Of a stretch of DNA of 64,000 bases, positions 1 to 64,000 are shown in pieces. The DNA lies in assembly GCF_000005825.2 (NCBI RefSeq), contig NC_013791.2, forward strand, positions 2,790,001 through 2,854,000, written 5' to 3'. The DNA comes from Alkalihalophilus pseudofirmus OF4. Lineage in GTDB: Bacteria; Bacillota; Bacilli; Bacillales; Bacillaceae_D. A model generated the notes under the pieces. The model did no database searches. It saw nothing but the letters and a program-made list of their open reading frames with translations, and had not been told where the DNA came from. Position 1 is the stretch's first letter. Every line of letters begins with the position of its first letter. Position numbers and translations under genes: made by a program.

Positions 1-108
1 TTTTGCCAAGTTATTCTTTATTAATCTTTTGTTCATCCGTTTTTGAACGGTATTTTGATCAATGTACTTTGATGTTGTATTGGTTTGTGTTGTCGTATCA
101 ATGTTCAT
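1..108 (-). CDS. pstA: PstA, phosphate ABC transporter permease (N-terminal part, runs off the window)
   Basis: Only the first 36 codons lie in the window; the frame is open to the left edge. The ATG at 108-106 follows a strong Shine-Dalgarno (AGGGAGGA) placed inside the end of pstC. A single base separates the pstC stop (110-112) from this ATG, so translation is probably coupled. The visible N-terminus is hydrophilic and Thr/Asn/Lys-rich, as expected for the cytoplasmic head before the first membrane helix. The identity rests on position: pstA follows pstC in the Bacillus pstSCAB operon. It cannot be confirmed from sequence because no transmembrane segment is visible. Confidence 0.75.
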   Translation of the reverse strand, partial: MNIDTTTQTNTTSKYIDQNTVQKRMNKRLIKNNLAK

Positions 109-109
109 A

Positions 110-1066
110 TTAATATTCCTCCCTAAAGCGGCGAGAGATATATCTTGCTAGAAGATTCATTAAGAAAGTAAAAACAAATAACGTCATTGCTACAGCATAT
201 AAGCTGTAATATATAGTCGAACCGGCAGGAGCATCTCCTCCAGTTACTTCAACAATGTATGCAGTCATAGTCTGCATCGATTGAGTGATGTCAAAAGTAA
301 AGTTTTTGGTACTTCCACTTGCAATCGTTACAATCATCGTTTCTCCAATTGCACGTGAAATACCAAGAACGAATGAAGCAATGATGCCTGAGATCGCAGC
401 AGGAATAACGACTTTCCCTGTTACTTCAAGTCTAGTCGCACCTAATGCTAGTGCCCCTTCACGCATGGCACGCGGCACAGAACTCATCGCATCCTCTGAT
501 AATGAGGCAACCATTGGAATAATCATGATCCCCATGACAATACCTGGGCTTAGTATATTTGTTGCCTGCAGCCCTGGAATAATATCTCTTAAAATCGGTG
601 TAACAAACGTAAAAGCAAAAAACCCATAAACGATTGTTGGAATACCTGCTAAGATTTCTAGCATTGGTTTTAATGTTCTTCTTACTTTATCTGAAGCATA
701 TTCACTTAAGAAAATAGCTGTCATTAATCCAATTGGAATCGCCACAAACATCGCGATGACAGACGAAATAATGGTCCCTGTTAATAAAGGCAGAACTCCA
801 AATTGCGGATCTTGACTTAACGGCCTTAATACTGTTCCTGTAAAGAAATCAACGATTGGAACACGTTGAAAAAATTCGAACGTCTCACTCAATAGCGTAT
901 ACAAAATTCCCACTGTGGTAAGGATTGAAATGCTCGCAATCACAAAAAGTAATTTTGGCATTACTTTTTCAATGAGATTGTTAAGATTTCTTGAGCTCTT
1001 TTTTTGTTCAATCATTTTTCTTACATTCACAGCGTTCCCCTTATTCATTTCGCTGTTTACATCCAT
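110..1066 (-). CDS. pstC: PstC, phosphate ABC transporter permease
   Basis: Inner-membrane permease subunit of the high-affinity PstSCAB phosphate importer. About six hydrophobic helices are visible, with the binding-protein-dependent transport loop near the C-terminal third (SRAIGETMIV region, the EAA-like motif). I chose the ATG at 1066 (318 residues, usual PstC length) because AAAGGGGTG precedes it at good spacing. The frame stays open another 30 codons upstream, but that stretch covers the pstS-pstC intercistronic hairpin and looks non-coding. A GTG about 14 codons inside, behind AAGGGG, is an alternative start. The gene lies between pstS and pstA and is probably transcribed from the PHO-box promoter ahead of pstS. 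Confidence 0.92.
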   Translation of the reverse strand: MDVNSEMNKGNAVNVRKMIEQKKSSRNLNNLIEKVMPKLLFVIASISILTTVGILYTLLSETFEFFQRVPIVDFFTGTVLRPLSQDPQFGVLPLLTGTIISSVIAMFVAIPIGLMTAIFLSEYASDKVRRTLKPMLEILAGIPTIVYGFFAFTFVTPILRDIIPGLQATNILSPGIVMGIMIIPMVASLSEDAMSSVPRAMREGALALGATRLEVTGKVVIPAAISGIIASFVLGISRAIGETMIVTIASGSTKNFTFDITQSMQTMTAYIVEVTGGDAPAGSTIYYSLYAVAMTLFVFTFLMNLLARYISRRFREEY

Positions 1067-1113
1067 TGCACGTGGCACCCCTTTTGGCTTGTAACCATAT
1101 ACTTTACATGTAA

Positions 1114-1143
1114 GTGGATGAGAACTCACAAGCTCCCATCCAC
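1114..1143 (-). promoter_or_regulatory. Intercistronic hairpin between pstS and pstC
   Basis: In the transcribed strand a 12-bp stem (with G-U pairs) closes a 6-nt loop, directly after the pstS stop and before the pstC ribosome binding site. No U-run follows, so it is not a typical terminator. In B. subtilis the pst mRNA is processed between pstS and pstC and the pstS part is the more abundant. A stem here fits the same role of 3'-end protection for pstS mRNA; this role is inferred. Confidence 0.6.
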
Positions 1144-1161
1144 CCATGCAGTACAATCAAA

Positions 1162-2157
1162 TTAATTTAGACCATCTAAGAAACTGTTATACTCTTCAAT
1201 TTCACTTTCTGGCAGTGGAGCAAATCCAGTCTCACCAGCAAATTCATTAACATTGTTTACAACGTATCTAGCAAAATCTAGTACTTGCGGCTTTTCTTTA
1301 GCCATATCAACGTTTAAGTAAGTGAATACCGGACGAGTGAATGGTGCATAGTCACCATCTTCAGCAATTGTGTCAAGTGATGGCTCAACTGGACCCTCAC
1401 CGAAATCAACGTTTACTGCTTGAATTTGATCTTGGTTATTTACATAGTAGCCAAATCCGAAGAATGCAATTGCATTTTTATCTTCTGCTACTAGATTTAC
1501 TAATGTAGAATATTCTTGCTGCAGGTTAACACCATCTACTAAGTCACCTTTATCAAGAATGTTCTCATAGAAGAACTCATATGTTCCGTGGTTTTCATTT
1601 GGACCCATTGGCTTAATTTCTTCATCTGGAAATTCAGGACGAATATCAGACCACTTCGTAACGCCGCCATCAGCACTGAAGATACTGATTAACTCTTCTT
1701 CAGTCAGCTCTTTTGCCCAGTCATTTTCAGGGTGAATAACAAACGTAAGACCATCTAATGCTACTTTAAATTCTTGTACTTCAATTCCATTTGCTTCTGC
1801 TTCTTCTAACTCTTCATCTTTAATTTCACGAGATGCATCATTAAAATCTGTACCGTTTGGAACTAAGAATTTACCGAAACCAGCACTTGTACCAGAGCGG
1901 CTTACTTCAACTGATACGTTCGGTTGTTCATTAATCATGTATTCTTCAGCAAGCACTGACATTAATGGATAAACCGTACCTGAACCATCAACGACTACGC
2001 TTCCGTCAAGATCTTCCGCTGCTTCCGCTGCATTATCTTCTGTCGTATCCTCTGAACCTGTGTTATCTGTCTCAGCCGGTTCATTAGATCCCCCGCCACA
2101 AGCTGCGACAACAACCATTAGTGCTGCCATTACTAAGAGCATTAAAAATTTCTTCAC
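1162..2157 (-). CDS. pstS: PstS, phosphate-binding lipoprotein
   Basis: Extracytoplasmic phosphate receptor of the Pst importer, anchored as a lipoprotein. The N-terminus has a KK basic start, a hydrophobic stretch and a lipobox VVAAC with the lipidated Cys near residue 20. An acidic Glu/Thr/Asn-rich linker follows, then the PBP-like phosphate-binding fold (GSGTVYPL motif near residue 58; SRSGTSAGFGKF near 87). Length 331 is typical. The start is a GTG at 2157 behind GGGAGG; an ATG just upstream is out of frame and stops at once. It is the first gene of the pst operon, under a PHO box. The acidic, low-pI mature protein is compatible with an alkaliphilic or saline habitat, but that is only suggestive. 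Confidence 0.95.
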   Translation of the reverse strand: MKKFLMLLVMAALMVVVAACGGGSNEPAETDNTGSEDTTEDNAAEAAEDLDGSVVVDGSGTVYPLMSVLAEEYMINEQPNVSVEVSRSGTSAGFGKFLVPNGTDFNDASREIKDEELEEAEANGIEVQEFKVALDGLTFVIHPENDWAKELTEEELISIFSADGGVTKWSDIRPEFPDEEIKPMGPNENHGTYEFFYENILDKGDLVDGVNLQQEYSTLVNLVAEDKNAIAFFGFGYYVNNQDQIQAVNVDFGEGPVEPSLDTIAEDGDYAPFTRPVFTYLNVDMAKEKPQVLDFARYVVNNVNEFAGETGFAPLPESEIEEYNSFLDGLN

Positions 2158-2222
2158 TTCATTGTCCTCCCTTTTCTCTAGGAAAAATAGTTGCGTAAGT
2201 GGTTCTCCCTCTCACAATTGCT

Positions 2223-2286
2223 AGTATAGTCGGGTAATATTAAGCAGGTATGATTGCTGTGTAAATGTTTTGTAAACCGATGTAAA
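2223..2286 (-). promoter_or_regulatory. PHO box and promoter of the pst operon
   Basis: On the minus strand three perfect TTTACA hexamers (2281-2286, 2271-2276, 2260-2265) and a weaker fourth, TCATAC (2248-2253), are spaced 10-11 bp apart. This is the tandem direct-repeat pattern bound by phosphorylated PhoP in Bacillus. A good -10 (TATACT, 2223-2228) lies downstream, about 66 bases before the pstS start. PhoP substitutes for a -35 contact at such promoters. The architecture predicts induction on phosphate starvation. Confidence 0.85.
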
Positions 2287-2325
2287 AATAGAGTGAAATA
2301 TGCCTAACCTTGATAGATAAAAAGC

Positions 2326-2365
2326 ATAAAAAGCCTCTCTATAACAAACATAGAGAGACTTTTTG
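2326..2365 (-). terminator. Rho-independent terminator of the chemoreceptor gene
   Basis: A stem of CTCTCTAT paired with ATAGAGAG around a short loop is followed on the minus strand by a T-rich tract. It lies just downstream of the chemoreceptor stop codon and separates that gene from the pst operon. Confidence 0.8.
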
Positions 2366-2378
2366 ACCAGAGACAGGC

Positions 2379-4121
2379 CTACTTTATATGAAATTTCATT
2401 AATAGATCAGAAAGAGATTGTGAGAGACTAGTTAATTGCAGTCCGATCGCATGAGTAGATTTCAATTGTTCAATCTGCTCCTTGCTAGATTCTAACATCA
2501 CCTCAGAGCTCGCTGATGTTTCCTGTGATACGGAGGCAAAACTAACAGCTGCAGCTTCTAGTTCTGGTACCATTTCTTTTAACTCACTTAATTTCAGCTG
2601 CATCCCATTAATCGTATTGCTTACTCCATTAATGCCTCCCATTAATTCATCAAACGAATCTCTTGATTGATTCGCCTTCCCGAGATTAATCCTAGTTTTT
2701 TCTAGCATATGTGTAAATTCTTCATTCGCTTCTATTGTAACTGTGTCCATTGTATCGATTGCTTGTGTAATTTCTACCGCTGCCCCTGATGATTGCTCGG
2801 CAAGTTTACGCACCTCATTAGCAACCACAGCAAACCCCTTGCCAGATTCTCCAGCTCTCGCTGCTTCAATCGTTGCATTTAAAGCAAGAAGCTTTGTTTG
2901 TTCAGCAATCCCTTGAATTAATCCAACTAGCTGTGAAATTGAAACGGAGTACTCTCTTACCTGCTTGACCGTTGTTGTTAGATGTCCGAAATCTGCTTCA
3001 AACATTTGAATCGTAGAAATCAATTCCATCATCGTTTTTTCACCCTTAAAGGCAGACTCGTTCATCTGTTTTGAGCGGTTTACAACCATATCCATGTTAC
3101 TAGTTAAAGCATTCACCTTTTCTCTCATCTCTTTAAAGTGATACACACTAACCTCAGAGCTTGATGCGGTTTGCAGGGCTCCTTCTTTCACTACATGGAT
3201 CGAATCTACTAATTCAAAGCTTGTTTCTAAAGATTCCTTTGAAGAAAAGGTTAACTTATCACCTGTTACTGCTAAATTTTTCGTAGTATCTGTTAACTCA
3301 AGTAATAACTCTCGCATATGTACAATCATCGCACGGTAGCTTTTATGTAGAGACTGTATTTCTGGTAAAGTCGTTTGTATTGGATCAGGTTCTCTAAATT
3401 GACCATTTCTTACTGCTCTCATTGTCTCTCGTAAATCTGTCAGAGGCTTAGTAATGGATCGAACAAAGAGTAATATAAATATGGTTGAAATCAATACACT
3501 AATTAATACAACAAGCAGATTAAAATAAGCCATGTTTACTACCGCACCCATATAAGAGGCTTCTGGAAGGACTAAGGCAAAAATTCCGCTGATTTCATTC
3601 ATTGTTTGAAAGGAAATCAAATACCTGGATCCGTCTATTTCCACATGGATTACTCCATGATCACTTTGTTCCATTTCATGTATCACTTCACCAGGGATAA
3701 GTGGCAAAGTATTTTGACTTACTTGAAACGGGACAGCCTCTTGATTAATAACAGAAAAAAATTCAGCACTAATTCCGTCTTCTTCAAGTTTATCCTGCTG
3801 TGATCTAATATTTGACTCTAGCTGCTGCATAAAATACTCTTCATCACTCACATAGAGGAATTGAAGATTTTGAGCAATGACTTCCATTAAGTCCACTTCG
3901 CGCATCAGCCTGTTTTCAATAGAGTTGACTGTCATCTCTTTTGCTTTTAAATAAGAAGCAAACCCTCCTATTGATAAAGATACTGTTAGCAGCATCATAA
4001 ATAATAGAAGTAATCTGCTGCGCATGGAGAATTTTTCTACAAACTTGCTATTTTGCCTTGTTCTCTCTGTTTTTTGTTTGTTCGAACCACTCTTTTTCTT
4101 ATTTAATCGTTTCCTAAACAC
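2379..4121 (-). CDS. Methyl-accepting chemotaxis protein
   Basis: Membrane chemoreceptor that relays ligand sensing to CheA/CheW. The order is: a long basic cytoplasmic N-terminus of about 35 residues, TM1 (about 38-60), an extracellular domain of about 140 residues of single-Cache size, TM2 (about 203-225), HAMP, then the methylation helices and signalling hairpin. The hairpin holds the conserved stretch from [21 protein letters not shown] through [14 protein letters not shown]. The ligand is unknown. I prefer the GTG at 4121, 7 nt behind a GGGGG Shine-Dalgarno, giving 580 residues; a TTG two codons upstream is possible. It is monocistronic between the pst operon and metE. An extended -10 (TGGTATAAT, about 4163-4171) lies upstream. 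Confidence 0.93.
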
Positions 4122-4162
4122 AACCAAACCCCCACTTAAACTAAGTCTTTAATACCGGATAA

Positions 4163-4171
4163 ATTATACCA
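4163..4171 (-). promoter_or_regulatory. Extended -10 promoter of the chemoreceptor gene
   Basis: On the minus strand TGGTATAAT is a consensus sigma-A extended -10, about 45 bases upstream of the start. No convincing -35 and no SigD (motility sigma) consensus was seen. The receptor may therefore be expressed independently of the flagellar regulon. Confidence 0.5.
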
Positions 4172-4330
4172 ATCTATTATTAAGTGATTGTAAAGTCTGG
4201 GTAAATATAGCATGTAGTATTATTGGATGTGACTAATCTCAGGGGGGAAATTTCTTTTAGAAAAATCTTGATTAATAAAATAAACTGAGTTAGGATATAG
4301 TCTAAGTATTTGATCAATTTAATTTTATAA

Positions 4331-4526
4331 GTACATGCAAGAGGTGGTTTAGAGTTTGCCTTCTAAACCTTAAAAGGGAAGTCCGGTGAGAATCCGGCAC
4401 GGTCGCGCCACTGTAAGAGCGAGCTGCTTATCATTGCCACTATTCATCATTTAGTGATCTTAGCTAAGTTGAATGGGAAGGGATAAGCAAGCGATGAACT
4501 TGAGTCAGGAGACCTGCCTTTTGTAC
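4331..4526 (+). ncRNA. Cobalamin (B12) riboswitch aptamer of metE
   Basis: The region contains the conserved cobalamin core: AAAGGGAAGTCCGGTGAGAATCC, then CGGTCGCGCCACTGTAAG with the B12 box GCCACTG, and the 3' part GAGTCAGGAGACCTGCC. The flanks GTACA (4331) and TGTAC (4522) can close P1. It lies upstream of metE, the B12-independent methionine synthase. The logic fits: when adenosylcobalamin is plentiful the cell can use MetH, and metE is shut off. An intrinsic terminator follows at 4618-4648. No SAM-I riboswitch motif was found upstream, although in some relatives (B. clausii metE) both occur in tandem. Confidence 0.93.
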
Positions 4527-4566
4527 GCACTAGTACCTACGCGTTTATTAGGGAGGAGTGATCGAT

Positions 4567-4602
4567 ATGTTTTGGCCGATGGTTTACGATCATCCAGGTT
4601 GA
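4567..4602 (+). CDS. Possible 11-residue leader peptide in the metE leader
   Basis: A short frame reads Met-Phe-Trp-Pro-Met-Val-Tyr-Asp-His-Pro-Gly-stop. It is preceded by a strong Shine-Dalgarno, GGGAGGAG at 4551-4558, about 10 nt upstream. It sits between the B12 aptamer and the terminator, ending 15 nt before the terminator stem. Translation could affect terminator folding or couple metE expression to amino-acid supply; two Met codons are present. It could also be chance: the strong Shine-Dalgarno is the only real support. Confidence 0.3.
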   Translation: MFWPMVYDHPG

Positions 4603-4617
4603 GTCTATGTATGTGAT

Positions 4618-4648
4618 CTCTCTTTCAATCATGAAAGAGAGTTTTTTT
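4618..4648 (+). terminator. Regulatory terminator of the metE B12 riboswitch
   Basis: A perfect 10-bp stem (CTCTCTTTCA with TGAAAGAGAG) closes a 4-nt loop and is followed by seven T. It lies 70 bases before the metE start and after the cobalamin aptamer, so it is the expression platform. Ligand binding should favour termination. Confidence 0.88.
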
Positions 4649-4717
4649 ATTTGCTGATTTAACACATCAGCTAAGTTCAACACATCAATAAAGACGACAA
4701 TCTGGAGGGATTTAACG

Positions 4718-7003
4718 ATGAATATAGTGACATCAAACACAGGCTATCCACGCATTGGGGAAAATAGAGAATGGAAACATATATTAGAAAAGTATTGGAC
4801 AAAGAAAATAACAAGAGTGGCATTTGAACTTGAAATGAAACAGCTTCGCATTAATTATTTAAAGAAACAGCGAAGTAAAGGCATTGAACTTATTCCGATC
4901 GGTGATTTCAGCTACTATGATCAAGTTCTTGATACAGCTGTAATGTTCGGGCTTATCCCAGAGAGATTTCAATCAATGGAAGAAGCTTCCCTGGAACAAT
5001 ATTTTGCAATTGCCCGCGGAACAGATGAACATGTTGCTTCTGAAATGACTAAATGGTTTAACACGAACTACCACTATATTGTTCCAGAATTACAAGGCGC
5101 AGCACCAAAACTAACACATAACAGACTGTTAGATTTATTTAATGAAGCAAAATATGAGCTGGGCATTAAAGGGAAACCAGTCATCTTAGGTCCGGTTACA
5201 TTGATTGCCTTATCAAAAGGATATGAAAACAGTGAATTTAAAGACAAGGTAGCTGAACTTACCCCTCATTACATCAAAGCGTTCCAAGAATTAGCCGAAG
5301 CGGGAGCCGAATGGATCCAAATTGATGAACCGATTCTTGTTCAAGATATCGCTCAGCCTACGATTGAGGTTTTTCAAGAAGTGTATAGTCGCTTTAATAA
5401 GGAGCTGCCAGAGGTAAAAATTCTTTTACAGACATATTACGGCTCGGTTGAACGCTATGAAGAAGTGATTCAATTACCTGTAGATGGTATCGGGCTTGAT
5501 TTCGTCCACGATAAAGGATCCAACCTAGAGAAATTAAGATCCTCTGGGTTTCCTAGTGATAAGCTGTTAGCATGCGGGGTCATTGATGGACGCAGCATTT
5601 GGAAAAGCAACCTGTTAGATAAACAAGAGCAAGCAGCAAAAATTACATCCTACATCCAGCCAAGCCAATTGATCATTCAGCCTTCATGCTCATTGCTCCA
5701 TGTACCTGTTACGACGGCTAATGAGAAGTCGCTGCCAGAGCAATTAGTTGAGGCACTTGCCTTTGCTGATGAAAAGCTAGAGGAAGTAGCCTTGCTTAGT
5801 GGGTCACTCAAATCTCCTGAGAAGAAAGATGAACTCCGAGCTTACAGTTATGCTATCTCTGAGTTTCATAAAGATACAGGCAGAGTTCATACAGATGTGC
5901 AAAGAAAGCTTTCTCAATTAAACGAATTAACAGCAACAAGAACTTCTTTTGAAGTAAGAAAAGAACAACAGAAGAAAAAGTGGCAGCTTCCTCCCCTGCC
6001 TACTACAACCATCGGAAGCTTTCCACAAACGAAAGAAGTAAGAGCTGCCCGCTTAAAGTTTAAAAAAGGCTCTTTGTCTGAAGCCGATTATGAAACATTT
6101 ATTCAAGAAGAAATCCAAAAGTGGGTAAACATTCAAGAAGAACTTCAGCTTGATGTTTTTGTTCATGGAGAATTCGAACGCACAGATATGGTCGAATTTT
6201 TCGGTCAACGCTTAAATGGTATGGAAGTCACTACAAACGGCTGGGTGCAATCTTATGGTTCTCGTTGTGTTAAGCCACCTATTATTGCGGCCGATATCTC
6301 TTTTGACCAACCGATGACATTAAAGGAAACTCTGTATGCGAAGTCGTTGACTACAAAGCCAATGAAAGGGATGCTGACCGGACCCGTTACGATTTTAAAT
6401 TGGTCGTTTGAACGAGATGACATATCACTTAGAGAAATGCTTAATCAGCTTGCCTTAGCTATCCAGGAAGAAATTCGTCAGCTAGAGGCAAACGGTATTG
6501 AAATGATCCAAGTAGATGAGCCTGCACTGCGAGAGGGACTGCCGCTCAAAGAAAATGAAAGAGCTGATTATTTAGCAAATGCCACTTATGCATTTAGACT
6601 CGCAACGAGCAGCGTAGAGCCTACAACTCAAATTCATACGCATATGTGTTATTCCGAGTTTGATGAAATTATTGAAACGATTGATGCACTTGATGCCGAT
6701 GTGATTTCAATCGAAGCTTCAAGGAGCCACGGAGAAATTATTCATACATTTGAACGGTATGAATATCAAAAGGATATCGGTCTTGGGGTGTATGATATTC
6801 ACAGTCCGCGTATCCCTAGTAAAATAGAAATGAAAAGAAATCTTGAGAGGGCGCTTCGTGTACTTAACCAGGAACAATTCTGGGTTAATCCCGATTGCGG
6901 CTTAAAAACAAGAACAACAGAAGAAACGATTGATGCTTTAAAAGTTATGGTAGAAGCGGCTGAAGAAGTACGCACGAGCTTACAGGTGGGGACCTCAAAA
7001 TGA
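4718..7003 (+). CDS. metE: MetE, cobalamin-independent methionine synthase
   Basis: Transfers the methyl group of 5-methyltetrahydropteroyl-tri-L-glutamate to homocysteine, the last step of methionine synthesis, without B12. Two beta-alpha barrels are visible. The N-terminal barrel begins NTGYPRIG. The C-terminal catalytic barrel starts near residue 430 (TTTIGSFPQT) and carries the zinc ligands: His and Cys in HTHMCYSEF and Cys in NPDCGLKTR. Length 761 is typical. The start follows CTGGAGGG. Expression is gated by the B12 riboswitch upstream. The last four bases overlap the ATG of the thioesterase gene (ATGA), so the two are translationally coupled. Confidence 0.97.
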   Translation: MNIVTSNTGYPRIGENREWKHILEKYWTKKITRVAFELEMKQLRINYLKKQRSKGIELIPIGDFSYYDQVLDTAVMFGLIPERFQSMEEASLEQYFAIARGTDEHVASEMTKWFNTNYHYIVPELQGAAPKLTHNRLLDLFNEAKYELGIKGKPVILGPVTLIALSKGYENSEFKDKVAELTPHYIKAFQELAEAGAEWIQIDEPILVQDIAQPTIEVFQEVYSRFNKELPEVKILLQTYYGSVERYEEVIQLPVDGIGLDFVHDKGSNLEKLRSSGFPSDKLLACGVIDGRSIWKSNLLDKQEQAAKITSYIQPSQLIIQPSCSLLHVPVTTANEKSLPEQLVEALAFADEKLEEVALLSGSLKSPEKKDELRAYSYAISEFHKDTGRVHTDVQRKLSQLNELTATRTSFEVRKEQQKKKWQLPPLPTTTIGSFPQTKEVRAARLKFKKGSLSEADYETFIQEEIQKWVNIQEELQLDVFVHGEFERTDMVEFFGQRLNGMEVTTNGWVQSYGSRCVKPPIIAADISFDQPMTLKETLYAKSLTTKPMKGMLTGPVTILNWSFERDDISLREMLNQLALAIQEEIRQLEANGIEMIQVDEPALREGLPLKENERADYLANATYAFRLATSSVEPTTQIHTHMCYSEFDEIIETIDALDADVISIEASRSHGEIIHTFERYEYQKDIGLGVYDIHSPRIPSKIEMKRNLERALRVLNQEQFWVNPDCGLKTRTTEETIDALKVMVEAAEEVRTSLQVGTSK

Positions 7004-7473
7004 CGACATCACACTCTACTAGTTATTCGAGGACGATTCAAACAAGACTCGTTCTTCCACCCGATACGAATCACCTTAAGACGATCTTTGGAGGACAGGT
7101 TCTTTCCTATATCGATGAAATTGCGGCAATCACCGCGATGAAACATGCAGGAAGTGTTGTTGTGACAGCTTCAATCGACTCCGTTGACTTCCTCTCATCA
7201 GCTACAGTCGGTGATGTATTAGAGCTTGAATCCTTTATTACTTCAACAGGCCGTACATCAATGGAAGTGTTCGTAAAAGTACATTCTACTAACCTTTTAA
7301 CAGGAGTGAAAACGTTAACGACCAAGTCCTTTTTGACCATGGTGGCTGTAGATGACCAGAAGAAACCCTTGCCTGTTGCTAGCATCCTTCCTGAAACGGA
7401 TGAGGAGAAACAGCTCTTCAAAACAGCAGCTGCAAGAAAGGATAATCGATTGAAACGGGCAATGCTTCATTAA
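7000..7473 (+). CDS. Acyl-CoA thioesterase, hotdog fold (YkhA-like)
   Basis: Predicted cytoplasmic acyl-CoA hydrolase of the BFIT/BACH-type hotdog family. Visible features are the N-terminal strand RTIQTRLVLPPDTNHLKTIFGGQVLSYIDEIAAITAMKHAG, with the conserved N-x-x-x-x-x-FGG-x-x-x-x-x-x-D pattern, and SIDSVDFLSSATVGDVLELE. The single 157-residue hotdog domain is the size of B. subtilis YkhA. The ATG overlaps the metE stop by four bases, so it shares metE's transcript and B12 control. That is odd for a thioesterase and may only reflect gene packing. The physiological substrate is unknown. A degenerate palindromic repeat begins within ten bases of its stop codon. Confidence 0.85.
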   Translation: MTTSHSTSYSRTIQTRLVLPPDTNHLKTIFGGQVLSYIDEIAAITAMKHAGSVVVTASIDSVDFLSSATVGDVLELESFITSTGRTSMEVFVKVHSTNLLTGVKTLTTKSFLTMVAVDDQKKPLPVASILPETDEEKQLFKTAAARKDNRLKRAMLH

Positions 7474-7480
7474 ATGAAGA

Positions 7481-8245
7481 GAGGCTTTGACACGAAAGAA
7501 ATTGTTAGATGAAAATTGCGAATCTAATAATGGTTGGTAAGTGGTTTTATTCGCTCCTGAAATATACTTCGCTTTCCGCAGGGAGCAATTTAGTAATGGT
7601 TTAAAAGCTATTAAACATTAAGTGTCTCAAAGAAGGGTTATAGCTTCAAAACTTAATTACAAAGAGTGTTTAAAATGGGTTATAGCATAGCGGCCGCTCC
7701 TGAAATATACTACGCTTTCCAAGGGAAGCTGCTGAGCCTCCTCGGGCTTAGGCCCTGTGGGGTCTCAGCTTTGCTTTAGTTCCCTTAGGAGTCTTCGTAT
7801 ATTTCATCCGCTGGGGTGCTGCTTTATATAATTATTGTGTGTAGCGATTTAGTTAGGGTTCATTTCAAATTATATAAAAGCAAATACCCTTGGGTTCATC
7901 TGTAAGGGTCTCTGAACAGATAATTATAAAAGGGGAGCACTAAACAACATCCTTCCTCCGTTGATTAGAGCGGAAGGTGCGAGACACCTGCGGGATGTGC
8001 GTGACCAGGGAGATCCCTCATGAGCCAAGCGACGAGGAAGTTCCCGGACCGGCCCGCGGAAAGCGAGCACCTGCAGCGGAAGTCAACCACTATCGCAAGG
8101 TAAACTCATTCAGTTTATGCGTGGCCAGTAGTTATTCAAAAAAGCAAGGCGCAGAGGAAACTCCCGGACCGCTGCCTGCAGAGGAGATCAACAACCACTG
8201 CAAAGAGGACTTTTTCATTCGTTTCCTTAATTGTGGCGTTCTTGC
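7481..8245. repeat. Island of degenerate palindromic intergenic repeats; no gene
   Basis: This 850-bp gap holds several partial copies of a family common in Bacillaceae intergenic DNA. (a) 7481-7590 is a left half, beginning with a GAGGCTTTGACA-like end and running to CTTCGCTTTCCGCAGGGAGC. (b) 7690-7815 is a complete inner palindrome, whose arms TGAAATATACTACG and CTTCGTATATTTCA pair, with GCTGAGCC...GTCTCAGC inside. (c) 7966-8100 is an inverse-orientation copy (GGAAGGTGCGAGACACCTGCGGG ... CGCGGAAAGCGAGCACCTGCAGCGGAA). (d) 8150-8215 is another fragment of the same. Copy (a) resembles the left arm of the element split by the insertion sequence at 16.3 kb. An open frame at 7977-8249 is a by-product of copies (c) and (d). 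Confidence 0.75.
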
Positions 8246-8249
8246 ATAA

Positions 8250-8292
8250 AAAAGACGACTAGTTCAAACTGTTTTGAACTAGTCGTTTTCTT
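8250..8292. terminator. Bidirectional terminator downstream of mgtE
   Basis: A perfect 14-bp stem (8255-8268 with 8273-8286) closes a 4-nt loop. A-runs on the left and T-runs on the right let it work on both strands. It ends mgtE transcription from the right and any read-through from the metE side. Confidence 0.88.
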
Positions 8293-8326
8293 TATTTCAG
8301 CATACCTAATGATCTAATAATACTTT

Positions 8327-9688
8327 CTATAAATACTCTAGTAATGCTGTTGCGATGGAAAAGTAAATGAGCAATCCTAATATATCATTAACAGTTGTAA
8401 TAAATGGACCAGATGCGATGGCTGGGTCGAGTTTCATTTTATTAATAATGAGAGGCACAATTGTACCAATAATTGTAGCGATGCTTAATGTAAGAAAGAT
8501 AGAGATACCAACTATGAATGCAAGCATCATATTTCCGTGCATCACTGTCACAATCCCTGCGATAACAAGCATACAGATGAACCCAAGCATCAAACCTGTC
8601 CCAAGTTCACGCTTTAACATCTTCCAGACACCATCTCGCTCAACAGTGCCAAGCGCTAGACCACGAACCGCTACAGCCAGTGACTGTGTACCAGTATTGC
8701 CCGCAGAGTCCATTAACAGCGGGATAAAGGCAGCCAACAGAACAATCGCTTCTAATGTTTCTTCAAACTGGCCGATCACTTCAGCCGTAATAAGTCCAAA
8801 AAACATCAATAAAATGATCCAAGGTGCGCGCTTTTTAGCTGCTTGAAAAGAAGACACATCCACATCTGTCGCTCCTTTAGATGCAGAAAATTCTCCTAAG
8901 TCCTCCGTTGCTTCCTCTTCTAAAATATCGATGATGTCATCCACCGTAACAATCCCGACCAGCTTTCCTTCACTTGAAATAACAGGTGCTGCCAAGAAAT
9001 CATATTTCTTAATTAAGCGAGCTACATCTTCTTGGTCGGTTTTAGCCGAAACTGAAACGACTTCCCGGCTCATAACATCCTGTACTAAATCGACCTCCTC
9101 AGCAACAATTAAATCTCGTAAAGAAACAACCCCGACTAGTTTCTCTCGCTCATCTACTACATATAAATAGTAGATCGTCTCCGCATCAGGTGCTTCTTTT
9201 CTAAGCCTGCCAATGACTTCAGCTACCGTCTCTACAGCAGTAACGCGAATAAACTCTTTAGTCATAATCGCTCCGGCAGTCTCAGGCTCATAGGATAATA
9301 ATTCCCGGACTTCACTTGCCTCTGATTCTTCCATTGAATGTAAGATGGCTGTAACTTCCTTTTCACTCAAAAAAGATAAAAAAGTTACGACGTCATCGGC
9401 ATACATATCATTTAACATTGCTGATCCGTATGTTGGATCAAGCTCTTTAAACACATACATCTGCTCTTTCTTTTCAAGTCCTTCAAACACTTCGGCAAAT
9501 TCATTCGGAGATAGGAATTGATACACTTTTTGGCGCGCTTCAATTGCTAGCTCAATGAAAATATCTGCTTGGTCTGTTGGGTGGAGCGCAAGAAACCACT
9601 CACGAAACTGTTCAACATCTCCACTTTTTAATAAATCATATATTTGCTTTGCATACGTCAATCTTTTTTGTTCGTTTAATTTTACCAT
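8327..9688 (-). CDS. mgtE: MgtE, magnesium transporter/channel
   Basis: Homodimeric Mg2+ channel gated by cytoplasmic Mg2+. Domain order: N-terminal MgtE_N superhelical domain (about 25-130, with LHPTDQADIF and the LSFLSEKEVTAILHSM region), a tandem CBS pair (about 135-255, with AGAIMTKEFI and VQDVMSREVVSV), a connecting helix, then five transmembrane helices (about 285-450). The pore stretch includes LMDSAGNTGTQSLAVAVRGLALG. Length 453 matches the family. The start follows AGGGGG. An M-box riboswitch and a sigma-A promoter lie upstream, so expression should fall when Mg2+ is high. A perfect terminator follows the stop. Confidence 0.97.
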   Translation of the reverse strand: MVKLNEQKRLTYAKQIYDLLKSGDVEQFREWFLALHPTDQADIFIELAIEARQKVYQFLSPNEFAEVFEGLEKKEQMYVFKELDPTYGSAMLNDMYADDVVTFLSFLSEKEVTAILHSMEESEASEVRELLSYEPETAGAIMTKEFIRVTAVETVAEVIGRLRKEAPDAETIYYLYVVDEREKLVGVVSLRDLIVAEEVDLVQDVMSREVVSVSAKTDQEDVARLIKKYDFLAAPVISSEGKLVGIVTVDDIIDILEEEATEDLGEFSASKGATDVDVSSFQAAKKRAPWIILLMFFGLITAEVIGQFEETLEAIVLLAAFIPLLMDSAGNTGTQSLAVAVRGLALGTVERDGVWKMLKRELGTGLMLGFICMLVIAGIVTVMHGNMMLAFIVGISIFLTLSIATIIGTIVPLIINKMKLDPAIASGPFITTVNDILGLLIYFSIATALLEYL

Positions 9689-9709
9689 GTTGTAGACCCC
9701 CTATTATGG

Positions 9710-9749
9710 GATCCACTTCCCTTCTCATTCGTGAGGGGGGAAATGGATC
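9710..9749 (-). promoter_or_regulatory. Hairpin just upstream of the mgtE ribosome binding site
   Basis: A 12-bp stem (9710-9721 with 9738-9749, one G-U pair) lies between the M-box terminator and the AGGGGG Shine-Dalgarno of mgtE. It lacks a U-run. It may stabilise the 5' end of full-length mRNA or influence initiation; no specific role can be shown. Confidence 0.4.
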
Positions 9750-9861
9750 TTCTTGATTCGTTTCATTGCTTGATTTTACGATTGTATCTGATTGCTTTAT
9801 CCTGCTATCCATTTCCGCACCACCTCACTCTCTCTATTCCTTTAAAAAGGGAAAATAAAAC

Positions 9862-9890
9862 AAAAAAGCACCTCCTACGAAAGAAGATGC
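9862..9890 (-). terminator. Regulatory terminator of the mgtE M-box
   Basis: A nine-pair stem (GCATCTTCT with AGGAGGTGC, including G-U pairs) around a TTCGT loop is followed by TTTTTTG on the minus strand. It lies about 45 bases beyond the M-box aptamer and 170 bases before mgtE. In M-box control, Mg2+ binding frees this stem to form. Confidence 0.85.
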
Positions 9891-9934
9891 CAATACTAAA
9901 TAACAGATATCAATTTCTTGATCATCAGTATACC

Positions 9935-10102
9935 GAAACCCTCCATTCGTAGAGCTTTAGCACTGTGCGGCATAGGAATCTCATTCCAGCTACATTAAAA
10001 ACCACCTTATGTCGATGGTTCCTGTTGACCCATTGGCGTCTTTGGACATTTTTGGGCAGCAGCGTATCTCCAGCACAGGAGCCTCACCTAACGAGGAACT
10101 AT
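9935..10102 (-). ncRNA. M-box (ykoK) magnesium riboswitch
   Basis: The minus strand carries the M-box consensus almost unaltered: CGTTAGGTGAGGCTCCTGTG, GATACGCTGCTGCCCAAAAATGTCC, AAAGACGCCAATGGGTCAACAG and the 3' part GCCGCACAGTGCTAAAGCTC. The leader belongs to mgtE and is followed by an intrinsic terminator. The aptamer folds when cytoplasmic Mg2+ is sufficient and stops mgtE transcription. Confidence 0.96.
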
Positions 10103-10117
10103 TTAATTACATCGATA

Positions 10118-10146
10118 ACTTTACAGGACATAAGATATTCTGTCAA
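10118..10146 (-). promoter_or_regulatory. Sigma-A promoter of mgtE
   Basis: On the minus strand a perfect TTGACA (10141-10146) and TAAAGT (10118-10123) are separated by 17 bp. This places the transcription start a few bases upstream of the M-box aptamer. It sits only about 20 bases past the arsA stop codon with no terminator between, so the ars transcript may read into the M-box leader. Confidence 0.85.
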
Positions 10147-10164
10147 TACATCAAAATAAATTTT

Positions 10165-11940
10165 TTATAATGAGGTTAATTGTTTTCTGCCCTCAATGGT
10201 TTCAGACTGCCAAGGAATAACGACGGTATGTTTTGCGTGAGTGGTGATGACTTCGTTGATCCATTTGAACTCACTTTGTGCTCGCTCAGATAAGATTGGG
10301 TCGATTGTATTCGTGCCAGCAAAACTTTGATTAATCACCCACCAGCTTGGTGTAATATCAGCACGAATAAGATCATCTTGCAGCCTTGATGCCTCAAATA
10401 CCGGCGTGGCTTCTGGCAAGGTGACGACAAGCACATCTGTCTCTTTTGGATTTCGCAGTCTTGGCAGTAACTTCTTCACAGATTCAGGCACTTCCCCCGT
10501 ACTGCGTTCCATTTCCTTATGATAGGAATGTGCCGCATCTAATAAGAGCAGAGTGTGGCCGGTTGGCGCAGTATCAATGACGACAAATGCATCATCGGCT
10601 TCTTCAACTACATCAGCAAACGCTCTAAAGACTGCGATTTCTTCTGTACATGGCGAGTTTAAATCTTCCTCTAAATAGGCAAGTCCATCTTCATCTAAAT
10701 GCTCACTAGATGCAGACAACACTTCCTGTTTATACGCCTCTACTTCGGCTTTCGGGTCAATTCGGCTGATCGTTATAAGCTGATCCTCTTTTTTAGAGAA
10801 TAAATCACTTACATGCGCAGCCGGATCTGTCGTTGTTAATTTCACTTTAAGCCCCTTGTTTGCAAGGCCTGCTGCAACGGCGGCAGCGACCGTCGTTTTA
10901 CCGACTCCACCTTTTCCCATTGTTAAAATAACTCCTTGCTCTTTTTTCGCAAGGTCATTAATCAGGACAGAAAGAGAATCAGCCTGAACGTCTGCACGAG
11001 GCACCAATCGCGCATTGCACTTAGGCAGCTCATTAAAAAGAGATCGCAGCGACTCTATTCCCGTCAGCTGATAAGGGACATACGGCAGCTCATATTGCTT
11101 TGTTTCTTGTAATTTTGCAGGCATTGATTGCAGGGCTTGTTCTTGGCGCTTATAAAACGCAGTTGATGTCAGATCATCGTTTACATAGGATTGCATTTTC
11201 CCGTTTATAAGCAGCCATTGATTAACAAGGCCGATCTCCTTCAGCTCTTCTGATGCACGGGCTGCCTCTTTAAGTGTAGACGGTTCTGGTCTTGCCACTA
11301 AAATAAGTGTTGTTTTCGCTGCATCTGACAGGGCTTTAACTGTATGTTCATACAGTGCCTTCTTCTCAGCTAACCCTGATAATGGACCAAGACATGAAGC
11401 TCCATGAGTGCTCGTATCTAAAAAGCCAGACCAAGCAGTTGGCAGCTGTAAGAGACGAAGGGTATGTCCGGTCGGTGCCGTATCAAAAAGAATATGATCA
11501 TACTCATTTGTTCGTTCCGGATTTGTCAGGATCGTAGCAAATTCATCAAATGCGGCAATTTCTACAGTACATGCACCCGATAACTGCTCTTCCATTTGAT
11601 CAATCACTGGTGCTGGCAGCTTATCTCGAAACGGCCCAATCATTTTATTTCGATAAGCAGCTGCTGCTTCCTCGGGATCTAAGTTAATCGCTGTAACGTT
11701 AGGAAGTTCATCGATTTTCGTTTCGTGATAGCCAATTTCCTGTTCAAAGACATCTTGTAGGTTAGAGGCAGGATCTGTACTAACCAAGAGCACTTTCTTC
11801 CCCTGATCAGCTAAGGCAACAGCTGTCGCACAAGCTGTAGAAGTCTTCCCTACTCCCCCTTTACCTGTAAAAAATAAATAAGGAGTAAGCTCTTCTTTTA
11901 CTGGGTTAAAGCGATGAGAAGTTAATTGAAATTGTGTCAT
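10165..11940 (-). CDS. arsA: ArsA, arsenite-stimulated ATPase
   Basis: Soluble ATPase that binds ArsB to form an ATP-driven arsenite/antimonite pump. It is a fused pseudodimer. Half A has a P-loop GKGGVGKT at residues 26-33 and half B has a second GKGGVGKT near residue 345. Each half has the ArsA signature DTAPTGHTL. Metal-binding Cys residues are visible in SGACTVEIAAFDEF, GASCLGPLSG and NSPCTEEIAVF. Length 591 matches bacterial ArsA. The ATG overlaps the arsD stop by one base, giving tight coupling with its metallochaperone. It is the last gene of the arsR-arsB-arsC-arsD-arsA operon. Confidence 0.96.
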   Translation of the reverse strand: MTQFQLTSHRFNPVKEELTPYLFFTGKGGVGKTSTACATAVALADQGKKVLLVSTDPASNLQDVFEQEIGYHETKIDELPNVTAINLDPEEAAAAYRNKMIGPFRDKLPAPVIDQMEEQLSGACTVEIAAFDEFATILTNPERTNEYDHILFDTAPTGHTLRLLQLPTAWSGFLDTSTHGASCLGPLSGLAEKKALYEHTVKALSDAAKTTLILVARPEPSTLKEAARASEELKEIGLVNQWLLINGKMQSYVNDDLTSTAFYKRQEQALQSMPAKLQETKQYELPYVPYQLTGIESLRSLFNELPKCNARLVPRADVQADSLSVLINDLAKKEQGVILTMGKGGVGKTTVAAAVAAGLANKGLKVKLTTTDPAAHVSDLFSKKEDQLITISRIDPKAEVEAYKQEVLSASSEHLDEDGLAYLEEDLNSPCTEEIAVFRAFADVVEEADDAFVVIDTAPTGHTLLLLDAAHSYHKEMERSTGEVPESVKKLLPRLRNPKETDVLVVTLPEATPVFEASRLQDDLIRADITPSWWVINQSFAGTNTIDPILSERAQSEFKWINEVITTHAKHTVVIPWQSETIEGRKQLTSL

Positions 11941-12296
11941 TATAATAACTCAATTCCTTTCATTTTTTTAGGCTCTTTGGTCAGCTCTTGCACGCTTATT
12001 CCAGTCCATTTTGCCAGCTGCTCGTTAGTAGGATACTTACCTGTTAATTCAACTTTATCATTAACAACGACAACAGGAAGAGCCTCCGTTCCTTTATCAT
12101 TAAGAAGCTGATTTACATTTTTCTCATCAATAAAAGCTTGCGGTTCACTTCCTAGGTTATAGCGGGCAACATCTGCTCCCTTTTTTTCCAGCATAAAAAG
12201 TGCGGTTGCAATTCTTGTTAACTCAGGATCTACACTTGGTCCGCATACTCCGGTCGGACAACATAGTGCAGGGTCATAAATTCGAATCTTAGCCAT
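11940..12296 (-). CDS. arsD: ArsD, arsenic metallochaperone
   Basis: Delivers As(III) to ArsA and can act as a weak secondary repressor. The N-terminus IRIYDPALCCPTGVCGPSVDPEL contains the essential Cys pair and third Cys (CC-x4-C) in a thioredoxin-like fold, and ALPVVVVNDKVELTGKYPT is the typical second half. I start at the ATG at 12296 (118 residues) because AAAGGAG precedes it by nine bases. The frame extends eight codons further, but there the ribosome site would have no spacing. A hairpin lies between arsC and this gene. The C-terminal vicinal Cys pairs of the E. coli plasmid protein are absent, as is common in other ArsD. Confidence 0.94.
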   Translation of the reverse strand: MAKIRIYDPALCCPTGVCGPSVDPELTRIATALFMLEKKGADVARYNLGSEPQAFIDEKNVNQLLNDKGTEALPVVVVNDKVELTGKYPTNEQLAKWTGISVQELTKEPKKMKGIELL

Positions 12297-12329
12297 TACA
12301 GTCATCTCCTTTATTCTCATGTGTAGGAA

Positions 12330-12357
12330 AAGGGTCAGACCATTTCAGTCGACCCTT
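12330..12357 (-). promoter_or_regulatory. Hairpin between arsC and arsD
   Basis: AAGGGTC and GACCCTT (seven pairs) enclose a 14-nt loop with further pairing potential, and a short T-run (TTTT) follows on the minus strand. It may be a leaky terminator or an mRNA-processing or stability element separating arsB-arsC from arsD-arsA expression. Confidence 0.4.
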
Positions 12358-12366
12358 CGAACTTGT

Positions 12367-12786
12367 TTATTTACCTGTTTCAGCGAATGTTTTAATACGG
12401 TCGCCAATTTCATCACGAACACGTTGGAAGAATGCCCATTTTTCTTCTTCTGTTCCTTCTGCTTTTGCAGGGTCATCAAAGCCCCAATGTACACGCTCTT
12501 TATTTGGCGGTGTAGCCGGACAAACGTCTGCTGCATGACCGCATAATGTCACTACAAGGTCTGCTTTCTTTAAGATCTCTTGATCAATCGTATCAGATGT
12601 TTGATTTGTAATGTCCACATCTACTTCTTTCATCGCCTTCACTGCATTTGGATTGACGCCATGTGCTTCAATTCCAGCTGAGTACACGTCATATTTATCA
12701 CTAAGGTAATGCTTTCCCCAGCCTTCTGCCATTTGGCTGCGGCAAGAGTTTCCTGTACATAAGAAGTAAATAATTGGTTTTGACAT
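12367..12786 (-). CDS. arsC: ArsC, thioredoxin-coupled arsenate reductase
   Basis: Reduces arsenate to arsenite using a Cys relay and thioredoxin, in the low-molecular-weight protein tyrosine phosphatase fold. Catalytic residues are visible: the P-loop CTGNSCRS near residue 10 and the redox Cys pair near 82 and 89 in [15 protein letters not shown]. Length 139 matches the B. subtilis/S. aureus family. It lies between arsB and arsD in the operon. Its product, arsenite, is exported by the ArsAB pump encoded alongside. Confidence 0.96.
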
Positions 12787-12836
12787 GTTTAAAACCCCTT
12801 TGTTTATAGTAGTAGTAATGTATGTGCAGCTTTAAG

Positions 12837-14147
12837 CTACAAGATAATAATTAGCCAGAGGTATAGTCCGACTAAGGTAATAAATAGTGTTGGCACAGTT
12901 AAGATAATACCGACTTTAAAGTAGTAGCCCCATGAAATCTTCATCCCTTTTTTCGAAAGGACATGCAGCCATAGCAGTGTCGCAAGGGAGCCTATCGGCG
13001 TAATTTTAGGACCTAAATCAGAGCCGATCACATTAGCATAGATTAATGCCTCACGCATGATACCTGTTGTATTCGTGTCTGCAATCGCCAAAGCATTGAT
13101 CATCACCGTCGGCATATTATTCATAATCGATGAAAGAATGGCCGCGATAAAGCCCATCGAGATCGTTCCAACAAATAATCCTTGATCAGCTGTCATTTGG
13201 ATAAATCCAGCTAGAACATCTGTTAATCCAACATTTCGTAAGCTGTATACAACGACATACACACCGATGGAGAAAACAACGATCGCCCACGGAGCACCTT
13301 TAATTATGCCTGCTGAGCTTAAGCTTGGATTGTCTGCACTCATGATCCGGAAAATAATATAGAAAATAATGGCGATCGGCATAGCTACAAATGAGACTGG
13401 CAAGTGAATAAATTCACTTACGAAGTACCCAATTAAAAGGACAGCCAAGATATACCATGAAAGCTTAAACAGCTTCTGATCTTTAATTGCTTCAACAGGC
13501 GCCTTTAATTGAGACATATCATATTTTAGTGGAATGTCTTTTCTAAAGAATAGATACAATACAAGAATACTTGCCCCAAGTGCAAAGAAGTTCGGCACAA
13601 TCATTCTTGTTGCATATTCAACAAATCCAATTCCGAAAAAGTCAGCAGATACAATATTAACGAGGTTACTTACGAGCAGCGGCAAACTTGTCGTATCTGC
13701 GATAAATCCGCTTGCCATAATAAATGGAAGCACCATCGCTTCTTTAAAACGCAATGCCCTGACCATCGCTAATACGATGGGTGTTAAAATTAAGGCAGCA
13801 CCGTCATTTGCAAACAATGCGGCAACAACTGCTCCTAGTAATGAGACATATATGAACATTTTTAAACCATTACCATTTGCAAACCTGGCCATATGTAAGG
13901 CTGACCATTCAAAGAAACCAATTTCGTCTAATATTAATGAAATGATAATAATGGCAACGAATGTTAATGTTGCATTCCACACAATTCCTGTTACCGTCAC
14001 GACATCGCCAAAATCAACCACTCCAACGATTAAAGCTAAGATCGCTCCAATTGTTGCTGACCAGCCGATAGATAAACCTTTCGGCTGCCAGATGACGAGA
14101 ACAAGCGTGAACACGAAAATCAGTGATGCTAATATCACAGATGTCAT
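12837..14147 (-). CDS. arsB: ArsB, arsenite efflux membrane protein
   Basis: Polytopic membrane transporter of the ArsB/NhaD superfamily, with about 11-12 hydrophobic helices. Conserved features include [19 protein letters not shown] (helix 4 region), [20 protein letters not shown] and the late motif [11 protein letters not shown] with [23 protein letters not shown]. It can act alone on the proton-motive force or with ArsA as an ATP-driven pump; arsA in the operon favours the latter. I chose the ATG at 14147 behind GGGGG (436 residues); the frame extends four codons further to a GTG with no spacing. Confidence 0.94.
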
Positions 14148-14181
14148 TGTTTCCCCCACTCTCTTTTTTATCTATTACTTT

Positions 14182-14532
14182 TTAATCACAACACACTCGT
14201 AACCCGCGTTGTTCTAGTTCAATTAATTTAACCTGCTGACTAGGCAGGTGTTGTAGTAAACTTTTGACCATAGGGTACGCCAAGTGGTCAGGGTTTACCC
14301 TAAAGAAAATCCATTGGCCGCGTCTTTCTTCCACAACGAGCCCTACATCCCTTAATTTTCGTAAATGCTGGCTCACTGAAGGCTGACTCATGTTAAATAG
14401 TTCGACAAATTCACATACACAGCATTCATCTTCTTCCATAAGCGCCATCATCGAAAGACGTGTCTTATCTCCTAAAAGCTTAAGAACTTTTGCTGCTTCT
14501 TCTATTTCCACTTGAGATTTTGTTTCCTCCAT
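14182..14532 (-). CDS. arsR: ArsR, arsenite-responsive repressor of the ars operon
   Basis: Winged-helix ArsR/SmtB repressor that leaves DNA when As(III)/Sb(III) binds. Recognition-helix sequence FNMSQPSVSQHLRKLRDVGLV follows the Cys cluster DECCVCEF, where ArsR sensors bind arsenite. The C-terminus carries another vicinal pair (RVCCD). It is the first gene of the minus-strand operon. A TATATAAG palindrome overlaps the promoter just upstream, giving negative autoregulation. Length 116 is normal. The start context has only a modest Shine-Dalgarno (AAAGGG). Confidence 0.93.
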   Translation of the reverse strand: MEETKSQVEIEEAAKVLKLLGDKTRLSMMALMEEDECCVCEFVELFNMSQPSVSQHLRKLRDVGLVVEERRGQWIFFRVNPDHLAYPMVKSLLQHLPSQQVKLIELEQRGLRVCCD

Positions 14533-14562
14533 ATCTCTCAGCCCTTTCTTAAGTACAAAGTT

Positions 14563-14591
14563 AGTATATAAGCATATACTTATATACGCAA
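14563..14591 (-). promoter_or_regulatory. ars operon promoter with overlapping ArsR operator
   Basis: On the minus strand a -35 TTGCGT (14586-14591) and a -10 TATACT (14563-14568) lie 17 bp apart. A perfect inverted repeat, TATATAAG-N6-CTTATATA (14565-14586), fills the spacer and overlaps the -10. Binding there would block RNA polymerase. The sequence differs from the ATCAA-N6-TTGAT boxes of the divergent unit, so the two sensors probably have separate operators. Confidence 0.8.
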
Positions 14592-14653
14592 GTGATAATC
14601 ATATTCTTTACATTAACTTAACATACTTTCTTTAGAGATAAAAATTCATTATA

Positions 14654-14669
14654 TCAACTTTTTTTGATT
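14654..14669. promoter_or_regulatory. ArsR-type operator-like box 1 (ATCAA-N6-TTGAT)
   Basis: The 16-bp imperfect palindrome ATCAACTTTTTTTGAT lies 83 bases upstream of the second arsR-type gene. It is one of four boxes of identical format around this gene and the permease. ATCAA-type palindromes are typical for Bacillus ArsR/AseR repressors. Confidence 0.65.
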
Positions 14670-14712
14670 TATTAGTTGCATTTAGTAAAATTAGGTAATA
14701 ACCTATCTATAA

Positions 14713-14728
14713 ATCAATTTATTTTGAT
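14713..14728. promoter_or_regulatory. ArsR-type operator-like box 2
   Basis: ATCAATTTATTTTGAT has the same ATCAA-N6-TTGAT format as box 1 and starts 59 bp downstream of it. It ends 23 bases before the sensor gene's ATG, between promoter and Shine-Dalgarno. This position fits autorepression. Confidence 0.7.
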
Positions 14729-14751
14729 CTAACAATAAGGAGGCAAGAAAC

Positions 14752-15075
14752 ATGAAGTTAACCATTCCTCTAACTATTTCTGAAGAAAAACCAGACTTTA
14801 CGATGTATGAAAAGCAGTTCAAAGCATTAGCTGATCAAAAACGATTACAATTATTATCCATTCTTTGCGAACACGGTTCCTCTTGTGTATGTGATTTAAC
14901 TGACATTCTTAATCTTACGCAATCTAAGCTTTCCTACCATTTAAAAATCTTACTTGATGCAGACATCATCACAAAAGAGAAAAGAGGGACCTGGAATTAT
15001 TACAGTATCAATTCAGGAGTAATCAATCATTTATTATCAGAAGAGTTATGCTGCTTGCTCCGCCCAGCTGAATAA
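14752..15075 (+). CDS. Second ArsR-family metalloid sensor
   Basis: Winged-helix ArsR/SmtB repressor of 107 residues. The sensing motif SSCVCDLTDILNLTQSKLSYHLKILLDADII is the ELCVCDL-type arsenite site of AseR/ArsR sensors. A further Cys pair occurs near the C-terminus (ELCCLLRP). The gene is divergent from the ars operon and followed by an ArsP-type permease, with matching operators ahead of both. It is probably the local regulator of that permease. It shares only family-level similarity with the neighbouring ArsR and lacks its CCVC spacing, so it may sense another species such as methylated or trivalent organoarsenicals. The AGGAGG Shine-Dalgarno is strong. Confidence 0.9.
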   Translation: MKLTIPLTISEEKPDFTMYEKQFKALADQKRLQLLSILCEHGSSCVCDLTDILNLTQSKLSYHLKILLDADIITKEKRGTWNYYSINSGVINHLLSEELCCLLRPAE

Positions 15076-15105
15076 TAAAATTAGCTGGGATTACTTTTAC
15101 AGTCT

Positions 15106-15125
15106 ACATCAAAATATTTTGATGT
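15106..15125. promoter_or_regulatory. ArsR-type operator-like box 3, perfect 20-bp palindrome
   Basis: ACATCAAAATATTTTGATGT is a perfect palindrome containing the ATCAA-N6-TTGAT core (15108-15123). It lies between the second sensor gene and the permease gene and, with box 4, probably controls the permease. Confidence 0.75.
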
Positions 15126-15139
15126 ATTGTGGCCTATTA

Positions 15140-15155
15140 ATCAAAAAAAATTGAT
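15140..15155. promoter_or_regulatory. ArsR-type operator-like box 4
   Basis: ATCAAAAAAAATTGAT, core ATCAA-N6-TTGAT, is centred 32 bp (about three helical turns) from box 3. It ends 17 bases before the permease ATG and next to its Shine-Dalgarno (AGAGGGG). The in-phase pair suggests cooperative binding of two dimers. Confidence 0.7.
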
Positions 15156-15172
15156 TTAAAAGAGGGGTTTAA

Positions 15173-16036
15173 ATGAAAGAAACAGTTATCAGCTTTAGTA
15201 TGATCGCTCTGCAGTTAACAGTATTGTTTATCGGTATCTCATTTTTACTGAACTTCCTTCAATCCTACATACCTTACGAACGAATTGAAAACAAACTCAA
15301 GCAATCTCATCCTATTTTAGCAAGTGTCATCGCTTTATTTTTTGCTTTCCTTACACCATTTTGCTCATGTTCCACTATACCCGTCATTATTAATCTTCTA
15401 AAAAACAATGTCCGCTTCGGTGTAGTGATGGTTTTCTTATTTGCTTCCCCCGTACTTGACCCTACAATTCTCTCCATTATGACAGTCATTATGGGATGGA
15501 AAGTGACGATGATTTATATTCTTATTACATCGTCCCTCTCATTAATCATTGGACTGTTGCTAGAAAAGCTGGGGTGTGAACGTTATGTCAAACAAGTGAT
15601 GATGAGTGGATATGAACAATCGAATAAGGCGTTTTCCTTTAAAGCTGCTTGGCTAGAGACATGGCAGTTAATGAAAACCGTTTATCCGTATTTATTAATT
15701 GGTGCGGCTATCGGAGCTGTCATACATGGTCTGGTGCCAGCTGAATTTATCAGCAACTATTTCGGCGGCGATGCTTGGTGGCTTATCCCACTTGCTGCAA
15801 TAGTCGGCATCCCCTTATATATTAGACTCTCAAGTATGATTCCGCTCTCTCACATTCTTATCATGAATGGAATGGCAATCGGCCCTGTCATGGCAATGAT
15901 GATCAGCTCTTCAGGTGCAAGCTTACCAGAACTTGTTTTACTAAAGTCCATATTTAAAAAGCAGCTTATTGTTGCTTTTGTCTTATCGGTGCTTAGTATG
16001 TCAACGATCTCAGGCTTTGTATTTTACTTTATATAG
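15173..16036 (+). CDS. arsP: ArsP-type permease (DUF318 family)
   Basis: Membrane permease with about eight helices in two halves around a hydrophilic linker. The signature TPFCSCSTIPVIINLLKNNVRFG in helix 2, with Cys pair F-C-S-C-S, and FLFASPVLDPTILSIM are characteristic of the ArsP/SO_0444 permease family. Characterised ArsP proteins export trivalent organoarsenicals such as methylarsenite; other members handle different thiophilic ions. The location beside two arsenic regulators supports the arsenic role. The second half keeps the proline-rich GIPLYIRLSSMIPLSHILI but has lost the second Cys motif. A 38-residue Cys-Cys peptide gene follows after 11 bases. Confidence 0.85.
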   Translation: MKETVISFSMIALQLTVLFIGISFLLNFLQSYIPYERIENKLKQSHPILASVIALFFAFLTPFCSCSTIPVIINLLKNNVRFGVVMVFLFASPVLDPTILSIMTVIMGWKVTMIYILITSSLSLIIGLLLEKLGCERYVKQVMMSGYEQSNKAFSFKAAWLETWQLMKTVYPYLLIGAAIGAVIHGLVPAEFISNYFGGDAWWLIPLAAIVGIPLYIRLSSMIPLSHILIMNGMAIGPVMAMMISSSGASLPELVLLKSIFKKQLIVAFVLSVLSMSTISGFVFYFI

Positions 16037-16047
16037 GAGGTGATCTT

Positions 16048-16164
16048 ATGTGGAAAAAAATATTAAAAACACTCAACCAAAAACAGCAGCCCAAAAAATC
16101 CTCATCATGCTGCAAAATTGAAATTAAAGAAATAAATCATTCTGCACAAGCGGAAGAAAAATGA
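16048..16164 (+). CDS. 38-residue basic peptide with vicinal Cys pair, downstream of ArsP
   Basis: The frame MWKKILKTLNQKQQ... runs to ...SAQAEEK. It contains KKSSSCCKIEIKEIN, a vicinal Cys pair in the middle. The start has a near-perfect Shine-Dalgarno (AGGAGGTGATC) seven bases before the ATG and lies 11 bases after the permease stop. These facts argue for a real co-expressed small protein. A vicinal Cys pair can bind As(III), so it may hand the ligand to the permease. This is an inference; no family name is claimed. Its TGA stop overlaps the terminal inverted repeat of the palindromic element that follows. Confidence 0.7.
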   Translation: MWKKILKTLNQKQQPKKSSSCCKIEIKEINHSAQAEEK

Positions 16165-16326
16165 GGCTGGGACAAAAAGTTATTTAACTAAATGAAAATC
16201 CGAATAATGATAGATGTGGACATAAGCCGTTCCTGAAATAGACTTCGCTTTCCGCAGGAAGCCGGTGAGCCTCCTCGTGCTATGGCACTGCGGGGTCTCA
16301 CCTTTGGCTTTTACATCCTGCAGGAG
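16163..16326 (+). repeat. Left part of a MITE-like palindromic repeat split by the insertion sequence
   Basis: Begins with GAGGCTGGGACA, whose exact inverse TGTCCCAGCCTC ends the right part at 18150-18161. It contains the arm CCTGAAATAGACTTCGCTTTCCGCAGG and the inner hairpin GTGAGCCTCCTCGTGC...GTCTCAC. The left arm pairs with CTACGTCTATTTCA at 18089 in the right part. Removing the insertion gives one continuous palindromic element of about 240 bp with 12-bp terminal inverted repeats. It belongs to the same family as the copies at 7.5-8.2 kb. Confidence 0.85.
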
Positions 16327-16364
16327 CATTCCTGTCAGATGAGTTTTAACCTATTGAAAAGAAA

Positions 16365-16421
16365 AGGATCCTCCGATATGATGCTTGTGTCTCAAAACAA
16401 ACATTAAAAAAGGAGGATCCT
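16365..16421 (+). promoter_or_regulatory. Inverted repeat sequestering the transposase ribosome binding site
   Basis: AGGATCCTCC (16365-16374) is perfectly complementary to GGAGGATCCT (16412-16421), which contains the Shine-Dalgarno GGAGG. A transcript entering from outside the element would fold this 10-bp stem and hide the ribosome site. Such anti-read-through structures are known from other insertion sequences (for example IS10 and IS200). Confidence 0.65.
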
Positions 16422-16424
16422 CAC

Positions 16425-17705
16425 ATGAAGGATAATCGAACGAAACGAATTAATCAAGTTCAAGAAAGCACTCTTGTCATTGGAATTGATATCGCAAAGG
16501 AGAACCACTATGCCTGCGCGATTGATAGCCGCGGTCGAGAATTAGCTAAAGTGTGGAGGATTCATCAATCTAGAGAAGGCTTTATCCAGTTTGAAGAGTA
16601 CATTCACATGTTAATGAACCAACATCAAAAGACAGATGTTCTGATTGGTTTTGAGGCAACCGGTCATTACTGGATGAACCTAGCTCATTTCTTAAAGGCA
16701 ATTGACTTTCCATTCGTCTTAGTGAACCCACTACACGTGAAAAATTCGAAGGAAATGGATGATAACCTTCAAACAAAGAATGATGCCAAAGATGCCCGAG
16801 TCATTGCGAAATTACTTCCAAACGGCTACTTTAGTGTACCAAGAGACATGACCCCGGTAGATCATTCTTTGCGTCAAGGATCAGCCATTCGAGAACGTCT
16901 ACGAAAAGACATTGGGGCAGTAAAAAATAGAATACAGCGTTGGATTGCCCTTTATTTTCCGGAATTTCGACAAGCCTTTAAGAATTTTGGAAAACAAGAA
17001 CTGACGGTTCTAAAGCTTACTCCCCTTCCAGAAGATATCAAAGAAGCCTCTGCAGAGGAGTTAGTCCTCAAACAGAAAGAGGCTGGAGCTAAGTACGCGG
17101 GTAAACCTAAAATGGCGAAGCTCATTAATTTGGCCCGTCATTCGATTGGACTAACAGAAGGAGCGCAAATGGCGCGGTTAGAAATCCAAAGCTTGGTTCA
17201 TCAATTAGAGCTATTAGATGCTCAACTCGAAGAAGTCACGACTCAAATGGTTGAACAGGCAAGATACTTACCGGAGTTTGAATACCTTGTTTCTGTTAAA
17301 GGAATTAGTGAAAACACGGTCAGTGAGCTGTTAGCTGAGACGGGTTCTCTTCAGAACTACGAACACCCACGCCAAATTATTAAACTAGCGGGGTTAACAT
17401 TAAGAGAGAATAGCTCAGGGAACCATCAAGGAACCAAGAGAATTTCTAAGCGTGGCAGAAGAAGATTAAGGGCACTTCTTTACAAAGCCATCCTTCCGCT
17501 GATTCATAATAATGAGGCGTTCAACAGCGTGTATACCTATTATCACTCGCGCCAGTATAACCCATTGAAGAAGAAAGAAGCGATGGTCGTATTATGCAGA
17601 AAGCTCATTCAAGTGTTTCATGGACTGAGTAGGAATCAAGCAAGCTTCAATCCTGAAAGGATGTTAGCGGACCTCTCCTATATCACAGAGAGTAGAGCAG
17701 CGTAA
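16425..17705 (+). CDS. IS110-family transposase/recombinase
   Basis: RNA-guided recombinase of 426 residues. The N-terminal RuvC-like DEDD domain shows VIGIDIAKENHYACAID (first Asp near 21), IGFEATGHYW (Glu near 76) and TKNDAKDARVIAKLL (Asp pair near 120). The C-terminal Transposase_20 domain shows LVSVKGISENTVSELLAETG and AGLTLRENSSGNHQGTKRISKRGRRRLR, which includes the conserved Ser. A strong GGAGG precedes the ATG but is masked by an inverted repeat. The long 3' non-coding region places it in the IS1111 group rather than the IS110 group, where the long end is upstream. No frameshift or stop was seen. Confidence 0.95.
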   Translation: MKDNRTKRINQVQESTLVIGIDIAKENHYACAIDSRGRELAKVWRIHQSREGFIQFEEYIHMLMNQHQKTDVLIGFEATGHYWMNLAHFLKAIDFPFVLVNPLHVKNSKEMDDNLQTKNDAKDARVIAKLLPNGYFSVPRDMTPVDHSLRQGSAIRERLRKDIGAVKNRIQRWIALYFPEFRQAFKNFGKQELTVLKLTPLPEDIKEASAEELVLKQKEAGAKYAGKPKMAKLINLARHSIGLTEGAQMARLEIQSLVHQLELLDAQLEEVTTQMVEQARYLPEFEYLVSVKGISENTVSELLAETGSLQNYEHPRQIIKLAGLTLRENSSGNHQGTKRISKRGRRRLRALLYKAILPLIHNNEAFNSVYTYYHSRQYNPLKKKEAMVVLCRKLIQVFHGLSRNQASFNPERMLADLSYITESRAA

Positions 17706-17734
17706 GTGTTAAGCTTTCTTCGTTTTAACAACAT

Positions 17735-17890
17735 ATGCACAGAGACTCGGCAAGCGTAGACTTAAGACCGCCTAGGATAGGTGAGTCCATGCAGGAGTAG
17801 AAGCCGAGCTCTGCGTCAGGAAAGACCCAACGAAGGAATGTAGGCACTTGATGCCAGGAGATATGGGAGGGTACGTCCCCTGAAGCAGCA
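17735..17890 (+). ncRNA. Candidate bridge (seek) RNA of the IS1111-type element
   Basis: Downstream of the transposase lie two hairpins with large internal loops. Hairpin 1: CAGAG-A-CTCGGC (17740-17751) pairs with GCCGAGCTCTG (17803-17813). Its loop holds CGTAGACT (17755-17762), the reverse complement of target AGTCTACG, and TGCAGGAGT (17790-17798), identical to the target top strand. Together they cover the 14-nt target TGCAGGAGTCTACG rebuilt by joining the flanks. Hairpin 2: TCAGG (17816-17820) pairs with CCTGA (17879-17883). Its loop holds AGGAATG (17834-17840), the reverse complement of the element's left end (16327-16333), and GGGAG (17865-17869), identical to its right end plus core. 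The order, target guides then donor guides, is that of bridge RNAs. Confidence 0.8.
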
Positions 17891-18085
17891 GAGATCACTC
17901 GTGCAAATACCATTTGAATTGGTAGTAGTTTACAAACTGCCAACGCCACGCGTAAGCATAACAGCCATATCCTTCTTAATCTTCCGTAATGTGTATATGG
18001 ATATCGGAGTATAGTCTTAAAAAATTTTTTTTAGTAGTGTTAAAAACCAAAGAAACCCCCGTCAGATTAACTTTTCCTGAGGGAG

Positions 18086-18161
18086 TCTACGTCTATTTCA
18101 TCCACTCATTTATCGCTTTATTCGGGATTTCGGTTACTTACTTTTATTATGTCCCAGCCTC
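18086..18161 (+). repeat. Right part of the split palindromic repeat
   Basis: Starts directly after the AG core with TCTACGTCTATTTCATCC, which continues the arm interrupted at 16326. It ends with TGTCCCAGCCTC, the 12-bp inverse of the left terminus at 16163-16174. It ends three bases before the stop codon of the minus-strand MBL-fold gene and may serve as part of its terminator. Confidence 0.85.
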
Positions 18162-18164
18162 TTT

Positions 18165-18899
18165 TTACAATTCAAGCACAAGCCCTGATTTTGCTAATAG
18201 AACAATCCGGTTAAACCTCTCTTCTACCTCCCGCTTTAATTGCTCATGATCCCCATGATGAGGAAGGTGGGAGAGAATGATCTTTTCTATACCTGAATTG
18301 ACAGCTAACTTCGCTGCATCTTCACTGTTCATATGACCATATTGTCCTACATGATCCCCGCTGTAGCCGCTGCATTCTGTAATGACTAAGTCACATCCGT
18401 TTGCAAAATCAGCTAACCCTGCAAAATAACTAGAATCAGCGGTATAAACAATCTGTTTTCCCTCACATGTTATTTTCATCGCATAGCACGGAACAGGATG
18501 CTGCGTCTTGAAAAAGTAGAACGTGAAAGGCCCAATTTTAAGCGGTGCTCTCTCGTTATATGCTACTGATTTTACAAGATCTTTATATGCTAATTTATTG
18601 AAAGAAGCTGTATCTTCTTGATGGGCATATATCGTAAAATCCTTCTTCCGCTTTCCCATTCCCTTGTTTACAATCTGGGCATACTGAAGCGGGCCGATAT
18701 CGGCGAAATGATCATGATGATAATGCGAAAGCACAACACCATTTAAATCATTAAGATCTATGTATTTTTGCACGTTGGAGACGACTCCGCTGCCACAGTC
18801 GAGTAACAGCTTTGTGCTGCCATGTTCTAGTAAATACCCAGAGGTCGCTTCGCCTCTTTCAGGATAAGCATGCCAATACCCAACGACTGTAATGTTCAT
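18165..18899 (-). CDS. MBL-fold metal-dependent hydrolase (YhfI-like)
   Basis: Metallo-beta-lactamase-fold hydrolase of 244 residues. The metal site HYHHDH (LSHYHHDHFADIGPLQ) near residue 60, a second-site Asp in YTADSSYF and a late His in ILSHLPHHGD are visible. The overall pattern resembles B. subtilis YhfI and the RNase Z-like subgroup, but the RNase Z exosite arm is missing, so tRNA processing is unlikely. The substrate is unknown. The start is the ATG at 18899, five bases after GAGGAG; the frame extends two codons further. It lies 25 bases after the amidohydrolase gene, probably in one operon. Confidence 0.87.
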   Translation of the reverse strand: MNITVVGYWHAYPERGEATSGYLLEHGSTKLLLDCGSGVVSNVQKYIDLNDLNGVVLSHYHHDHFADIGPLQYAQIVNKGMGKRKKDFTIYAHQEDTASFNKLAYKDLVKSVAYNERAPLKIGPFTFYFFKTQHPVPCYAMKITCEGKQIVYTADSSYFAGLADFANGCDLVITECSGYSGDHVGQYGHMNSEDAAKLAVNSGIEKIILSHLPHHGDHEQLKREVEERFNRIVLLAKSGLVLEL

Positions 18900-18923
18900 C
18901 AGCACTCCTCGCTTTCTTTCTAT

Positions 18924-20069
18924 TTATAACTCTCCGTACACAGTCTTTCCATTAATAAAGGTTTGCATCACATTAGCATGAACATTAAATGGATGATGAG
19001 ACCAAATAACAAAGTCAGCATCCTTGCCTGGTTCAAGTGATCCTACACGATCGGCAATCCCTAGATGCTCTGCTGCTCTTATCATAATTGCTTTTAAGGC
19101 AGATTGCTCAGACAACCCGTTTTTCACTGCAGTATGGGCAGATGTAATAAGATGCTCAATCGTTACAACAGGATGATCCGTTGTAATCGCAAAAGGGACC
19201 CCGTGTTTCTCAAGCTCAATCAGGGTATGCCAGCCTTTATCATTCAACTCTACCTTTGTACGAGAGGTCATTGTCGGCCCAACTGAAACACGGATTGGAT
19301 GATTTGAAAGATATTCTGCAATAAGATGTCCCTCTGTGCAGTGTTCTATAGTTGCCTCTACTTCAAACTCTTTTATTAAACGAAGGATGGTTACAATATC
19401 ATCAGATCTATGCGCATGAATTCGGAGCGGAATTTCCTTTTTTATGACTTTAGCTAATTGCTCCATTCCAAGGTCGCGCCGTTTTAGGGTGCCTTCCTTT
19501 TGCTCCTTTACATAATCCTGAGCCTTCATCAGCTGACTGCGAAAAATTGCAGCTACACCCATACGAGTCATCGGCTCCTTCCCTTTTCCTCCATGGACTC
19601 GTTTTGGATTCTCACCAAAGGCTGCTTTCATACCTGATGGAGATTTAACGATCATCTCATCTGTGATCGTTCCAGCTGTTTTTAAGATTGACATTTCACC
19701 GCCGATGACATTCGCACTGCCAGGCATAATCTGAACAGTTGTAACTCCTGCTGCACGTGCATCTAGAAACCCTTGATCGAATGGATTTATACCGTCAATC
19801 GCTCTTACATGCGGCGTCGTTGCAGCAGATGTTTCATTAAAATCATGTCCTGCAGGCCCAATCCCTTCTTCAAATACGCCAATATGTGTATGGACATCAA
19901 TTAAACCAGGAGTTATGTATTTCCCTTCCATATCAATGACTTCGGCTTCTTCAGGAAGATCAATCCTCTCTCCCGCATCTACTACTTTTCCTTTATTAAC
20001 TAATAAGGCTGCCTTCTCTAATACTTCACCTGTTCCGTTTATTATCGTCGCTCCAACATATGCTTTCAT
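18924..20069 (-). CDS. Amidohydrolase (imidazolonepropionase-like, metal-dependent)
   Basis: Member of the amidohydrolase superfamily, 381 residues. A small N-terminal beta-domain (ATIINGTGEVLEKAALLVNKGKVV) leads to the metal motif PGLIDVHTHIG near residue 62. Further ligands are likely in RIHAHRSDD, ATIEHCTEGH and the catalytic Asp in AITTDHPVV. The C-terminal returning strand GSLEPGKDADFVIWSHHPF is typical. Substrate class cannot be fixed; related proteins act on cyclic amides or dipeptides. The ATG follows AAGGAG. It appears co-transcribed with the downstream MBL-fold hydrolase. Confidence 0.87.
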   Translation of the reverse strand: MKAYVGATIINGTGEVLEKAALLVNKGKVVDAGERIDLPEEAEVIDMEGKYITPGLIDVHTHIGVFEEGIGPAGHDFNETSAATTPHVRAIDGINPFDQGFLDARAAGVTTVQIMPGSANVIGGEMSILKTAGTITDEMIVKSPSGMKAAFGENPKRVHGGKGKEPMTRMGVAAIFRSQLMKAQDYVKEQKEGTLKRRDLGMEQLAKVIKKEIPLRIHAHRSDDIVTILRLIKEFEVEATIEHCTEGHLIAEYLSNHPIRVSVGPTMTSRTKVELNDKGWHTLIELEKHGVPFAITTDHPVVTIEHLITSAHTAVKNGLSEQSALKAIMIRAAEHLGIADRVGSLEPGKDADFVIWSHHPFNVHANVMQTFINGKTVYGEL

Positions 20070-20150
20070 GCTTAGTCACTCCTTGTTTCGGATACCGAAA
20101 AGTTTGAATACTTAAACTATACATGCTTTAGAGAATAACTTCTACCCATA

Positions 20151-20187
20151 AAAAAATCGACCAGCCATGTTTTGACTGATCGATTTA
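20151..20187 (-). terminator. Terminator of the Na/Pi cotransporter gene
   Basis: On the minus strand AAATCGATCAGTC pairs with GGCTGGTCGATTT (with G-U pairs) and a T-run follows. It lies 23 bases after the transporter stop codon. Confidence 0.85.
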
Positions 20188-20209
20188 TCGGTTGGATTTT
20201 CACGTTCGA

Positions 20210-21832
20210 TTATTCTTCTCCAATAACCACTTCTGCAATATTCACTGCGTGGTCACCAACACGCTCTAGGTTACTTACCATATCAACATAAATAACACCA
20301 GCAGCACCTGTACATCTATTTTCATTTAAACGAATGATATGTTTCTTACGAAGGTCACGTTCCATCTTATCAATTTGTTCTTCTTTCAGTAAAACAGATT
20401 TCGCTTCTTCAATATCGTCTGTTTCTAATGCTTTAACAGCTTGTCTTAAAGTAGACAATGTCAGGTCAAACATCTCATCTAGATCAGCAACGGCTGAGTC
20501 TGAGAATTTCACTTTATTCGTAATTTGATATTCAACAAGCTCCATAATGTTCTCCATATGATCACCAATACGCTCTAGGTCACGGATCGTGTTCATTAAT
20601 GTAGAGTGAGTTTTTGAATCTTCATCTGTTAGTGAATGAGAAGAGACTTGAATTAGATAATCCGTAATCTTTTTATCTAAATTGTTAATCGCATCTTCAT
20701 ATTGGGGAATAAGCTCTCTGTGCTTTTTCCCTTGCGTTTTAAAATACTGACCAACCTCTTCAATTCCTTTTTCAGACAGCTCTGCCATACGTAATACTTC
20801 TTTTTTCCCTTGGCCAAGAGCAATAGAAGGAGATTGCCTAATGAACCGTTCTTCTAAGTGAACTGCTTTGTATGCAATGGCTGAATCTTGTCCTGGGATT
20901 AATTTCACAACGATCCATGCTAGTACACCGATGAACGGCAGTTGAATCAATGTGTTTGAGACATTAAAAATACCATGAGCAAAAGCAATCGTCATCTCAG
21001 GATTTAGATTTAAGCTGTTTTGGAAATATTCAACGACTCTCGTAAAAGGAACTAGTAAAATCAATACTAATATCGTTCCAATTACGTTAAAAATAACATG
21101 TGTTAAGGCTGCTCGCTTTGCTGCAACTGATGCACCGATTGCTGCAAGTACAGCAGTAATCGTTGTACCAATATTATCCCCGAATAAAACAGGAAGAGCT
21201 GCATCTAAACTCAAAGCTCCTTGAGCAAACAATGTTTGTAATAAACCAATAGCAGCAGAAGAACTTTGAATAATGACTGTGAAAATCGTTCCAATTGCTA
21301 CACCAAGTAATGGGTTATCACTCATACTGACCGTTAAATCAGCAAATGTTTGCAGATCGCGGACAGGCTTCATTCCATCTCCCATTAAATTCAGTCCCAA
21401 GAATAAAGCACCAAAGCCAAATAGAACTTGTCCGTAATTATTAACTTTATGATTTTTAAAGAAGAATATTAAGAATGTACCTACTGCGATGATTGGAAGT
21501 GCGTATGCCGAAATTTTAATCCCGATAATAAACGCCGTAGCTGTTGTACCAATATTCGCTCCAATAATGACCCCAATTGCTTGCTTTAAGGTCATAAAAC
21601 CGGCATTAACAAGCCCGATCGTCAGTACAGTCGTCCCTGTACTTGTTTGAAGTAAAATCGTAACAAAAATACCCGCAAACACACCCATAATTGGATTTGT
21701 TGTAAAACGGTCAAGTAGATCTCTCAGGCCGTCTCCAGCGACCTTTTGAAGGCCATCCCCTAAGTACTTAATCCCGAAAAGGAAAATACCTAGTCCTCCA
21801 AAGAACATAAACAACAGTTCTTGTAAATCCAT
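20210..21832 (-). CDS. Na/Pi cotransporter family protein with PhoU-like tail
   Basis: NptA/YjbB-type phosphate transporter of 540 residues. Two inverted Na/Pi repeats are visible, each with the QSSS-like motif (LLQTSTGTTVLTIGLVNAGF near 60 and VIIQSSSAAIGLLQTLF near 190) and GANIGTT or GDNIGTTITA. About eight membrane helices precede a cytoplasmic PhoU-like helical domain from about residue 335 (RMAELSEKGIEEVGQYF; DLERIGDHMENIMELVEYQ; SNLERVGDHAVNIAEVV). A PHO box upstream indicates PhoP control. The protein could import or export phosphate; in E. coli, YjbB exports it. It is monocistronic. Confidence 0.92.
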   Translation of the reverse strand: MDLQELLFMFFGGLGIFLFGIKYLGDGLQKVAGDGLRDLLDRFTTNPIMGVFAGIFVTILLQTSTGTTVLTIGLVNAGFMTLKQAIGVIIGANIGTTATAFIIGIKISAYALPIIAVGTFLIFFFKNHKVNNYGQVLFGFGALFLGLNLMGDGMKPVRDLQTFADLTVSMSDNPLLGVAIGTIFTVIIQSSSAAIGLLQTLFAQGALSLDAALPVLFGDNIGTTITAVLAAIGASVAAKRAALTHVIFNVIGTILVLILLVPFTRVVEYFQNSLNLNPEMTIAFAHGIFNVSNTLIQLPFIGVLAWIVVKLIPGQDSAIAYKAVHLEERFIRQSPSIALGQGKKEVLRMAELSEKGIEEVGQYFKTQGKKHRELIPQYEDAINNLDKKITDYLIQVSSHSLTDEDSKTHSTLMNTIRDLERIGDHMENIMELVEYQITNKVKFSDSAVADLDEMFDLTLSTLRQAVKALETDDIEEAKSVLLKEEQIDKMERDLRKKHIIRLNENRCTGAAGVIYVDMVSNLERVGDHAVNIAEVVIGEE

Positions 21833-21927
21833 TACTACATCCCCTTTAGTTGTTGTCTGAAGTTGTCTTCAATAACTCATCCCTTGACCATAGTAAGAAA
21901 CTTTTATTAAGAAGTAAACGATATTAT

Positions 21928-21955
21928 TATTAAGATTTTGTAAAGGAATTGTAAA
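21928..21955 (-). promoter_or_regulatory. PHO box upstream of the Na/Pi cotransporter gene
   Basis: On the minus strand TTTACA (21950-21955), TTTACA (21939-21944) and TTAATA (21928-21933) follow each other at exact 11-bp steps, the PhoP direct-repeat pattern. It lies about 95 bases ahead of the start codon. The 305-bp gap to rpmA otherwise holds only the rpmA terminator; I see no gene in it. Confidence 0.75.
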
Positions 21956-22089
21956 GGCGCTCTCTATCCTCTCATTTACAACATTCTATACCTTCTAGAC
22001 TGCCCAAAAAACCTTTGAATGTTGAGCTGTTGATAACGTTCCCAGATAAAACTTTACCCTTTTATAGAAAATAATAACTTTTAAACACA

Positions 22090-22130
22090 ACAAAAAAACC
22101 CTCAATTAGATATACTAACTGAGAGTTTTC
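22090..22130 (-). terminator. Terminator of the rplU-prp-rpmA operon
   Basis: CTCTCAGTTAG pairs with CTAATTGAGGG around a TATAT loop and is followed by seven T on the minus strand, ten bases after the rpmA stop. Confidence 0.9.
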
Positions 22131-22137
22131 TTTACAA

Positions 22138-22416
22138 TTATGCAGGGTATACGCTCACTTGTTTGCGATCGCGTCCTACACGCTCGTATTTTACAACGCC
22201 GTCTACTTTCGCGAAAAGAGTATCGTCGCCGCCTTTACCAACGTTTGTACCAGGGTAAACACGTGTACCGCGTTGACGAACTAGGATAGATCCGCCTGTT
22301 ACGGTTTGACCGTCAGCACGTTTAGCACCAAGACGCTTAGAACGTGAGTCACGTCCGTTCTTTGTACTACCTACCCCTTTTTTCGATGCGAAAAATTGAA
22401 GGTTCATTTTTAACAT
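22138..22416 (-). CDS. rpmA: Ribosomal protein L27 (with cleavable N-terminal extension)
   Basis: Large-subunit protein near the peptidyl transferase centre. The N-terminus [14 protein letters not shown] carries the Firmicutes-specific extension. It is cut by Prp between Phe and Ala to expose the functional ASKKG tail; the protease gene is immediately upstream. The body [21 protein letters not shown] and [11 protein letters not shown]-like sequence are typical. The ATG at 22416 follows AGGAGGTG at good spacing and gives 92 residues; the frame extends three codons to a GTG that is unlikely to be used. Confidence 0.97.
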
Positions 22417-22436
22417 GGAATTCACCTCCTGGATAT

Positions 22437-22763
22437 TTACTTTATTTCAATATACTCGCTGTATTCTTCAGCCATCGATTGAAGAGAGACAATCATCCCT
22501 TCAAGGAGGAGCTGGACTTTCTCATATGTGGTGTTATCCAAACCAGTTGGAACACCGCAGCGGAGAAACCCGCCTTCCTCTTCCATATGGATATCAAGCT
22601 CTACACTGCACAGGGCAGCAATCGCATTGACCGCTCCAAAAGAAACAGCTGAAGCTCCAGCGCAAACGAGGTCATGACCATGCGGACCGGAGTCAGCATG
22701 TCCACTCATCGTAAAAGAATCAATCTGTTGATTAGCATTACGTTCAATAAGAACAGTGATCAT
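22437..22763 (-). CDS. prp: Prp, cysteine protease that processes L27
   Basis: Small cysteine protease (YsxB family, 108 residues) that removes the N-terminal extension of L27. The catalytic His lies in [13 protein letters not shown] near residue 21 and the catalytic Cys in [17 protein letters not shown] near 34. It sits between rplU and rpmA, as in nearly all Firmicutes with the extended L27, and its substrate's cleavage motif is present here. It is ten bases from rplU. Confidence 0.95.
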
Positions 22764-22772
22764 CTCTACACC

Positions 22773-23081
22773 TTAAGCGTTGATCTTGTCGATAACTACT
22801 TTAGTGTAAGGTTGACGATGACCTTGCTTACGACGATAGTTCTTCTTAGCCTTCATCTTGTAAACGATGATTTTCTTTTGACGACCGTGTTTTTCAACTT
22901 TAGCCGAAACAGTTGCGCCCTCTACTAAAGGAGCACCAACCTTCACATCGTTACCACCGATCATAAGTACTTTGTCAAAGCTAACAACATCACCAGCTTC
23001 AGCATCTAATTTCTCGATGTAGATTTCTTGACCTTCTTGAACCTTGATTTGTTTACCACCAGTTTCAATAATTGCGTACAT
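22773..23081 (-). CDS. rplU: Ribosomal protein L21
   Basis: Large-subunit protein binding 23S rRNA, 102 residues. The start [25 protein letters not shown] and the C-terminal basic tail [22 protein letters not shown] are diagnostic. It is the first gene of rplU-prp-rpmA, preceded by a structured leader and a sigma-A promoter. The AGGAGGTG Shine-Dalgarno is near-perfect. Confidence 0.98.
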
Positions 23082-23094
23082 ACCTGCACCTCCT

Positions 23095-23190
23095 CATATA
23101 CTCAGACTCGCCATTATAGGTAAGGGCTATGCCTTTTAAAAACCTAATCTGCGCGGTTGTAGTTGTTTGGGTGCGACCAAATAACTAACA
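23095..23190 (-). ncRNA. L21 leader (autoregulatory ribosomal protein leader)
   Basis: The roughly 95-nt untranslated leader between the rplU promoter and the rplU Shine-Dalgarno is GC-structured. It contains the GGTTTTTAAAAGGCATAGCCC and ATAATGGCGAGTCTGAG segments. Its position and size match the Firmicutes L21 leader family, in which L21 is thought to repress its own operon. Assigned by position and general resemblance; not folded. Confidence 0.65.
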
Positions 23191-23196
23191 AAAGCT

Positions 23197-23226
23197 ATTT
23201 TATCACATAAAAATTCAGGGTGTCAA
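23197..23226 (-). promoter_or_regulatory. Promoter of rplU-prp-rpmA
   Basis: Minus-strand TTGACA (23221-23226) and TAAAAT (23197-23202) are separated by 18 bp, just upstream of the L21 leader. The -35 lies about 30 bases past the RNase G stop codon. Confidence 0.8.
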
Positions 23227-23253
23227 TCGCAACTTTACGGTTGAACCTTTTAT

Positions 23254-24765
23254 TTACCCTTTTTTCTGTTTTACCCGTTCAAGCTGGCTTGCTGCTTCTT
23301 CTAAATCTCCCATAAAGCGAATCGCAAAGGCTTCTTCTGGCATGTGCTTATTTGGCATAAGTAAAATCCTAAAGCCTGTCGCTTCTTCAAGCTGCTTTAA
23401 TAATTCCCCTTTTGGCCCGGCCAGAACAGCAGACACGGCAGAAGGAAGTTCAATCAGAATGGCTTCATGGTCCATGCCGCGGTACTCCCATATTAGTCGT
23501 TCAATTTTATAAGCCTGTGCCTCATCTGATAAAACAGATCCCTGCTCCTTACAAGTTGGACATGCTTTTGAAAGACTTGCCTGCAAGCTTTGACGCACTT
23601 TTTTCCGCGTCATCTCAACAAGCCCAAGCCCTGTTAAGCCTACCACATTCGTCTTCGTCCGATCCTGCTTCAGCCCTCGTTTAAAAGCTTCTAACACATA
23701 TTCACGATCTTCTTCTCGTTTCATATCAATAAAGTCAATAATAATAATACCTGAAGTATCCCTAAGTCTAAGCTGTCTTGCAATTTCCTTAGCTGCTTCT
23801 AGGTTGGTTTTCCGCACCGTATCTTGAAGATCCGTTTTCCCCGTGAACTTGCCGGTATTCACATCAATGACTGTTAATGCCTCCGTTTGATCAACGATGA
23901 GGTAGGCCCCGTTTTTCAGCCATATCTGCCTTCTTAATGCCTTATCTAGCTCTTTATCTATTCCAAATACCGAGAAGATATTTTCTTTGTCATGATAGAG
24001 CCTTACTTTTTCATGAACATCAGAGTAGGGAGCAAGGAGAGCTTTCAACGTCTGATAGTCATCAGCATCATCAATTACGATCTCATCAATTTGATTCAAA
24101 GAAAAATCAAGCATCATTTTCTCAATTAAACTCGAGCCCTGATGAATTAAAGCAGGAGCTCTCTTTTCTTTTCCCTCCTGCCACACACTCTCCCAGCTCG
24201 TTCGGAGAAAATGAAGATCTTGCTCGATCACCTCCGGCTTCGCATCTTCGCAAACTGTTCGGATAATCATTCCTTCGTTTTCCTTAAGAAGATCTTCTCC
24301 AATCCCGCGCAGCCGCTCTCTCTCTTCTTCTGTCCCCATTCGGCGGGACACTCCAACATACCCGCCTTCTGGCATATACACAGTGTATTTACCAGGCATT
24401 GAGACCACTCCTGATAAACGAGGTCCTTTTTGCCCGAATCCTTCCTTTGTGACTTGAACTAAAAGTTCTTGCCCTTTGGTCACAAATTCCGTAATATTTC
24501 GTTGTTTTTTCACCTCATCCGCTTCTTCTGATAAATGAAAACTTAGAAGATCATCCCGATAGAGGAACCCATTTTTTTCGCGCCCGATATCGACAAATGC
24601 TGCCTGCATGCCTGGCAGAACATTAACGACTCTGCCTATGTATACATTACCTACAATTCGATTTTCTGCAGGGCGCTCTACTAGTAACTCCACTACCTGC
24701 CCATTCTCCACTATTGCAGCGCGGCGTTCTCTTGTCGCTGTATTAAAATAGATTTTTCGATTCAC
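23254..24765 (-). CDS. rng: Ribonuclease G/E family endoribonuclease
   Basis: 503-residue RNase G-type enzyme that cleaves single-stranded RNA 5'-end dependently. An S1 RNA-binding domain (GNVYIGRVVNVLPGMQAAFVDIG, about 38-60) is followed by a 5' sensor, then the catalytic DNase I-like part. That part has metal-binding Asp in LTVIDVNTGKF and IIIIDFIDM, and a zinc-link CPTC (SKACPTCKEQG) near 402. It lacks the long RNase E C-terminal scaffold. B. subtilis 168 has no RNase E/G and uses RNase Y, but several other bacilli carry this gene upstream of rplU. The start is a GTG behind GGAGGG. Confidence 0.94.
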   Translation of the reverse strand: MNRKIYFNTATRERRAAIVENGQVVELLVERPAENRIVGNVYIGRVVNVLPGMQAAFVDIGREKNGFLYRDDLLSFHLSEEADEVKKQRNITEFVTKGQELLVQVTKEGFGQKGPRLSGVVSMPGKYTVYMPEGGYVGVSRRMGTEEERERLRGIGEDLLKENEGMIIRTVCEDAKPEVIEQDLHFLRTSWESVWQEGKEKRAPALIHQGSSLIEKMMLDFSLNQIDEIVIDDADDYQTLKALLAPYSDVHEKVRLYHDKENIFSVFGIDKELDKALRRQIWLKNGAYLIVDQTEALTVIDVNTGKFTGKTDLQDTVRKTNLEAAKEIARQLRLRDTSGIIIIDFIDMKREEDREYVLEAFKRGLKQDRTKTNVVGLTGLGLVEMTRKKVRQSLQASLSKACPTCKEQGSVLSDEAQAYKIERLIWEYRGMDHEAILIELPSAVSAVLAGPKGELLKQLEEATGFRILLMPNKHMPEEAFAIRFMGDLEEAASQLERVKQKKG

Positions 24766-24883
24766 AGGCCACCCTCCTTACGTCCAATTCCGTCCCTTTC
24801 ATTGTACCTTATCACAGCCTTTTATGCAGTCTTTCGATTACAGGATTACACAACTAATCCAAAGAACTAATAACAGTACAACA

Positions 24884-24917
24884 AAGAGAAGCGGTCAGCA
24901 ATCAGCCGCTTCTCTTA
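24884..24917 (-). terminator. Terminator-like hairpin at the end of spoIVFB
   Basis: AGAGAAGCGG (24885-24894) pairs perfectly with CCGCTTCTCT (24906-24915) and overlaps the spoIVFB stop codon. The following T-tract is weak (TTTGTTGT), so termination may be partial. Confidence 0.65.
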
Positions 24918-25781
24918 CCTTGATGCCAGCTCAGCAAATGTTATCTGCCACTGTTTTTTTTGAATAAGGGCATCCAACACTTGTGCCTCGCAAACCGTGA
25001 CCCTCTTTTTCGTCGCAGGATCAAGATAGTGAAATTCATGAATATATCCTCTATACATTTTTTTGATTCCGTCAAACAGGGAGAGCTGTCCTGATACAGC
25101 CACAGATTTGATTTTCTTTTTTGGAACCTTTTGGGTTTGAGGTCTTCCAATTAAAAATCGCATCATTCGATAATGCCTCTGCTTCCACTCCAGATAATGA
25201 ACGATCATCAGAAAGCTTAATACGACCCATAAATTTAAATGAAAGGGAAATAGCGCTGCACTAAAGATCGTAACCACTCCCAACACTGCACAAGAGGCAG
25301 ACCACGATCTTATTAATGCCATATGATAAGAGAAATACTTCATGTACAGCAATTGAATGAACCTTCCTCCATCAAGCGGCAAGATAGGAGCTAAATTAAC
25401 GAGCAAAATGGTGAGGTTATGCCAAACAAATAATTCATGTGTAGACTGCGACCATACGTCCAGATAAAGCAGGATATAAGATAATCCAATCATCCAAACA
25501 TGCTGAAGCGGCCCTGCGAGAATGACAATCAACTCTTCTTTTATCGGCCGGTTCCCGCTGTCTTCCACCTCCGCTACTCCGCCAAAAGGAAGCAGCTCAA
25601 TTTTGTGAATCCTCCACTTAAACGAATGAGCTGCTATCGCATGACCCATTTCATGTATAAAGACGATCGCAAAAACGAGAAGCACTTCACGAAAATATCC
25701 AGTGATTACCCCTCCTCCAAGCACGACCCAGAAGAAGGGATTGATCTTCATTTTAGAGAGCAGATACCATAGACTACTCAA
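24915..25781 (-). CDS. spoIVFB: SpoIVFB, intramembrane metalloprotease that activates sigma-K
   Basis: Site-2-type M50 zinc protease in the outer forespore membrane that processes pro-sigma-K during sporulation. The zinc motif HEMGH (FAIVFIHEMGHAIAAH) lies near residue 44 and the second motif NLAPILPLDGGRFIQ near 130. Six hydrophobic segments are visible, then a cytoplasmic C-terminal CBS-like domain. The N-terminal frame begins with TTG at 25781, overlapping the end of spoIVFA. I keep it because the preceding residues align with the B. subtilis N-terminus, while the internal ATG (25751) has no ribosome site. Length 288 is normal. Confidence 0.94.
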   Translation of the reverse strand: MSSLWYLLSKMKINPFFWVVLGGGVITGYFREVLLVFAIVFIHEMGHAIAAHSFKWRIHKIELLPFGGVAEVEDSGNRPIKEELIVILAGPLQHVWMIGLSYILLYLDVWSQSTHELFVWHNLTILLVNLAPILPLDGGRFIQLLYMKYFSYHMALIRSWSASCAVLGVVTIFSAALFPFHLNLWVVLSFLMIVHYLEWKQRHYRMMRFLIGRPQTQKVPKKKIKSVAVSGQLSLFDGIKKMYRGYIHEFHYLDPATKKRVTVCEAQVLDALIQKKQWQITFAELASR

Positions 25782-26571
25782 ATGAAATCACATCACTGGG
25801 ATCAATGTACTGATCTCCCTGTTTTAAAGCAAAGTAATAGACTCCTCTCCCTTCCTCATTAGTTGATACCGTGCCAATCTCATGGCCGGCTTGAATGTGG
25901 TCATACATATTTACATGAATGTCATTTAACAGCCCATAGATTGATTCGGTTCCATCATAATGCTGCACGACAACAGCCTTGCCAATCTCCTCATCATCGA
26001 TGCCGCCTACAGTAATTACATAGCCGCCCTTTGCCGCTTCTATACTTGTATTAGCGCCTGTTTCAATATAGACGCCTCGTCCATTCTGTTCAAAGCCTTC
26101 ACTAATCTGGCCGGATGCTGGTACGGCATAGACCATCTCCGCTTCCGGTTCCTCTTCATTTACGTCACCTAACGCCACATCTCTTGGCTCTGGCAATAGA
26201 GCCAGCGGCCGTCCAAATTGATTTTCATACCAATTGGCCACAGCAGCAAATTGAAATTCTTGTTCATACGAACCTTTCACAAACTGTCTGACTCCTTCAA
26301 ATTGAGGAGCTCCTGTTTTAAACATGATGGCAATGATAAGAAAGATGCAGACAGAGAGCATAGCCCGGATTAAGAAATGATCTTGTCCCTTCTTTAATGG
26401 CGGAGTACTTTTAAACGATCCTGGTTCGACGTAAAAATCAGGCTCTTCTCTTGCATCCTCATGCTTATGAACGAGCATCGGAGCGGTTCTTTCTCTTTGT
26501 TTAACATTCCCCTGTATCTCTCTTCTCCTTGATTCTAAACGCTTTTTGACTTTATTCAGCTGCTTAGACAT
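25774..26571 (-). CDS. spoIVFA: SpoIVFA, regulator of SpoIVFB
   Basis: Holds SpoIVFB inactive until the forespore signal arrives. The 265-residue protein has a basic cytoplasmic N-terminus, one membrane helix (about 68-85, FLIRAMLSVCIFLIIAIMF) and an extracytoplasmic LytM/M23-like domain. That domain (SGQISEGFEQNGRGVYIETG through YYFALKQGDQYIDP) lacks the H-x-x-x-D and H-x-H zinc ligands of active peptidases, as in other SpoIVFA. It overlaps spoIVFB by eight bases. In B. subtilis it follows minD directly; here the molybdenum cofactor cluster lies between. Confidence 0.92.
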   Translation of the reverse strand: MSKQLNKVKKRLESRRREIQGNVKQRERTAPMLVHKHEDAREEPDFYVEPGSFKSTPPLKKGQDHFLIRAMLSVCIFLIIAIMFKTGAPQFEGVRQFVKGSYEQEFQFAAVANWYENQFGRPLALLPEPRDVALGDVNEEEPEAEMVYAVPASGQISEGFEQNGRGVYIETGANTSIEAAKGGYVITVGGIDDEEIGKAVVVQHYDGTESIYGLLNDIHVNMYDHIQAGHEIGTVSTNEEGRGVYYFALKQGDQYIDPSDVISFE

Positions 26572-26669
26572 CCCTCATTCCACCTTTACCTTTAACTTGT
26601 TACAATAACTATATGACTTGTCCGTTTTTGATATGACAGAATTGGGAATAGGAAATAAGGAGGGGTCTT

Positions 26670-27260
26670 ATGGAGAGAAAATATCTTGGAGTTGTTTTGG
26701 CTGGAGGGCAGTCACGAAGATATGGACGTCAAAAAGCCCTAGCACACTATCAGAGCAAGCCATTTTTTATGCATAGTTTAGACGCATTGAAGGACCTTAC
26801 TGAAGAACAGCTCATTATCTGCCATCCTGCTATCTTAAAAGACATTAAAGCCAAGACAGAAACATCCGTTGTTCTAGATCACCCTAAATATCAAGGGTTA
26901 GGACCATTAGCCGGATTATACACAGCAATGAGCACAAAAGATGCTGAGTGGTATGTAACAGCTCCTTGTGATACACCTTATATACATACAGATGTCTATG
27001 AAAAGCTGATTAAGATCCAACAGGGAACAACTTCACAAGCCATTATTCCGATTATAGAAGGACGAAAACAGCCATTAATCGGTCTCTACCATAAAAGTCT
27101 GCAGCATACGATCAGCGAGCTGCTAGATCAAAAAATATATAAAGTAGGAGCCTTGCTAGAAGCGGCAGATACCTACTTAGCAGCTGATGCTTCATTCGAC
27201 CCGGAAGCGTTTCACAATGTCAACAAACCAGAAGACTGGCCAGAAGCAAAACTAGATTAA
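26670..27260 (+). CDS. mobA: MobA, molybdenum cofactor guanylyltransferase
   Basis: Transfers GMP from GTP to molybdopterin to form the MGD cofactor. The nucleotidyltransferase loop LAGGQSRRYGRQKAL lies at residues 10-24 and the metal-binding region APCDTPYIHTDVYEKL near 98. Length 196 is typical. It is divergent from spoIVFA and followed 11 bases later by an aldo/keto reductase. It opens the molybdenum cofactor cluster, whose other members are on both strands. AAGGAGGGG precedes the ATG. Confidence 0.92.
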   Translation: MERKYLGVVLAGGQSRRYGRQKALAHYQSKPFFMHSLDALKDLTEEQLIICHPAILKDIKAKTETSVVLDHPKYQGLGPLAGLYTAMSTKDAEWYVTAPCDTPYIHTDVYEKLIKIQQGTTSQAIIPIIEGRKQPLIGLYHKSLQHTISELLDQKIYKVGALLEAADTYLAADASFDPEAFHNVNKPEDWPEAKLD

Positions 27261-27271
27261 AGGAGAGATAT

Positions 27272-28198
27272 ATGTTGAAAAAAAGAAAAATAGGAACAAC
27301 AGATTTAGAAGTAAGTGAAATAGGACTTGGCTGTATGTCGCTTGGAACAGACCAAAATTATGCCACTCAAATTATCGATGCGGCTCTAGATGCTGGTATC
27401 AATTATTTTGATACAGCCGACCTTTATGATAAAGGATTAAACGAACAATTTGTCGGCAATGCCATTAAGCATCGTAGAAATGATCTGATCCTTGCAACAA
27501 AAGCTGGCAATCGGTTTGAGAGGGACAAGGAAGGCTGGGAATGGGACCCTTCTAAAAAGCATATTAAATCAGCCGTGAAAGACAGTTTAACCCGTCTGCA
27601 AACAGATTACATTGACCTCTATCAGCTTCACGGCGGAACCATTGAAGACCCGATTGACGAGACCATTGAAGCGTTTGAAGAATTGAAACAAGAAGGGGTA
27701 ATTCGCCATTATGGAATTTCTTCGATTAGACCGAATGTGATTAAGGAATATGTGAAACGTTCGAATGTAGAAAGCGTGATGATGCAGTACAGCTTGCTTG
27801 ACCGCCGCGCTGAGGAGTGGTTTTCTCTATTAGATGACCACCAAACCTCTGTTGTCGCAAGAGGGCCGCTCGCTAAAGGATTATTAGCCAAAAAACCTCT
27901 AAGCGCCGCAGGAGAAAAAATCCAAAAAGATGGTTATCTTGACTACACATTTGAGGAATTAAAAGTGGTTCTCGATAAACTTTCATCTCATGATGAATTC
28001 AAGCGCCCATTGTCTGAGCTTGCTTTGCATTACTGTCTGGCGCACCCTACTGTGGCCGCTGTCGTATGCGGGGCTAGCAGTATCGAACAAATTGAGGATA
28101 ATGTGCGCGCAGTAGAAACAAATCCGTTAACAGAAGAGCAGGTAACATTGCTAAAATCTCTTACAAAAGCCTCTACCTATGAGCAGCATCGCAGCTAA
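27272..28198 (+). CDS. Aldo/keto reductase
   Basis: NADPH-dependent oxidoreductase of the AKR superfamily (YqkF-like), 308 residues. The catalytic tetrad is visible: Asp and Tyr in NYFDTADLYDKG (about 48-55), Lys in LATKAGNRF and His in YQLHGGTIEDP. The C-terminal cofactor region CGASSIEQIEDNVRA is typical. The substrate is unknown. It shares a transcript with mobA but has no known role in molybdenum cofactor synthesis. A bidirectional terminator follows. Confidence 0.93.
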   Translation: MLKKRKIGTTDLEVSEIGLGCMSLGTDQNYATQIIDAALDAGINYFDTADLYDKGLNEQFVGNAIKHRRNDLILATKAGNRFERDKEGWEWDPSKKHIKSAVKDSLTRLQTDYIDLYQLHGGTIEDPIDETIEAFEELKQEGVIRHYGISSIRPNVIKEYVKRSNVESVMMQYSLLDRRAEEWFSLLDDHQTSVVARGPLAKGLLAKKPLSAAGEKIQKDGYLDYTFEELKVVLDKLSSHDEFKRPLSELALHYCLAHPTVAAVVCGASSIEQIEDNVRAVETNPLTEEQVTLLKSLTKASTYEQHRS

Positions 28199-28200
28199 CA

Positions 28201-28240
28201 AAAAAAGCAAGGTTTCTGAGTTCAGAAACCTTGCTTTTAT
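28201..28240. terminator. Bidirectional terminator between the aldo/keto reductase and moaD
   Basis: AAAAGCAAGGTTTCTG pairs with CAGAAACCTTGCTTTT around a 4-nt loop, with A-run and T-run on either side. It serves both convergent units: mobA-reductase from the left and moeA-mobB-moaE-moaD from the right. Confidence 0.9.
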
Positions 28241-28252
28241 TTCTATTCATTT

Positions 28253-28495
28253 TCACCCGCCGCTAACTGGAGGGATAAACGCAATCACATCACCGTCTTT
28301 AAGGACTTCTGTACCTTCTGCATATTCTTCGTTTACAGCAATCATCGATTGATCAATAACATGCGCAATTCCCTCATGCTGCTCTTTTACCATTTCTTTC
28401 ACTTCTTTAAGGCTTTTTCCTGAAGCATCGATTTGCATTTCTTTTGTGTTCAGACGCTCAGCTAACTCAGCAAATAATAATAACGTAATCATCAT
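28253..28495 (-). CDS. moaD: MoaD, molybdopterin synthase sulfur carrier subunit
   Basis: Ubiquitin-like 80-residue protein whose C-terminal Gly-Gly (PPVSGG) becomes a thiocarboxylate that delivers sulfur to precursor Z. Its partner is MoaE, whose stop codon overlaps this start by four bases. The hydrophobic core LLFAELAERL and DGDVIAFIPPVSGG are typical. The second Met is an equally good start. Confidence 0.94.
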   Translation of the reverse strand: MMITLLLFAELAERLNTKEMQIDASGKSLKEVKEMVKEQHEGIAHVIDQSMIAVNEEYAEGTEVLKDGDVIAFIPPVSGG

Positions 28496-28956
28496 TCGTC
28501 TCCTTTAGGTGGTTTACCAGTTGGATAGGCTACTTTTTCAAGCTGATCGCCCATCCATTTTTCCCCGTCTTCCCAATGCTCCTTTTTCCAGATCGGCACA
28601 ATCTCTTTAATGCGCTCAATCGCATAACGGCTTGCTTCATAGGAATCGTTACGGTGAGGAGTAGAAACTGCAATCACAACAGCTATTTCACTAATTTTAA
28701 GCTGCCCGATCCGATGAGTGATGGCCGCTCTTGTATCCGGCCACTTTTTTTTAATTTCCTCCCCAATTTGGGCAAGCTTTTTAACAGCCATTGACTCATA
28801 CGCTTCATAGGCTAAATAAATCGTACGCTTTCCATGTGTAAGCTCTCGAACCGTGCCGATGAATGTATTAATCGCACCTGCATGAGGATGTTCTACTTTT
28901 TTCACAATTGCTTCTATACTAATTGGATCTCTTGTAATCTCGTATAAATTCTCCAT
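28492..28956 (-). CDS. moaE: MoaE, molybdopterin synthase catalytic subunit
   Basis: Converts cyclic pyranopterin monophosphate to molybdopterin with MoaD. Conserved stretches are HPHAGAINTFIGTVRELTHGK, LAYEAYESMAVKKL, HRIGQLKISEIAVVIAVSTPHRN and the catalytic region VPIWKKEHWEDGEKW. I start at the ATG at 28956, which overlaps the mobB stop by one base (TAATG) behind GGGAGAAG (154 residues). The frame continues ten codons into mobB but lacks a better start. Confidence 0.94.
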   Translation of the reverse strand: MENLYEITRDPISIEAIVKKVEHPHAGAINTFIGTVRELTHGKRTIYLAYEAYESMAVKKLAQIGEEIKKKWPDTRAAITHRIGQLKISEIAVVIAVSTPHRNDSYEASRYAIERIKEIVPIWKKEHWEDGEKWMGDQLEKVAYPTGKPPKGDE

Positions 28957-29474
28957 TATTTCTTCTCCCAACGCGTTATAATCCATTCACTAATCCGTGC
29001 GGCATCATTCAAATGAAACACCGGCAAGTCCACTCTCTTTATTGGCAAGGCAGTCACAATTGCTTCTACCTGTTTTAGTGTAGCGACTAGCTTAAGATCA
29101 CTCTCTTCTTTTACAATGATTAGTTTCGGGTAATCTTCTTGCTTAAACCCTTCCACAAGGACTCCATCAAGATCAAGAGTTTGATACATTGCCAGCAGTT
29201 GATCTAGTGATGGCTTTTGTTCTTGGGCCGCCTGCAATTGCAGAGCCCCATCTTCATTCATAACGAGACTTGCAGCCGCACCAGCTTGACGATGTTTCCA
29301 TGAGTCTGTGCCAGAATCTAGAGATACAAGCTTGGTCGCATGTCCATGGTGCTTGATTGTCCCTATCCTCAAACCTCTTTTGGCTAGGTCAGCAATGACT
29401 TTTTCGATTAACGTTGTTTTTCCGCTGTTTTTATACCCTACCACTTGAATGATAGAATTTACTCCCACGGCCAC
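28956..29474 (-). CDS. mobB: MobB, molybdopterin-guanine dinucleotide biosynthesis GTPase
   Basis: Small P-loop NTPase (172 residues) that assists MobA in MGD formation. The Walker A motif GYKNSGKTTLIEKV lies near residues 13-26, and IGTIKHHGHA and VLVEGFKQEDYPKLIIVK are conserved. The start is a GTG at 29474 inside the end of moeA, with GAGGG six bases upstream, so it is coupled to moeA translation. Confidence 0.93.
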   Translation of the reverse strand: MAVGVNSIIQVVGYKNSGKTTLIEKVIADLAKRGLRIGTIKHHGHATKLVSLDSGTDSWKHRQAGAAASLVMNEDGALQLQAAQEQKPSLDQLLAMYQTLDLDGVLVEGFKQEDYPKLIIVKEESDLKLVATLKQVEAIVTALPIKRVDLPVFHLNDAARISEWIITRWEKK

Positions 29475-30724
29475 TTGCTTCCCTCACCATCTAATAACAG
29501 CACCTCAACATCCATTCCAGTTGTAAATCCTCTTGTCCCGCCCGGCAGTACGATCAAAGCATTGGCATCACTAAGCGAGGTAACAGAACCTGATTTATCA
29601 AGACCGGTAGGAATCACGTGAAGACGCCCCTCTTTAATGCTTACCCTGCTGCGCACAAAACGTGTAAACGGGTTAGGTTTAGGAAAGTCAGCATCCAACA
29701 CTGCTCGCTCTTTTTGCAGATGAGGCTTGTCATGGCTGAAGCTAGATAGAAGGATCGGACGAACAAAAAGCTCAAAGCCGACATAGCATGCCGACGGGTT
29801 GCCCGATAATCCGAACAACAGTTTATCGCCTAGCGCAGCGACCGTTGTCACACTACCTGGCCTCATCCCAACCTTATTAAATAACACCTCTGCTCCTAAC
29901 TTCTTATAAATGGCAGGCAGATAATCATAATCGCCTACAGATACTCCACCAGTTGTGATTAAAAAATCAACTTGATCGATCGCATTGCTTATTGCTTCAT
30001 AGCATTGATCAAAATCATCTACCAGCTTCCCAAAATAAACAGGCTCTGCTCCCGCTTTTTTTAGCTGTCCAGCTGTCATGTAGGCATTGCTGTTACGAAT
30101 CTTTCCAGGTACAAGCTCATCACCCACATCAAGCAGTTCTGTTCCTGTCGCAAAGATTCCCACTTTGGGTTTCTGATACACTGGTACCTTTGCATATCCA
30201 AACGTTGCAAGCAGCGCCTTGACCCCGGGTGTGATTTTAGCTCCTTTTGAAACTAATTTAGATCCTTTGGTCGTATCTTCACCTTGCTTTGACACATTAT
30301 CCCCTGCTAGAAACGAACGCTTAATTTCTATAAAATCCCGCTCAGCTTCTTTACATTCTCTTGTTAACTCAAACTGCACCACCGCATCTGCAGCAGCTGG
30401 AATTTGAGCGCCTGTCATAATCCGGATTGCTTCTCCCTTTTTTAAGGATTTGGAAGCAACCGACCCTGCCCCTATTTCTTCAATTACTTCTAAAGTGACA
30501 GGGTGTTCTCTTGTGGCAGAAATCGTATCTTCGGCACGGATGGCAAATCCATCATATGGAGATTTGTCAAAAGGCGGCACATCATGATCTGCCTTTATTT
30601 CTTCCGCTAAATAGTATCCATCACACTCATCAATGGATATCATCTTTACTCTTCCTTCTTTTATGTACTTCATCACTCGTGTAACCGCTTCAGAAACTGC
30701 GATCGGCTTTCTTCTTTCTACCAA
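29459..30724 (-). CDS. moeA: MoeA, molybdopterin molybdenumtransferase
   Basis: Inserts molybdate into adenylylated molybdopterin. Domain order is typical: N-terminal MoeA domains (CDGYYLAEEIKADHDVPPFDKSPYDGFAIRAED), a MogA-like central domain (FATGTELLDVGDELVPGKIRNSN; TTGGVSVGDYDYL), and a C-terminal barrel (FVRSRVSIKEGRLHVIPTG). I choose the TTG at 30724, six bases after GAGGTG, giving 421 residues. A GTG three codons upstream lies inside the Shine-Dalgarno itself. One base beyond that Shine-Dalgarno starts a 68-bp microsatellite, so repeat slippage could alter expression. Confidence 0.93.
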   Translation of the reverse strand: MVERRKPIAVSEAVTRVMKYIKEGRVKMISIDECDGYYLAEEIKADHDVPPFDKSPYDGFAIRAEDTISATREHPVTLEVIEEIGAGSVASKSLKKGEAIRIMTGAQIPAAADAVVQFELTRECKEAERDFIEIKRSFLAGDNVSKQGEDTTKGSKLVSKGAKITPGVKALLATFGYAKVPVYQKPKVGIFATGTELLDVGDELVPGKIRNSNAYMTAGQLKKAGAEPVYFGKLVDDFDQCYEAISNAIDQVDFLITTGGVSVGDYDYLPAIYKKLGAEVLFNKVGMRPGSVTTVAALGDKLLFGLSGNPSACYVGFELFVRPILLSSFSHDKPHLQKERAVLDADFPKPNPFTRFVRSRVSIKEGRLHVIPTGLDKSGSVTSLSDANALIVLPGGTRGFTTGMDVEVLLLDGEGSKWPWE

Positions 30725-30737
30725 GTGAAACACCTCG

Positions 30738-30805
30738 CTATCTATCTATCTTTCTATCTTTCTATCTTTCTATCTTTCTATCTTTCTATCTTTCTATCCT
30801 TCTAT
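30738..30805. repeat. Octanucleotide microsatellite abutting the moeA ribosome binding site
   Basis: Seventeen consecutive tetramers of the CTNT type: CTAT three times, then (CTTT CTAT) six times perfectly, then CCTT CTAT. On the moeA coding strand it is a purine-rich (GATA/GAAA) run. It ends one base from the moeA Shine-Dalgarno (GAGGTG). Repeats of this kind can change copy number by slipped-strand mispairing; here that would change the untranslated leader length without shifting the reading frame. Confidence 0.9.
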
Positions 30806-30882
30806 CAACAACACTCTCTTTTTTACACATAAGAAATTCCTTTTATTATACAAAAGAAAATAGTTTTATTAAAGCGGAATAA

Positions 30883-30905
30883 GGCCGCAAATCATCGTTG
30901 CGGCC
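30883..30905 (-). terminator. Terminator-like hairpin after moaB
   Basis: GGCCGCAA and TTGCGGCC form a perfect 8-bp GC-rich stem around a 7-nt loop, 19 bases past the moaB stop. The following tract on the minus strand (TTATT) is only weakly T-rich, so partial read-through into moeA is possible. Confidence 0.55.
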
Positions 30906-30923
30906 TCATCTGTATCGTTACTA

Positions 30924-31436
30924 TTAACGATCTTTTAAAATCTCTCTCATCACATGGCCAAGCTCTGGCACAATGATTCTGTCCATTGCAAGCTTCACCG
31001 CACCTGGTGATCCTGGCATTGAAAAGATGGCTTTTCCATCTCTGACACCCGCAATCGCGCGGCTTAAAATAGCTGCTGTTCCAATATCTTCGACAAAGCT
31101 TAAATAACGGAACACTTCCCCAAACCCTGGCATTTCTTTATCCAAACTGTCACGAACGGCTTCATACGTCGTATCACGCAATGCGATTCCTGTACCGCCG
31201 TTAATTAAAATGGCATCAATATCAGCACGGCTCGCTGCAATCTTTAACCAATGCTGGATTTGACTGTACTCGTCACGGACAATCTGGTATTCTGTTACAC
31301 TATGTCCGCCCTCTTCTAACATTTCACGGATTAACGTTCCGCTTTTATCTGTATCATACGACTTTGTATCTGAAACTGTTAAAATCATACAACGCACTTC
31401 AGCTGGCGCTTCTTTCTTATGTTGTTCTACTGACAT
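30924..31436 (-). CDS. moaB: MoaB, molybdopterin adenylyltransferase-type protein
   Basis: MogA/MoaB-family protein that adenylylates molybdopterin before molybdenum insertion. The MoCF-binding motif INGGTGIALRDTTYEAV near residue 95 and SMPGSPGAVKLAMDRIIVPELGH near the C-terminus are diagnostic. Length 170 matches Bacillus MoaB. No separate mogA was seen, so MoaB probably fills that step. It lies upstream of moeA on the same strand and is divergent from moaC. AGGGGG precedes the ATG. Confidence 0.92.
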   Translation of the reverse strand: MSVEQHKKEAPAEVRCMILTVSDTKSYDTDKSGTLIREMLEEGGHSVTEYQIVRDEYSQIQHWLKIAASRADIDAILINGGTGIALRDTTYEAVRDSLDKEMPGFGEVFRYLSFVEDIGTAAILSRAIAGVRDGKAIFSMPGSPGAVKLAMDRIIVPELGHVMREILKDR

Positions 31437-31558
31437 GTTGATTCCCCCTAAATTGACAAAAAAATAACTTTTCCATTATGATAACACAGATATCCAACAA
31501 CAAAAGGCAATCCCCTCAAATGACGGGAAAGCAGGTTAAAAAGGAGCGATGAACTAGG

Positions 31559-32041
31559 ATGAGTGAACTGACCCATTTTAATGAACAAGGACGCGCCAAA
31601 ATGGTTGATATTTCTGATAAACAAGAAACAACAAGAACAGCCATTGCTCATACAAGCATTGAAGTAACAAATGAGATTCATCAAAAGATTGAGGAAGGAA
31701 AGATTGGAAAAGGTGATGTTCTCTCTGTTGCCCAAGTGGCTGGTATTATGGCGGCTAAAAACACGTCACAATGGATCCCGATGTGCCACCCGCTCTCCCT
31801 TACTGGCATCAATATCCGCTTTTCATGGGAACAGCAAGAACAAAAATGGGTGCTCAAGATTGAAGCTGAGGTGAAGACAAAAGGGAAAACGGGAGTAGAA
31901 ATGGAAGCATTAACAGCTGCCAGTGCTACGGCTCTTACCGTTTATGACATGTGTAAAGCATTAGATAAAGGAATGATGATCGGTCAAACGTACTTAAGCC
32001 ACAAGAGCGGCGGTAAAAATGGCGACTATCACCGCGCTTAA
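31559..32041 (+). CDS. moaC: MoaC, cyclic pyranopterin monophosphate synthase
   Basis: Second enzyme of molybdenum cofactor synthesis, forming cPMP from the MoaA product. Conserved blocks are visible: [14 protein letters not shown] at the start, [21 protein letters not shown] with the Cys-His motif, and [30 protein letters not shown] with the catalytic Lys. Length 160 is normal. moaA, which must act just before it, is not in this window. A strong terminator follows. Confidence 0.96.
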
Positions 32042-32050
32042 CAGAACGAA

Positions 32051-32080
32051 TGCCCCCAATAAAATGGGGGCATCTTTTTA
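32051..32080 (+). terminator. Terminator of moaC
   Basis: TGCCCCCA pairs with TGGGGGCA around ATAAAA, followed by TCTTTTTA. It overlaps the 3' end of the convergent DJ-1/PfpI gene. Confidence 0.92.
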
Positions 32081-32596
32081 TCCTAATACCTTTAATGATT
32101 CTCGGTTAAATGCTGGAAGATCATCTGGCGTTCGGCTTGTGACTAAGTTACCGCCGCAAACGACTACTTCCTCATCATGCAGTTTCGCTCCTGCATTTTT
32201 CAAATCTACATGAATGGACTTGAATCCAGTCACATCTCTGTCTTTCAATACTTCTGCTGTTATGAGTAACTGCGGACCATGACAGATCGCCATAACAGGC
32301 TTGCCATCATCTACAAATGATTTAGCAAATTGAACAAAACGGTCATCACCGCGAAGGATATCAGGTGAGAAGCCTCCTGGAATGAAGAGGGCATCGAAGT
32401 CACCTGGAGAAACATCGTCAATCCCTTTATCAATTGTTACAGTTTCTTCATCATTTTTGCCTGTTACTTTATTGCCTGATTCTTTTTCAACCGTTACAAT
32501 GTCATGTCCTGCTTCCTTAAAAGCATGAACTGGATCTGTGTATTCAACATCCTCAAATAAGTCTGTGACAACTACTGCAATCTTCTTACCCAACAT
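32078..32596 (-). CDS. DJ-1/PfpI family protein (YfkM-like general stress protein)
   Basis: 172-residue DJ-1/PfpI-fold protein. The nucleophile-elbow Cys lies in MAICHGPQLL near residue 100, with the Glu in DLFEDVEYTDP near 15. LFIPGGFSPDILRGDDRFVQF and CGGNLVTSRTPDDLPAF are typical of the YraA/YfkM subgroup, linked to general stress and glyoxal or deglycase-type activities. The start is the ATG at 32596 behind AAGGAG; the open frame extends 24 codons upstream without support. Confidence 0.9.
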   Translation of the reverse strand: MLGKKIAVVVTDLFEDVEYTDPVHAFKEAGHDIVTVEKESGNKVTGKNDEETVTIDKGIDDVSPGDFDALFIPGGFSPDILRGDDRFVQFAKSFVDDGKPVMAICHGPQLLITAEVLKDRDVTGFKSIHVDLKNAGAKLHDEEVVVCGGNLVTSRTPDDLPAFNRESLKVLG

Positions 32597-32670
32597 AATC
32601 ACTCCTTCTAGTTTAACTCTAGAGATAGAATACCCTTTGTTGAAGTGATTAAACATAAAGATAAGCAAGA

Positions 32671-32697
32671 AAAAACCACCCGAGAACAGGTGGTTTA
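32671..32697 (-). terminator. Terminator of the mreBCD-minCD unit
   Basis: AAACCACC and GGGTGGTTT form a stem around TGTTCTC and a T-run follows on the minus strand. The stem overlaps the minD stop codon. Confidence 0.85.
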
Positions 32698-33489
32698 ACG
32701 AACGCCAAAAAATTGTTTAATTTTTGCAAAGAGTCCCTTTTCCTCTTCTAAAGACATTAATGGAACAGCTTCACCTAAAATTCGTCTAGCAATATTGCGG
32801 TATGCAATAGATGCTTTACTTCCAGTATGTAAGGCGATCGGTTCTCCTTTATTGGAGTATTTGATGACATCTTCATCATCTACAACGATTCCAATTAAAT
32901 CAATTGCTAGAATCGAAGAAATTTCATCCACATCAAGCATTTCTCCGTTTTTCATCATATGCCCGCGGATTCTATTTACAACTAGCTTAGGAGCTTCAAT
33001 CTCTTCTTGTTCTAAAAGTCCAATAATACGATCGGCATCACGAACTGCAGAAACCTCAGGAGTGGTGACAACAATTGCTTTGTCTGCTCCGGCTACTGCA
33101 TTTTTAAATCCTTGTTCAATCCCTGCCGGACAATCAATTAATACATAATCGTATTCTTGTTTTAATTCGTTTACGATTTCTTTCATTTGTTCAGGTTCAA
33201 CTGAAAGCTTATCTTTTGTTTGAGCTGCTGGAAGCAAATATAAACATTCAAAACGCTTGTCCTTAATTAACGCTTGCTTCAATTTACAGCGGCCTTCAAC
33301 GACATCAACTAAATCATAAATGATTCGGTTTTCAAGCCCCATAACCACATCAAGGTTTCTGAGTCCGATATCAGTATCAATAAGACAAACTTTCTTACCA
33401 TTAAGCGCAAGGGAAGTACCGATGTTGGCAGAGGTTGTTGTTTTTCCAACGCCACCTTTACCACTTGTAATGACTATTGCTTCTCCCAT
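32695..33489 (-). CDS. minD: MinD, division-site placement ATPase
   Basis: Deviant-Walker ATPase that binds the membrane and recruits MinC to block division near the poles. The deviant P-loop ITSGKGGVGKTT lies at residues 7-18, Walker B at DYVLIDCPAG, and a C-terminal amphipathic helix (KGLFAKIKQFFGVR) forms the membrane-targeting sequence. I start at the second Met, MGEAIVIT (33489, 264 residues), which has proper spacing from AAAGGGG and matches the conserved MinD N-terminus. In B. subtilis spoIVFA follows minD; here it is about 6.1 kb away. Confidence 0.97.
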   Translation of the reverse strand: MGEAIVITSGKGGVGKTTTSANIGTSLALNGKKVCLIDTDIGLRNLDVVMGLENRIIYDLVDVVEGRCKLKQALIKDKRFECLYLLPAAQTKDKLSVEPEQMKEIVNELKQEYDYVLIDCPAGIEQGFKNAVAGADKAIVVTTPEVSAVRDADRIIGLLEQEEIEAPKLVVNRIRGHMMKNGEMLDVDEISSILAIDLIGIVVDDEDVIKYSNKGEPIALHTGSKASIAYRNIARRILGEAVPLMSLEEEKGLFAKIKQFFGVR

Positions 33490-33516
33490 GCTCATGACCC
33501 CTTTCTATACCACGCT

Positions 33517-34203
33517 TCATCCATCAATAATTTGTGAATCATTCTTTTGAAGATTAGGACGCTGACGCATCAAGTCTTGAACTCTCTCAAGCTTAAAACT
33601 CTCGGCCTCGCTATCAAGATAAGCACTCGCCATTGCCACTCCTTTGTCACCCTCATCAAACTGGTGAATCTGATCGGCAATCCTGAGTTGCGTGGGACTC
33701 ATAAGTGCTGCTGCAACAACTGCTTTCGTATCTCCTTCAAAACCTGCATGAGCCACTCCTTTTAGAGCACCCATTATATACACATTTCCTGTCGCCATCA
33801 CAGTCCCGCTCGGGTTCACATCTCCAATTAACAACAGGTCGCCTCGGACTTTTAGAACTTGTCCGGAACGAACCATTTTCGTAAGGGTGACGACTTGTGA
33901 TTCCTGCCTTAACAGCTCAGCTTCCGCTTTCGTTAATACATCTGAATGGATTTCTTCAATAGCCAGGTTTCGGCCTTCCGTTATTATGCTTGATATTTCT
34001 TCGGCTTGATCTTCTGTTAAATACCGATGTCCTACTTTCACATTGACCATCACATCAGGTTCATCTGATCCTTGGTAATGCTTTGTTGAAAGCTTTTCTT
34101 TTAGTTCCTCTAGTAAACTTTCATAGGAACAGCGGTCATCTAATAAAAAGTTCAGACCATCTTTCGTTCCTTTTATCGTAACATGTTGTTTTTTCTGCGT
34201 CAT
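33517..34203 (-). CDS. minC: MinC, septum-site inhibitor
   Basis: Inhibits FtsZ assembly together with MinD. The N-terminal FtsZ-interacting domain (HVTIKGTKDGLNFLLDDRCSYESLLEELKEKL) and the C-terminal beta-helix (VRSGQVLKVRGDLLLIGDVNPSGTVMATGNVYIMGALKGVAHAG) are clear. Length 228 is normal. GAGGTG precedes the ATG. It is 27 bases ahead of minD. A 277-bp gap separates it from mreD, longer than in B. subtilis, and may contain its own promoter. Confidence 0.96.
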   Translation of the reverse strand: MTQKKQHVTIKGTKDGLNFLLDDRCSYESLLEELKEKLSTKHYQGSDEPDVMVNVKVGHRYLTEDQAEEISSIITEGRNLAIEEIHSDVLTKAEAELLRQESQVVTLTKMVRSGQVLKVRGDLLLIGDVNPSGTVMATGNVYIMGALKGVAHAGFEGDTKAVVAAALMSPTQLRIADQIHQFDEGDKGVAMASAYLDSEAESFKLERVQDLMRQRPNLQKNDSQIIDG

Positions 34204-34480
34204 TCAACGTTCACCTCAGACACACACGCATTAAAGCCTGTCTCAAATCTATTTACTACTAAAATATCGGAAGAATCTCGCATCGATTTCTGTCGTTTCC
34301 ATTCATTCGTTCGACCGTCTACTTCGACCCATTCGTTCAACCAAATTATTCAACAAGTAAGAACATGAGTAAAAAGGCTCAAATCGGTGATTGATAGTTT
34401 TATTCAACATGTAAGGGGCTAATCCCTCTTTCCTAACTAGAACTCTGTTAATATTTTTTTGTTTTTGTCGATTTAGAGCC

Positions 34481-35005
34481 TTAACGCTCACGAAGCCTCG
34501 AGTTATGCTGAACATGCATGCAAAGTTTCTTCACCGGATAGAGCACCAAAATGGCTAAAGCTCCGTTTAAAAGCAGGGTAGGCAAAAGCCGGTCAAACAC
34601 AAAGGCTTGGCCGCCCATATCTGTAATGCCGATTAAACGAAACAATCCATATTGATAATAATCAAATAATGCCACAGCGACAAGGGCAAGAAGGATTGGC
34701 ACGAGAATACTATCTTGGATCTGCTTATAAGACAAAGCAAAGACGTAACCAACAACAGCAAACCCAAACACATACACACCTAAAAGTTCGGTATACACCA
34801 CATCATATATGACCCCAAAGCACAGCGCATATACTAAGCTGGTGCTTCTTCCTGTATAGATACCAATAAACACAAGCAGAACAACAAGAAATCTCGGAAC
34901 CATGATGAGATCAGAACCGTATCTTTCCGGCATGAAAAATGGATATAAACTTCCTTCAATGACTAGAGCAAGCAATAAAAGTGTGGGAAGATAGGCACGG
35001 CTCAC
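34481..35005 (-). CDS. mreD: MreD, rod-shape-determining membrane protein
   Basis: Hydrophobic 174-residue protein with about five to six membrane helices, part of the elongation complex with MreB and MreC. The sequence is typically divergent; recognition rests on hydropathy, GTG start overlapping the mreC stop by one base, and mreBCD order. LVYALCFGVIYDVVYTELLGVYVFGF resembles the family core with its conserved Asp. Confidence 0.9.
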   Translation of the reverse strand: MSRAYLPTLLLLALVIEGSLYPFFMPERYGSDLIMVPRFLVVLLVFIGIYTGRSTSLVYALCFGVIYDVVYTELLGVYVFGFAVVGYVFALSYKQIQDSILVPILLALVAVALFDYYQYGLFRLIGITDMGGQAFVFDRLLPTLLLNGALAILVLYPVKKLCMHVQHNSRLRER

Positions 35006-35877
35006 TACTGATCCTCCTCTAATATCTCTGGATCAACAGAGGTACTCGTACGCTCGATTACGTAAACATAATTTAATGAATAGTAATCTGCTGTCGGTTT
35101 AATGTAGGCATTTTGAGTCAAGCCGTATTCATCCGGCTCTACCTCAACCACTTCACCAATTAATAAACCTTCAGGGTACACTCCCCCAAGTCCAGAGGTG
35201 GTAACCATTTGCTCTTCTTCGATCTCGGCCTCAATATCGAGCTTCCGCATAATGAGGAGACCACGATCCTCGTCATAGCCTTCAATAAAGCCATTTAATG
35301 CTTGATCACCGACAATTTTCGCTGAGACTCGGTTGGTCCTGTCATTATCAGATAATAATTGCACAAATGAACTAAATTGACTTGTCCGTTTCACTTTACC
35401 AATTAAGCCGCCTTGAGAATCAACGAGCGCCATATTCGGTTCAATACCATGCTGGCTTCCGCGGTTGATGGCAATAAAATCATTCCAGCGGTCAGGATTA
35501 CGGTGAATCACAACGGCTGGTCTCATTAAGTAATCACTTAAACTTTCTTCAAGGTCGATCATTTCGCGCAAGGTTTCATTCTCATCGCGAAGTAAATTAC
35601 GTTCTACGGAGATTTGGGCGTATTCTTCAAGACGTGATTTGAGAAGTTTATTTTCTTCATACACGCTGCGAATATCAGATACGCTCTCAAAGAAACCCGC
35701 GACAGAATGTGCGGGTTTTGAGAACATAGACTGCACCCATCCAACCGTATCTCTCATAAACTGCTCTGGCCGTGTTGTATTCTCACGATCAGAAAGCGAA
35801 TAACCAATCAGCGCCATCAAAATGATAATGCTGACAAGAAGAATAATTAATTTTTTGTTTGAGAAAAAGGATGGCAT
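35005..35877 (-). CDS. mreC: MreC, rod-shape-determining protein
   Basis: Bitopic protein linking cytoplasmic MreB to extracellular cell-wall synthases. One N-terminal helix (about 10-27), a coiled coil (about 70-110, VYEENKLLKSRLEEYAQISVERNLLRDENETLREM) and two beta-barrel subdomains (VIHRNPDRWNDFIAINRGSQHGIEPNMALVDSQGGLIGKV; VTTSGLGGVYPEGLLIGEVVEVEPDEYGL) are visible. I start at the ATG at 35877 behind AGGTG (290 residues); the frame opens three codons earlier with GTG. Confidence 0.95.
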   Translation of the reverse strand: MPSFFSNKKLIILLVSIIILMALIGYSLSDRENTTRPEQFMRDTVGWVQSMFSKPAHSVAGFFESVSDIRSVYEENKLLKSRLEEYAQISVERNLLRDENETLREMIDLEESLSDYLMRPAVVIHRNPDRWNDFIAINRGSQHGIEPNMALVDSQGGLIGKVKRTSQFSSFVQLLSDNDRTNRVSAKIVGDQALNGFIEGYDEDRGLLIMRKLDIEAEIEEEQMVTTSGLGGVYPEGLLIGEVVEVEPDEYGLTQNAYIKPTADYYSLNYVYVIERTSTSVDPEILEEDQ

Positions 35878-35890
35878 GCTAGACACCTAC

Positions 35891-36931
<1,041 letters not shown>

Positions 36932-37074
36932 CTATGTATCTCCCTTCAGACTGATCTGAAATCATAACCTTTATTATATCGAACATTTCTCAAAAAAAAT
37001 AGCCTTAAGTTCCCCGACACAAAATTTCCACCTTTTGTTTCATTTTAAAATAATGTGAAACACGTGAACTTCTA

Positions 37075-37110
37075 CCAAAAGGGCTATCTCCCCTTGATGA
37101 GACCCTTTAC
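37075..37110 (-). terminator. Possible terminator after radC
   Basis: On the minus strand AAGGGTCTC and GAGATAGCCCTT can pair around a short loop, followed by TT only. It lies between radC and mreB. The weak T-tract makes termination uncertain. Confidence 0.45.
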
Positions 37111-37126
37111 TACCTATGATCTATTT

Positions 37127-37819
37127 CTAAATGATATGGCCCTGCTCTTTTAAACTAATGAATTTGCGATCGCCGATAATGACGTGATCTAATAATTCGA
37201 CACCTAATACCTTGCCTGCTTCATTCAGCCGCTTAGTCACTTCTATATCTTCAAGGCTTGGAGTGGGGTCGCCTGAAGGATGATTATGCAAACAAATGAT
37301 TGAGGCAGCAGAGCGTCTTAACGCTTCTTTAAACACTTCTCTAGGGTGTACAATACTCGCGTTCAGGCTGCCAATGAATAAGGTATGACGATGAATCACG
37401 CGGTTTTTCGTATTCAGATAGAGAGCGATAAAATGCTCTTGCGTTAGAAATCGCATATCTTCCATGACGAAATTGGACACATCCTCAGGAGAACGTATCA
37501 CATATTTTTCTTCAGTCGGGACTGCGTGGATCCGTCTGCCGAGCTCCATCACTGCTTGGATTTCTACTGCTTTCGCTGTTCCAATTCCATTTATATGACA
37601 TAATTCTTCGATCGTCGCTGTCCGCAATAAAGTCAGTCCGTCAAACGAATCTAACATTTTGCCGGCAAGCTGCAGAGCAGACTCTTTTTTTGTCCCATTT
37701 CGAAGAAGGATCGCGAGAAGCTCTTGATTGGTTAATACATTGGCGCCTTCTTTAAGCATTCTCTCTCTTGGTCTTTGATGGGTAGGAAGATCTCTAATGA
37801 GGAGGGTGGGCAGCGTCAT
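37127..37819 (-). CDS. radC: RadC family protein (JAB/MPN domain)
   Basis: 230-residue RadC. An N-terminal helix-hairpin-helix (LCHINGIGTAKAVEIQAVMELGRRI) is followed by the MPN+ domain with the zinc motif HNHPSGDPTPSLED near residue 172. The biochemical role is unsettled; the older DNA-repair claim was withdrawn for E. coli. It lies between maf and mreB, as in B. subtilis (ysxA). Confidence 0.95.
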   Translation of the reverse strand: MTLPTLLIRDLPTHQRPRERMLKEGANVLTNQELLAILLRNGTKKESALQLAGKMLDSFDGLTLLRTATIEELCHINGIGTAKAVEIQAVMELGRRIHAVPTEEKYVIRSPEDVSNFVMEDMRFLTQEHFIALYLNTKNRVIHRHTLFIGSLNASIVHPREVFKEALRRSAASIICLHNHPSGDPTPSLEDIEVTKRLNEAGKVLGVELLDHVIIGDRKFISLKEQGHII

Positions 37820-37879
37820 GGCTTTCTCCTTTCGGTATAGAAGAGTATGGGGTTGTCAAAGGTCAGTTCAGTTCGTTTA

Positions 37880-38455
37880 TTAATTAATATTAGGGTATAT
37901 ATTGAAGTGCTTGAGTTCTCTCATCGTTTTCGCTAAAGGCAGACCGACAACTGTATTGTAGTCTCCTGAAATCGAATGCACTAAATAGGCACCGAATCCT
38001 TGGATTCCATATCCTCCTGCTTTATCAAAGGGTTCACCTGTTTCGATATATTGATCGATATCTTCTTCAGATAATGGATAAAAATGAACAACGGTTTCTT
38101 CAAAAAACGTCGTCACTTCTCCCTTTTCACAAATAGCTACACCTGTCAGAACGGAATGATCACGGTCAGATAAGGAAGTGAGCATCGCTTTTGCATCCTT
38201 GGCGTCACTAGGCTTACCTAAAATCTGATCATTACACACTACGACCGTATCCGAACCTAACACAACCACATCAGGATGATTCTGTGCCACAGCTTCAGCT
38301 TTTTTACGTGCGAGTTCACAAACAACTTCACTTGGGGTTAACTGGGGATTTACGGTTTCATCTACATCACTTGTTTGAATGGAAAATGTATAACGAGCCT
38401 GCTTAAGAAGCTCTTTGCGCCTTGGGGAACCGGAGGCTAAAATAAAGGGTTTCAT
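37880..38455 (-). CDS. maf: Maf, nucleoside triphosphate pyrophosphatase
   Basis: House-cleaning pyrophosphatase acting on dTTP/UTP or modified nucleotides, and a septum-formation inhibitor when overproduced. The N-terminal motif ILASGSPRRKELLKQA, VVLGSDTVVVCNDQILGKP and the conserved FDKAGGYGIQGFGA are visible. Length 191 is normal. It lies between spoIIB and radC, the B. subtilis order. Confidence 0.97.
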   Translation of the reverse strand: MKPFILASGSPRRKELLKQARYTFSIQTSDVDETVNPQLTPSEVVCELARKKAEAVAQNHPDVVVLGSDTVVVCNDQILGKPSDAKDAKAMLTSLSDRDHSVLTGVAICEKGEVTTFFEETVVHFYPLSEEDIDQYIETGEPFDKAGGYGIQGFGAYLVHSISGDYNTVVGLPLAKTMRELKHFNIYPNIN

Positions 38456-38556
38456 GAAGGGTCACCTCAACAATGTTTTTCTTCATTGTACAAGGTTATG
38501 TACAGAATACCAAATAATCCTAATAACCACAATCGAATTCAGAACATTCAAACGAA

Positions 38557-38594
38557 AAAGCCTGAAAAAGAAGATAAAGTCTTCTTTTCAGGCT
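38557..38594 (-). terminator. Terminator of spoIIB
   Basis: AAGCCTGAAAAGAAGA pairs with TCTTCTTTTTCAGGCTT around CTTTA, followed by TTTCG on the minus strand; it begins nine bases after the spoIIB stop. Confidence 0.85.
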
Positions 38595-38602
38595 TAATGA
38601 TC

Positions 38603-39748
38603 TTAATAAAATTCTACCACCTGCTCGTATGCCAGTAATACACGCAGCAACGACTGTTGAGCCTTCCATAATTCTTTTTGGTCGTTTGAATTCATAAAAC
38701 CAGCGAGATGTCCTAGTGATGAATCAAGCTCGGTACCAAGCAGCAATGTCGAAGCTTGCGCCGCCTCAGGAATTTCTGCAAGAGCCTCTTCTCTACCTTC
38801 ATGAAGAGTCGTCAGCTCTTTTGTAACAGCTTGAATGTCCGCATCTGAAATACCAGAGCCTTTTGCAAGGCTGTTTGTCGTGAGGGTCAGCATGCTGTTA
38901 AAGATAGATAAGGCATCGGTATACCATGCCGCTGAATTCTCACTAGCAGCAGCTAACCCTTCTCCGCTGACTTGATAAGATTTTAAATACGTTTCTTTAC
39001 CTTCGTTTTCTAGAATGGCAGCAAGCGACGTCGTATCTCCTCTGTCAGCCCCTAGTCCGACAAACAAATAAAGAGGATCCGTCGTATCTGTTAACACAGC
39101 AGCTAGTCCGCTGTTTTGAAACACTGACACCATTTCTTGCCCCTTTTCAACGGTGGAGAATGCTCCTCCTTGAATCACTTCTACACTTAAAGAGGGCAAC
39201 CCGCCGTCTATCGCTTGGAAAGTAGGTGCTGCCTCAGGACTCGCTTGTTGAATGGGCTCACTTACCGCTGCATTTTCCCCTCCCCCTGTAAAGACATTTA
39301 ACACAACGACTCCGAAACTAACCCCGACAATAATGGCAGATAAAATAATGGCTATAGGTATGAGTGAAAATGATTTCAGCGAAGAAAAATTAGGCAGCGA
39401 GGGAAGTGAAAACGTAAACGAACGCTGTGATTTCTTTTTTCGGTTGACCGGAAGCTTCGGTCCGCTTTCACGGTTTCCATCATCCCAAAAAGGACCTTTC
39501 CCCTTCTCTCGCTCTGTTTGCCGCTCGGTAAAATCGATCACATTATCAGGCTTTGGTATCGGTGCATCCTCTAGCTCTGCTTCATACCGTTCATCCCGAG
39601 CCGCCGTAATTTCTTCCTTTGCTTCACTAAACACTCGGTCTTGGCTTTTGTATTCTTGTTCTTCTTCATGTAGATCATATTCATGTTCTTTGTATTCTTG
39701 TTCTTTGTTGTTCAAGCGAATTGATATGGTGCGCTTGTCCCTCTCCAT
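38603..39748 (-). CDS. spoIIB: SpoIIB-like sporulation protein
   Basis: 381-residue bitopic protein. A charged cytoplasmic N-terminus of about 125 residues leads to one membrane helix (about 129-155, FSLIPIAIILSAIIVGVSFGVVVLNVF). An extracytoplasmic SPOR-like domain (LSVEVIQGGAFSTVEKGQEMVSVFQNSGLAAVLTDTTDPLYLFVGLGADRGD) and a helical C-terminus follow. SPOR domains bind denuded septal peptidoglycan; SpoIIB helps engulfment and septal wall thinning. Assignment uses domain layout and position next to maf. The N-terminus contains KEQEYKEHEYDLHEEEQEYK, a short charged repeat. Confidence 0.85.
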   Translation of the reverse strand: MERDKRTISIRLNNKEQEYKEHEYDLHEEEQEYKSQDRVFSEAKEEITAARDERYEAELEDAPIPKPDNVIDFTERQTEREKGKGPFWDDGNRESGPKLPVNRKKKSQRSFTFSLPSLPNFSSLKSFSLIPIAIILSAIIVGVSFGVVVLNVFTGGGENAAVSEPIQQASPEAAPTFQAIDGGLPSLSVEVIQGGAFSTVEKGQEMVSVFQNSGLAAVLTDTTDPLYLFVGLGADRGDTTSLAAILENEGKETYLKSYQVSGEGLAAASENSAAWYTDALSIFNSMLTLTTNSLAKGSGISDADIQAVTKELTTLHEGREEALAEIPEAAQASTLLLGTELDSSLGHLAGFMNSNDQKELWKAQQSLLRVLLAYEQVVEFY

Positions 39749-39845
39749 ACAGCACCTGCTCCTTTCAACATGTTCTTACTCCTAGTCTATTAACGGAGGT
39801 GAAATGATAGAACGAGAGAATAAAAAAACTAGAATAAACTAATTA

Positions 39846-39879
39846 AAAAAAGAGACGAAGAAAAGGATGTCTTCGTCTA
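39846..39879 (-). terminator. Terminator of the type IV pilus operon
   Basis: AGACGAAG and CTTCGTCT form an 8-bp stem followed by CTTTTTTT on the minus strand, overlapping the pilO stop codon. Confidence 0.9.
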
Positions 39880-40656
39880 CTGGTTGTATAATGGCGAACT
39901 CTTATTAGCCGGTCTTGGATAATCTACTTGCGGAAGTTCTTGCTCTAAATCAGGCTCATCTATTGGGTAATAAAAAGCCGATACCGTCATCAAAAATTCA
40001 AGCGCTTCCTGCTCATCTTCGACTAACACTCGCTCACTTGGAGCCGCGTACGTAATCGAATCAATGCTCATTAATCGATCATTGCGATCTAGTTCTTCAG
40101 CAAATCGTGCCAGCCCTGCATATTCATTTGTACGGACCCGAAGCACAAAACGAATCACTTCTAGCCCTTCTATTGACGAGGCAGCTGCAGGAGGTGTTGA
40201 AGGTACAGGTTCTTCTTCCTCCTCAAGCTCGATAAAGTCCTCTAATTCTTCGGGCTCATTATCTTGCTCTTGACCCTGCTCAACCTCGATAGATGTCTCT
40301 CCTGTCTCGCCAAACCAGACCCCTTCAGCTTCATCTTGTATATCGATAGAGAGGATGTAGGCATCAGCAATGCCTTCTGCTCTCGCAAAGGTCAATAGCA
40401 GCTGGTCAACTAGCGGACGCACCGGAAGCTTACGCTGGATCATCATGGAGGATTCGATCACTTCTAACGGTTTCTCTTCCGCCTCTTCAATCACCCCAGC
40501 TAACTGCGCCTGTTCATATTCAAGCTCCACAAGGGCCGCTTCTTTTTCTAGCTGGATTGGACGAATAAAACTAAAAAACAACCAGATTAGAAAGCCGATT
40601 AACAGCAAACCGCAAAGAGAAATCCATATTCTTTTATCAAGCCGTATTTCTCTCAT
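39877..40656 (-). CDS. pilO: PilO-like type IV pilus assembly protein
   Basis: 259-residue bitopic protein: one N-terminal membrane helix (about 11-30), a short coiled coil and an extracellular ferredoxin-like domain split by a very acidic insert (about residues 125-157, DNEPEELEDFIELEEEEEPVP). It lies last in pilM-pilN-pilO and overlaps pilN by four bases, the classical order, which is the main support. In Gram-negatives PilO dimerises with PilN under the pilus machine. The acidic insert is unusual. Confidence 0.8.
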   Translation of the reverse strand: MREIRLDKRIWISLCGLLLIGFLIWLFFSFIRPIQLEKEAALVELEYEQAQLAGVIEEAEEKPLEVIESSMMIQRKLPVRPLVDQLLLTFARAEGIADAYILSIDIQDEAEGVWFGETGETSIEVEQGQEQDNEPEELEDFIELEEEEEPVPSTPPAAASSIEGLEVIRFVLRVRTNEYAGLARFAEELDRNDRLMSIDSITYAAPSERVLVEDEQEALEFLMTVSAFYYPIDEPDLEQELPQVDYPRPANKSSPLYNQ

Positions 40657-41243
40657 TGTTCATCACCTAAAACCCGACCTTCTTCTCGGTCTAAAGTTAA
40701 TTCAAAGCTTGCAAGGTACCGTGATTTCACTTCATCAAAGTTTATCTCATGCTGCTCATCATCAAGCATTTCATGGCTGTCAATGACAGAGAGACGAACA
40801 GAAGTCGTGAGTGAACTGCTCTCTAAGGCTTCATGGTACTGGGCAATTTCTTCTAATCTATCAAAATGCACATCCACTAGAATGGAATGCGGCTGTGTGT
40901 AAGTGAAATATTGAATGAAACCGCGCTCAGGCAAAAGAGATACAATGTAGCTCGCGACAGAAGATGCAGGGACGATCTGCCCCTCAACAGCGGAAGCTGC
41001 CGAGTCAATCTGCTTAGCATCTGTCCATTCAAGCCCTGTCAGCTCCTGTCTTATTTGAGCAGACTCAAGCTGAACATTGTAGACTTGTTCATTTACCTCC
41101 TGCACTTCTTGTGTCAGATGGCGCTGGAATAAGAACGTTGTTAACACCGCTAGAAGCAGTAGAAATAAAAAGGCCCCCGCATATAAAATACTCGTATAAT
41201 TTTTTTTAGGCTTCTCGGGTAATAAATTCACTTCAACGAGCAT
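40653..41243 (-). CDS. pilN: PilN-like type IV pilus assembly protein
   Basis: 196-residue bitopic protein. The N-terminus MLVEVNLLPEKPKK is the conserved VNLLP motif that binds PilM, followed by a membrane helix (about 19-40), a coiled coil and a ferredoxin-like domain. It overlaps pilM by one base and pilO by four bases. Confidence 0.9.
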   Translation of the reverse strand: MLVEVNLLPEKPKKNYTSILYAGAFLFLLLLAVLTTFLFQRHLTQEVQEVNEQVYNVQLESAQIRQELTGLEWTDAKQIDSAASAVEGQIVPASSVASYIVSLLPERGFIQYFTYTQPHSILVDVHFDRLEEIAQYHEALESSSLTTSVRLSVIDSHEMLDDEQHEINFDEVKSRYLASFELTLDREEGRVLGDEQ

Positions 41244-42223
41244 TAACGATACACCTCTTTTTTCAACACAAGGCCTTGGGCATCATAGTACCTTACCGGC
41301 GCATCATTTTTCGTTTGCTCAGACAAACCAACAATTTCAAGCATGAGCCGTTCACTAAACGCCGCCTCAAATTGAGTGAGATAAGGATGATCGCCACAAA
41401 GCAGCATTTGGCCCATTTCTCCCTCGCCTTTTAACACATTGAACTGATAGAAATTCATCACTTTTTCCACTTCACGGACACATTCTTCAATGGCTTCTTC
41501 CATTTCTTCCTCTTCCTTTGTCCACGTTAGACGGGTCACATCCCCTTCACCTGTTAAAGACCAGCCTTCCTGGTCAAGTTCTGAGAGAATCGTGCTTAAA
41601 AATAACGGATGATGATCTTTAAAAATAGTAATCGTTGTGACCATCGCGTCAATCTGCACTTGAATCACATAGGCCCCCGTCTGAACTTGTCCATTTTCAA
41701 AAAACAATCGGTAAGCTGAAAGCGTTGATAGATCAGCTGCATTGGGTTTCAAATGGACTTCAGAAAAGGCATCTATATATTGATTAAGAACGGATTCTCT
41801 TGAAGCAAAGAGCAGCACTTCCTTCTGACCGTCATGCATCCCAATTACTTTAAAGTCAAAAATCGGATCATCAAACGGCAGCAAAAGGCTTTCTCCTAAA
41901 TCCAAATAAAGCTGCCCCTTCACTTCTTCATCCGGAATTGTTCCATCAATAAAATGGGTGCGAATAATCGTATGCTGCTGCGGCAGGCAAAATTGAATTC
42001 GTTGTCTTTTCAGCTTCCATTCTTCCACGCATTCAGTCAAAATCGTCACAAAGGTCGTCATGTCTTCAATCTGACCGTTCACGACAATCCCAAGAGGCAA
42101 GTAGCGCTCTTTTATTTGAGTGATTTGCAGGAGATCTGGCTGCTTGCTTCCTATATAGCGAATAACATGATCTTTAATAATAAAGGCATGCCGCTTTTGG
42201 TTCGTTTGTTGAAAAAGGTTCAT
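41243..42223 (-). CDS. pilM: PilM-like type IV pilus assembly ATPase-like protein
   Basis: 326-residue cytoplasmic actin/FtsA-like protein that forms a ring with the PilN N-terminus. The two-lobed pattern is recognisable (IPDEEVKGQLYLDLGESLLLPFDDPIFDFKVI; VLLFASRESVLNQYIDAFSEVHLKPNAADLS), but phosphate-binding motifs are weak. The assignment leans on its adjacency to pilN. The start overlaps nothing; pilD is 48 bases upstream. Confidence 0.85.
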   Translation of the reverse strand: MNLFQQTNQKRHAFIIKDHVIRYIGSKQPDLLQITQIKERYLPLGIVVNGQIEDMTTFVTILTECVEEWKLKRQRIQFCLPQQHTIIRTHFIDGTIPDEEVKGQLYLDLGESLLLPFDDPIFDFKVIGMHDGQKEVLLFASRESVLNQYIDAFSEVHLKPNAADLSTLSAYRLFFENGQVQTGAYVIQVQIDAMVTTITIFKDHHPLFLSTILSELDQEGWSLTGEGDVTRLTWTKEEEEMEEAIEECVREVEKVMNFYQFNVLKGEGEMGQMLLCGDHPYLTQFEAAFSERLMLEIVGLSEQTKNDAPVRYYDAQGLVLKKEVYR

Positions 42224-42271
42224 CTTCTATTCACCATTTCTCTTTAAAAATAACTTCTTATACGTAGTTTA

Positions 42272-43036
42272 CTATAAGAATAGACCTATATACCATTGGA
42301 CTAGAGAATTTCCATAAAAATAAGCCGTTAGAGCTCCGAGTACGATAAAAGGACCAAATGGAATCGGCTTTTTGCGTTTTACTTTTCCAGCCGCCATCCC
42401 GATACCAGCAATGATTGTTCCATATAAGCATGAAAAGAAAAAGGCAAGCAGCACGTCCTGCCAGCCAAGAACAAGTCCAAGCACAGCAAACAGCTTAATG
42501 TCTCCGCCGCCCATTCCACCTCGGCTGATCACCGCAATAAGGAGCAGCAACCCAAATCCAACAGCCGCTCCCACAAGACTGGACCACCATGGATCAAGCG
42601 GTGCTACGGTCAAACGTAAAAGCAGAAAGAACGGCGTAAAAAATAATAGGATTTTATCTGGAATTAACATGTAGCGAATATCGCTGACGAAAATAATAGC
42701 AAGAAGCGAAATAAGTAAAAGAAGCACAATTAATTCATACGACCAGCCAAGCAACACGTAAGCCCCGCTGAACGCCAACCCAGTTGCGAGTTCTACAAAC
42801 GGATAAAGCGGAGAAATTTTCGTTCCGCAGCCGCGGCACTTCCCTTTTTGAAAAAGATAAGAGAAAACCGGGATCAGCTCCCGCGTCGATAAATCACGGT
42901 CACACGTCGTACAATGCGAGCGCGGGGCCACAATCGACTCACCCGCCGGCACACGCAGCCCAACGACATTAAAAAAGGACCCAAACGTCAGGCCGAATAC
43001 AAATAAATAACCAATAAACAACCAATCAACCATCAA
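42272..43036 (-). CDS. pilD: Prepilin peptidase/N-methylase (PilD/ComC)
   Basis: Aspartic membrane protease that cleaves the class III leader of pilins and methylates the new N-terminus. The cytoplasmic zinc domain has two Cys pairs (HCTTCDRDL and KCRGCGTKI, about 42-74). Catalytic Asp occur in VSDIRYMLIPD and GGMGGGDIKLF. About eight helices; 254 residues. It occupies the position of comC in B. subtilis (between folC and spoIIB) and could serve both pili and the competence pseudopilus. A terminator separates it from the pilin gene. Confidence 0.96.
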   Translation of the reverse strand: MMVDWLFIGYLFVFGLTFGSFFNVVGLRVPAGESIVAPRSHCTTCDRDLSTRELIPVFSYLFQKGKCRGCGTKISPLYPFVELATGLAFSGAYVLLGWSYELIVLLLLISLLAIIFVSDIRYMLIPDKILLFFTPFFLLLRLTVAPLDPWWSSLVGAAVGFGLLLLIAVISRGGMGGGDIKLFAVLGLVLGWQDVLLAFFFSCLYGTIIAGIGMAAGKVKRKKPIPFGPFIVLGALTAYFYGNSLVQWYIGLFL

Positions 43037-43076
43037 GGCCTCCTAAGGTGTAACGATTTTCAGAATTTGTGTAGTG

Positions 43077-43106
43077 AAAAAGCCTATCGAAGGGATAGGC
43101 TTTTTT
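43077..43106 (-). terminator. Terminator between the pilin and pilD
   Basis: GCCTATC (43094-43100) and GATAGGC (43082-43088) pair around CCTTC and are followed by TTTTTC on the minus strand, directly after the pilin stop. It would yield abundant short pilin mRNA and limited read-through to pilD-pilM-pilN-pilO. Confidence 0.9.
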
Positions 43107-43123
43107 AGTAGTTAAGTGTATGA

Positions 43124-43594
43124 TTACTCGTTACAAGCATCTCTACCTTTTTGAGATAAGTCTGTAGCAGTTTGTGCACCATCATTTCCAATATCACATT
43201 TACCATCTGGAAATTCAATTATTATTGCTGGCACAGTTCCAGTAAATGATATTGTGTATTCTACACCACTATCAGCTTCTCCCCAAGGGTTTGTAATTGG
43301 CTCATGATATTCTGCAATACCTGTTCTCTCCTCCTCTGTACTACTCTCCGTACTCTCAGTAAAATTAAAATCGTCATCCGTATCTCCCCCACTAGCAGCA
43401 TACAACCTGGCAGCACTCAATACCTGCTGAGCATTCGAAATTGCTGCATCCTTCTTACTATTCTCAATAATCCCACTAATACTCGGTACTGCAATCGCAG
43501 CAATAATACCTAAAATCACAACAACTGCCAACAGCTCAACCAGCGTTAAGCCTTTTTCATTTTTCGTTTGTTTTAACCATTTTTTCATCAACAT
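43124..43594 (-). CDS. Major type IV pilin
   Basis: 156-residue prepilin. The class III leader ends KNEKG, cleaved before LTLVELLAVVVILGIIAAIAVP, with Glu at position 5 of the mature chain, the hallmark of type IV pilins. The soluble part is acidic and Thr/Ser-rich, with two C-terminal Cys (KCDIGNDG; DACNE) that may form a D-region disulfide. The ATG at 43594 is five bases after GGAGG; the frame extends four codons further. It has its own promoter and a c-di-GMP-II-type riboswitch upstream, and a terminator after it. Confidence 0.95.
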   Translation of the reverse strand: MLMKKWLKQTKNEKGLTLVELLAVVVILGIIAAIAVPSISGIIENSKKDAAISNAQQVLSAARLYAASGGDTDDDFNFTESTESSTEEERTGIAEYHEPITNPWGEADSGVEYTISFTGTVPAIIIEFPDGKCDIGNDGAQTATDLSQKGRDACNE

Positions 43595-43652
43595 CGTGTC
43601 CTCCATTTTTCAATTTTCATCTGTTCACGCGTCTTTAGTAACTCTCTGCATA

Positions 43653-43690
43653 TAAAAAACCAATCCTGCATGTAGTCATGACAAAATTGG
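43653..43690 (-). terminator. Attenuator terminator in the pilin leader
   Basis: On the minus strand CCAATTTTGTCATG pairs with CATGCAGGATTGG (one bulge, G-U pairs) around ACTA, followed by six T. It lies about 60 bases before the pilin start codon. Its 5' strand begins with the CC that ends the riboswitch aptamer, so the two structures compete. Confidence 0.85.
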
Positions 43691-43757
43691 CCGGTTGCAC
43701 TAGCTGCTCCAAACTACCCAAGTGCCCATGTACAGATAGCTTTTCATCACGTTCCAT
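43689..43757 (-). ncRNA. Class-II cyclic-di-GMP riboswitch of the pilin gene
   Basis: The minus strand reads GGAACGTGATGAA, then CATGGGCACTTGGG, a short variable hairpin, and TAGTGCAACCGGCC. These match the conserved parts of known c-di-GMP-II aptamers: GGAAACAATGATGAA, TTGGGCACTTG, and TAGTGCAACCG-CC. GGGCACT...AGTGC pairing and the CAACCG joint are intact. The 3' CC is shared with a following terminator, suggesting that ligand binding prevents termination. In Clostridioides difficile a class-II switch activates pilA1 in this way. Confidence 0.85.
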
Positions 43758-43765
43758 ATGAAATT

Positions 43766-43793
43766 CGTATACTTTTATAAGTATAAATGTCTA
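43766..43793 (-). promoter_or_regulatory. Promoter of the pilin transcript
   Basis: On the minus strand TAGACA (43788-43793) and TATACG (43766-43771), 16 bp apart, lie just ahead of the riboswitch. This is a plausible though imperfect sigma-A promoter in the 245-bp gap between pilC and the pilin gene. Confidence 0.55.
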
Positions 43794-43851
43794 GTAGATT
43801 GGTTCTACAGAAATCATACTGGCAAATCCTTCATTTGTCTAGAAAAATCTT

Positions 43852-45060
43852 CTATCCAACCGCATCAAATATTTCAAACATCGGAATCGCAATCGCTGCG
43901 ACAATCACACCGACCACAGCTGCCAAAATGACGATCATGACCGGTTCAATTAAGGCTTTGATTTGGTCTGTTCCCGCTTCTACTTCTGACTCATAGAAAT
44001 CTGCCACTTTATCAAGCATTGTATCTAGTGACCCTGTTTTTTCACCGACCGCAATCATCTGCGTTACTAAAGGAGGGAATACCCAATGCTTATGCATGGG
44101 TTCTGCAATCGATTCCCCCCGCTCTAATGAATTACGAGATTCGCGGATCACTCGGGCAATCACTTCGTTTCCAGCAATCCGCTCTACAATAGCAACAGAC
44201 TGCAAGATCGGCACAGAGCTTGAAAACAGCGAGCTTAATGTTCTCGTCATTCGCGCGAGCGCTGCTTTTTGCAGCAGCTTCCCGAATATCGGCATCCGCA
44301 GAATAAACAGGTCACGGTAATACCTAAGCTCCGCTCGATCGTTCACGATTTTCAACAGCACGATAACTAAAATAACGGCCAGCGGCAGAAGCCACCATAG
44401 TCTGCTGAACACCTCGCCTGCCTGGAGTACAAGCACTGTAATCATCGGCAGCTCGGCATTAAAGCTTGCAAACATATCAGCAAATGTTGGTACAACATAG
44501 GATAATAGAAAAATCACAATGATGATCGCCACAAATCCAACCACAATCGGGTACGACATCGCAGACATCACTTTTTGCTTAGTTTTATGTTGTTTCTCAT
44601 AATAGCTCGCAAGCCGCTCTAGGATATCGTCTAAGTTACCGCCAAGCTCGCCTGCTTTGGCCATATTAACAAATAGCGGCGGAAACACTTTTTTTTGATT
44701 TTCAGCCGCTTGAGAAAACGGATTTCCTGCACGCAATTCATCCTCTACATCATGCAAGGCTGCTTTAAGTTTTTTAGAAGACGTCTGCTCACGCAAGATC
44801 ACAGTAGCATCGACCACCGAGATCCCGGCTTTTAAGAGCGTCGCAAACTGCCTTAAATAAATGACAAAGTCTTGTGAGCGCACTCTGCCCGCACCTAGCT
44901 CGATTTCCATATCAAGAATACTTTTGGACTCACTCAGCTCCCTAACGGCTACCCCGTCTTCTCTAAGCATGAGACGGGCCTGCTTTTCTGAAGGTGCTTT
45001 CACTTTTCCGTTTTTCACTTGTCCGCGCCGGTCGCGTCCTGAATATTTATAAACGCCCAT
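43852..45060 (-). CDS. pilC: PilC, type IV pilus inner-membrane platform protein
   Basis: 402-residue platform protein coupling the motor ATPases to pilin assembly. An N-terminal basic region (YKYSGRDRRGQVKNGKVKAPSEKQAR) precedes two homologous GspF domains (FVIYLRQFATLLKAGISVVDATVIL; LARMTRTLSSLFSSSVPILQSVAIV) and about three helices. It starts directly at the pilT stop, with no intergenic base. Confidence 0.95.
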   Translation of the reverse strand: MGVYKYSGRDRRGQVKNGKVKAPSEKQARLMLREDGVAVRELSESKSILDMEIELGAGRVRSQDFVIYLRQFATLLKAGISVVDATVILREQTSSKKLKAALHDVEDELRAGNPFSQAAENQKKVFPPLFVNMAKAGELGGNLDDILERLASYYEKQHKTKQKVMSAMSYPIVVGFVAIIIVIFLLSYVVPTFADMFASFNAELPMITVLVLQAGEVFSRLWWLLPLAVILVIVLLKIVNDRAELRYYRDLFILRMPIFGKLLQKAALARMTRTLSSLFSSSVPILQSVAIVERIAGNEVIARVIRESRNSLERGESIAEPMHKHWVFPPLVTQMIAVGEKTGSLDTMLDKVADFYESEVEAGTDQIKALIEPVMIVILAAVVGVIVAAIAIPMFEIFDAVG

Positions 45061-46101
45061 TTACATCCCACTTTCACTTACGTACGCGCTCACTGTTTCA
45101 AAGTCGACCGCACCTGAGTCAACTAATTCTTTAATCGACATCTCAAGCGTGTGCATCCCGCTTGCCCTGCTTGTTTGCATCACACTTGGAATCTGGTGAA
45201 TTTTCTCGTTGCGGATCAGGTTTTTCACAGCTGCATTATTGACGAGAATTTCCGTTGCCGCTCGCCTGCCTTTACCATCTGCTGTTTTAAATAAACGCTG
45301 AGAGATGACCGCTCCTAAGACGGAAGCTAGCTGAATTCTAACTTGCGGCTGCTGCTCTGGCGGGAACACATCGATCACACGGTCAATCGTTGCCGGGGCA
45401 TCTGTTGTATGCAATGTCCCTAATACAAGATGTCCTGTTTCTGCTGCCGTGATTGCAATCGAGATTGTTTCTAAATCACGCATTTCCCCTACTAAAATAA
45501 TGTCAGGGTCCTGCCTTAAGCAGCCTCTTAGCCCGTTTGCAAAGTTTTGTGTATCAAATCCTACTTCACGCTGATTTATAATTGAGCGCTTATGCTTATG
45601 TAGATACTCAATCGGGTCCTCAAGCGTAATAATATGTTTATTCGTATGCTCATTGATCTCATTAATCATTGAAGCAAGAGTAGTCGATTTCCCGCTTCCT
45701 GTTGGACCTGTTACAAGCACTAGTCCTTGAGGCTTTTGGGCAATCTCTTTTAAGACTTCAGGCATCGAAAGGTCATCTAGGGTAGGGATTTTCGTCGGCA
45801 CAACTCGGATTGCAAGACATACACACGAGCGCTGGAAGTAAGAATTGATACGAAAACGCGACACTTTAGGAATGCCATGTGAGAAGTCAAGCTCTCCCCG
45901 CTTTTGAAACACCTTCCATAGATGCTCCGACAAAATCGCACGCGCCATCCCCTCCGTGTCAGCCGGCTTTAGCACCGCTTCACCGTGATGAGCAAGTTCC
46001 CCGTTTATACGGATCACAGGTGGCACCCCAACGGTTAGGTGAATATCAGATGCCCCCATTTCAAATGCTTCAATTAGTAAAGATTCCAGCTTCTCTTTCA
46101 T
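45061..46101 (-). CDS. pilT: PilT, pilus retraction ATPase
   Basis: 346-residue hexameric ATPase that drives pilus retraction and twitching. Walker A GPTGSGKSTTLASMI near 125, Asp box EDPIEYLH, Walker B ILVGEMRDLETIS and the C-terminal retraction motif AVKNLIRNEK (AIRNLIRE type) are present. The last separates PilT from PilB/GspE. I place the start at the Met of MKEKLESLL (46101), seven bases after GAGGAG. B. subtilis lacks PilT, so true retractile pili are expected here. Confidence 0.96.
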   Translation of the reverse strand: MKEKLESLLIEAFEMGASDIHLTVGVPPVIRINGELAHHGEAVLKPADTEGMARAILSEHLWKVFQKRGELDFSHGIPKVSRFRINSYFQRSCVCLAIRVVPTKIPTLDDLSMPEVLKEIAQKPQGLVLVTGPTGSGKSTTLASMINEINEHTNKHIITLEDPIEYLHKHKRSIINQREVGFDTQNFANGLRGCLRQDPDIILVGEMRDLETISIAITAAETGHLVLGTLHTTDAPATIDRVIDVFPPEQQPQVRIQLASVLGAVISQRLFKTADGKGRRAATEILVNNAAVKNLIRNEKIHQIPSVMQTSRASGMHTLEMSIKELVDSGAVDFETVSAYVSESGM

Positions 46102-46125
46102 CATATCACTCCTCATATCTCTCCT

Positions 46126-47796
46126 TTACTCATCCATCGCCACACGCAGTACTTCTTCGATTGTCGTTAACCCCTGCTTTACTTTGAGCAAACCATCATC
46201 TATTAAGAAGATCATTCCTTGTTTCATCGCATAATCACGGATCGTGCTCATTGATTTGTTATTCATCATCATTTGACGAATATCATCGGTTACCATTAAC
46301 ACTTCCTGAATCGCCAGTCTTCCTTTATACCCTGTCGCATTGCAAGACGGACAGCCGCTCCCTCTTTTTACTTTAGAAGGTTTGATGCCGCGTTTTTCAA
46401 ATAAATTCCGCTCCATTTCAGTCGGCTCAAATTCTTCTGCACACATCGGACATATTTTTCTCACAAGACGCTGCGCTACAATACCAGATAACGAAGAGAC
46501 GACTAAATACGGCTCAATCCCCATATCAATCAGACGAGGAATCGTTGCAATCGCGCTGTTCGTATGAAGCGTGCTTAAGACAAGGTGTCCAGTTAATGAA
46601 GCTCTGATCGCTATTTCAGCTGTTTCAGTATCACGGATTTCCCCGACCATAACGATATTAGGGTCTTGCCTCAATACTGAGCGCAGGCCGGCAGCAAATG
46701 TCAGCCCTACTTGAGCGTTCACCTGCACTTGATTGATGCCCTCAATTTGATATTCAACTGGGTCTTCAATCGTGATAATATTCACTTGCTCTGAGTGCAC
46801 GTGGTTAAGTGCCGCATACAGTGTTGATGATTTACCAGACCCAGTAGGCCCCGTAATTAAAATAAGCCCCGACGGCTGTTCAATCATTTTAAGAAACCGT
46901 TGATGATTAATTTTATTAAAGCCGAGTTGTGAAAGCTTATTCAGCGTACTGCCAAGGTCTAAAATCCGGATCACTACCTTTTCTCCGTACACGGTAGGCA
47001 GCGTTGAGATCCGCAAATCAATCGGTGTCATTTGAATCGATGTCTTAATCCGGCCGTCTTGCGGAAGGCGGACTTCTGTAATGTTTAGGTTCGCCATGAT
47101 TTTCAAACGGGCTACAAGTGAATTTTGAATCCGCTTTGGATACACCCGCTCCGTTTTTAACACCCCGTCCACACGGTAGCGAATAACTATTTTCTTCTCC
47201 ATTGGATCAATATGAATATCACTCGCTTTTTGAACGAGACCCGCTTGTAAAATTTGATTAACAAGCTTTATGACAGGAGCATCTTCCTCATCTGCATCAG
47301 CAGGATTCGCATTTGCAAGCGCTTCTAGATCCTTTTCATCGAGTTCTGCCTGCAAGAATGCATCGTCTAATTGATAATGGCGTTCAATCGCTTGTTCAAC
47401 CTCATCTTTTGTCGCAATAGCCGCCTCTATTTGAAACCCCGTCGACATTCTCAGATCATCTATCGCATAGTAATCCATCGGATCGACCATCGCGACATAC
47501 ATCATGTTCCCTTCTTTTTTAAGAGGGATCAGTTGATTTCTCATCGCAAATTCTTTTGGCACCATTTTCATCAATGAGGTATCAATTGGGTAACGAAAAA
47601 GGCTGACATGCTTGATGCCAAGCTGGACCTCAAGTGCTTCAATCAGCTGTGCTTCTGATATATAATTTAATTCTAAGAGGGCATCACCTAATTTCTGCCC
47701 TGGCTTCTTACTCCCAAGCGCCTGCTTTAACTGCTCGCTTGTTAAAAAGCCGGCATCTACTAATAAATCCCCTATCCGTTTGCGTACACGAGCCAT
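46126..47796 (-). CDS. pilB: PilB, pilus extension ATPase
   Basis: 556-residue assembly ATPase. An N-terminal MshEN domain (about 1-150, ADLLVDAGFLTSEQLKQALGSK-like start RIGDLLVDAGFLTSEQL), a Walker A GPTGSGKSSTLYAAL near 322, Walker B IVMVGEIRDTETAEIAI, and a tetra-Cys zinc motif (ICPMCAEEF ... GCPSCNATGYKGR) are visible. MshEN domains of some PilB/MshE proteins bind c-di-GMP, so the operon may be controlled by this messenger at two levels. A 12-base gap separates it from the upstream gene. Confidence 0.96.
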   Translation of the reverse strand: MARVRKRIGDLLVDAGFLTSEQLKQALGSKKPGQKLGDALLELNYISEAQLIEALEVQLGIKHVSLFRYPIDTSLMKMVPKEFAMRNQLIPLKKEGNMMYVAMVDPMDYYAIDDLRMSTGFQIEAAIATKDEVEQAIERHYQLDDAFLQAELDEKDLEALANANPADADEEDAPVIKLVNQILQAGLVQKASDIHIDPMEKKIVIRYRVDGVLKTERVYPKRIQNSLVARLKIMANLNITEVRLPQDGRIKTSIQMTPIDLRISTLPTVYGEKVVIRILDLGSTLNKLSQLGFNKINHQRFLKMIEQPSGLILITGPTGSGKSSTLYAALNHVHSEQVNIITIEDPVEYQIEGINQVQVNAQVGLTFAAGLRSVLRQDPNIVMVGEIRDTETAEIAIRASLTGHLVLSTLHTNSAIATIPRLIDMGIEPYLVVSSLSGIVAQRLVRKICPMCAEEFEPTEMERNLFEKRGIKPSKVKRGSGCPSCNATGYKGRLAIQEVLMVTDDIRQMMMNNKSMSTIRDYAMKQGMIFLIDDGLLKVKQGLTTIEEVLRVAMDE

Positions 47797-47808
47797 CTTT
47801 ATTCACCT

Positions 47809-49296
47809 CTATTCTTCACCCTTCACTTTAGGCTTCTCTGACTCACCATTCTCATCGTGGGAAGTTCCATTATCAGACTGTTCCGGGACTTTGTTTGTAT
47901 CATTTCCATTTCCGTTTCCACTCCCGCTTCCACTACTGTTCCCATTGTCGTTTCCACTCTCAGACCCATCAGCACCCTCATTTCCGCTGCTTGGTCTATC
48001 AGATGGCGGGTTTGCCTCACCCGAACCATTATCTACCGGCGGTACAGGAGTTATGACTGCATCTCCTCCTGGCGGCAATGGGTATATGACAGACGGCGGC
48101 AGAGCTGGGTTAGTGTCCTCAATCAGTTCTTCGTCAACAGGCGTTTCTTGTAAGCTCCACTCTTCAATTTTGTGCTGAGGCGGGTAGTAATCAATGCCGA
48201 TTTTCTTTTTCACAATGACGTCGCCGTCTAACGAGCGTTCAATATGATACACATGAACAGAATATCCTGGCGCACCCTCACTTATAACCTCTTTATCCCC
48301 AATGCGGCGGTCAGGTGAGAATTGAACGATTGTACGCGGAGCGATCTCCTCTTGCTGCTCTAGTAACAGCTGATAGTCATGGATAAAGGATTTTCCAATT
48401 AACTCAATTGATAATTGACTATTTTCATAGCTCGTTTGCAGGACATAATCATAGTAGTTAGGGTTGTATACTTTAAAATCCATCGATTGAGCCGACACAC
48501 TTGCTGCGTAGCCTGCTTCGGTGTAATCCGGCAAAGTCAGCCCCGTATGACGTTCAACGACTTGAATATTCGTCTGGCCAAACAATTGAAACAGGACAGT
48601 TGCCAGCATATCGAGTCCTTGACTATCAACTAAAGGCTGTCGCAGTTCTCTGAGCGTTTCTTGCACAGAAAATACACTTCTTCCGCTTACTTCATAGCCG
48701 TTTAATGCCTCTGTCCATTGCGGCAGATAAGTAGATTCCACCTGAGAAAGCTGCACGGATGCGACACTCACCTCTTCTAATTGAAAAGCTTGTTCAAAAT
48801 GTCTGCTTAATTCAAATGACACTCGCTTCTCCTTCATCGACTGAAGTTCTTCTTCAATCGATGAAGCCAAAGAGTCGTAATCTATCCACTCCGATATTTG
48901 ATAGCGGGATAGAGACTTGACCGCATCACGCAAACGTTGTTTATTCACAACAGCATAAATCTCTGCCTGCCTGTGGGAAGCGGCTTCCGTTAGAGCCTGA
49001 TCGACTTGAAATTCAATGACATCACTCGGCAGGATGGCTGTTTCTTCAAATAGATACAAAGTGAGGCTCGCCTGCTCATACCACGTATTCACTTCATCTT
49101 CTATTACTTGTTTGGCCGCATTTTGCTCCATACCGGCTACTGATACACCAGCAATTTCCGTTCCCGTTTCATAAGCCCCTTTCTTCCACCACAAGTCTCC
49201 TAAAACAGCAGACCCGCCAACTGTTACAGTAAAAAGAAAAGCAGTAGATCCTATTAGAAGCAAAAAAGCGCGCAAGAATGGTTGCTGCATCAACAT
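47809..49296 (-). CDS. VanW-family/G5-domain exported protein
   Basis: 495-residue protein with one N-terminal membrane helix (about 8-32) and a large extracellular part. It includes a peptidoglycan-binding-4-like region, a VanW-like block (GLTLPDYTEAGYAASV...YNPNYYDYVLQTSYENSQLSIELIG) and a short G5-like segment (HVYHIERSLDGDVIVKKKIGIDYY). The C-terminal 90 residues are low-complexity Gly/Ser/Asn/Asp/Glu-rich and probably disordered. VanW proteins have no fixed function; some occur with type IV pili in Firmicutes. Place in the operon, just ahead of pilB, suggests a wall-passage or anchoring role. That is inference. Confidence 0.7.
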   Translation of the reverse strand: MLMQQPFLRAFLLLIGSTAFLFTVTVGGSAVLGDLWWKKGAYETGTEIAGVSVAGMEQNAAKQVIEDEVNTWYEQASLTLYLFEETAILPSDVIEFQVDQALTEAASHRQAEIYAVVNKQRLRDAVKSLSRYQISEWIDYDSLASSIEEELQSMKEKRVSFELSRHFEQAFQLEEVSVASVQLSQVESTYLPQWTEALNGYEVSGRSVFSVQETLRELRQPLVDSQGLDMLATVLFQLFGQTNIQVVERHTGLTLPDYTEAGYAASVSAQSMDFKVYNPNYYDYVLQTSYENSQLSIELIGKSFIHDYQLLLEQQEEIAPRTIVQFSPDRRIGDKEVISEGAPGYSVHVYHIERSLDGDVIVKKKIGIDYYPPQHKIEEWSLQETPVDEELIEDTNPALPPSVIYPLPPGGDAVITPVPPVDNGSGEANPPSDRPSSGNEGADGSESGNDNGNSSGSGSGNGNGNDTNKVPEQSDNGTSHDENGESEKPKVKGEE

Positions 49297-49299
49297 TCG

Positions 49300-50157
49300 T
49301 CAGTCCTTTTTATCGTCATTTTCTAATTCCTCAAACAATCGCTGTCTCGCCGTTACGAAGTCTTCCTCAGTATTTTTTTGATCATAGTTTGCAAGATTTT
49401 CATCATTCGTTTCATCTCTATGTAGCGGCGATTCTTCATTCATCCAATCAACCTCTGGTGCCACTCGTATCGGTAGATCATGATCATTACTTTCTTCATG
49501 GCTTTCTTCTATTGATGAAGCAAGACCTAATCTGCTTATACCAAGGTCCTCGTCCTCTTCCATTGAATCGGTCTCCTCTTCAGTCAATAAACTTTTGGGG
49601 CGATGTTCAAAGAAATCAAATACGTCTTCTTCTACGTCTCCCTTTTCATCTAGAGCCGTTGTAGATTCTTCCATAGCTGTCTCTTCTGATTGCGTAATTG
49701 GCTGGTTTTCTTCTTTTTCATTAGAAGGTGGTATTTCTTCTTGTCTGACCTCTTCTAGCATAGCTGCTGATTCGGTTTCTGGAAGCTTTTTTTCAGGAGC
49801 CCTACTAAAAGAAAAGACTGGCTCTCCCTTTTCAGAGTGACCTTCCGTTTCTTCCGTTTGCTCCTCTTCCCATTCGTCTATCTCAAATTGCTTTCCTAAT
49901 ACGACAATAAACAACAAAAGCAGTCCCATAAAAGCTAACGCAGCAATGATCCATGTATAAAGAGCAGCGAGTAAAAGCGTTAAACCAACAAGTAAACTTG
50001 AAATCATAATCACTTGAACGCGCTGCTTCATTGAAAGGTTAAAAGGAACCTTCCAGAAAAAAATAACGAGCAGTATCATACCTGCTGCTAACATTACGAT
50101 CGGATACATACGAGTTAACGTCTCCTTCTTCTTCAAATGACTTCTAATATCATTCAA
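49300..50157 (-). CDS. Membrane protein with long acidic cytoplasmic tail, function unknown
   Basis: I do not recognise this 285-residue protein. Three hydrophobic segments lie near the N-terminus (about 18-36, 47-66, 67-88); the remaining 190 residues are strongly acidic (Glu/Asp/Ser/Thr) and probably disordered. It ends three bases before the VanW-family gene starts and is the first gene of the pilus operon. It may be a scaffold or regulator specific to Gram-positive pili. The start could also be an internal Met near residue 17. Confidence 0.6.
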   Translation of the reverse strand: MNDIRSHLKKKETLTRMYPIVMLAAGMILLVIFFWKVPFNLSMKQRVQVIMISSLLVGLTLLLAALYTWIIAALAFMGLLLLFIVVLGKQFEIDEWEEEQTEETEGHSEKGEPVFSFSRAPEKKLPETESAAMLEEVRQEEIPPSNEKEENQPITQSEETAMEESTTALDEKGDVEEDVFDFFEHRPKSLLTEEETDSMEEDEDLGISRLGLASSIEESHEESNDHDLPIRVAPEVDWMNEESPLHRDETNDENLANYDQKNTEEDFVTARQRLFEELENDDKKD

Positions 50158-50295
50158 TCATTCTATAAAAACTGACTATCATCATAGTATGATAGTCACT
50201 TCATCTCCTTAAGTTGATGATAGTAGATCAATTGAGACCAAGCAAGAAAAAAAATGAAAAAGAACGAAATGATCATAAAAGAGTCAGATTCTCCC

Positions 50296-50340
50296 TAAAA
50301 AAAGAGAACCACATTTCTTTTCTTAGAAATGTGGTTCTCC
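50296..50340 (-). terminator. Terminator of folC
   Basis: A perfect 15-bp stem (50304-50318 with 50325-50339) closes a 6-nt loop and is followed by seven T on the minus strand, just past the folC stop. Confidence 0.93.
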
Positions 50341-50346
50341 TTTCTC

Positions 50347-51675
50347 TTATTTATTTTCTATTAAATCCGGAGATAAAGCAGGTGATTCCTTCAGCCACCT
50401 TCTCACATCTGATACAAAATACAGCGAACCTGATACGATAATGATTTCATTATCATTTATATTTCCAACAGCATCCTTTATCGCTTCACTCCATGAAATA
50501 GACATCCTCTTATGCGGCACTAATGCTTGTTCATACAACTCACGCTCAGAAGCGGCTCTGAAGAAATCAAAGGTTGTAAACGTGAAATCTGCATCCATTG
50601 TCTCAAAAGGAGCGAGCAGTTTTTTCATATCCTTTTCTTTCGTTGCAGCCATAACGAGCTTATAATGCTTATCTGGATAATGAGAGGTCAGCGTTTCAGC
50701 GAGTGCACTCATCCCCTCCTCGTTATGAGCTCCATCGAGAATGATGACCGGCTCCTTGTTAACCACTTCAAACCGTCCTGCCCAGCTTGCGTTTTTCAAC
50801 CCCTTTAACACGAGGTCTGTATCGAGTTCAATAATTCCCAGCTCTCCTAGCGTGATCATTGCTTCAAGTGCTAGTGCGGCATTATTGCGTTGGTGCTTGC
50901 CAGCCATTTGAATTGTGCAAGTGTCGAATGAAAGACGTTGCGAATAGAAAGAGAACATCTGACTTGCTGCATTTCGTGTAATAAGTACTTGTTCAAAGTC
51001 TTCATTTAACTGTTTAAGTGCAGCCTTTTCCTCCGCTGCTTTTTCTTTCAGTACTTGTTTTGCCTCTGGTTGACTGACACCAGAAATAACCGGTTTGCCG
51101 TACTTTATAATCCCAGCCTTCTCAAATGCAATGTCCTCAAGAGAATCACCCAAAATATGCATATGATCATGACCAATGGATGTAATGATTGATAGCAAAG
51201 GATCAATCACATTGGTAGAATCAAGCCTGCCTCCAAGCCCTACTTCTACTAACACGAAATCCGGCTTGCTTACTGTTGCGAAGTATAAAAAGCCGATTGT
51301 CGTAATCACTTCAAACTCTGTTGGAGAACCTAGTTCGGTTTTCTCAAGTTCTTCTACAAGCGGCTTCACTTTACTCGCACACTCAAGCAAGTCATCGCCT
51401 GGGATCGGCTCACCATTAACAGAAATCCGTTCTTCAAAACATTCAATATATGGTGAAGTAAAGGTACCGACTTTATAGCTGCTTGCTTCTAACATATGAC
51501 GAAGATAGCTTACGGTTGACCCTTTCCCGTTTGTTCCTCCAATATGAATCGTTTTTAATTCTCGCTCTGGGTGTCCGAGACGCGCAAGCATCCACTCCAT
51601 CCGCTTTAAGCCTGGCTTTATTCCAAAAGGCAGCAAGCTATGAATCCATTCTATAGCCTCTTCTACATTTCTCAT
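50347..51675 (-). CDS. folC: FolC, folylpolyglutamate synthase/dihydrofolate synthase
   Basis: Adds glutamates to folates, and in bacteria often also makes dihydrofolate. P-loop GGTNGKGSTVSYLRHML near residue 48, FTSPYIECFEERISVNG and the Mur-ligase C-terminal domain (ILDGAHNEEGMSAL) are visible. Length 442 is normal. MetE, in this window, uses polyglutamylated folate. It is followed by a strong terminator and preceded by a 520-bp gap; a GGGGAG Shine-Dalgarno sets the start. Confidence 0.96.
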   Translation of the reverse strand: MRNVEEAIEWIHSLLPFGIKPGLKRMEWMLARLGHPERELKTIHIGGTNGKGSTVSYLRHMLEASSYKVGTFTSPYIECFEERISVNGEPIPGDDLLECASKVKPLVEELEKTELGSPTEFEVITTIGFLYFATVSKPDFVLVEVGLGGRLDSTNVIDPLLSIITSIGHDHMHILGDSLEDIAFEKAGIIKYGKPVISGVSQPEAKQVLKEKAAEEKAALKQLNEDFEQVLITRNAASQMFSFYSQRLSFDTCTIQMAGKHQRNNAALALEAMITLGELGIIELDTDLVLKGLKNASWAGRFEVVNKEPVIILDGAHNEEGMSALAETLTSHYPDKHYKLVMAATKEKDMKKLLAPFETMDADFTFTTFDFFRAASERELYEQALVPHKRMSISWSEAIKDAVGNINDNEIIIVSGSLYFVSDVRRWLKESPALSPDLIENK

Positions 51676-52194
51676 GCTACAACTCCCCTATCTGTCTGTG
51701 CGCGATCAATCTACTATCTCTCATTATAGCGATGACTCCTCTATCAATTCAATAACTGCATCTATTATCTAATAATTACCTCTCGTCTTATCAGAAATAT
51801 ATAGATACCACGTCAAATGTGAGAGAGACTAAATCCAAATCCTTTAGACATGCAGGAACGTATACCGCTACTGAAAGATACTTCGCTAGAGTCGCTTATC
51901 GTTCGTATAATGAGTTAAACATTTTGTTTCTGGCATTCTCAATTAAACCTACTCTCATTCCTCTTCCTTAGTAATATTGTCTTATTCTATACCCGGTCAT
52001 TTTATGTTGAACTAAGTTCTCACGTAATCTGACCCCTTTACTTGTTTCTCGACACCTTAAATACTAAGGAACCGATAGACTGCGTGTTTTTATGCTCATC
52101 AGCTGTCAGCTATTGCGCATATAACCCAACATATAAACTAAAACTCAATTTTTAAAAAGCCGCCAACCTCTATGAGATCGACGACTCGATATTA
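51676..52194. other. Gene-free gap between valS and folC
   Basis: About 520 bp, AT-rich, with no supported coding frame on either strand. It contains the valS terminator at its right end and the folC ribosome site at its left end. Around 51865-51900 GAAAGATACTTCGC weakly resembles the arm of the palindromic repeat family (TGAAATATACTTCGC), perhaps a decayed copy. I see no riboswitch or tRNA here. Confidence 0.5.
52154..52187 (-). terminator. Terminator of valS
   Basis: AGTCGTC pairs with GGCGGCT (with G-U pairs), an inner ATCTC/GAGGT extends the stem, and TTTTT follows on the minus strand. Confidence 0.8.
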
Positions 52195-54837
52195 TTATGC
52201 TTTTAATTCTGCAATACGTTCTTTAACGGTTTCGCGTTTCGCTTTGTAATCAGCTTGTTTTGCTTTTTCTTCTTCAATTACTTTTTCTGGAGCTTTAGCA
52301 ATAAAGCCTTGGTTGCTTAGCTTCTTATCTACACGCTCTACTTCTTTATCTAATTTCTTAAGTTCTCCTTCTAGACGCTTAATCTCAGCATCAAGGTCTA
52401 AGAGTCCTGCTAATGGAAGGAATAATTCAACACCTGTAAGAACTTGAGACATTGATTTTTCAGGAGCTTTAAGGGCTGTACCTAATTCAAGCTTGCTTGG
52501 GTTACAGAATTTCTCAATGTAGCTCTTGCCACGTTCTAGTTGAGCCAGTGTATCTGCATCCTTTGCGCTGACAATCAGCTCAATTTGCTTACTCATTGGT
52601 ACATTTAACTCTGCACGAGTATTACGAACCGAGCGGATCATTTCTTTAAGAAGCTCCATATCTTTTACTGCATCTGCGAAGATATATTCTTCTTTACGCA
52701 CAGGCCATTCTGCAACAGTGATGGAATCGCCTTGATGCGGCAAATGCTGCCATATTTCCTCGGTAATAAATGGCATAATCGGGTGAAGAAGTCGCATTGT
52801 CTGATCAAGCACATAAGCGAGAACAGAACGCGTTGTCCGTTTTGCTTCTTCATTATCACTATTAAGAGGTAATTTAGCCATTTCAATATACCAATCACAG
52901 AAATCATCCCAAATGAAGTTGTACAATAGACGGCCTACTTCACCGAACTCATACGCATCAATTAAGCGTGTCACATCTTCTGTCGTTTCTTGAAGACGAG
53001 TTAAGATCCATTTATCAGCAATTGATTTTTCACCGCTTAGATCGATCTCATCATACGTTAACCCGTCCATATTCATTAGGGCAAAGCGTGAAGCATTCCA
53101 AATTTTATTGCCGAAATTCCAAGTAGATTCGACTTTTTCCCAGTAAAAACGTAAGTCATTTCCCGGGGAACTTCCTGTAGAAAGGAAGAAACGCAGAGCA
53201 TCTGCACCGTATTTGTCGATAACATCCATTGGATCAACTCCGTTGCCTAATGATTTACTCATCTTGCGGCCTTCTGAATCTCGAACAAGACCATGAATTA
53301 ATACATCATTAAACGGACGCTTGCCTGTAAACTCAAGACCTTGGAAGATCATACGTGATACCCAGAAGAAAATAATATCATAGCCGGTTACAAGGACATT
53401 CGTTGTATAGAAACGCTCATAATCAGCAGCGTTTGTATCCGGCCAGCCCATTGTTGAAAACGGCCATAATGCAGAAGAGAACCATGTATCTAGTACATCC
53501 TCATCTTGCTTCCAGTTTTCAGGATCTTTTGGAGCTTCGTGGCCTACATACACTTCGCCTGTTTCTTTATGGTACCAAGCCGGAATACGGTGTCCCCACC
53601 ATAGCTGACGAGAGATGCACCAGTCACGTATGTTCTCCATCCAGCGTAAATATGTTTTCTCAAAGCGATCTGGAACAAAATTCACTTTATCCTCTGATTT
53701 TTGCAGTTCGATTGCTGCATCAGCAAGAGGCTGCATTTTGACGAACCACTGGGTTGATAAATAAGGCTCTACTACTGCGCCGCTTCGCTCAGAATGTCCG
53801 ACTGAATGAGTATGCTCTTCGATTTTGAACAGAACGCCTGCTTCTTGAAGATCTTTGACGATTTGCTTACGGCATTCAAAGCGGTCCATGCCATCATATT
53901 TTCCAGCTTTCGCATTCATTGTTCCATCTTCATTCATCACAAGAATGCGCTCTAGATTATGGCGGTTTCCAATTTCAAAGTCATTCGGGTCATGAGCTGG
54001 AGTGATTTTCACTGCACCAGAACCGAATTCCATATCGACATAATCATCAGCTACAATCGGAATTTCGCGTCCTGTAATTGGAAGAGTAACTGTTTTTCCA
54101 ATTAAGTGCTTGTAACGCTCATCTTCAGGGTGAACCGCTACAGCTGTATCTCCAAGCATCGTTTCAGGACGAGTCGTCGCAACTTCAATTTCTCCGCTTC
54201 CATCTGTTAAAGGATAATTCATATGATAGAAGGCACCTTGTACGTCTTGGTAAATAACCTCAATATCAGATAGTGCTGTTTTCGTTTGCGGATCCCAGTT
54301 GATGATATACTCGCCGCGATAGATTAAGCCTTTTTCATAAAGCTTAACAAATACTTCATTAACTGCTTTTGATAAACCTTCATCCAGCGTAAAGCGCTCG
54401 CGTGAATAGTCTAGTGAAAGACCAAGCTTTGACCATTGGTTGCGAATAAAGTCTGCATACTCTTCTTTCCACTCCCACGACTTTTCAAGAAACTTTTCAC
54501 GGCCAAGGTCATAACGACTCACACCTTCTTCACGGAGTTTCCCTTCTACTTTCGCTTGAGTCGCAATACCCGCATGGTCCATTCCCGGCAGCCATAACGT
54601 ATCGTAACCCTGCATTCGTTTAACGCGAGAAAGAATATCTTGTAACGTCGTATCCCATGCATGACCTAAATGTAGTTTTCCTGTTACGTTAGGCGGTGGA
54701 ATGACGATCGAATACGGTTGTTTTTTTGAATCTCCTGTTGCTTCAAAATACTTGCCCTCTAGCCAATATGAATACCACTTTGATTCCGTTTCTTGCGGAT
54801 TATACTTTGTAGGCATTGTCAGCTCTTTTTTCTCCAT
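52195..54837 (-). CDS. valS: Valyl-tRNA synthetase
   Basis: Class I aminoacyl-tRNA synthetase of 880 residues. The HIGH motif appears as [15 protein letters not shown] near 50, the CP1 editing domain ([19 protein letters not shown]) near 220, KMSKS as [11 protein letters not shown] near 525, and a C-terminal coiled-coil tRNA-binding arm ([26 protein letters not shown]). The ATG follows AGAGGG. Expression is controlled by a T-box leader with a GUC valine specifier. The B. subtilis neighbour folC follows. Confidence 0.98.
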
Positions 54838-54890
54838 TAAGTATCCCTCTTTCTTTGCTCTAACTTATTCATCCATCTTTATGAAAATAG

Positions 54891-55145
54891 AAAAAACCCT
54901 CTTCCTCCAAAGGACGAAGAGAGTTTGTATTCGCGGTACCACCTTTGTTTGCAGCTGCCATTTAACCTACTTCAATAGTAAGCAGTGCGGCTGCACACTT
55001 CATTTGATAACGGCATCTAACCGACCACGCTTACTAATCGTTCAGCGGGGCTGCTCCTGGGCGACATTCAATTCCTACATCTTAAGAAATCTCACAGCTA
55101 ATGATTTCTCTCTCTGAAAGGTTCAGAATTTACTCTTCCCATTCT
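54891..55145 (-). ncRNA. T-box leader of valS (valine-specific)
   Basis: On the minus strand the T-box AAGGTGGTACCGCG (54932-54945) is followed by a strong terminator, CTCTCTTCGTCC with GGAGGAAGAGGG and TTTTTT (about 54891-54923). Upstream, Stem I contains the AGAGA-type loop sequence and, on its 3' side, GAATGTCGCCC with GTC (55073-55075) as the likely valine specifier codon. Uncharged tRNA-Val binding would favour the antiterminator and raise valS expression. The exact 5' boundary is approximate. Confidence 0.95.
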
Positions 55146-55160
55146 ACGCATCTATTTTCA

Positions 55161-55200
55161 ACTGTATGGTTAACTGTATAGGTTAACTCATGTGGTTAAC
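55161..55200. repeat. Three tandem GGTTAAC-type repeats in the valS 5' region
   Basis: ACTGTATGGTTA, ACTGTATAGGTTA and ACTCATGTGGTTA follow one another, each carrying a GTTAAC palindrome at 13-14 bp spacing. They lie between the valS promoter and Stem I of the T-box. Confidence 0.6.
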
Positions 55201-55234
55201 TTAATTGTATATTCCCGTAGGACAATTCTCATCT

Positions 55235-55264
55235 ATTTTAGCTTGTTTGTTATTCATTCGTCAA
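55235..55264 (-). promoter_or_regulatory. Promoter of valS
   Basis: Minus-strand TTGACG (55259-55264) and TAAAAT (55235-55240), 18 bp apart, about 90 bases upstream of the T-box leader. Confidence 0.7.
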
Positions 55265-55432
55265 TATCAGCTTTTCCACTCTTACTAAATCATATACTAT
55301 TCTATGTACAAAACCTAAGAAGCGCTACGGCAGAATGACTAAAAGCAGCTTGCACACATACTGCGGCATACGCATAGAGTACAGTAATGAGAGATTGGTT
55401 CAAAGATTGGTTCAATTGAAGGAGGGCTCAAC

Positions 55433-55630
55433 ATGATGGGCCGAAAATACCGTCGTCATTATCATCGTCCCCCTTGGTGGCTTAAAATACGAGCGATGTT
55501 TGCCCAGATATTGCTGCCGTTAATCTGCTTTCAATTTTTACGTACGCTGCTGTTTCCAACGACTTTTGACGTCATCTTGCTTACATTAATGTTCGTTCTA
55601 TATTGTTCTCTCTTATTAAAGTTATTCTAG
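55433..55630 (+). CDS. Small membrane protein, unknown function
   Basis: 65 residues: a basic, aromatic N-terminus (RKYRRHYHRPPWWLKIR) and two hydrophobic segments (about 23-38 and 46-63). GAAGGAGGG lies at proper distance from the ATG pair, and a strong terminator overlaps its end. Both support a real gene. It is the only plus-strand gene in the right half and lies between valS and ysxE, near sporulation genes. I do not recognise the family. A direct repeat AGATTGGTTCAA occurs twice just upstream (55395-55420). Confidence 0.7.
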   Translation: MMGRKYRRHYHRPPWWLKIRAMFAQILLPLICFQFLRTLLFPTTFDVILLTLMFVLYCSLLLKLF

Positions 55631-55650
55631 CTTAATAAGAGAGTTTTTTT
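55608..55650 (+). terminator. Terminator of the small membrane protein gene
   Basis: CTCTCTTATTAA (55608-55619) pairs perfectly with TTAATAAGAGAG (55632-55643), followed by seven T. The stem includes the last codons and the stop is in the loop. Confidence 0.9.
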
Positions 55651-55651
55651 A

Positions 55652-55686
55652 TAAAAAAACGTTCTCTACGCTTAGGCAGAGAACGT
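55652..55686 (-). terminator. Terminator of the spoVID-ysxE unit
   Basis: ACGTTCTCT and AGAGAACGT (9 bp) enclose a 10-nt loop, followed by TTTTTT on the minus strand; it overlaps the ysxE stop codon. Confidence 0.88.
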
Positions 55687-56696
55687 CAGCTTCCTTCTGG
55701 CGGAATAATTAATTTTTGGCTTAATCGTTGAACTTTACGCAAAGAGATGAGTCGTTTCTCTAAACGTTGGACATGCTGCAGCTCGCTAAGCTCAGAACGC
55801 TTATTAATGTATGATTCCACTGCAAACACCACCGGTTCAGGAAACATTAAATACCCGCAAAGCAGCTCTTTCTCTTCATCAAGTAAAGGGAGATGGCGCT
55901 CATATCTCATAAACCACCTTAATACCTCATCTTCATTCCACATCGTATAACGAAAATTTTGACGGCAGAAGCTCGCTAGGTCTCTAGCTGGCGTATCGAT
56001 GCTGGCCTTTTCAAAATTTATAAGTGTTGGTTCATTTTCCATATTGAAAATGGCATGCGCACGAGAGATCCGGCCGTGGCATAAAACCGTGCGGTACTTT
56101 TCTTTTTCAAGACATGCTTCATACCAGTTTTGCAAATGTTCGCTCGCTTTAACAGCCATTTGATCGAGCATATGCGCATGAGTGATAAATGTCAGCTCAA
56201 ACGGCGACATATAATTTTTTCGTTCTACAAAATCAGCAAAGCGATTCAGCTCAAGCCGCTTCATTTCCCATCTTTTCTGCAGCTCATTAAAGGACTGATC
56301 TACTTGTTCTTTTACAAATGGTTGTGTTTTTACTGTCAAACGGTGAATGACAGCCATTTGTGTAGCGAGCTTCTCTTCCTGAGATTCCCGGCCCATATAT
56401 TCTACTCCCTCATACCAAGGCATCACATAATACGTATGAGTATTCGTGGCAACCGTATACTCCCCGTATTTTGTCGGCATGATCGGAATTGCTTGTTTAT
56501 AGTTTAATTTCGAAAGCTTTCTCATCGCATGGATAAATTCATCCGCTTCCATCCGGTTCATCGTTGTTTCTTTCAGGGCAAATGTTCCTCTAGATGTGGT
56601 AACTTTTTTGACCTTACCGAAATCTTCAATATGATCTGGGTAAAGGTCGTAATAAAACAAAATAGAGGCATAGGGACTAACAACGTGTTGCCTCAT
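55686..56696 (-). CDS. ysxE: YsxE, CotS-family spore coat protein
   Basis: 336-residue protein with the aminoglycoside-phosphotransferase/choline kinase-like fold of the CotS family. An N-lobe (RGTFALKETTMNRMEADEFIHAM), hinge (TYYVMPWYEGVEY) and catalytic-loop remnant (YRTVLCHGRISRAHAIFN; LINFEKASIDTPARDLASF) are visible. The usual H-x-D and D-F-D catalytic residues are altered (HGRIS; NFEKA), so it is probably a pseudokinase. In B. subtilis ysxE follows spoVID; here an extra gene lies between. It overlaps that gene by four bases. Confidence 0.88.
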   Translation of the reverse strand: MRQHVVSPYASILFYYDLYPDHIEDFGKVKKVTTSRGTFALKETTMNRMEADEFIHAMRKLSKLNYKQAIPIMPTKYGEYTVATNTHTYYVMPWYEGVEYMGRESQEEKLATQMAVIHRLTVKTQPFVKEQVDQSFNELQKRWEMKRLELNRFADFVERKNYMSPFELTFITHAHMLDQMAVKASEHLQNWYEACLEKEKYRTVLCHGRISRAHAIFNMENEPTLINFEKASIDTPARDLASFCRQNFRYTMWNEDEVLRWFMRYERHLPLLDEEKELLCGYLMFPEPVVFAVESYINKRSELSELQHVQRLEKRLISLRKVQRLSQKLIIPPEGS

Positions 56697-57619
56697 ATAA
56701 CCACCTTCTTTTGTTCATCTATCCACCTGGCTAAAATAACGACAAGATGTTTAGCAGCATCCCATTCAAGTCTCATCTGTGTAAGCTTTTCTTCTATTTC
56801 TCGTTCACTTCTATTGTTCATCAGCGCATTTGCTGCACTTGCCCATTCATAGGGTTCAAGACATTCTTGAAGTAAGAGCAACGCTTGATCTTTGTTAAAC
56901 CCTTCTGTTTGTCCCATCGAATGAATGAGGTCTCTAAGGGAGTTAGTGCCATTCTCTTTATGCCATTGCATTAGAAAAGATCTTAAGGAATGGTAGCCTG
57001 ATTCTGGTTGTTCATTTGTGCCTTGCCATACTAAGACATCATAAATACACCTGGCTTGCTTTGCAGTATGAATAGGATCTAGGACTGGCTTTTTTATATG
57101 ACTTACTTTAATCGAAAGAGCTTTTGCTTTCTTTCTACGGTCTAACGCTTCTTTATGGTATTTCCTCATTTGAGTTTGAATGTCTGGTCTTAATCCATTT
57201 AACAGAACAGGATTCCAATGATCGTCCTTCCATTCAACTTTTTGGTCAGCCGGTCTTCTAACAGCTTGTTCACCTTTTGTTTGAATGCCGTTCGTGATCA
57301 TTAGTCCAAATAATACCCCCCATGCTTGTTCATGACCTAGCTGCGGATATGGCTCTTCTAATTCGTCATGAAGAGTAATCCATTGGTCGCGCCATTTAGC
57401 TGAGGCTTCTTCCTCTTTGGTGCGGATCATGCGATCACATAAAACAAGGGGTGTTTGGATGCAGTTGTCACGCCATTTGATATGCCAGTCAAGTAAGGAA
57501 GAATCCGACCAAGAACGAATTCGCTTCCGTCCTTGGTCGGTAAGAATGACTGCCTCGTTAATAAATTCAACTTGCTTAAATCCATATTGTTTTTTTAGCC
57601 AATCCACAAGTTCTATCAT
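56693..57619 (-). CDS. Uncharacterised protein between spoVID and ysxE
   Basis: 308 residues; I do not recognise the family. The N-terminal 60 residues (YGFKQVEFINEAVILTDQGRKRIRSWSDSSLLDWHIKWRDN) faintly recall the N-lobe of CotS-type proteins, but no kinase core follows. The middle is Trp/Lys-rich and basic (KKAKALSIKVSHIKK); there is no signal peptide or membrane segment. AAAGGAG precedes the ATG. It overlaps ysxE by four bases and follows spoVID by 11 bases, so it is probably a mother-cell coat or sporulation gene. This is context only. Confidence 0.6.
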   Translation of the reverse strand: MIELVDWLKKQYGFKQVEFINEAVILTDQGRKRIRSWSDSSLLDWHIKWRDNCIQTPLVLCDRMIRTKEEEASAKWRDQWITLHDELEEPYPQLGHEQAWGVLFGLMITNGIQTKGEQAVRRPADQKVEWKDDHWNPVLLNGLRPDIQTQMRKYHKEALDRRKKAKALSIKVSHIKKPVLDPIHTAKQARCIYDVLVWQGTNEQPESGYHSLRSFLMQWHKENGTNSLRDLIHSMGQTEGFNKDQALLLLQECLEPYEWASAANALMNNRSEREIEEKLTQMRLEWDAAKHLVVILARWIDEQKKVVI

Positions 57620-57630
57620 AGCAGCTCCTT

Positions 57631-59028
57631 TTAGGACTTGGCGCTTGTTGGAATATAGAGAATTTGACCTTCTTCCACTTTCTCTTCTGTTAATTGATTC
57701 ATGCGAGCAATTTGACTCGTACTGATGTTGTAGCGGTCAGCAATCGTATTGATGGTTTCATTCGGTTGAATGATACACATTCTCCATTTAGAAAAGCGCT
57801 CTTCACCTTTAGTCAGCATTTTTGTTAAATACAATGCATTCTCTTCACGCGGTTTATTCGCTGCAACAACTTGCTCTGCTTCCTCTGCCTCTGCTGCTTC
57901 TGCTTCTGCTTCAACATAAACAGGCTCTGGCGCTCTTGCTACCATTTTAGTGAGAGGACCAACCGATTCTTCCTCCGCTTCTACTTCTATCTCTTGTTCA
58001 ATTTCTTCTCCCTCTTCCACCACTTGTTCTTCTACCTCTTCCAACACTTGTTCTTCTACTTCTTCTACTCTTTCTTCTGCCGCCGGTTCAACTTCATCTT
58101 GCCGATCATCTTCTACCTTATATACCATATCTTCTTCCATATCTTCTTCCACATCTTCTTGCCCTTCATCTACTACTTCTATTTCTTCTTCATATACGTC
58201 AGCGCCTTCTTGCTCTTCTGCTCGTTGTTCCTCTTCAGTTTCTTCATAAGCGTCCTCATACTCCGATTCATCTAGCTGCCCATCGAGTTCATAGTCCCGG
58301 GTTTCGTGATTCTCCACCTCAACCCGCTCTTGTGGCTCAACTGCTTCTTCTGTATCCTCTTCAGTTGGCAGAGGCTGCTGATAACCGTATTGAGAGAAGG
58401 CTGATGGCTGCCACATTTGTGTTTGTGGGGGCTTCGCTCGTTGTTCTGGGTGAAATTGCGGCGGACTAATTAAATGTTCGTTTGAACCCGCTCGCTTTGC
58501 ATCAAATGCAAAAGATGGATCTACACTTTCTTCTTTCTTTACCTTTTGTGCTGCAGGAGGAGCCTCTCTCTTTTTTGCAACTTCTTGGTGATGATTCATT
58601 CCGCTGATACTTATACCTGCAGTTAATTGAATGCAGCTTCTCTCAGGCAGATCATAATCGAACGAATCGATTTGAACATAGACATCATCTAAATTATGAA
58701 TTCTGCTGATTGGGATCGTTACGTCAATAGGAAAAAAATGAGTGATCTTCCCGGTTCCATCCTCAGACAGTGAGACATCACCGACAGAACGAAAGGCAAC
58801 TTGGTCTTCAATCGACCCTTCAAGATCAATTCCTGATTCCGTTTTTGCAGGATGGTACTCACCAACTAACCTTAGACCGCCTTTAATATATACATGATGG
58901 TCCCTCTCCTCTATGGAGATATCTGGTTCAAGCGACATTCCTACAATTTCCTGTACTTCTTGCCCTTTATTTAACCAAACTGATTCCTCAATTGAAAACG
59001 ATAGCTTCGTTGGATGTTCTTGTGTCAC
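57631..59028 (-). CDS. spoVID: SpoVID, spore coat morphogenetic protein with LysM domain
   Basis: 465-residue protein needed to attach and encase the spore coat. The N-terminal SpoVID domain (TKLSFSIEESVWLNKGQEVQEIVGMSLEPDISIEERDHHVYIKGGLRLVGEY, about 1-150), a long Glu/Val-rich acidic middle with EEVEEQV-type repeats (about 240-370), and a C-terminal LysM domain (CIIQPNETINTIADRYNISTSQIARMNQL) are visible. I use the GTG at 59028, eight bases after GAGGAGG; an ATG nine codons upstream overlaps that ribosome site. It lies downstream of hemL, as in B. subtilis. Confidence 0.93.
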   Translation of the reverse strand: MTQEHPTKLSFSIEESVWLNKGQEVQEIVGMSLEPDISIEERDHHVYIKGGLRLVGEYHPAKTESGIDLEGSIEDQVAFRSVGDVSLSEDGTGKITHFFPIDVTIPISRIHNLDDVYVQIDSFDYDLPERSCIQLTAGISISGMNHHQEVAKKREAPPAAQKVKKEESVDPSFAFDAKRAGSNEHLISPPQFHPEQRAKPPQTQMWQPSAFSQYGYQQPLPTEEDTEEAVEPQERVEVENHETRDYELDGQLDESEYEDAYEETEEEQRAEEQEGADVYEEEIEVVDEGQEDVEEDMEEDMVYKVEDDRQDEVEPAAEERVEEVEEQVLEEVEEQVVEEGEEIEQEIEVEAEEESVGPLTKMVARAPEPVYVEAEAEAAEAEEAEQVVAANKPREENALYLTKMLTKGEERFSKWRMCIIQPNETINTIADRYNISTSQIARMNQLTEEKVEEGQILYIPTSAKS

Positions 59029-59156
59029 ATTACATTCCTCCTCTAACATGATCAATCTACAACCGCTTATGTCTACACTATTCAGTACAATATCACTTTA
59101 TGAGCAAGCCTTTGTAAATATGACCACAGTTTGTAAGAGAAGAGCTTTCAGTCAAT

Positions 59157-59188
59157 AAAAAAACGAACCCTCGCTAAAGGATTCGTTT
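59157..59188 (-). terminator. Terminator of the hem operon
   Basis: AAACGAATCC pairs with GGGTTCGTTT around a TTTAGCGA loop, followed by a T-run on the minus strand, seven bases past hemL. Confidence 0.9.
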
Positions 59189-59194
59189 CTCTCA

Positions 59195-60481
59195 TTATTT
59201 TAAGACAGCGAAGGCTGCCTCTGCCGCTTCAATCGTTTTTTCAATATCCTCATCTGTATGTTTTGTCGATAAGAACATACCCTCAAATTGAGAAGGAGGA
59301 AGAGAAATGCCTTGCTTGAGCATTTCTTGGAAGTAACGAGTAAAGTAATCTAAGTTTGAAGAGGATGCCTTTTCAAAGTTCGTTACCTTCTCATCTGTAA
59401 AGAAAAATCCTACCATCGATCCCGCTCGGTTAATAGAGTGAGGGATGCCGTGTTTTGTCGCTGCTTCTGATAAACCATCTGCAAGCTTAGCTGCTAGGGC
59501 ATCAAAGCGATCATAATCTTCTCGCGTCAGCTGTGACAGTGTTTCATATCCGGCAGTCATGGCTAAAGGATTTCCTGAAAGGGTTCCCGCTTGATAAATT
59601 GGTCCTGCCGGGGCAATTTGTTCCATAATTTCTCGCTTCCCGCCGTAAGCTCCTACAGGAAGGCCGCCTCCAATAACTTTTCCAAGGCATGTTAAATCAG
59701 GTGTCACGCCTAAAACTCCTTGTGCACAGTTGTATCCTACACGGAATCCAGTCATAACTTCATCAAAAATTAACAGCGTGCCATTTTCTTCTGTAATCTC
59801 ACGAAGAGATTCTAAAAATCCTGGCTCTGGAGGGACAACCCCCATGTTGCCAGCTACAGGCTCAACGATTACACCAGCAATGTCATCGCCGAATTGTTCA
59901 AACGCATACTTCACGCTTTCTAAATCATTATACGGCACCGTTAACGTATTTTGTGCAACGGATTCCGGCACTCCAGGTGAATCCGGCAGACCAAGTGTAG
60001 CCACACCCGACCCAGCTTTAATTAACAAGGAATCGCCGTGGCCATGATAGCAGCCTACAAACTTCAAGATCTTGTTGCGGCCTGTATAGCCGCGTGCAAG
60101 GCGAAGCGCACTCATTGTTGCTTCTGTTCCTGAGTTCACCATACGCACAACTTCAATCGACGGTACTCGCTCGATCACTAATTCAGCTAGTTTGGTTTCA
60201 AGCTCACTCGGAGCACCAAAGCTTGTCCCTTTTTCCGTAGCTGCTTTAAGCGACTCCACTACTTGCTCATCTGCATGGCCTAAAATAAGCGGCCCCCACG
60301 AAAGAACATAATCAATGTATTCATTTCCATCGATGTCATAAATCTTTGACCCTTTTCCGCTCTCCATATAAACAGGGTCCATTTTCACTGATTTAAATGC
60401 ACGAACAGGGCTGTTTACGCCACCTGGCATTAATGGTTTTGCTTTTTGAAATGCAGCTTCTGATTTTTTAAACGAACGCAT
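59195..60481 (-). CDS. hemL: HemL, glutamate-1-semialdehyde 2,1-aminomutase
   Basis: PLP enzyme making 5-aminolevulinate in the C5 haem pathway. PLP-Lys lies in [19 protein letters not shown] near 267. Other motifs: [34 protein letters not shown] and [14 protein letters not shown]. The start is set at the ATG at 60481 (428 residues), eight bases after AAAGGAG; eight upstream codons of the open frame run through that ribosome site. It is the last gene of hemX-hemC-hemD-hemB-hemL. Confidence 0.98.
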
Positions 60482-60554
60482 TTTCATCTCTCCTTTCGAT
60501 TCCACGTTTTATTTTTACGTTTTCATTTTACGTATTTGACCCAACGCCCAAAGC

Positions 60555-61538
60555 TTACTTCGTTTCTTGAAGCCAGCGCGCCACATCTTTTGCATGGTAC
60601 GTTAAAATAAGGTCAGCTCCAGCACGCTTCATGCTCGTCATCTTCTCTAGGACAATGGCTTTCTCATCCACCCAGCCGTTTTGACTAGCTGCTTTAACCA
60701 TCGAGTATTCCCCGCTAACATTATACGCAACTACAGGATAGCCTGAATGGTCTTTCACTTCACGAATCACATCTAAATAAGAAAGGGCCGGTTTAACAAT
60801 GAGAAAATCTGCTCCTTCTTCCATATCAGACTGTGCCTCACGCAGGGCTTCTAGTCTGTTTGCAGGGTCCATTTGATACGTTTTACGGTCTCCGAACTTA
60901 GGTGAACTGTGAGCTGCGTCACGGAAAGGTCCGTAAAATGCTGAAGCGTATTTAACGGAGTAAGCCATGATCGGTACATCATGGTACCCTGCTTCATCTA
61001 GTCCGTGGCGGATCGCTGCAACGAACCCGTCCATCATATTAGAAGGTGCAATAATATCTGCTCCTGCCTCTGCTTGCGAAACAGCCGTTTTGGCTAGTAG
61101 ATCCAGAGTTGGATCATTTAAGATCTTCCCATCTTCAATCACTCCGCAATGGCCATGATCTGTAAATTGGCACAGACAAGTATCCGCAATGACAGTCAAA
61201 TCCGGATGGTTTGATTTAATTTGACGAATCGCTTTTTGGACGATTCCGTGATCATGATAAGCAGATGTGCCGACTCCATCTTTTACATCTGGCACACCAA
61301 ACACGATGATCGACGGGATGCCAAGGGCTGCTACTTCCTCTACTTCGGCATCAACAAGATCAAGTGACCACTGATAGACACCAGGCATTGAGTTTACTTC
61401 ATTCTTAACACCTTCGCCCTCTGTAACAAAAATTGGGTAAATGAGGTCATCTGCTCTTACATGCGTTTCTCGGACCATGCGGCGAACACTATCTGAAATG
61501 CGCAGACGGCGGTGACGATTAAATTCTACATGCTTCAT
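60555..61538 (-). CDS. hemB: HemB, porphobilinogen synthase
   Basis: Condenses two 5-aminolevulinates. Schiff-base lysines lie in [18 protein letters not shown] and [11 protein letters not shown]. The Cys-rich zinc site [17 protein letters not shown] is present, marking the zinc-dependent type. Length 327 is normal. The start overlaps the hemD stop by four bases. Confidence 0.98.
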
Positions 61539-62323
61539 ACCTTTTTGGCCTCCTTATAATAGGTAATGATCGCTTCAATTAAACCTTCTATTGTGTATGT
61601 ACTAGCTGTTATATCTACGTTTAAATGATACTCTGTTGCCGTTTTTTCTGCAATCGGACCAATACAAGCAATCTTAGCATCCTTAAAAGGCTCTTCTATT
61701 CTAAGCTCAAGAAGAACCTGAGCAAAATGTCTAACCGCAGATGAGCTTGTAAACGTAATGACATCTATAGCCTGGCCGCTTTTTATAAAAGCTCTAAACT
61801 GATCTTTAGCTTCAGGCGGACAGACCGTTTCGTATATGGTAAGGTCTGAAACTTCAATCCCAGCCTTTTCGAGCTCTTTTGGCAATAGAGTGCGTCCTAG
61901 GTTTCCTCTAGGCATTAGAATCTTCTCACCAGCAGTGATATGTGTGGTTAATGTTACTGCTAAATCTTCTGCTACATAACGGTCAGGCAGCAGATCTGCT
62001 TTTAATCCGTATTCATCTAATACGGCTTCTGTTTTTTCACCTACTACCGCAATACGTGCTTTCAATGAGGATGGTAAATGCCTTTTTTTAAATTCCTCTA
62101 AGAAAAAACGTACCCCGTTCGCGCTAGTAAACACAAGCCAATCAAATTCATTTATGTACGTAATGGCTTTCTCAAGCTGATCACTCTTGACTGGCTGAAA
62201 TAAGAGAAGCGGAATTATATGAGAAATTCCGCCTGCCTCCTCGATTTGGTTAATGAATGGTTCAGCTTGATCTTTTGCACGTGTTACAAGGACATGTTTA
62301 CCCGACAGTGCATTTGTAGCCAT
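61535..62323 (-). CDS. hemD: HemD, uroporphyrinogen-III synthase
   Basis: Closes and inverts ring D of hydroxymethylbilane. The sequence is divergent, as usual for the family. [23 protein letters not shown] at the N-terminus, [14 protein letters not shown] near 70 and [14 protein letters not shown] near 175 are the typical blocks. It shares its start with the hemC stop (one-base overlap) and overlaps hemB by four bases. Confidence 0.95.
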
Positions 62324-63255
62324 TATGCGTCCAGCTCACGTTTTACTTTATCTAAAATTTCTTTAGCCCCTTTTTCAAGAAGGCGCTCTGAGACTTCTTC
62401 GCCCACTTTGACAGGATCCTGTCCAACTACAGTGTCTTTTAGGATCGTCTTACCATCAGGCGAGCCCACTAGTGCTGTAAGAGAAACCTGCCCGTCTTCC
62501 TGCATCGTTGCATATCCGGCAATCGGTACTTGGCACCCGCCTTCCATCTTGTGCAAGAACGTTCGCTCTGCTGTAACTGTAAGAGCTGTTGCTTCATCAT
62601 TTAACTTTTGAATTAACTCAATCACTTCTTGGTCATCACTGCGGCATTCAAGTCCTAGTGCCCCTTGACCTACAGCAGGTACACACATTTCAGGCTCTAA
62701 ATACTCCGTTACTAGCTCCTCTGAGTAGCCTAAACGATTAAGTCCAGCTGCTGCTAAAATAATTGCAGAGAAATCCTCTTCTTTTAATTTACGTAAACGA
62801 GTTTCAACATTCCCTCTGATCCATTTCACTTCTAGATCAGGACGCTCTGCTAACAACTGAGCAGAACGACGAAGGCTGCTTGTCCCAACAATCGCCCCGC
62901 TAGGCAAGTCTTTTAATTTAACATGATCAAGAGAAATAAATGCATCACGTGCATCTTCACGTTCAGTAATTGCTGCTAATGAAAAGCCTTCTGGCATAAC
63001 AGACGGGACATCCTTCATAGAGTGTACAGCAATGTCAATCTCTTTATTTTCAAGTGCCTGCTCAATCTCTTTTACAAAGAGACCTTTTCCGCCTACTTTT
63101 GAGAGAGTGACATCAAGAATTCGATCTCCTTTTGTGACAATCTTCTTCACTTCAAAGTTGTAAGGCACTTCTTTTTTCTTTAATTGATTGATAACCCAAT
63201 CTGTTTGGGTTAATGCTAAATTACTGCGGCGTGAACCAATAACAATCGTACGCAT
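62323..63255 (-). CDS. hemC: HemC, hydroxymethylbilane synthase
   Basis: Polymerises four porphobilinogens on a dipyrromethane cofactor attached to Cys in [11 protein letters not shown] near 240. [16 protein letters not shown] at the start and [32 protein letters not shown] are conserved. I start at the ATG at 63255 (310 residues), eight bases after GGAGG; the open frame begins five codons earlier inside that site. Confidence 0.98.
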
Positions 63256-63329
63256 TTCATAAACCTCCAATTAATACACCGGTCAAGTATTATGATAGGA
63301 TCATATGAGCAGAACCTGTAAAAAATTAG

Positions 63330-64000
63330 TTACACCCATAAATGAAACTCTGAATATTGACCAGATAAGAAATAGTTAATTAATAGTAATAAAAAGCATG
63401 CTATATTTAGCAATGCCATATTGTATCCTCGCACGTAGTGAACAGCTCGCTGATAGAGATAAACCGCATAAGCCGCTAACACGATCAATGAGCTGATGAC
63501 TTTTGCATCCATTAATGGAATAAAGCCAAACTGACTGTATGCCCACACAAAACCGAGGATTAAGCCAATTAAAAAAAATGGGAAAGCAAAGATCGTCATT
63601 CGATTAGCGAGTGTATCAAGATTTGTTAAGGAACCAAACCGCACTAACCGTTTTCCCCACAGTTTTTTCTTCAGCATTTGATGTTGGATGACATACATAA
63701 TAGAAAAAGCAAATGATAAAGTAAAAGCTGCATACGACAGAAGGATAATGGTAATATGAATAATTAACAGCTCAGATACAAGCAGCGTGTAAAGAGATTC
63801 TGGGATCCCGCTGTCTCCTACAAATAAACTGAATGCCATCATACTAAAGCCAATCACATTGGTGAAGAACACAAGAAAATCGACTCTAAAGTACCAGTTA
63901 ATTAACAACGATAAACTAACAACAACCCATGCATAAAAAAAGAGCCCTTCAAACGGGGTAATTAACGGCAATCGATTTAACTCAAATGCTCGGTACACGA
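63330..64000 (-). CDS. hemX: HemX, membrane protein of the hem operon (partial, runs off the window)
   Basis: At least seven hydrophobic helices (CcsA/cytochrome c assembly-like). In B. subtilis HemX lowers the cellular level of HemA (glutamyl-tRNA reductase). The frame is open to the right edge and the apparent first Met is an internal GTG valine, so the N-terminus lies beyond 64000. It is 74 bases ahead of hemC in the expected order hemA-hemX-hemC-hemD-hemB-hemL. Confidence 0.93.
   Translation of the reverse strand, partial: VYRAFELNRLPLITPFEGLFFYAWVVVSLSLLINWYFRVDFLVFFTNVIGFSMMAFSLFVGDSGIPESLYTLLVSELLIIHITIILLSYAAFTLSFAFSIMYVIQHQMLKKKLWGKRLVRFGSLTNLDTLANRMTIFAFPFFLIGLILGFVWAYSQFGFIPLMDAKVISSLIVLAAYAVYLYQRAVHYVRGYNMALLNIACFLLLLINYFLSGQYSEFHLWV

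Follow-up and report, generated by a model that had tools for sequence, protein, structure and literature searches.

A putative guide RNA legible against its palindromic-repeat target in an IS110-family element of Alkalihalophilus pseudofirmus OF4, and relatives with other guides at other sites

Introduction

Bridge RNA or seekRNA recombinases are being studied for programmable DNA insertion. RNA-guided targeting and its natural re-direction are already in print (in the available part of PMC11187229), and so are palindromic repeats as targets, for ISPa11, ISPpu9, ISPpu10, and IS621 (in the available part of PMC1525189). The element described here lies at positions 16327 to 18085 of the window, by which we mean the whole stretch analysed, 64,000 nucleotides of the Alkalihalophilus pseudofirmus OF4 genome. 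As far as the accessible text on ISPa11 goes (PMC11187229, PMC1525189), this IS1111 element of the REP sequences of Pseudomonas aeruginosa has the same kind of palindromic-repeat target, a downstream RNA, and the top-strand guide first; the window's element differs from it in having no subterminal inverted repeats, a longer transposase, a different palindromic repeat, and a host in a different phylum. IS621 of the IS110 group (PMC11208160, in its available part; structure 8wt6) shares the two-loop bridge RNA, the CT core, a DEDD plus serine-motif recombinase, and a REP target, but in the window's element the RNA lies downstream of the gene, not upstream, and, relative to the gene, the guides come in the opposite order. 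Since both loops are reversed in this way, the arrangement is the same one read on the other strand. The natural re-direction of ISEc11/ISXne4, to judge from the part of PMC11187229 that describes it, likewise involves related elements whose guides and targets have both changed, whereas the present comparison takes in more relatives, nearly identical ends, and several target classes that include ribosome-binding sites.

Results and discussion

The element and its family placement

Features of the element and its target are collected in Table 1. By domain search, both IS110-family domains (DEDD at the N-terminus, Transposase_20 at the C-terminus) are present in the single encoded protein, and the catalytic D, E, and D-D positions together with the SG positions line up in alignments with those of ISCro4 and IS621; the N-terminal stretch alone scores weakly against these two proteins (E 0.07 and 0.39). 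Non-coding DNA makes up 98 nt 5' of the gene and 380 nt 3' of the stop codon.

Table 1. Coordinates of the element, its putative guide RNA, and its target in the window
Feature	Position	Strand	Basis or remark
IS110-family element, 1,759 bp	16327..18085	+	Ends from four genomic copies and empty orthologous sites
DEDD transposase/recombinase, 426 aa	16425..17705	+	PF01548 E 7.2e-34, PF02371 E 1.3e-20; aligns to ISCro4, IS621
Left donor end CATTCCT	16327..16333	+	Complement of donor-loop AGGAATG
Right donor end GGGAG	18081..18085	+	Same word in donor loop
Promoter-like TTGAAA-17-TATGAT within left end	16354..16382	+	Consensus match only
Inverted repeat AGGATCCTCC (16365-16374) / GGAGGATCCT (16412-16421), over transposase ribosome-binding site	16365..16421	+	
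Bridge/seekRNA core, target loop then donor loop	17740..17895	+	Covariance model and 37-sequence fold
Target loop, closed by CTCGGC (17746-17751) / GCCGAG (17803-17808)	17746..17808	+	
Guide 1, holding CGTAGACT at 17755-17762	17753..17762	+	Top-strand complement, right target half
Guide 2, TGCAGGAGT	17790..17798	+	Identical to top strand of left target half
Donor arm, closed by CTCTGC (17809-17814) / GCAGAG (17888-17893)	17809..17893	+	Covarying helix
Donor guide AGGAATG	17834..17840	+	Complement of left end
Donor guide GGGAG	17865..17869	+	Same as right end
Left half of target site, TGCAGGAG	16319..16326	+	Flank, copies, empty orthologues
Right half of target site, TCTACGTC	18086..18093	+	Flank, copies, empty orthologues
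Left part of target palindromic repeat	16235..16326	.	Genome matches; outer limit read by eye
Right part of split palindromic repeat	18086..18099	.	Outer limit read by eye

The leader has a structure of its own (16354-16421), in which the inverted repeat has one arm in the spacer of the promoter-like sequence and its second arm across the ribosome-binding site of the transposase. That ribosome-binding site would be hidden in transcripts entering from outside and free in the element's own. Leader inverted repeats of 10-12 bp occur at the equivalent place in three relatives (L066, L068, and L073), and others have shorter ones or none. An isolated piece of about 111 bp elsewhere in the genome (L005, genome position 3764002-3764113) is 80% identical to the leader region.

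An earlier note on this DNA, made from the sequence alone, had called the element IS110/IS1111-type. The two halves of that label fare differently: the protein is IS110-like and subterminal inverted repeats are absent, while the RNA's position and the guide order are as reported for IS1111. In a comparison with one reference per group, the transposase aligned over most of its length (24% identity, E 5e-19) with that of IS116 of Streptomyces (L251), a member of the IS110 group that was compared by its transposase; the alignment with IS4321 came in pieces only (best E 2e-8). IS4321 is an IS1111 member according to a source available in part. Because subterminal repeats are missing and the 426-aa transposase aligns end to end with IS116 and piecewise with IS4321, the element is a broad IS110-family bridge/seekRNA element and not a strict IS1111 member. 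Among the broad family traits found are complementarity of the target-loop RNA and, on the donor side, a complementarity with an imperfect core.

We consider it unlikely that the element is instead a true IS1111-group member that has lost its subterminal repeats. Such a reading would account for the long non-coding region 3' of the gene that contains the RNA and for the top-strand complement (17755) preceding the bottom-strand match (17790), since the available part of PMC11187229 gives the top-strand guide first in IS1111. The same text reports IS1111 transposases of 330-350 aa, well short of this one, and it places the non-coding region of IS110 elements mainly upstream, though downstream in some members; an upstream RNA, the narrow IS110 trait, is absent here. 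Against an IS1111 origin stand also the alignments just given, with only local similarity to IS4321, and the search for a subterminal inverted repeat of 11-13 bp, which found none in the element (best 9/12, at offsets 23 and 3 from the ends).

The putative guide RNA

The flanks are as the earlier note described them, with TGCAGGAG ending at 16326 and TCTACG starting at 18086, and the four words that it had named in the 3' non-coding region stand at their positions (Table 1). Guide 2 has the sequence that the left target half shows on the top strand and therefore would pair with the bottom strand. The minus strand of the target reads CGTAGA-CT-CCTGCA, and the published CT core is thus kept. The 383 nt that begin with the stop codon were put through 20,000 dinucleotide shuffles: the 8-nt right word turned up in 77 of these, the left word in 149, and both together in none.

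Two hairpins had also been proposed for this region, and the strength of the case depends on the method. Folding of the single sequence is weak evidence, slightly better than shuffles and uninformative (z = -1.7, with 8 of 200 shuffles as stable). Comparison is strong evidence: an alignment of 37 distinct sequences from relatives retains the two-loop fold, with a consensus of 25 pairs, 15 of which have two-sided changes. In this consensus 97.6% of cells are paired; column shuffles give 86.0%, and sliding the partners by 1-3 columns lowers the figure to 32-44%. One of the five fold measures, the number of further pair types, does not rise above the shuffled alignments, 468 of 500 of which score as high. 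The helix that closes the donor arm covaries in distant relatives. For the stem that closes the target loop, sequences pair better with their own partner than with swapped ones (5.16 vs 4.66 of 6 pairs, 0 of 2,000), and in several distant sequences only 2-4 of its pairs are found by rule.

A covariance model built from these sequences, that of the window among them, scores the window RNA at 102.9 bits (E 1.7e-22). At E 0.1 or better it has four hits in the genome, namely the four copies of the element, and at E 1e-6 or better 56 of the 299 genomes searched from the class have a hit, the window's genome among them. Rfam gave no family match to the RNA, the one chance hit being under its threshold. 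From its conservation and its near-identical copies we infer that the RNA is intact, as had been proposed.

The donor side has to be read differently. The donor-loop words ACGAAGGAA and ATGGGAGGG are invariant across the 37 sequences, and the donor pairing therefore has no support from covariation. The element ends CATTCCTGT and GAGGGAG are nearly constant among relatives, a constancy that is partly built in because the ends were sought by these words. A constant donor loop and constant ends would fit donor pairing. In the RNA, AGGAATG is followed by TA and not by CT, so the donor core would pair imperfectly on that side.

Guides and flanks across relatives

If the words in the target loop act as guides, relatives with other words may be expected at other sites. 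A first set held 79 distinct insertions with recognisable ends and 34 guide pairs, after loci were dropped that repeated the same place, had no CATTCCTGT or GAGGGAG end, or lay too near a contig end; guides were corrected by hand for L045, L053, and L077, as were the right guides of L071, L080, and L121. Left guides match their own flanks at 6.83 of 8 positions, against 4.76 with the flanks of other groups, and right guides pair at 5.25 against 3.22, neither being equalled in 20,000 permutations. With the four core bases excluded, left guides still match at 2.86 of 4 against 1.39. Own flanks score above the row mean for 34 of 34 guide pairs on the left and 30 of 34 on the right. The right-side registers were anchored by hand with the flanks already known, and with the register left floating the difference is weaker (6.41 vs 5.83; 0 of 20,000 permutations).

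The insertions fall into target classes, and the agreement can be followed within some of these. Class A, to which the window's element belongs, comprises palindromic repeats, with ends CAGGAG|TC in most copies (the bar marks the junction), and has 19 insertions with 8 guide pairs; taken alone, it yields as-good permutations on the left in 137 and on the right in 7 of 20,000. In class B, with targets described below, the right side is weaker (4.39 vs 3.82, 84 of 20,000; 13 of 19 above the row mean). Of the smaller classes, C consists of GGGCAG|TTTAGTT-like palindromes, and within C and D (3 and 4 guide pairs) the tests were not significant.

A second set, scored on the left side only, was a hand-chosen part of the matches listed for the covariance model, from genomes outside the model building. 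Its 79 regions (L158-L236) yielded 55 insertions, 8 regions having no transposase match and 16 no recognised left end or RNA motif. Under a rule that requires C or T after the core, own flanks match at 6.61 against 4.00 and the outer bases at 2.63 against 1.10 (0 of 20,000 permutations). An earlier, automatic core rule, which took the wrong core in many, gave 4.65 against 3.43 (0 of 20,000), and in 11 of 18 the own flanks exceeded the row mean.

Single cases make the correspondence visible. A relative from Evansella (74% aa identity) has the guides GGCGACT and TGCTGGAGT and the flanks CGCTGGAG|TCGCCG. In L096 AA replaces the usual GG beside the core in guide and flank alike, and all 8 + 8 bases fit.

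These comparisons bear on a second alternative, in which the protein itself, or the hairpin shape of the palindrome, recognises the repeat and the words at the 3' end are left over from target DNA or coincidental. Hairpin-recognising transposases exist, and the target in the window is a palindrome whose inner arms (16264-16274 and 16292-16302) can form a stem. We nevertheless regard this alternative as very improbable: relatives with changed guides sit at matching changed sites, many of which are not palindromic repeats, the words occupy fixed places of a conserved fold, and no shuffle contained both of them.

Some regions of the second set depart from the common layout. Guide RNA regions without a nearby transposase match occur in L213 (RNA near 2290-2440) and L236 (RNA near 2200-2340), where the right end is kept and a left end was not found; both look like decayed remnants. 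In L209 CATTCCTG comes immediately after the right end GAGGGAG, an arrangement that looks like a head-to-tail junction with a second element or its left end.

Copies, target site, and empty orthologous loci

Searching the genome gave four copies of the element: that of the window, an identical one, a third that differs by a single change, and a fourth of 1,736 bp whose gene is broken. All four copies found sit at CAGGAG|TCTACG, in a single orientation, within copies of one palindromic repeat, so the remaining three, examined for unrelated sites, lie at the site of the first, in keeping with the earlier note. The 14-nt site that it had given is the one occupied by the window copy and is not invariant; what the four copies have in common is the 12-mer. 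The left flank reads TGCAGGAG in two copies, CACAGGAG in one, and CGCAGGAG in one, and 2 of the 4 depart from the guide at the outermost left bases. The broken copy (L004) has lost 23 bp in an AT-rich stretch before the right end, and its RNA core and site core are unchanged despite this loss.

The repeat is plentiful, as had been claimed: a search with 16180-16326 as query gave 44 genome matches, a rough figure (40 of 81 first-look candidates scored) that includes the window's own flank and the flanks of the other copies. A search of the genome gave no second exact TGCAGGAGTCTACG. Among the matches listed there are 9 unoccupied CAGGAGTCTACG sites, 4 preceded by CG and 5 by CA. A search for the target site with up to 2 mismatches found 44 sites, among them the right junctions of all four copies, against 13 with a reversed control.

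In sister genomes, 5 of 6 orthologous loci, which cover three of the four copies, are uninterrupted at the junction, where no base has been added or removed; the sixth (L239) aligned on one side only. One of the five empty loci has GGGG for GGAG beside the junction, a one-base difference in the core region. For the window copy, the joined flanks match a same-species genome at 99.6% over 500 bases. Copies and empty loci together indicate insertion at a fixed site, in one orientation, and without target duplication. That the copies share flanks by duplication of a larger unit of repeat plus element, rather than by separate insertions, would suit their confinement to one repeat family, but the flanking repeats differ in sequence and the empty loci refute it for three of the four copies, leaving it scarcely credible.

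Separate, RNA-directed insertion is thus the reading we follow. Because the copies share one site, orthologous loci are empty, the fold is conserved, and guides fit flanks, this is almost certainly a working bridge/seekRNA element, an insertion sequence of the IS110 family in which RNA read from the element's 3' end directs the 426-aa DEDD recombinase. By analogy with published work on IS621, ISEc11, and ISPa11, the RNA would be produced, be bound by the recombinase, and act on a circle intermediate. The target-loop guides would pair with both halves of the site, the two pairings overlapping at the AG/CT core, and the joined element ends GGGAG|CATTCCT would pair with the donor loop. The recombinase would then exchange strands at the core, inserting the circle in one orientation and without target duplication.

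On the evidence of the sequences, the element appears to present a known mechanism in directly readable form in nature, with relatives whose different guides probably account for their matching different sites. Guides are legible against the chosen sites in some dozens of genomes, and in the window's own case the empty orthologues serve as proof. The insertions amount to a natural table of tolerated mismatches and of re-targeting with nearly constant donor ends.

The word GAGGCTGGGACA flanks the target palindrome in inverted orientation (16163-16174 and 18150-18161), a hint of a larger repeat unit. A pattern search for such a composite repeat gave no intact second example.

Target classes and insertion at Shine-Dalgarno sequences

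Class B, with 47 insertions by rule, has guides such as TAAAGGAG with ATTTTCAC, spelling TAAAGGAG|GTGAAAAT, and the commonest guide pair of the first set (9 insertions) spells the same. This spelling resembles the complement of the 3' end of 16S rRNA. An ORF of at least 50 codons starts 4-16 nt after the junction in 29 of 44 class B insertions; the 44 leave out L080, L121, and L096, which have other targets, and with these the count is 29 of 47. As controls, such starts follow flank positions in 12.6% of cases, positions after GGAG in 28 of 148, and junctions on the mirror strand in 5 of 44; classes A, C, and D have none among 19, 7, and 6 insertions, respectively. Of the 44 class B insertions, 19 have a first ATG with 30 or more open codons no farther than 25 nt away, as does 1 of 32 in classes A, C, and D. 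The offset of this ATG in class B is mostly 9 or 10 (11 of 19), a usual Shine-Dalgarno spacing. By the Shine-Dalgarno count, the second set gives 6 of 13 without three misplaced right ends (L194, L196, and L197), or 8 of 16 with them, and 2 of 14 for its other insertions.

In a transposase tree, class A forms one side of a branch (support 91 by a quick method, 7 rows), and class C appears in two separate parts, a separation forced by starred branches. With ten target labels, assigned by hand, and the broken proteins L044 and L046 left out, the tree needs 10 changes against a shuffled mean of 21.4, and retargeting has therefore taken place several times. We think it probable that the lineage has repeatedly switched between two plentiful and mild sorts of target, intergenic palindromic repeats and the Shine-Dalgarno sequences of host genes, with its ends almost unchanged, and that guide order follows the position of the RNA and not the transposase group. 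Where an element has inserted at a ribosome-binding site, its right end places GAGGGAG|G before the gene; this sequence could probably still act as a ribosome-binding site and would make the Shine-Dalgarno sequence a universal and partly self-repairing address.

Guides that seem to spell a Shine-Dalgarno sequence, in relatives inserted there, are the surprise of this comparison. No report of Shine-Dalgarno targeting by a bridge RNA or seekRNA element was found in the literature searched, which took in few subscription journals or preprints, and the available part of a Geobacillus paper has no mention of it. Such targeting in relatives would explain how an element of this kind spreads with little harm. 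In several loci (L119, L123, L125, L133, L139-L141, and L065) the insertion lies at a Shine-Dalgarno-like sequence directly 5' of an ATG, and the guides spell the motif.
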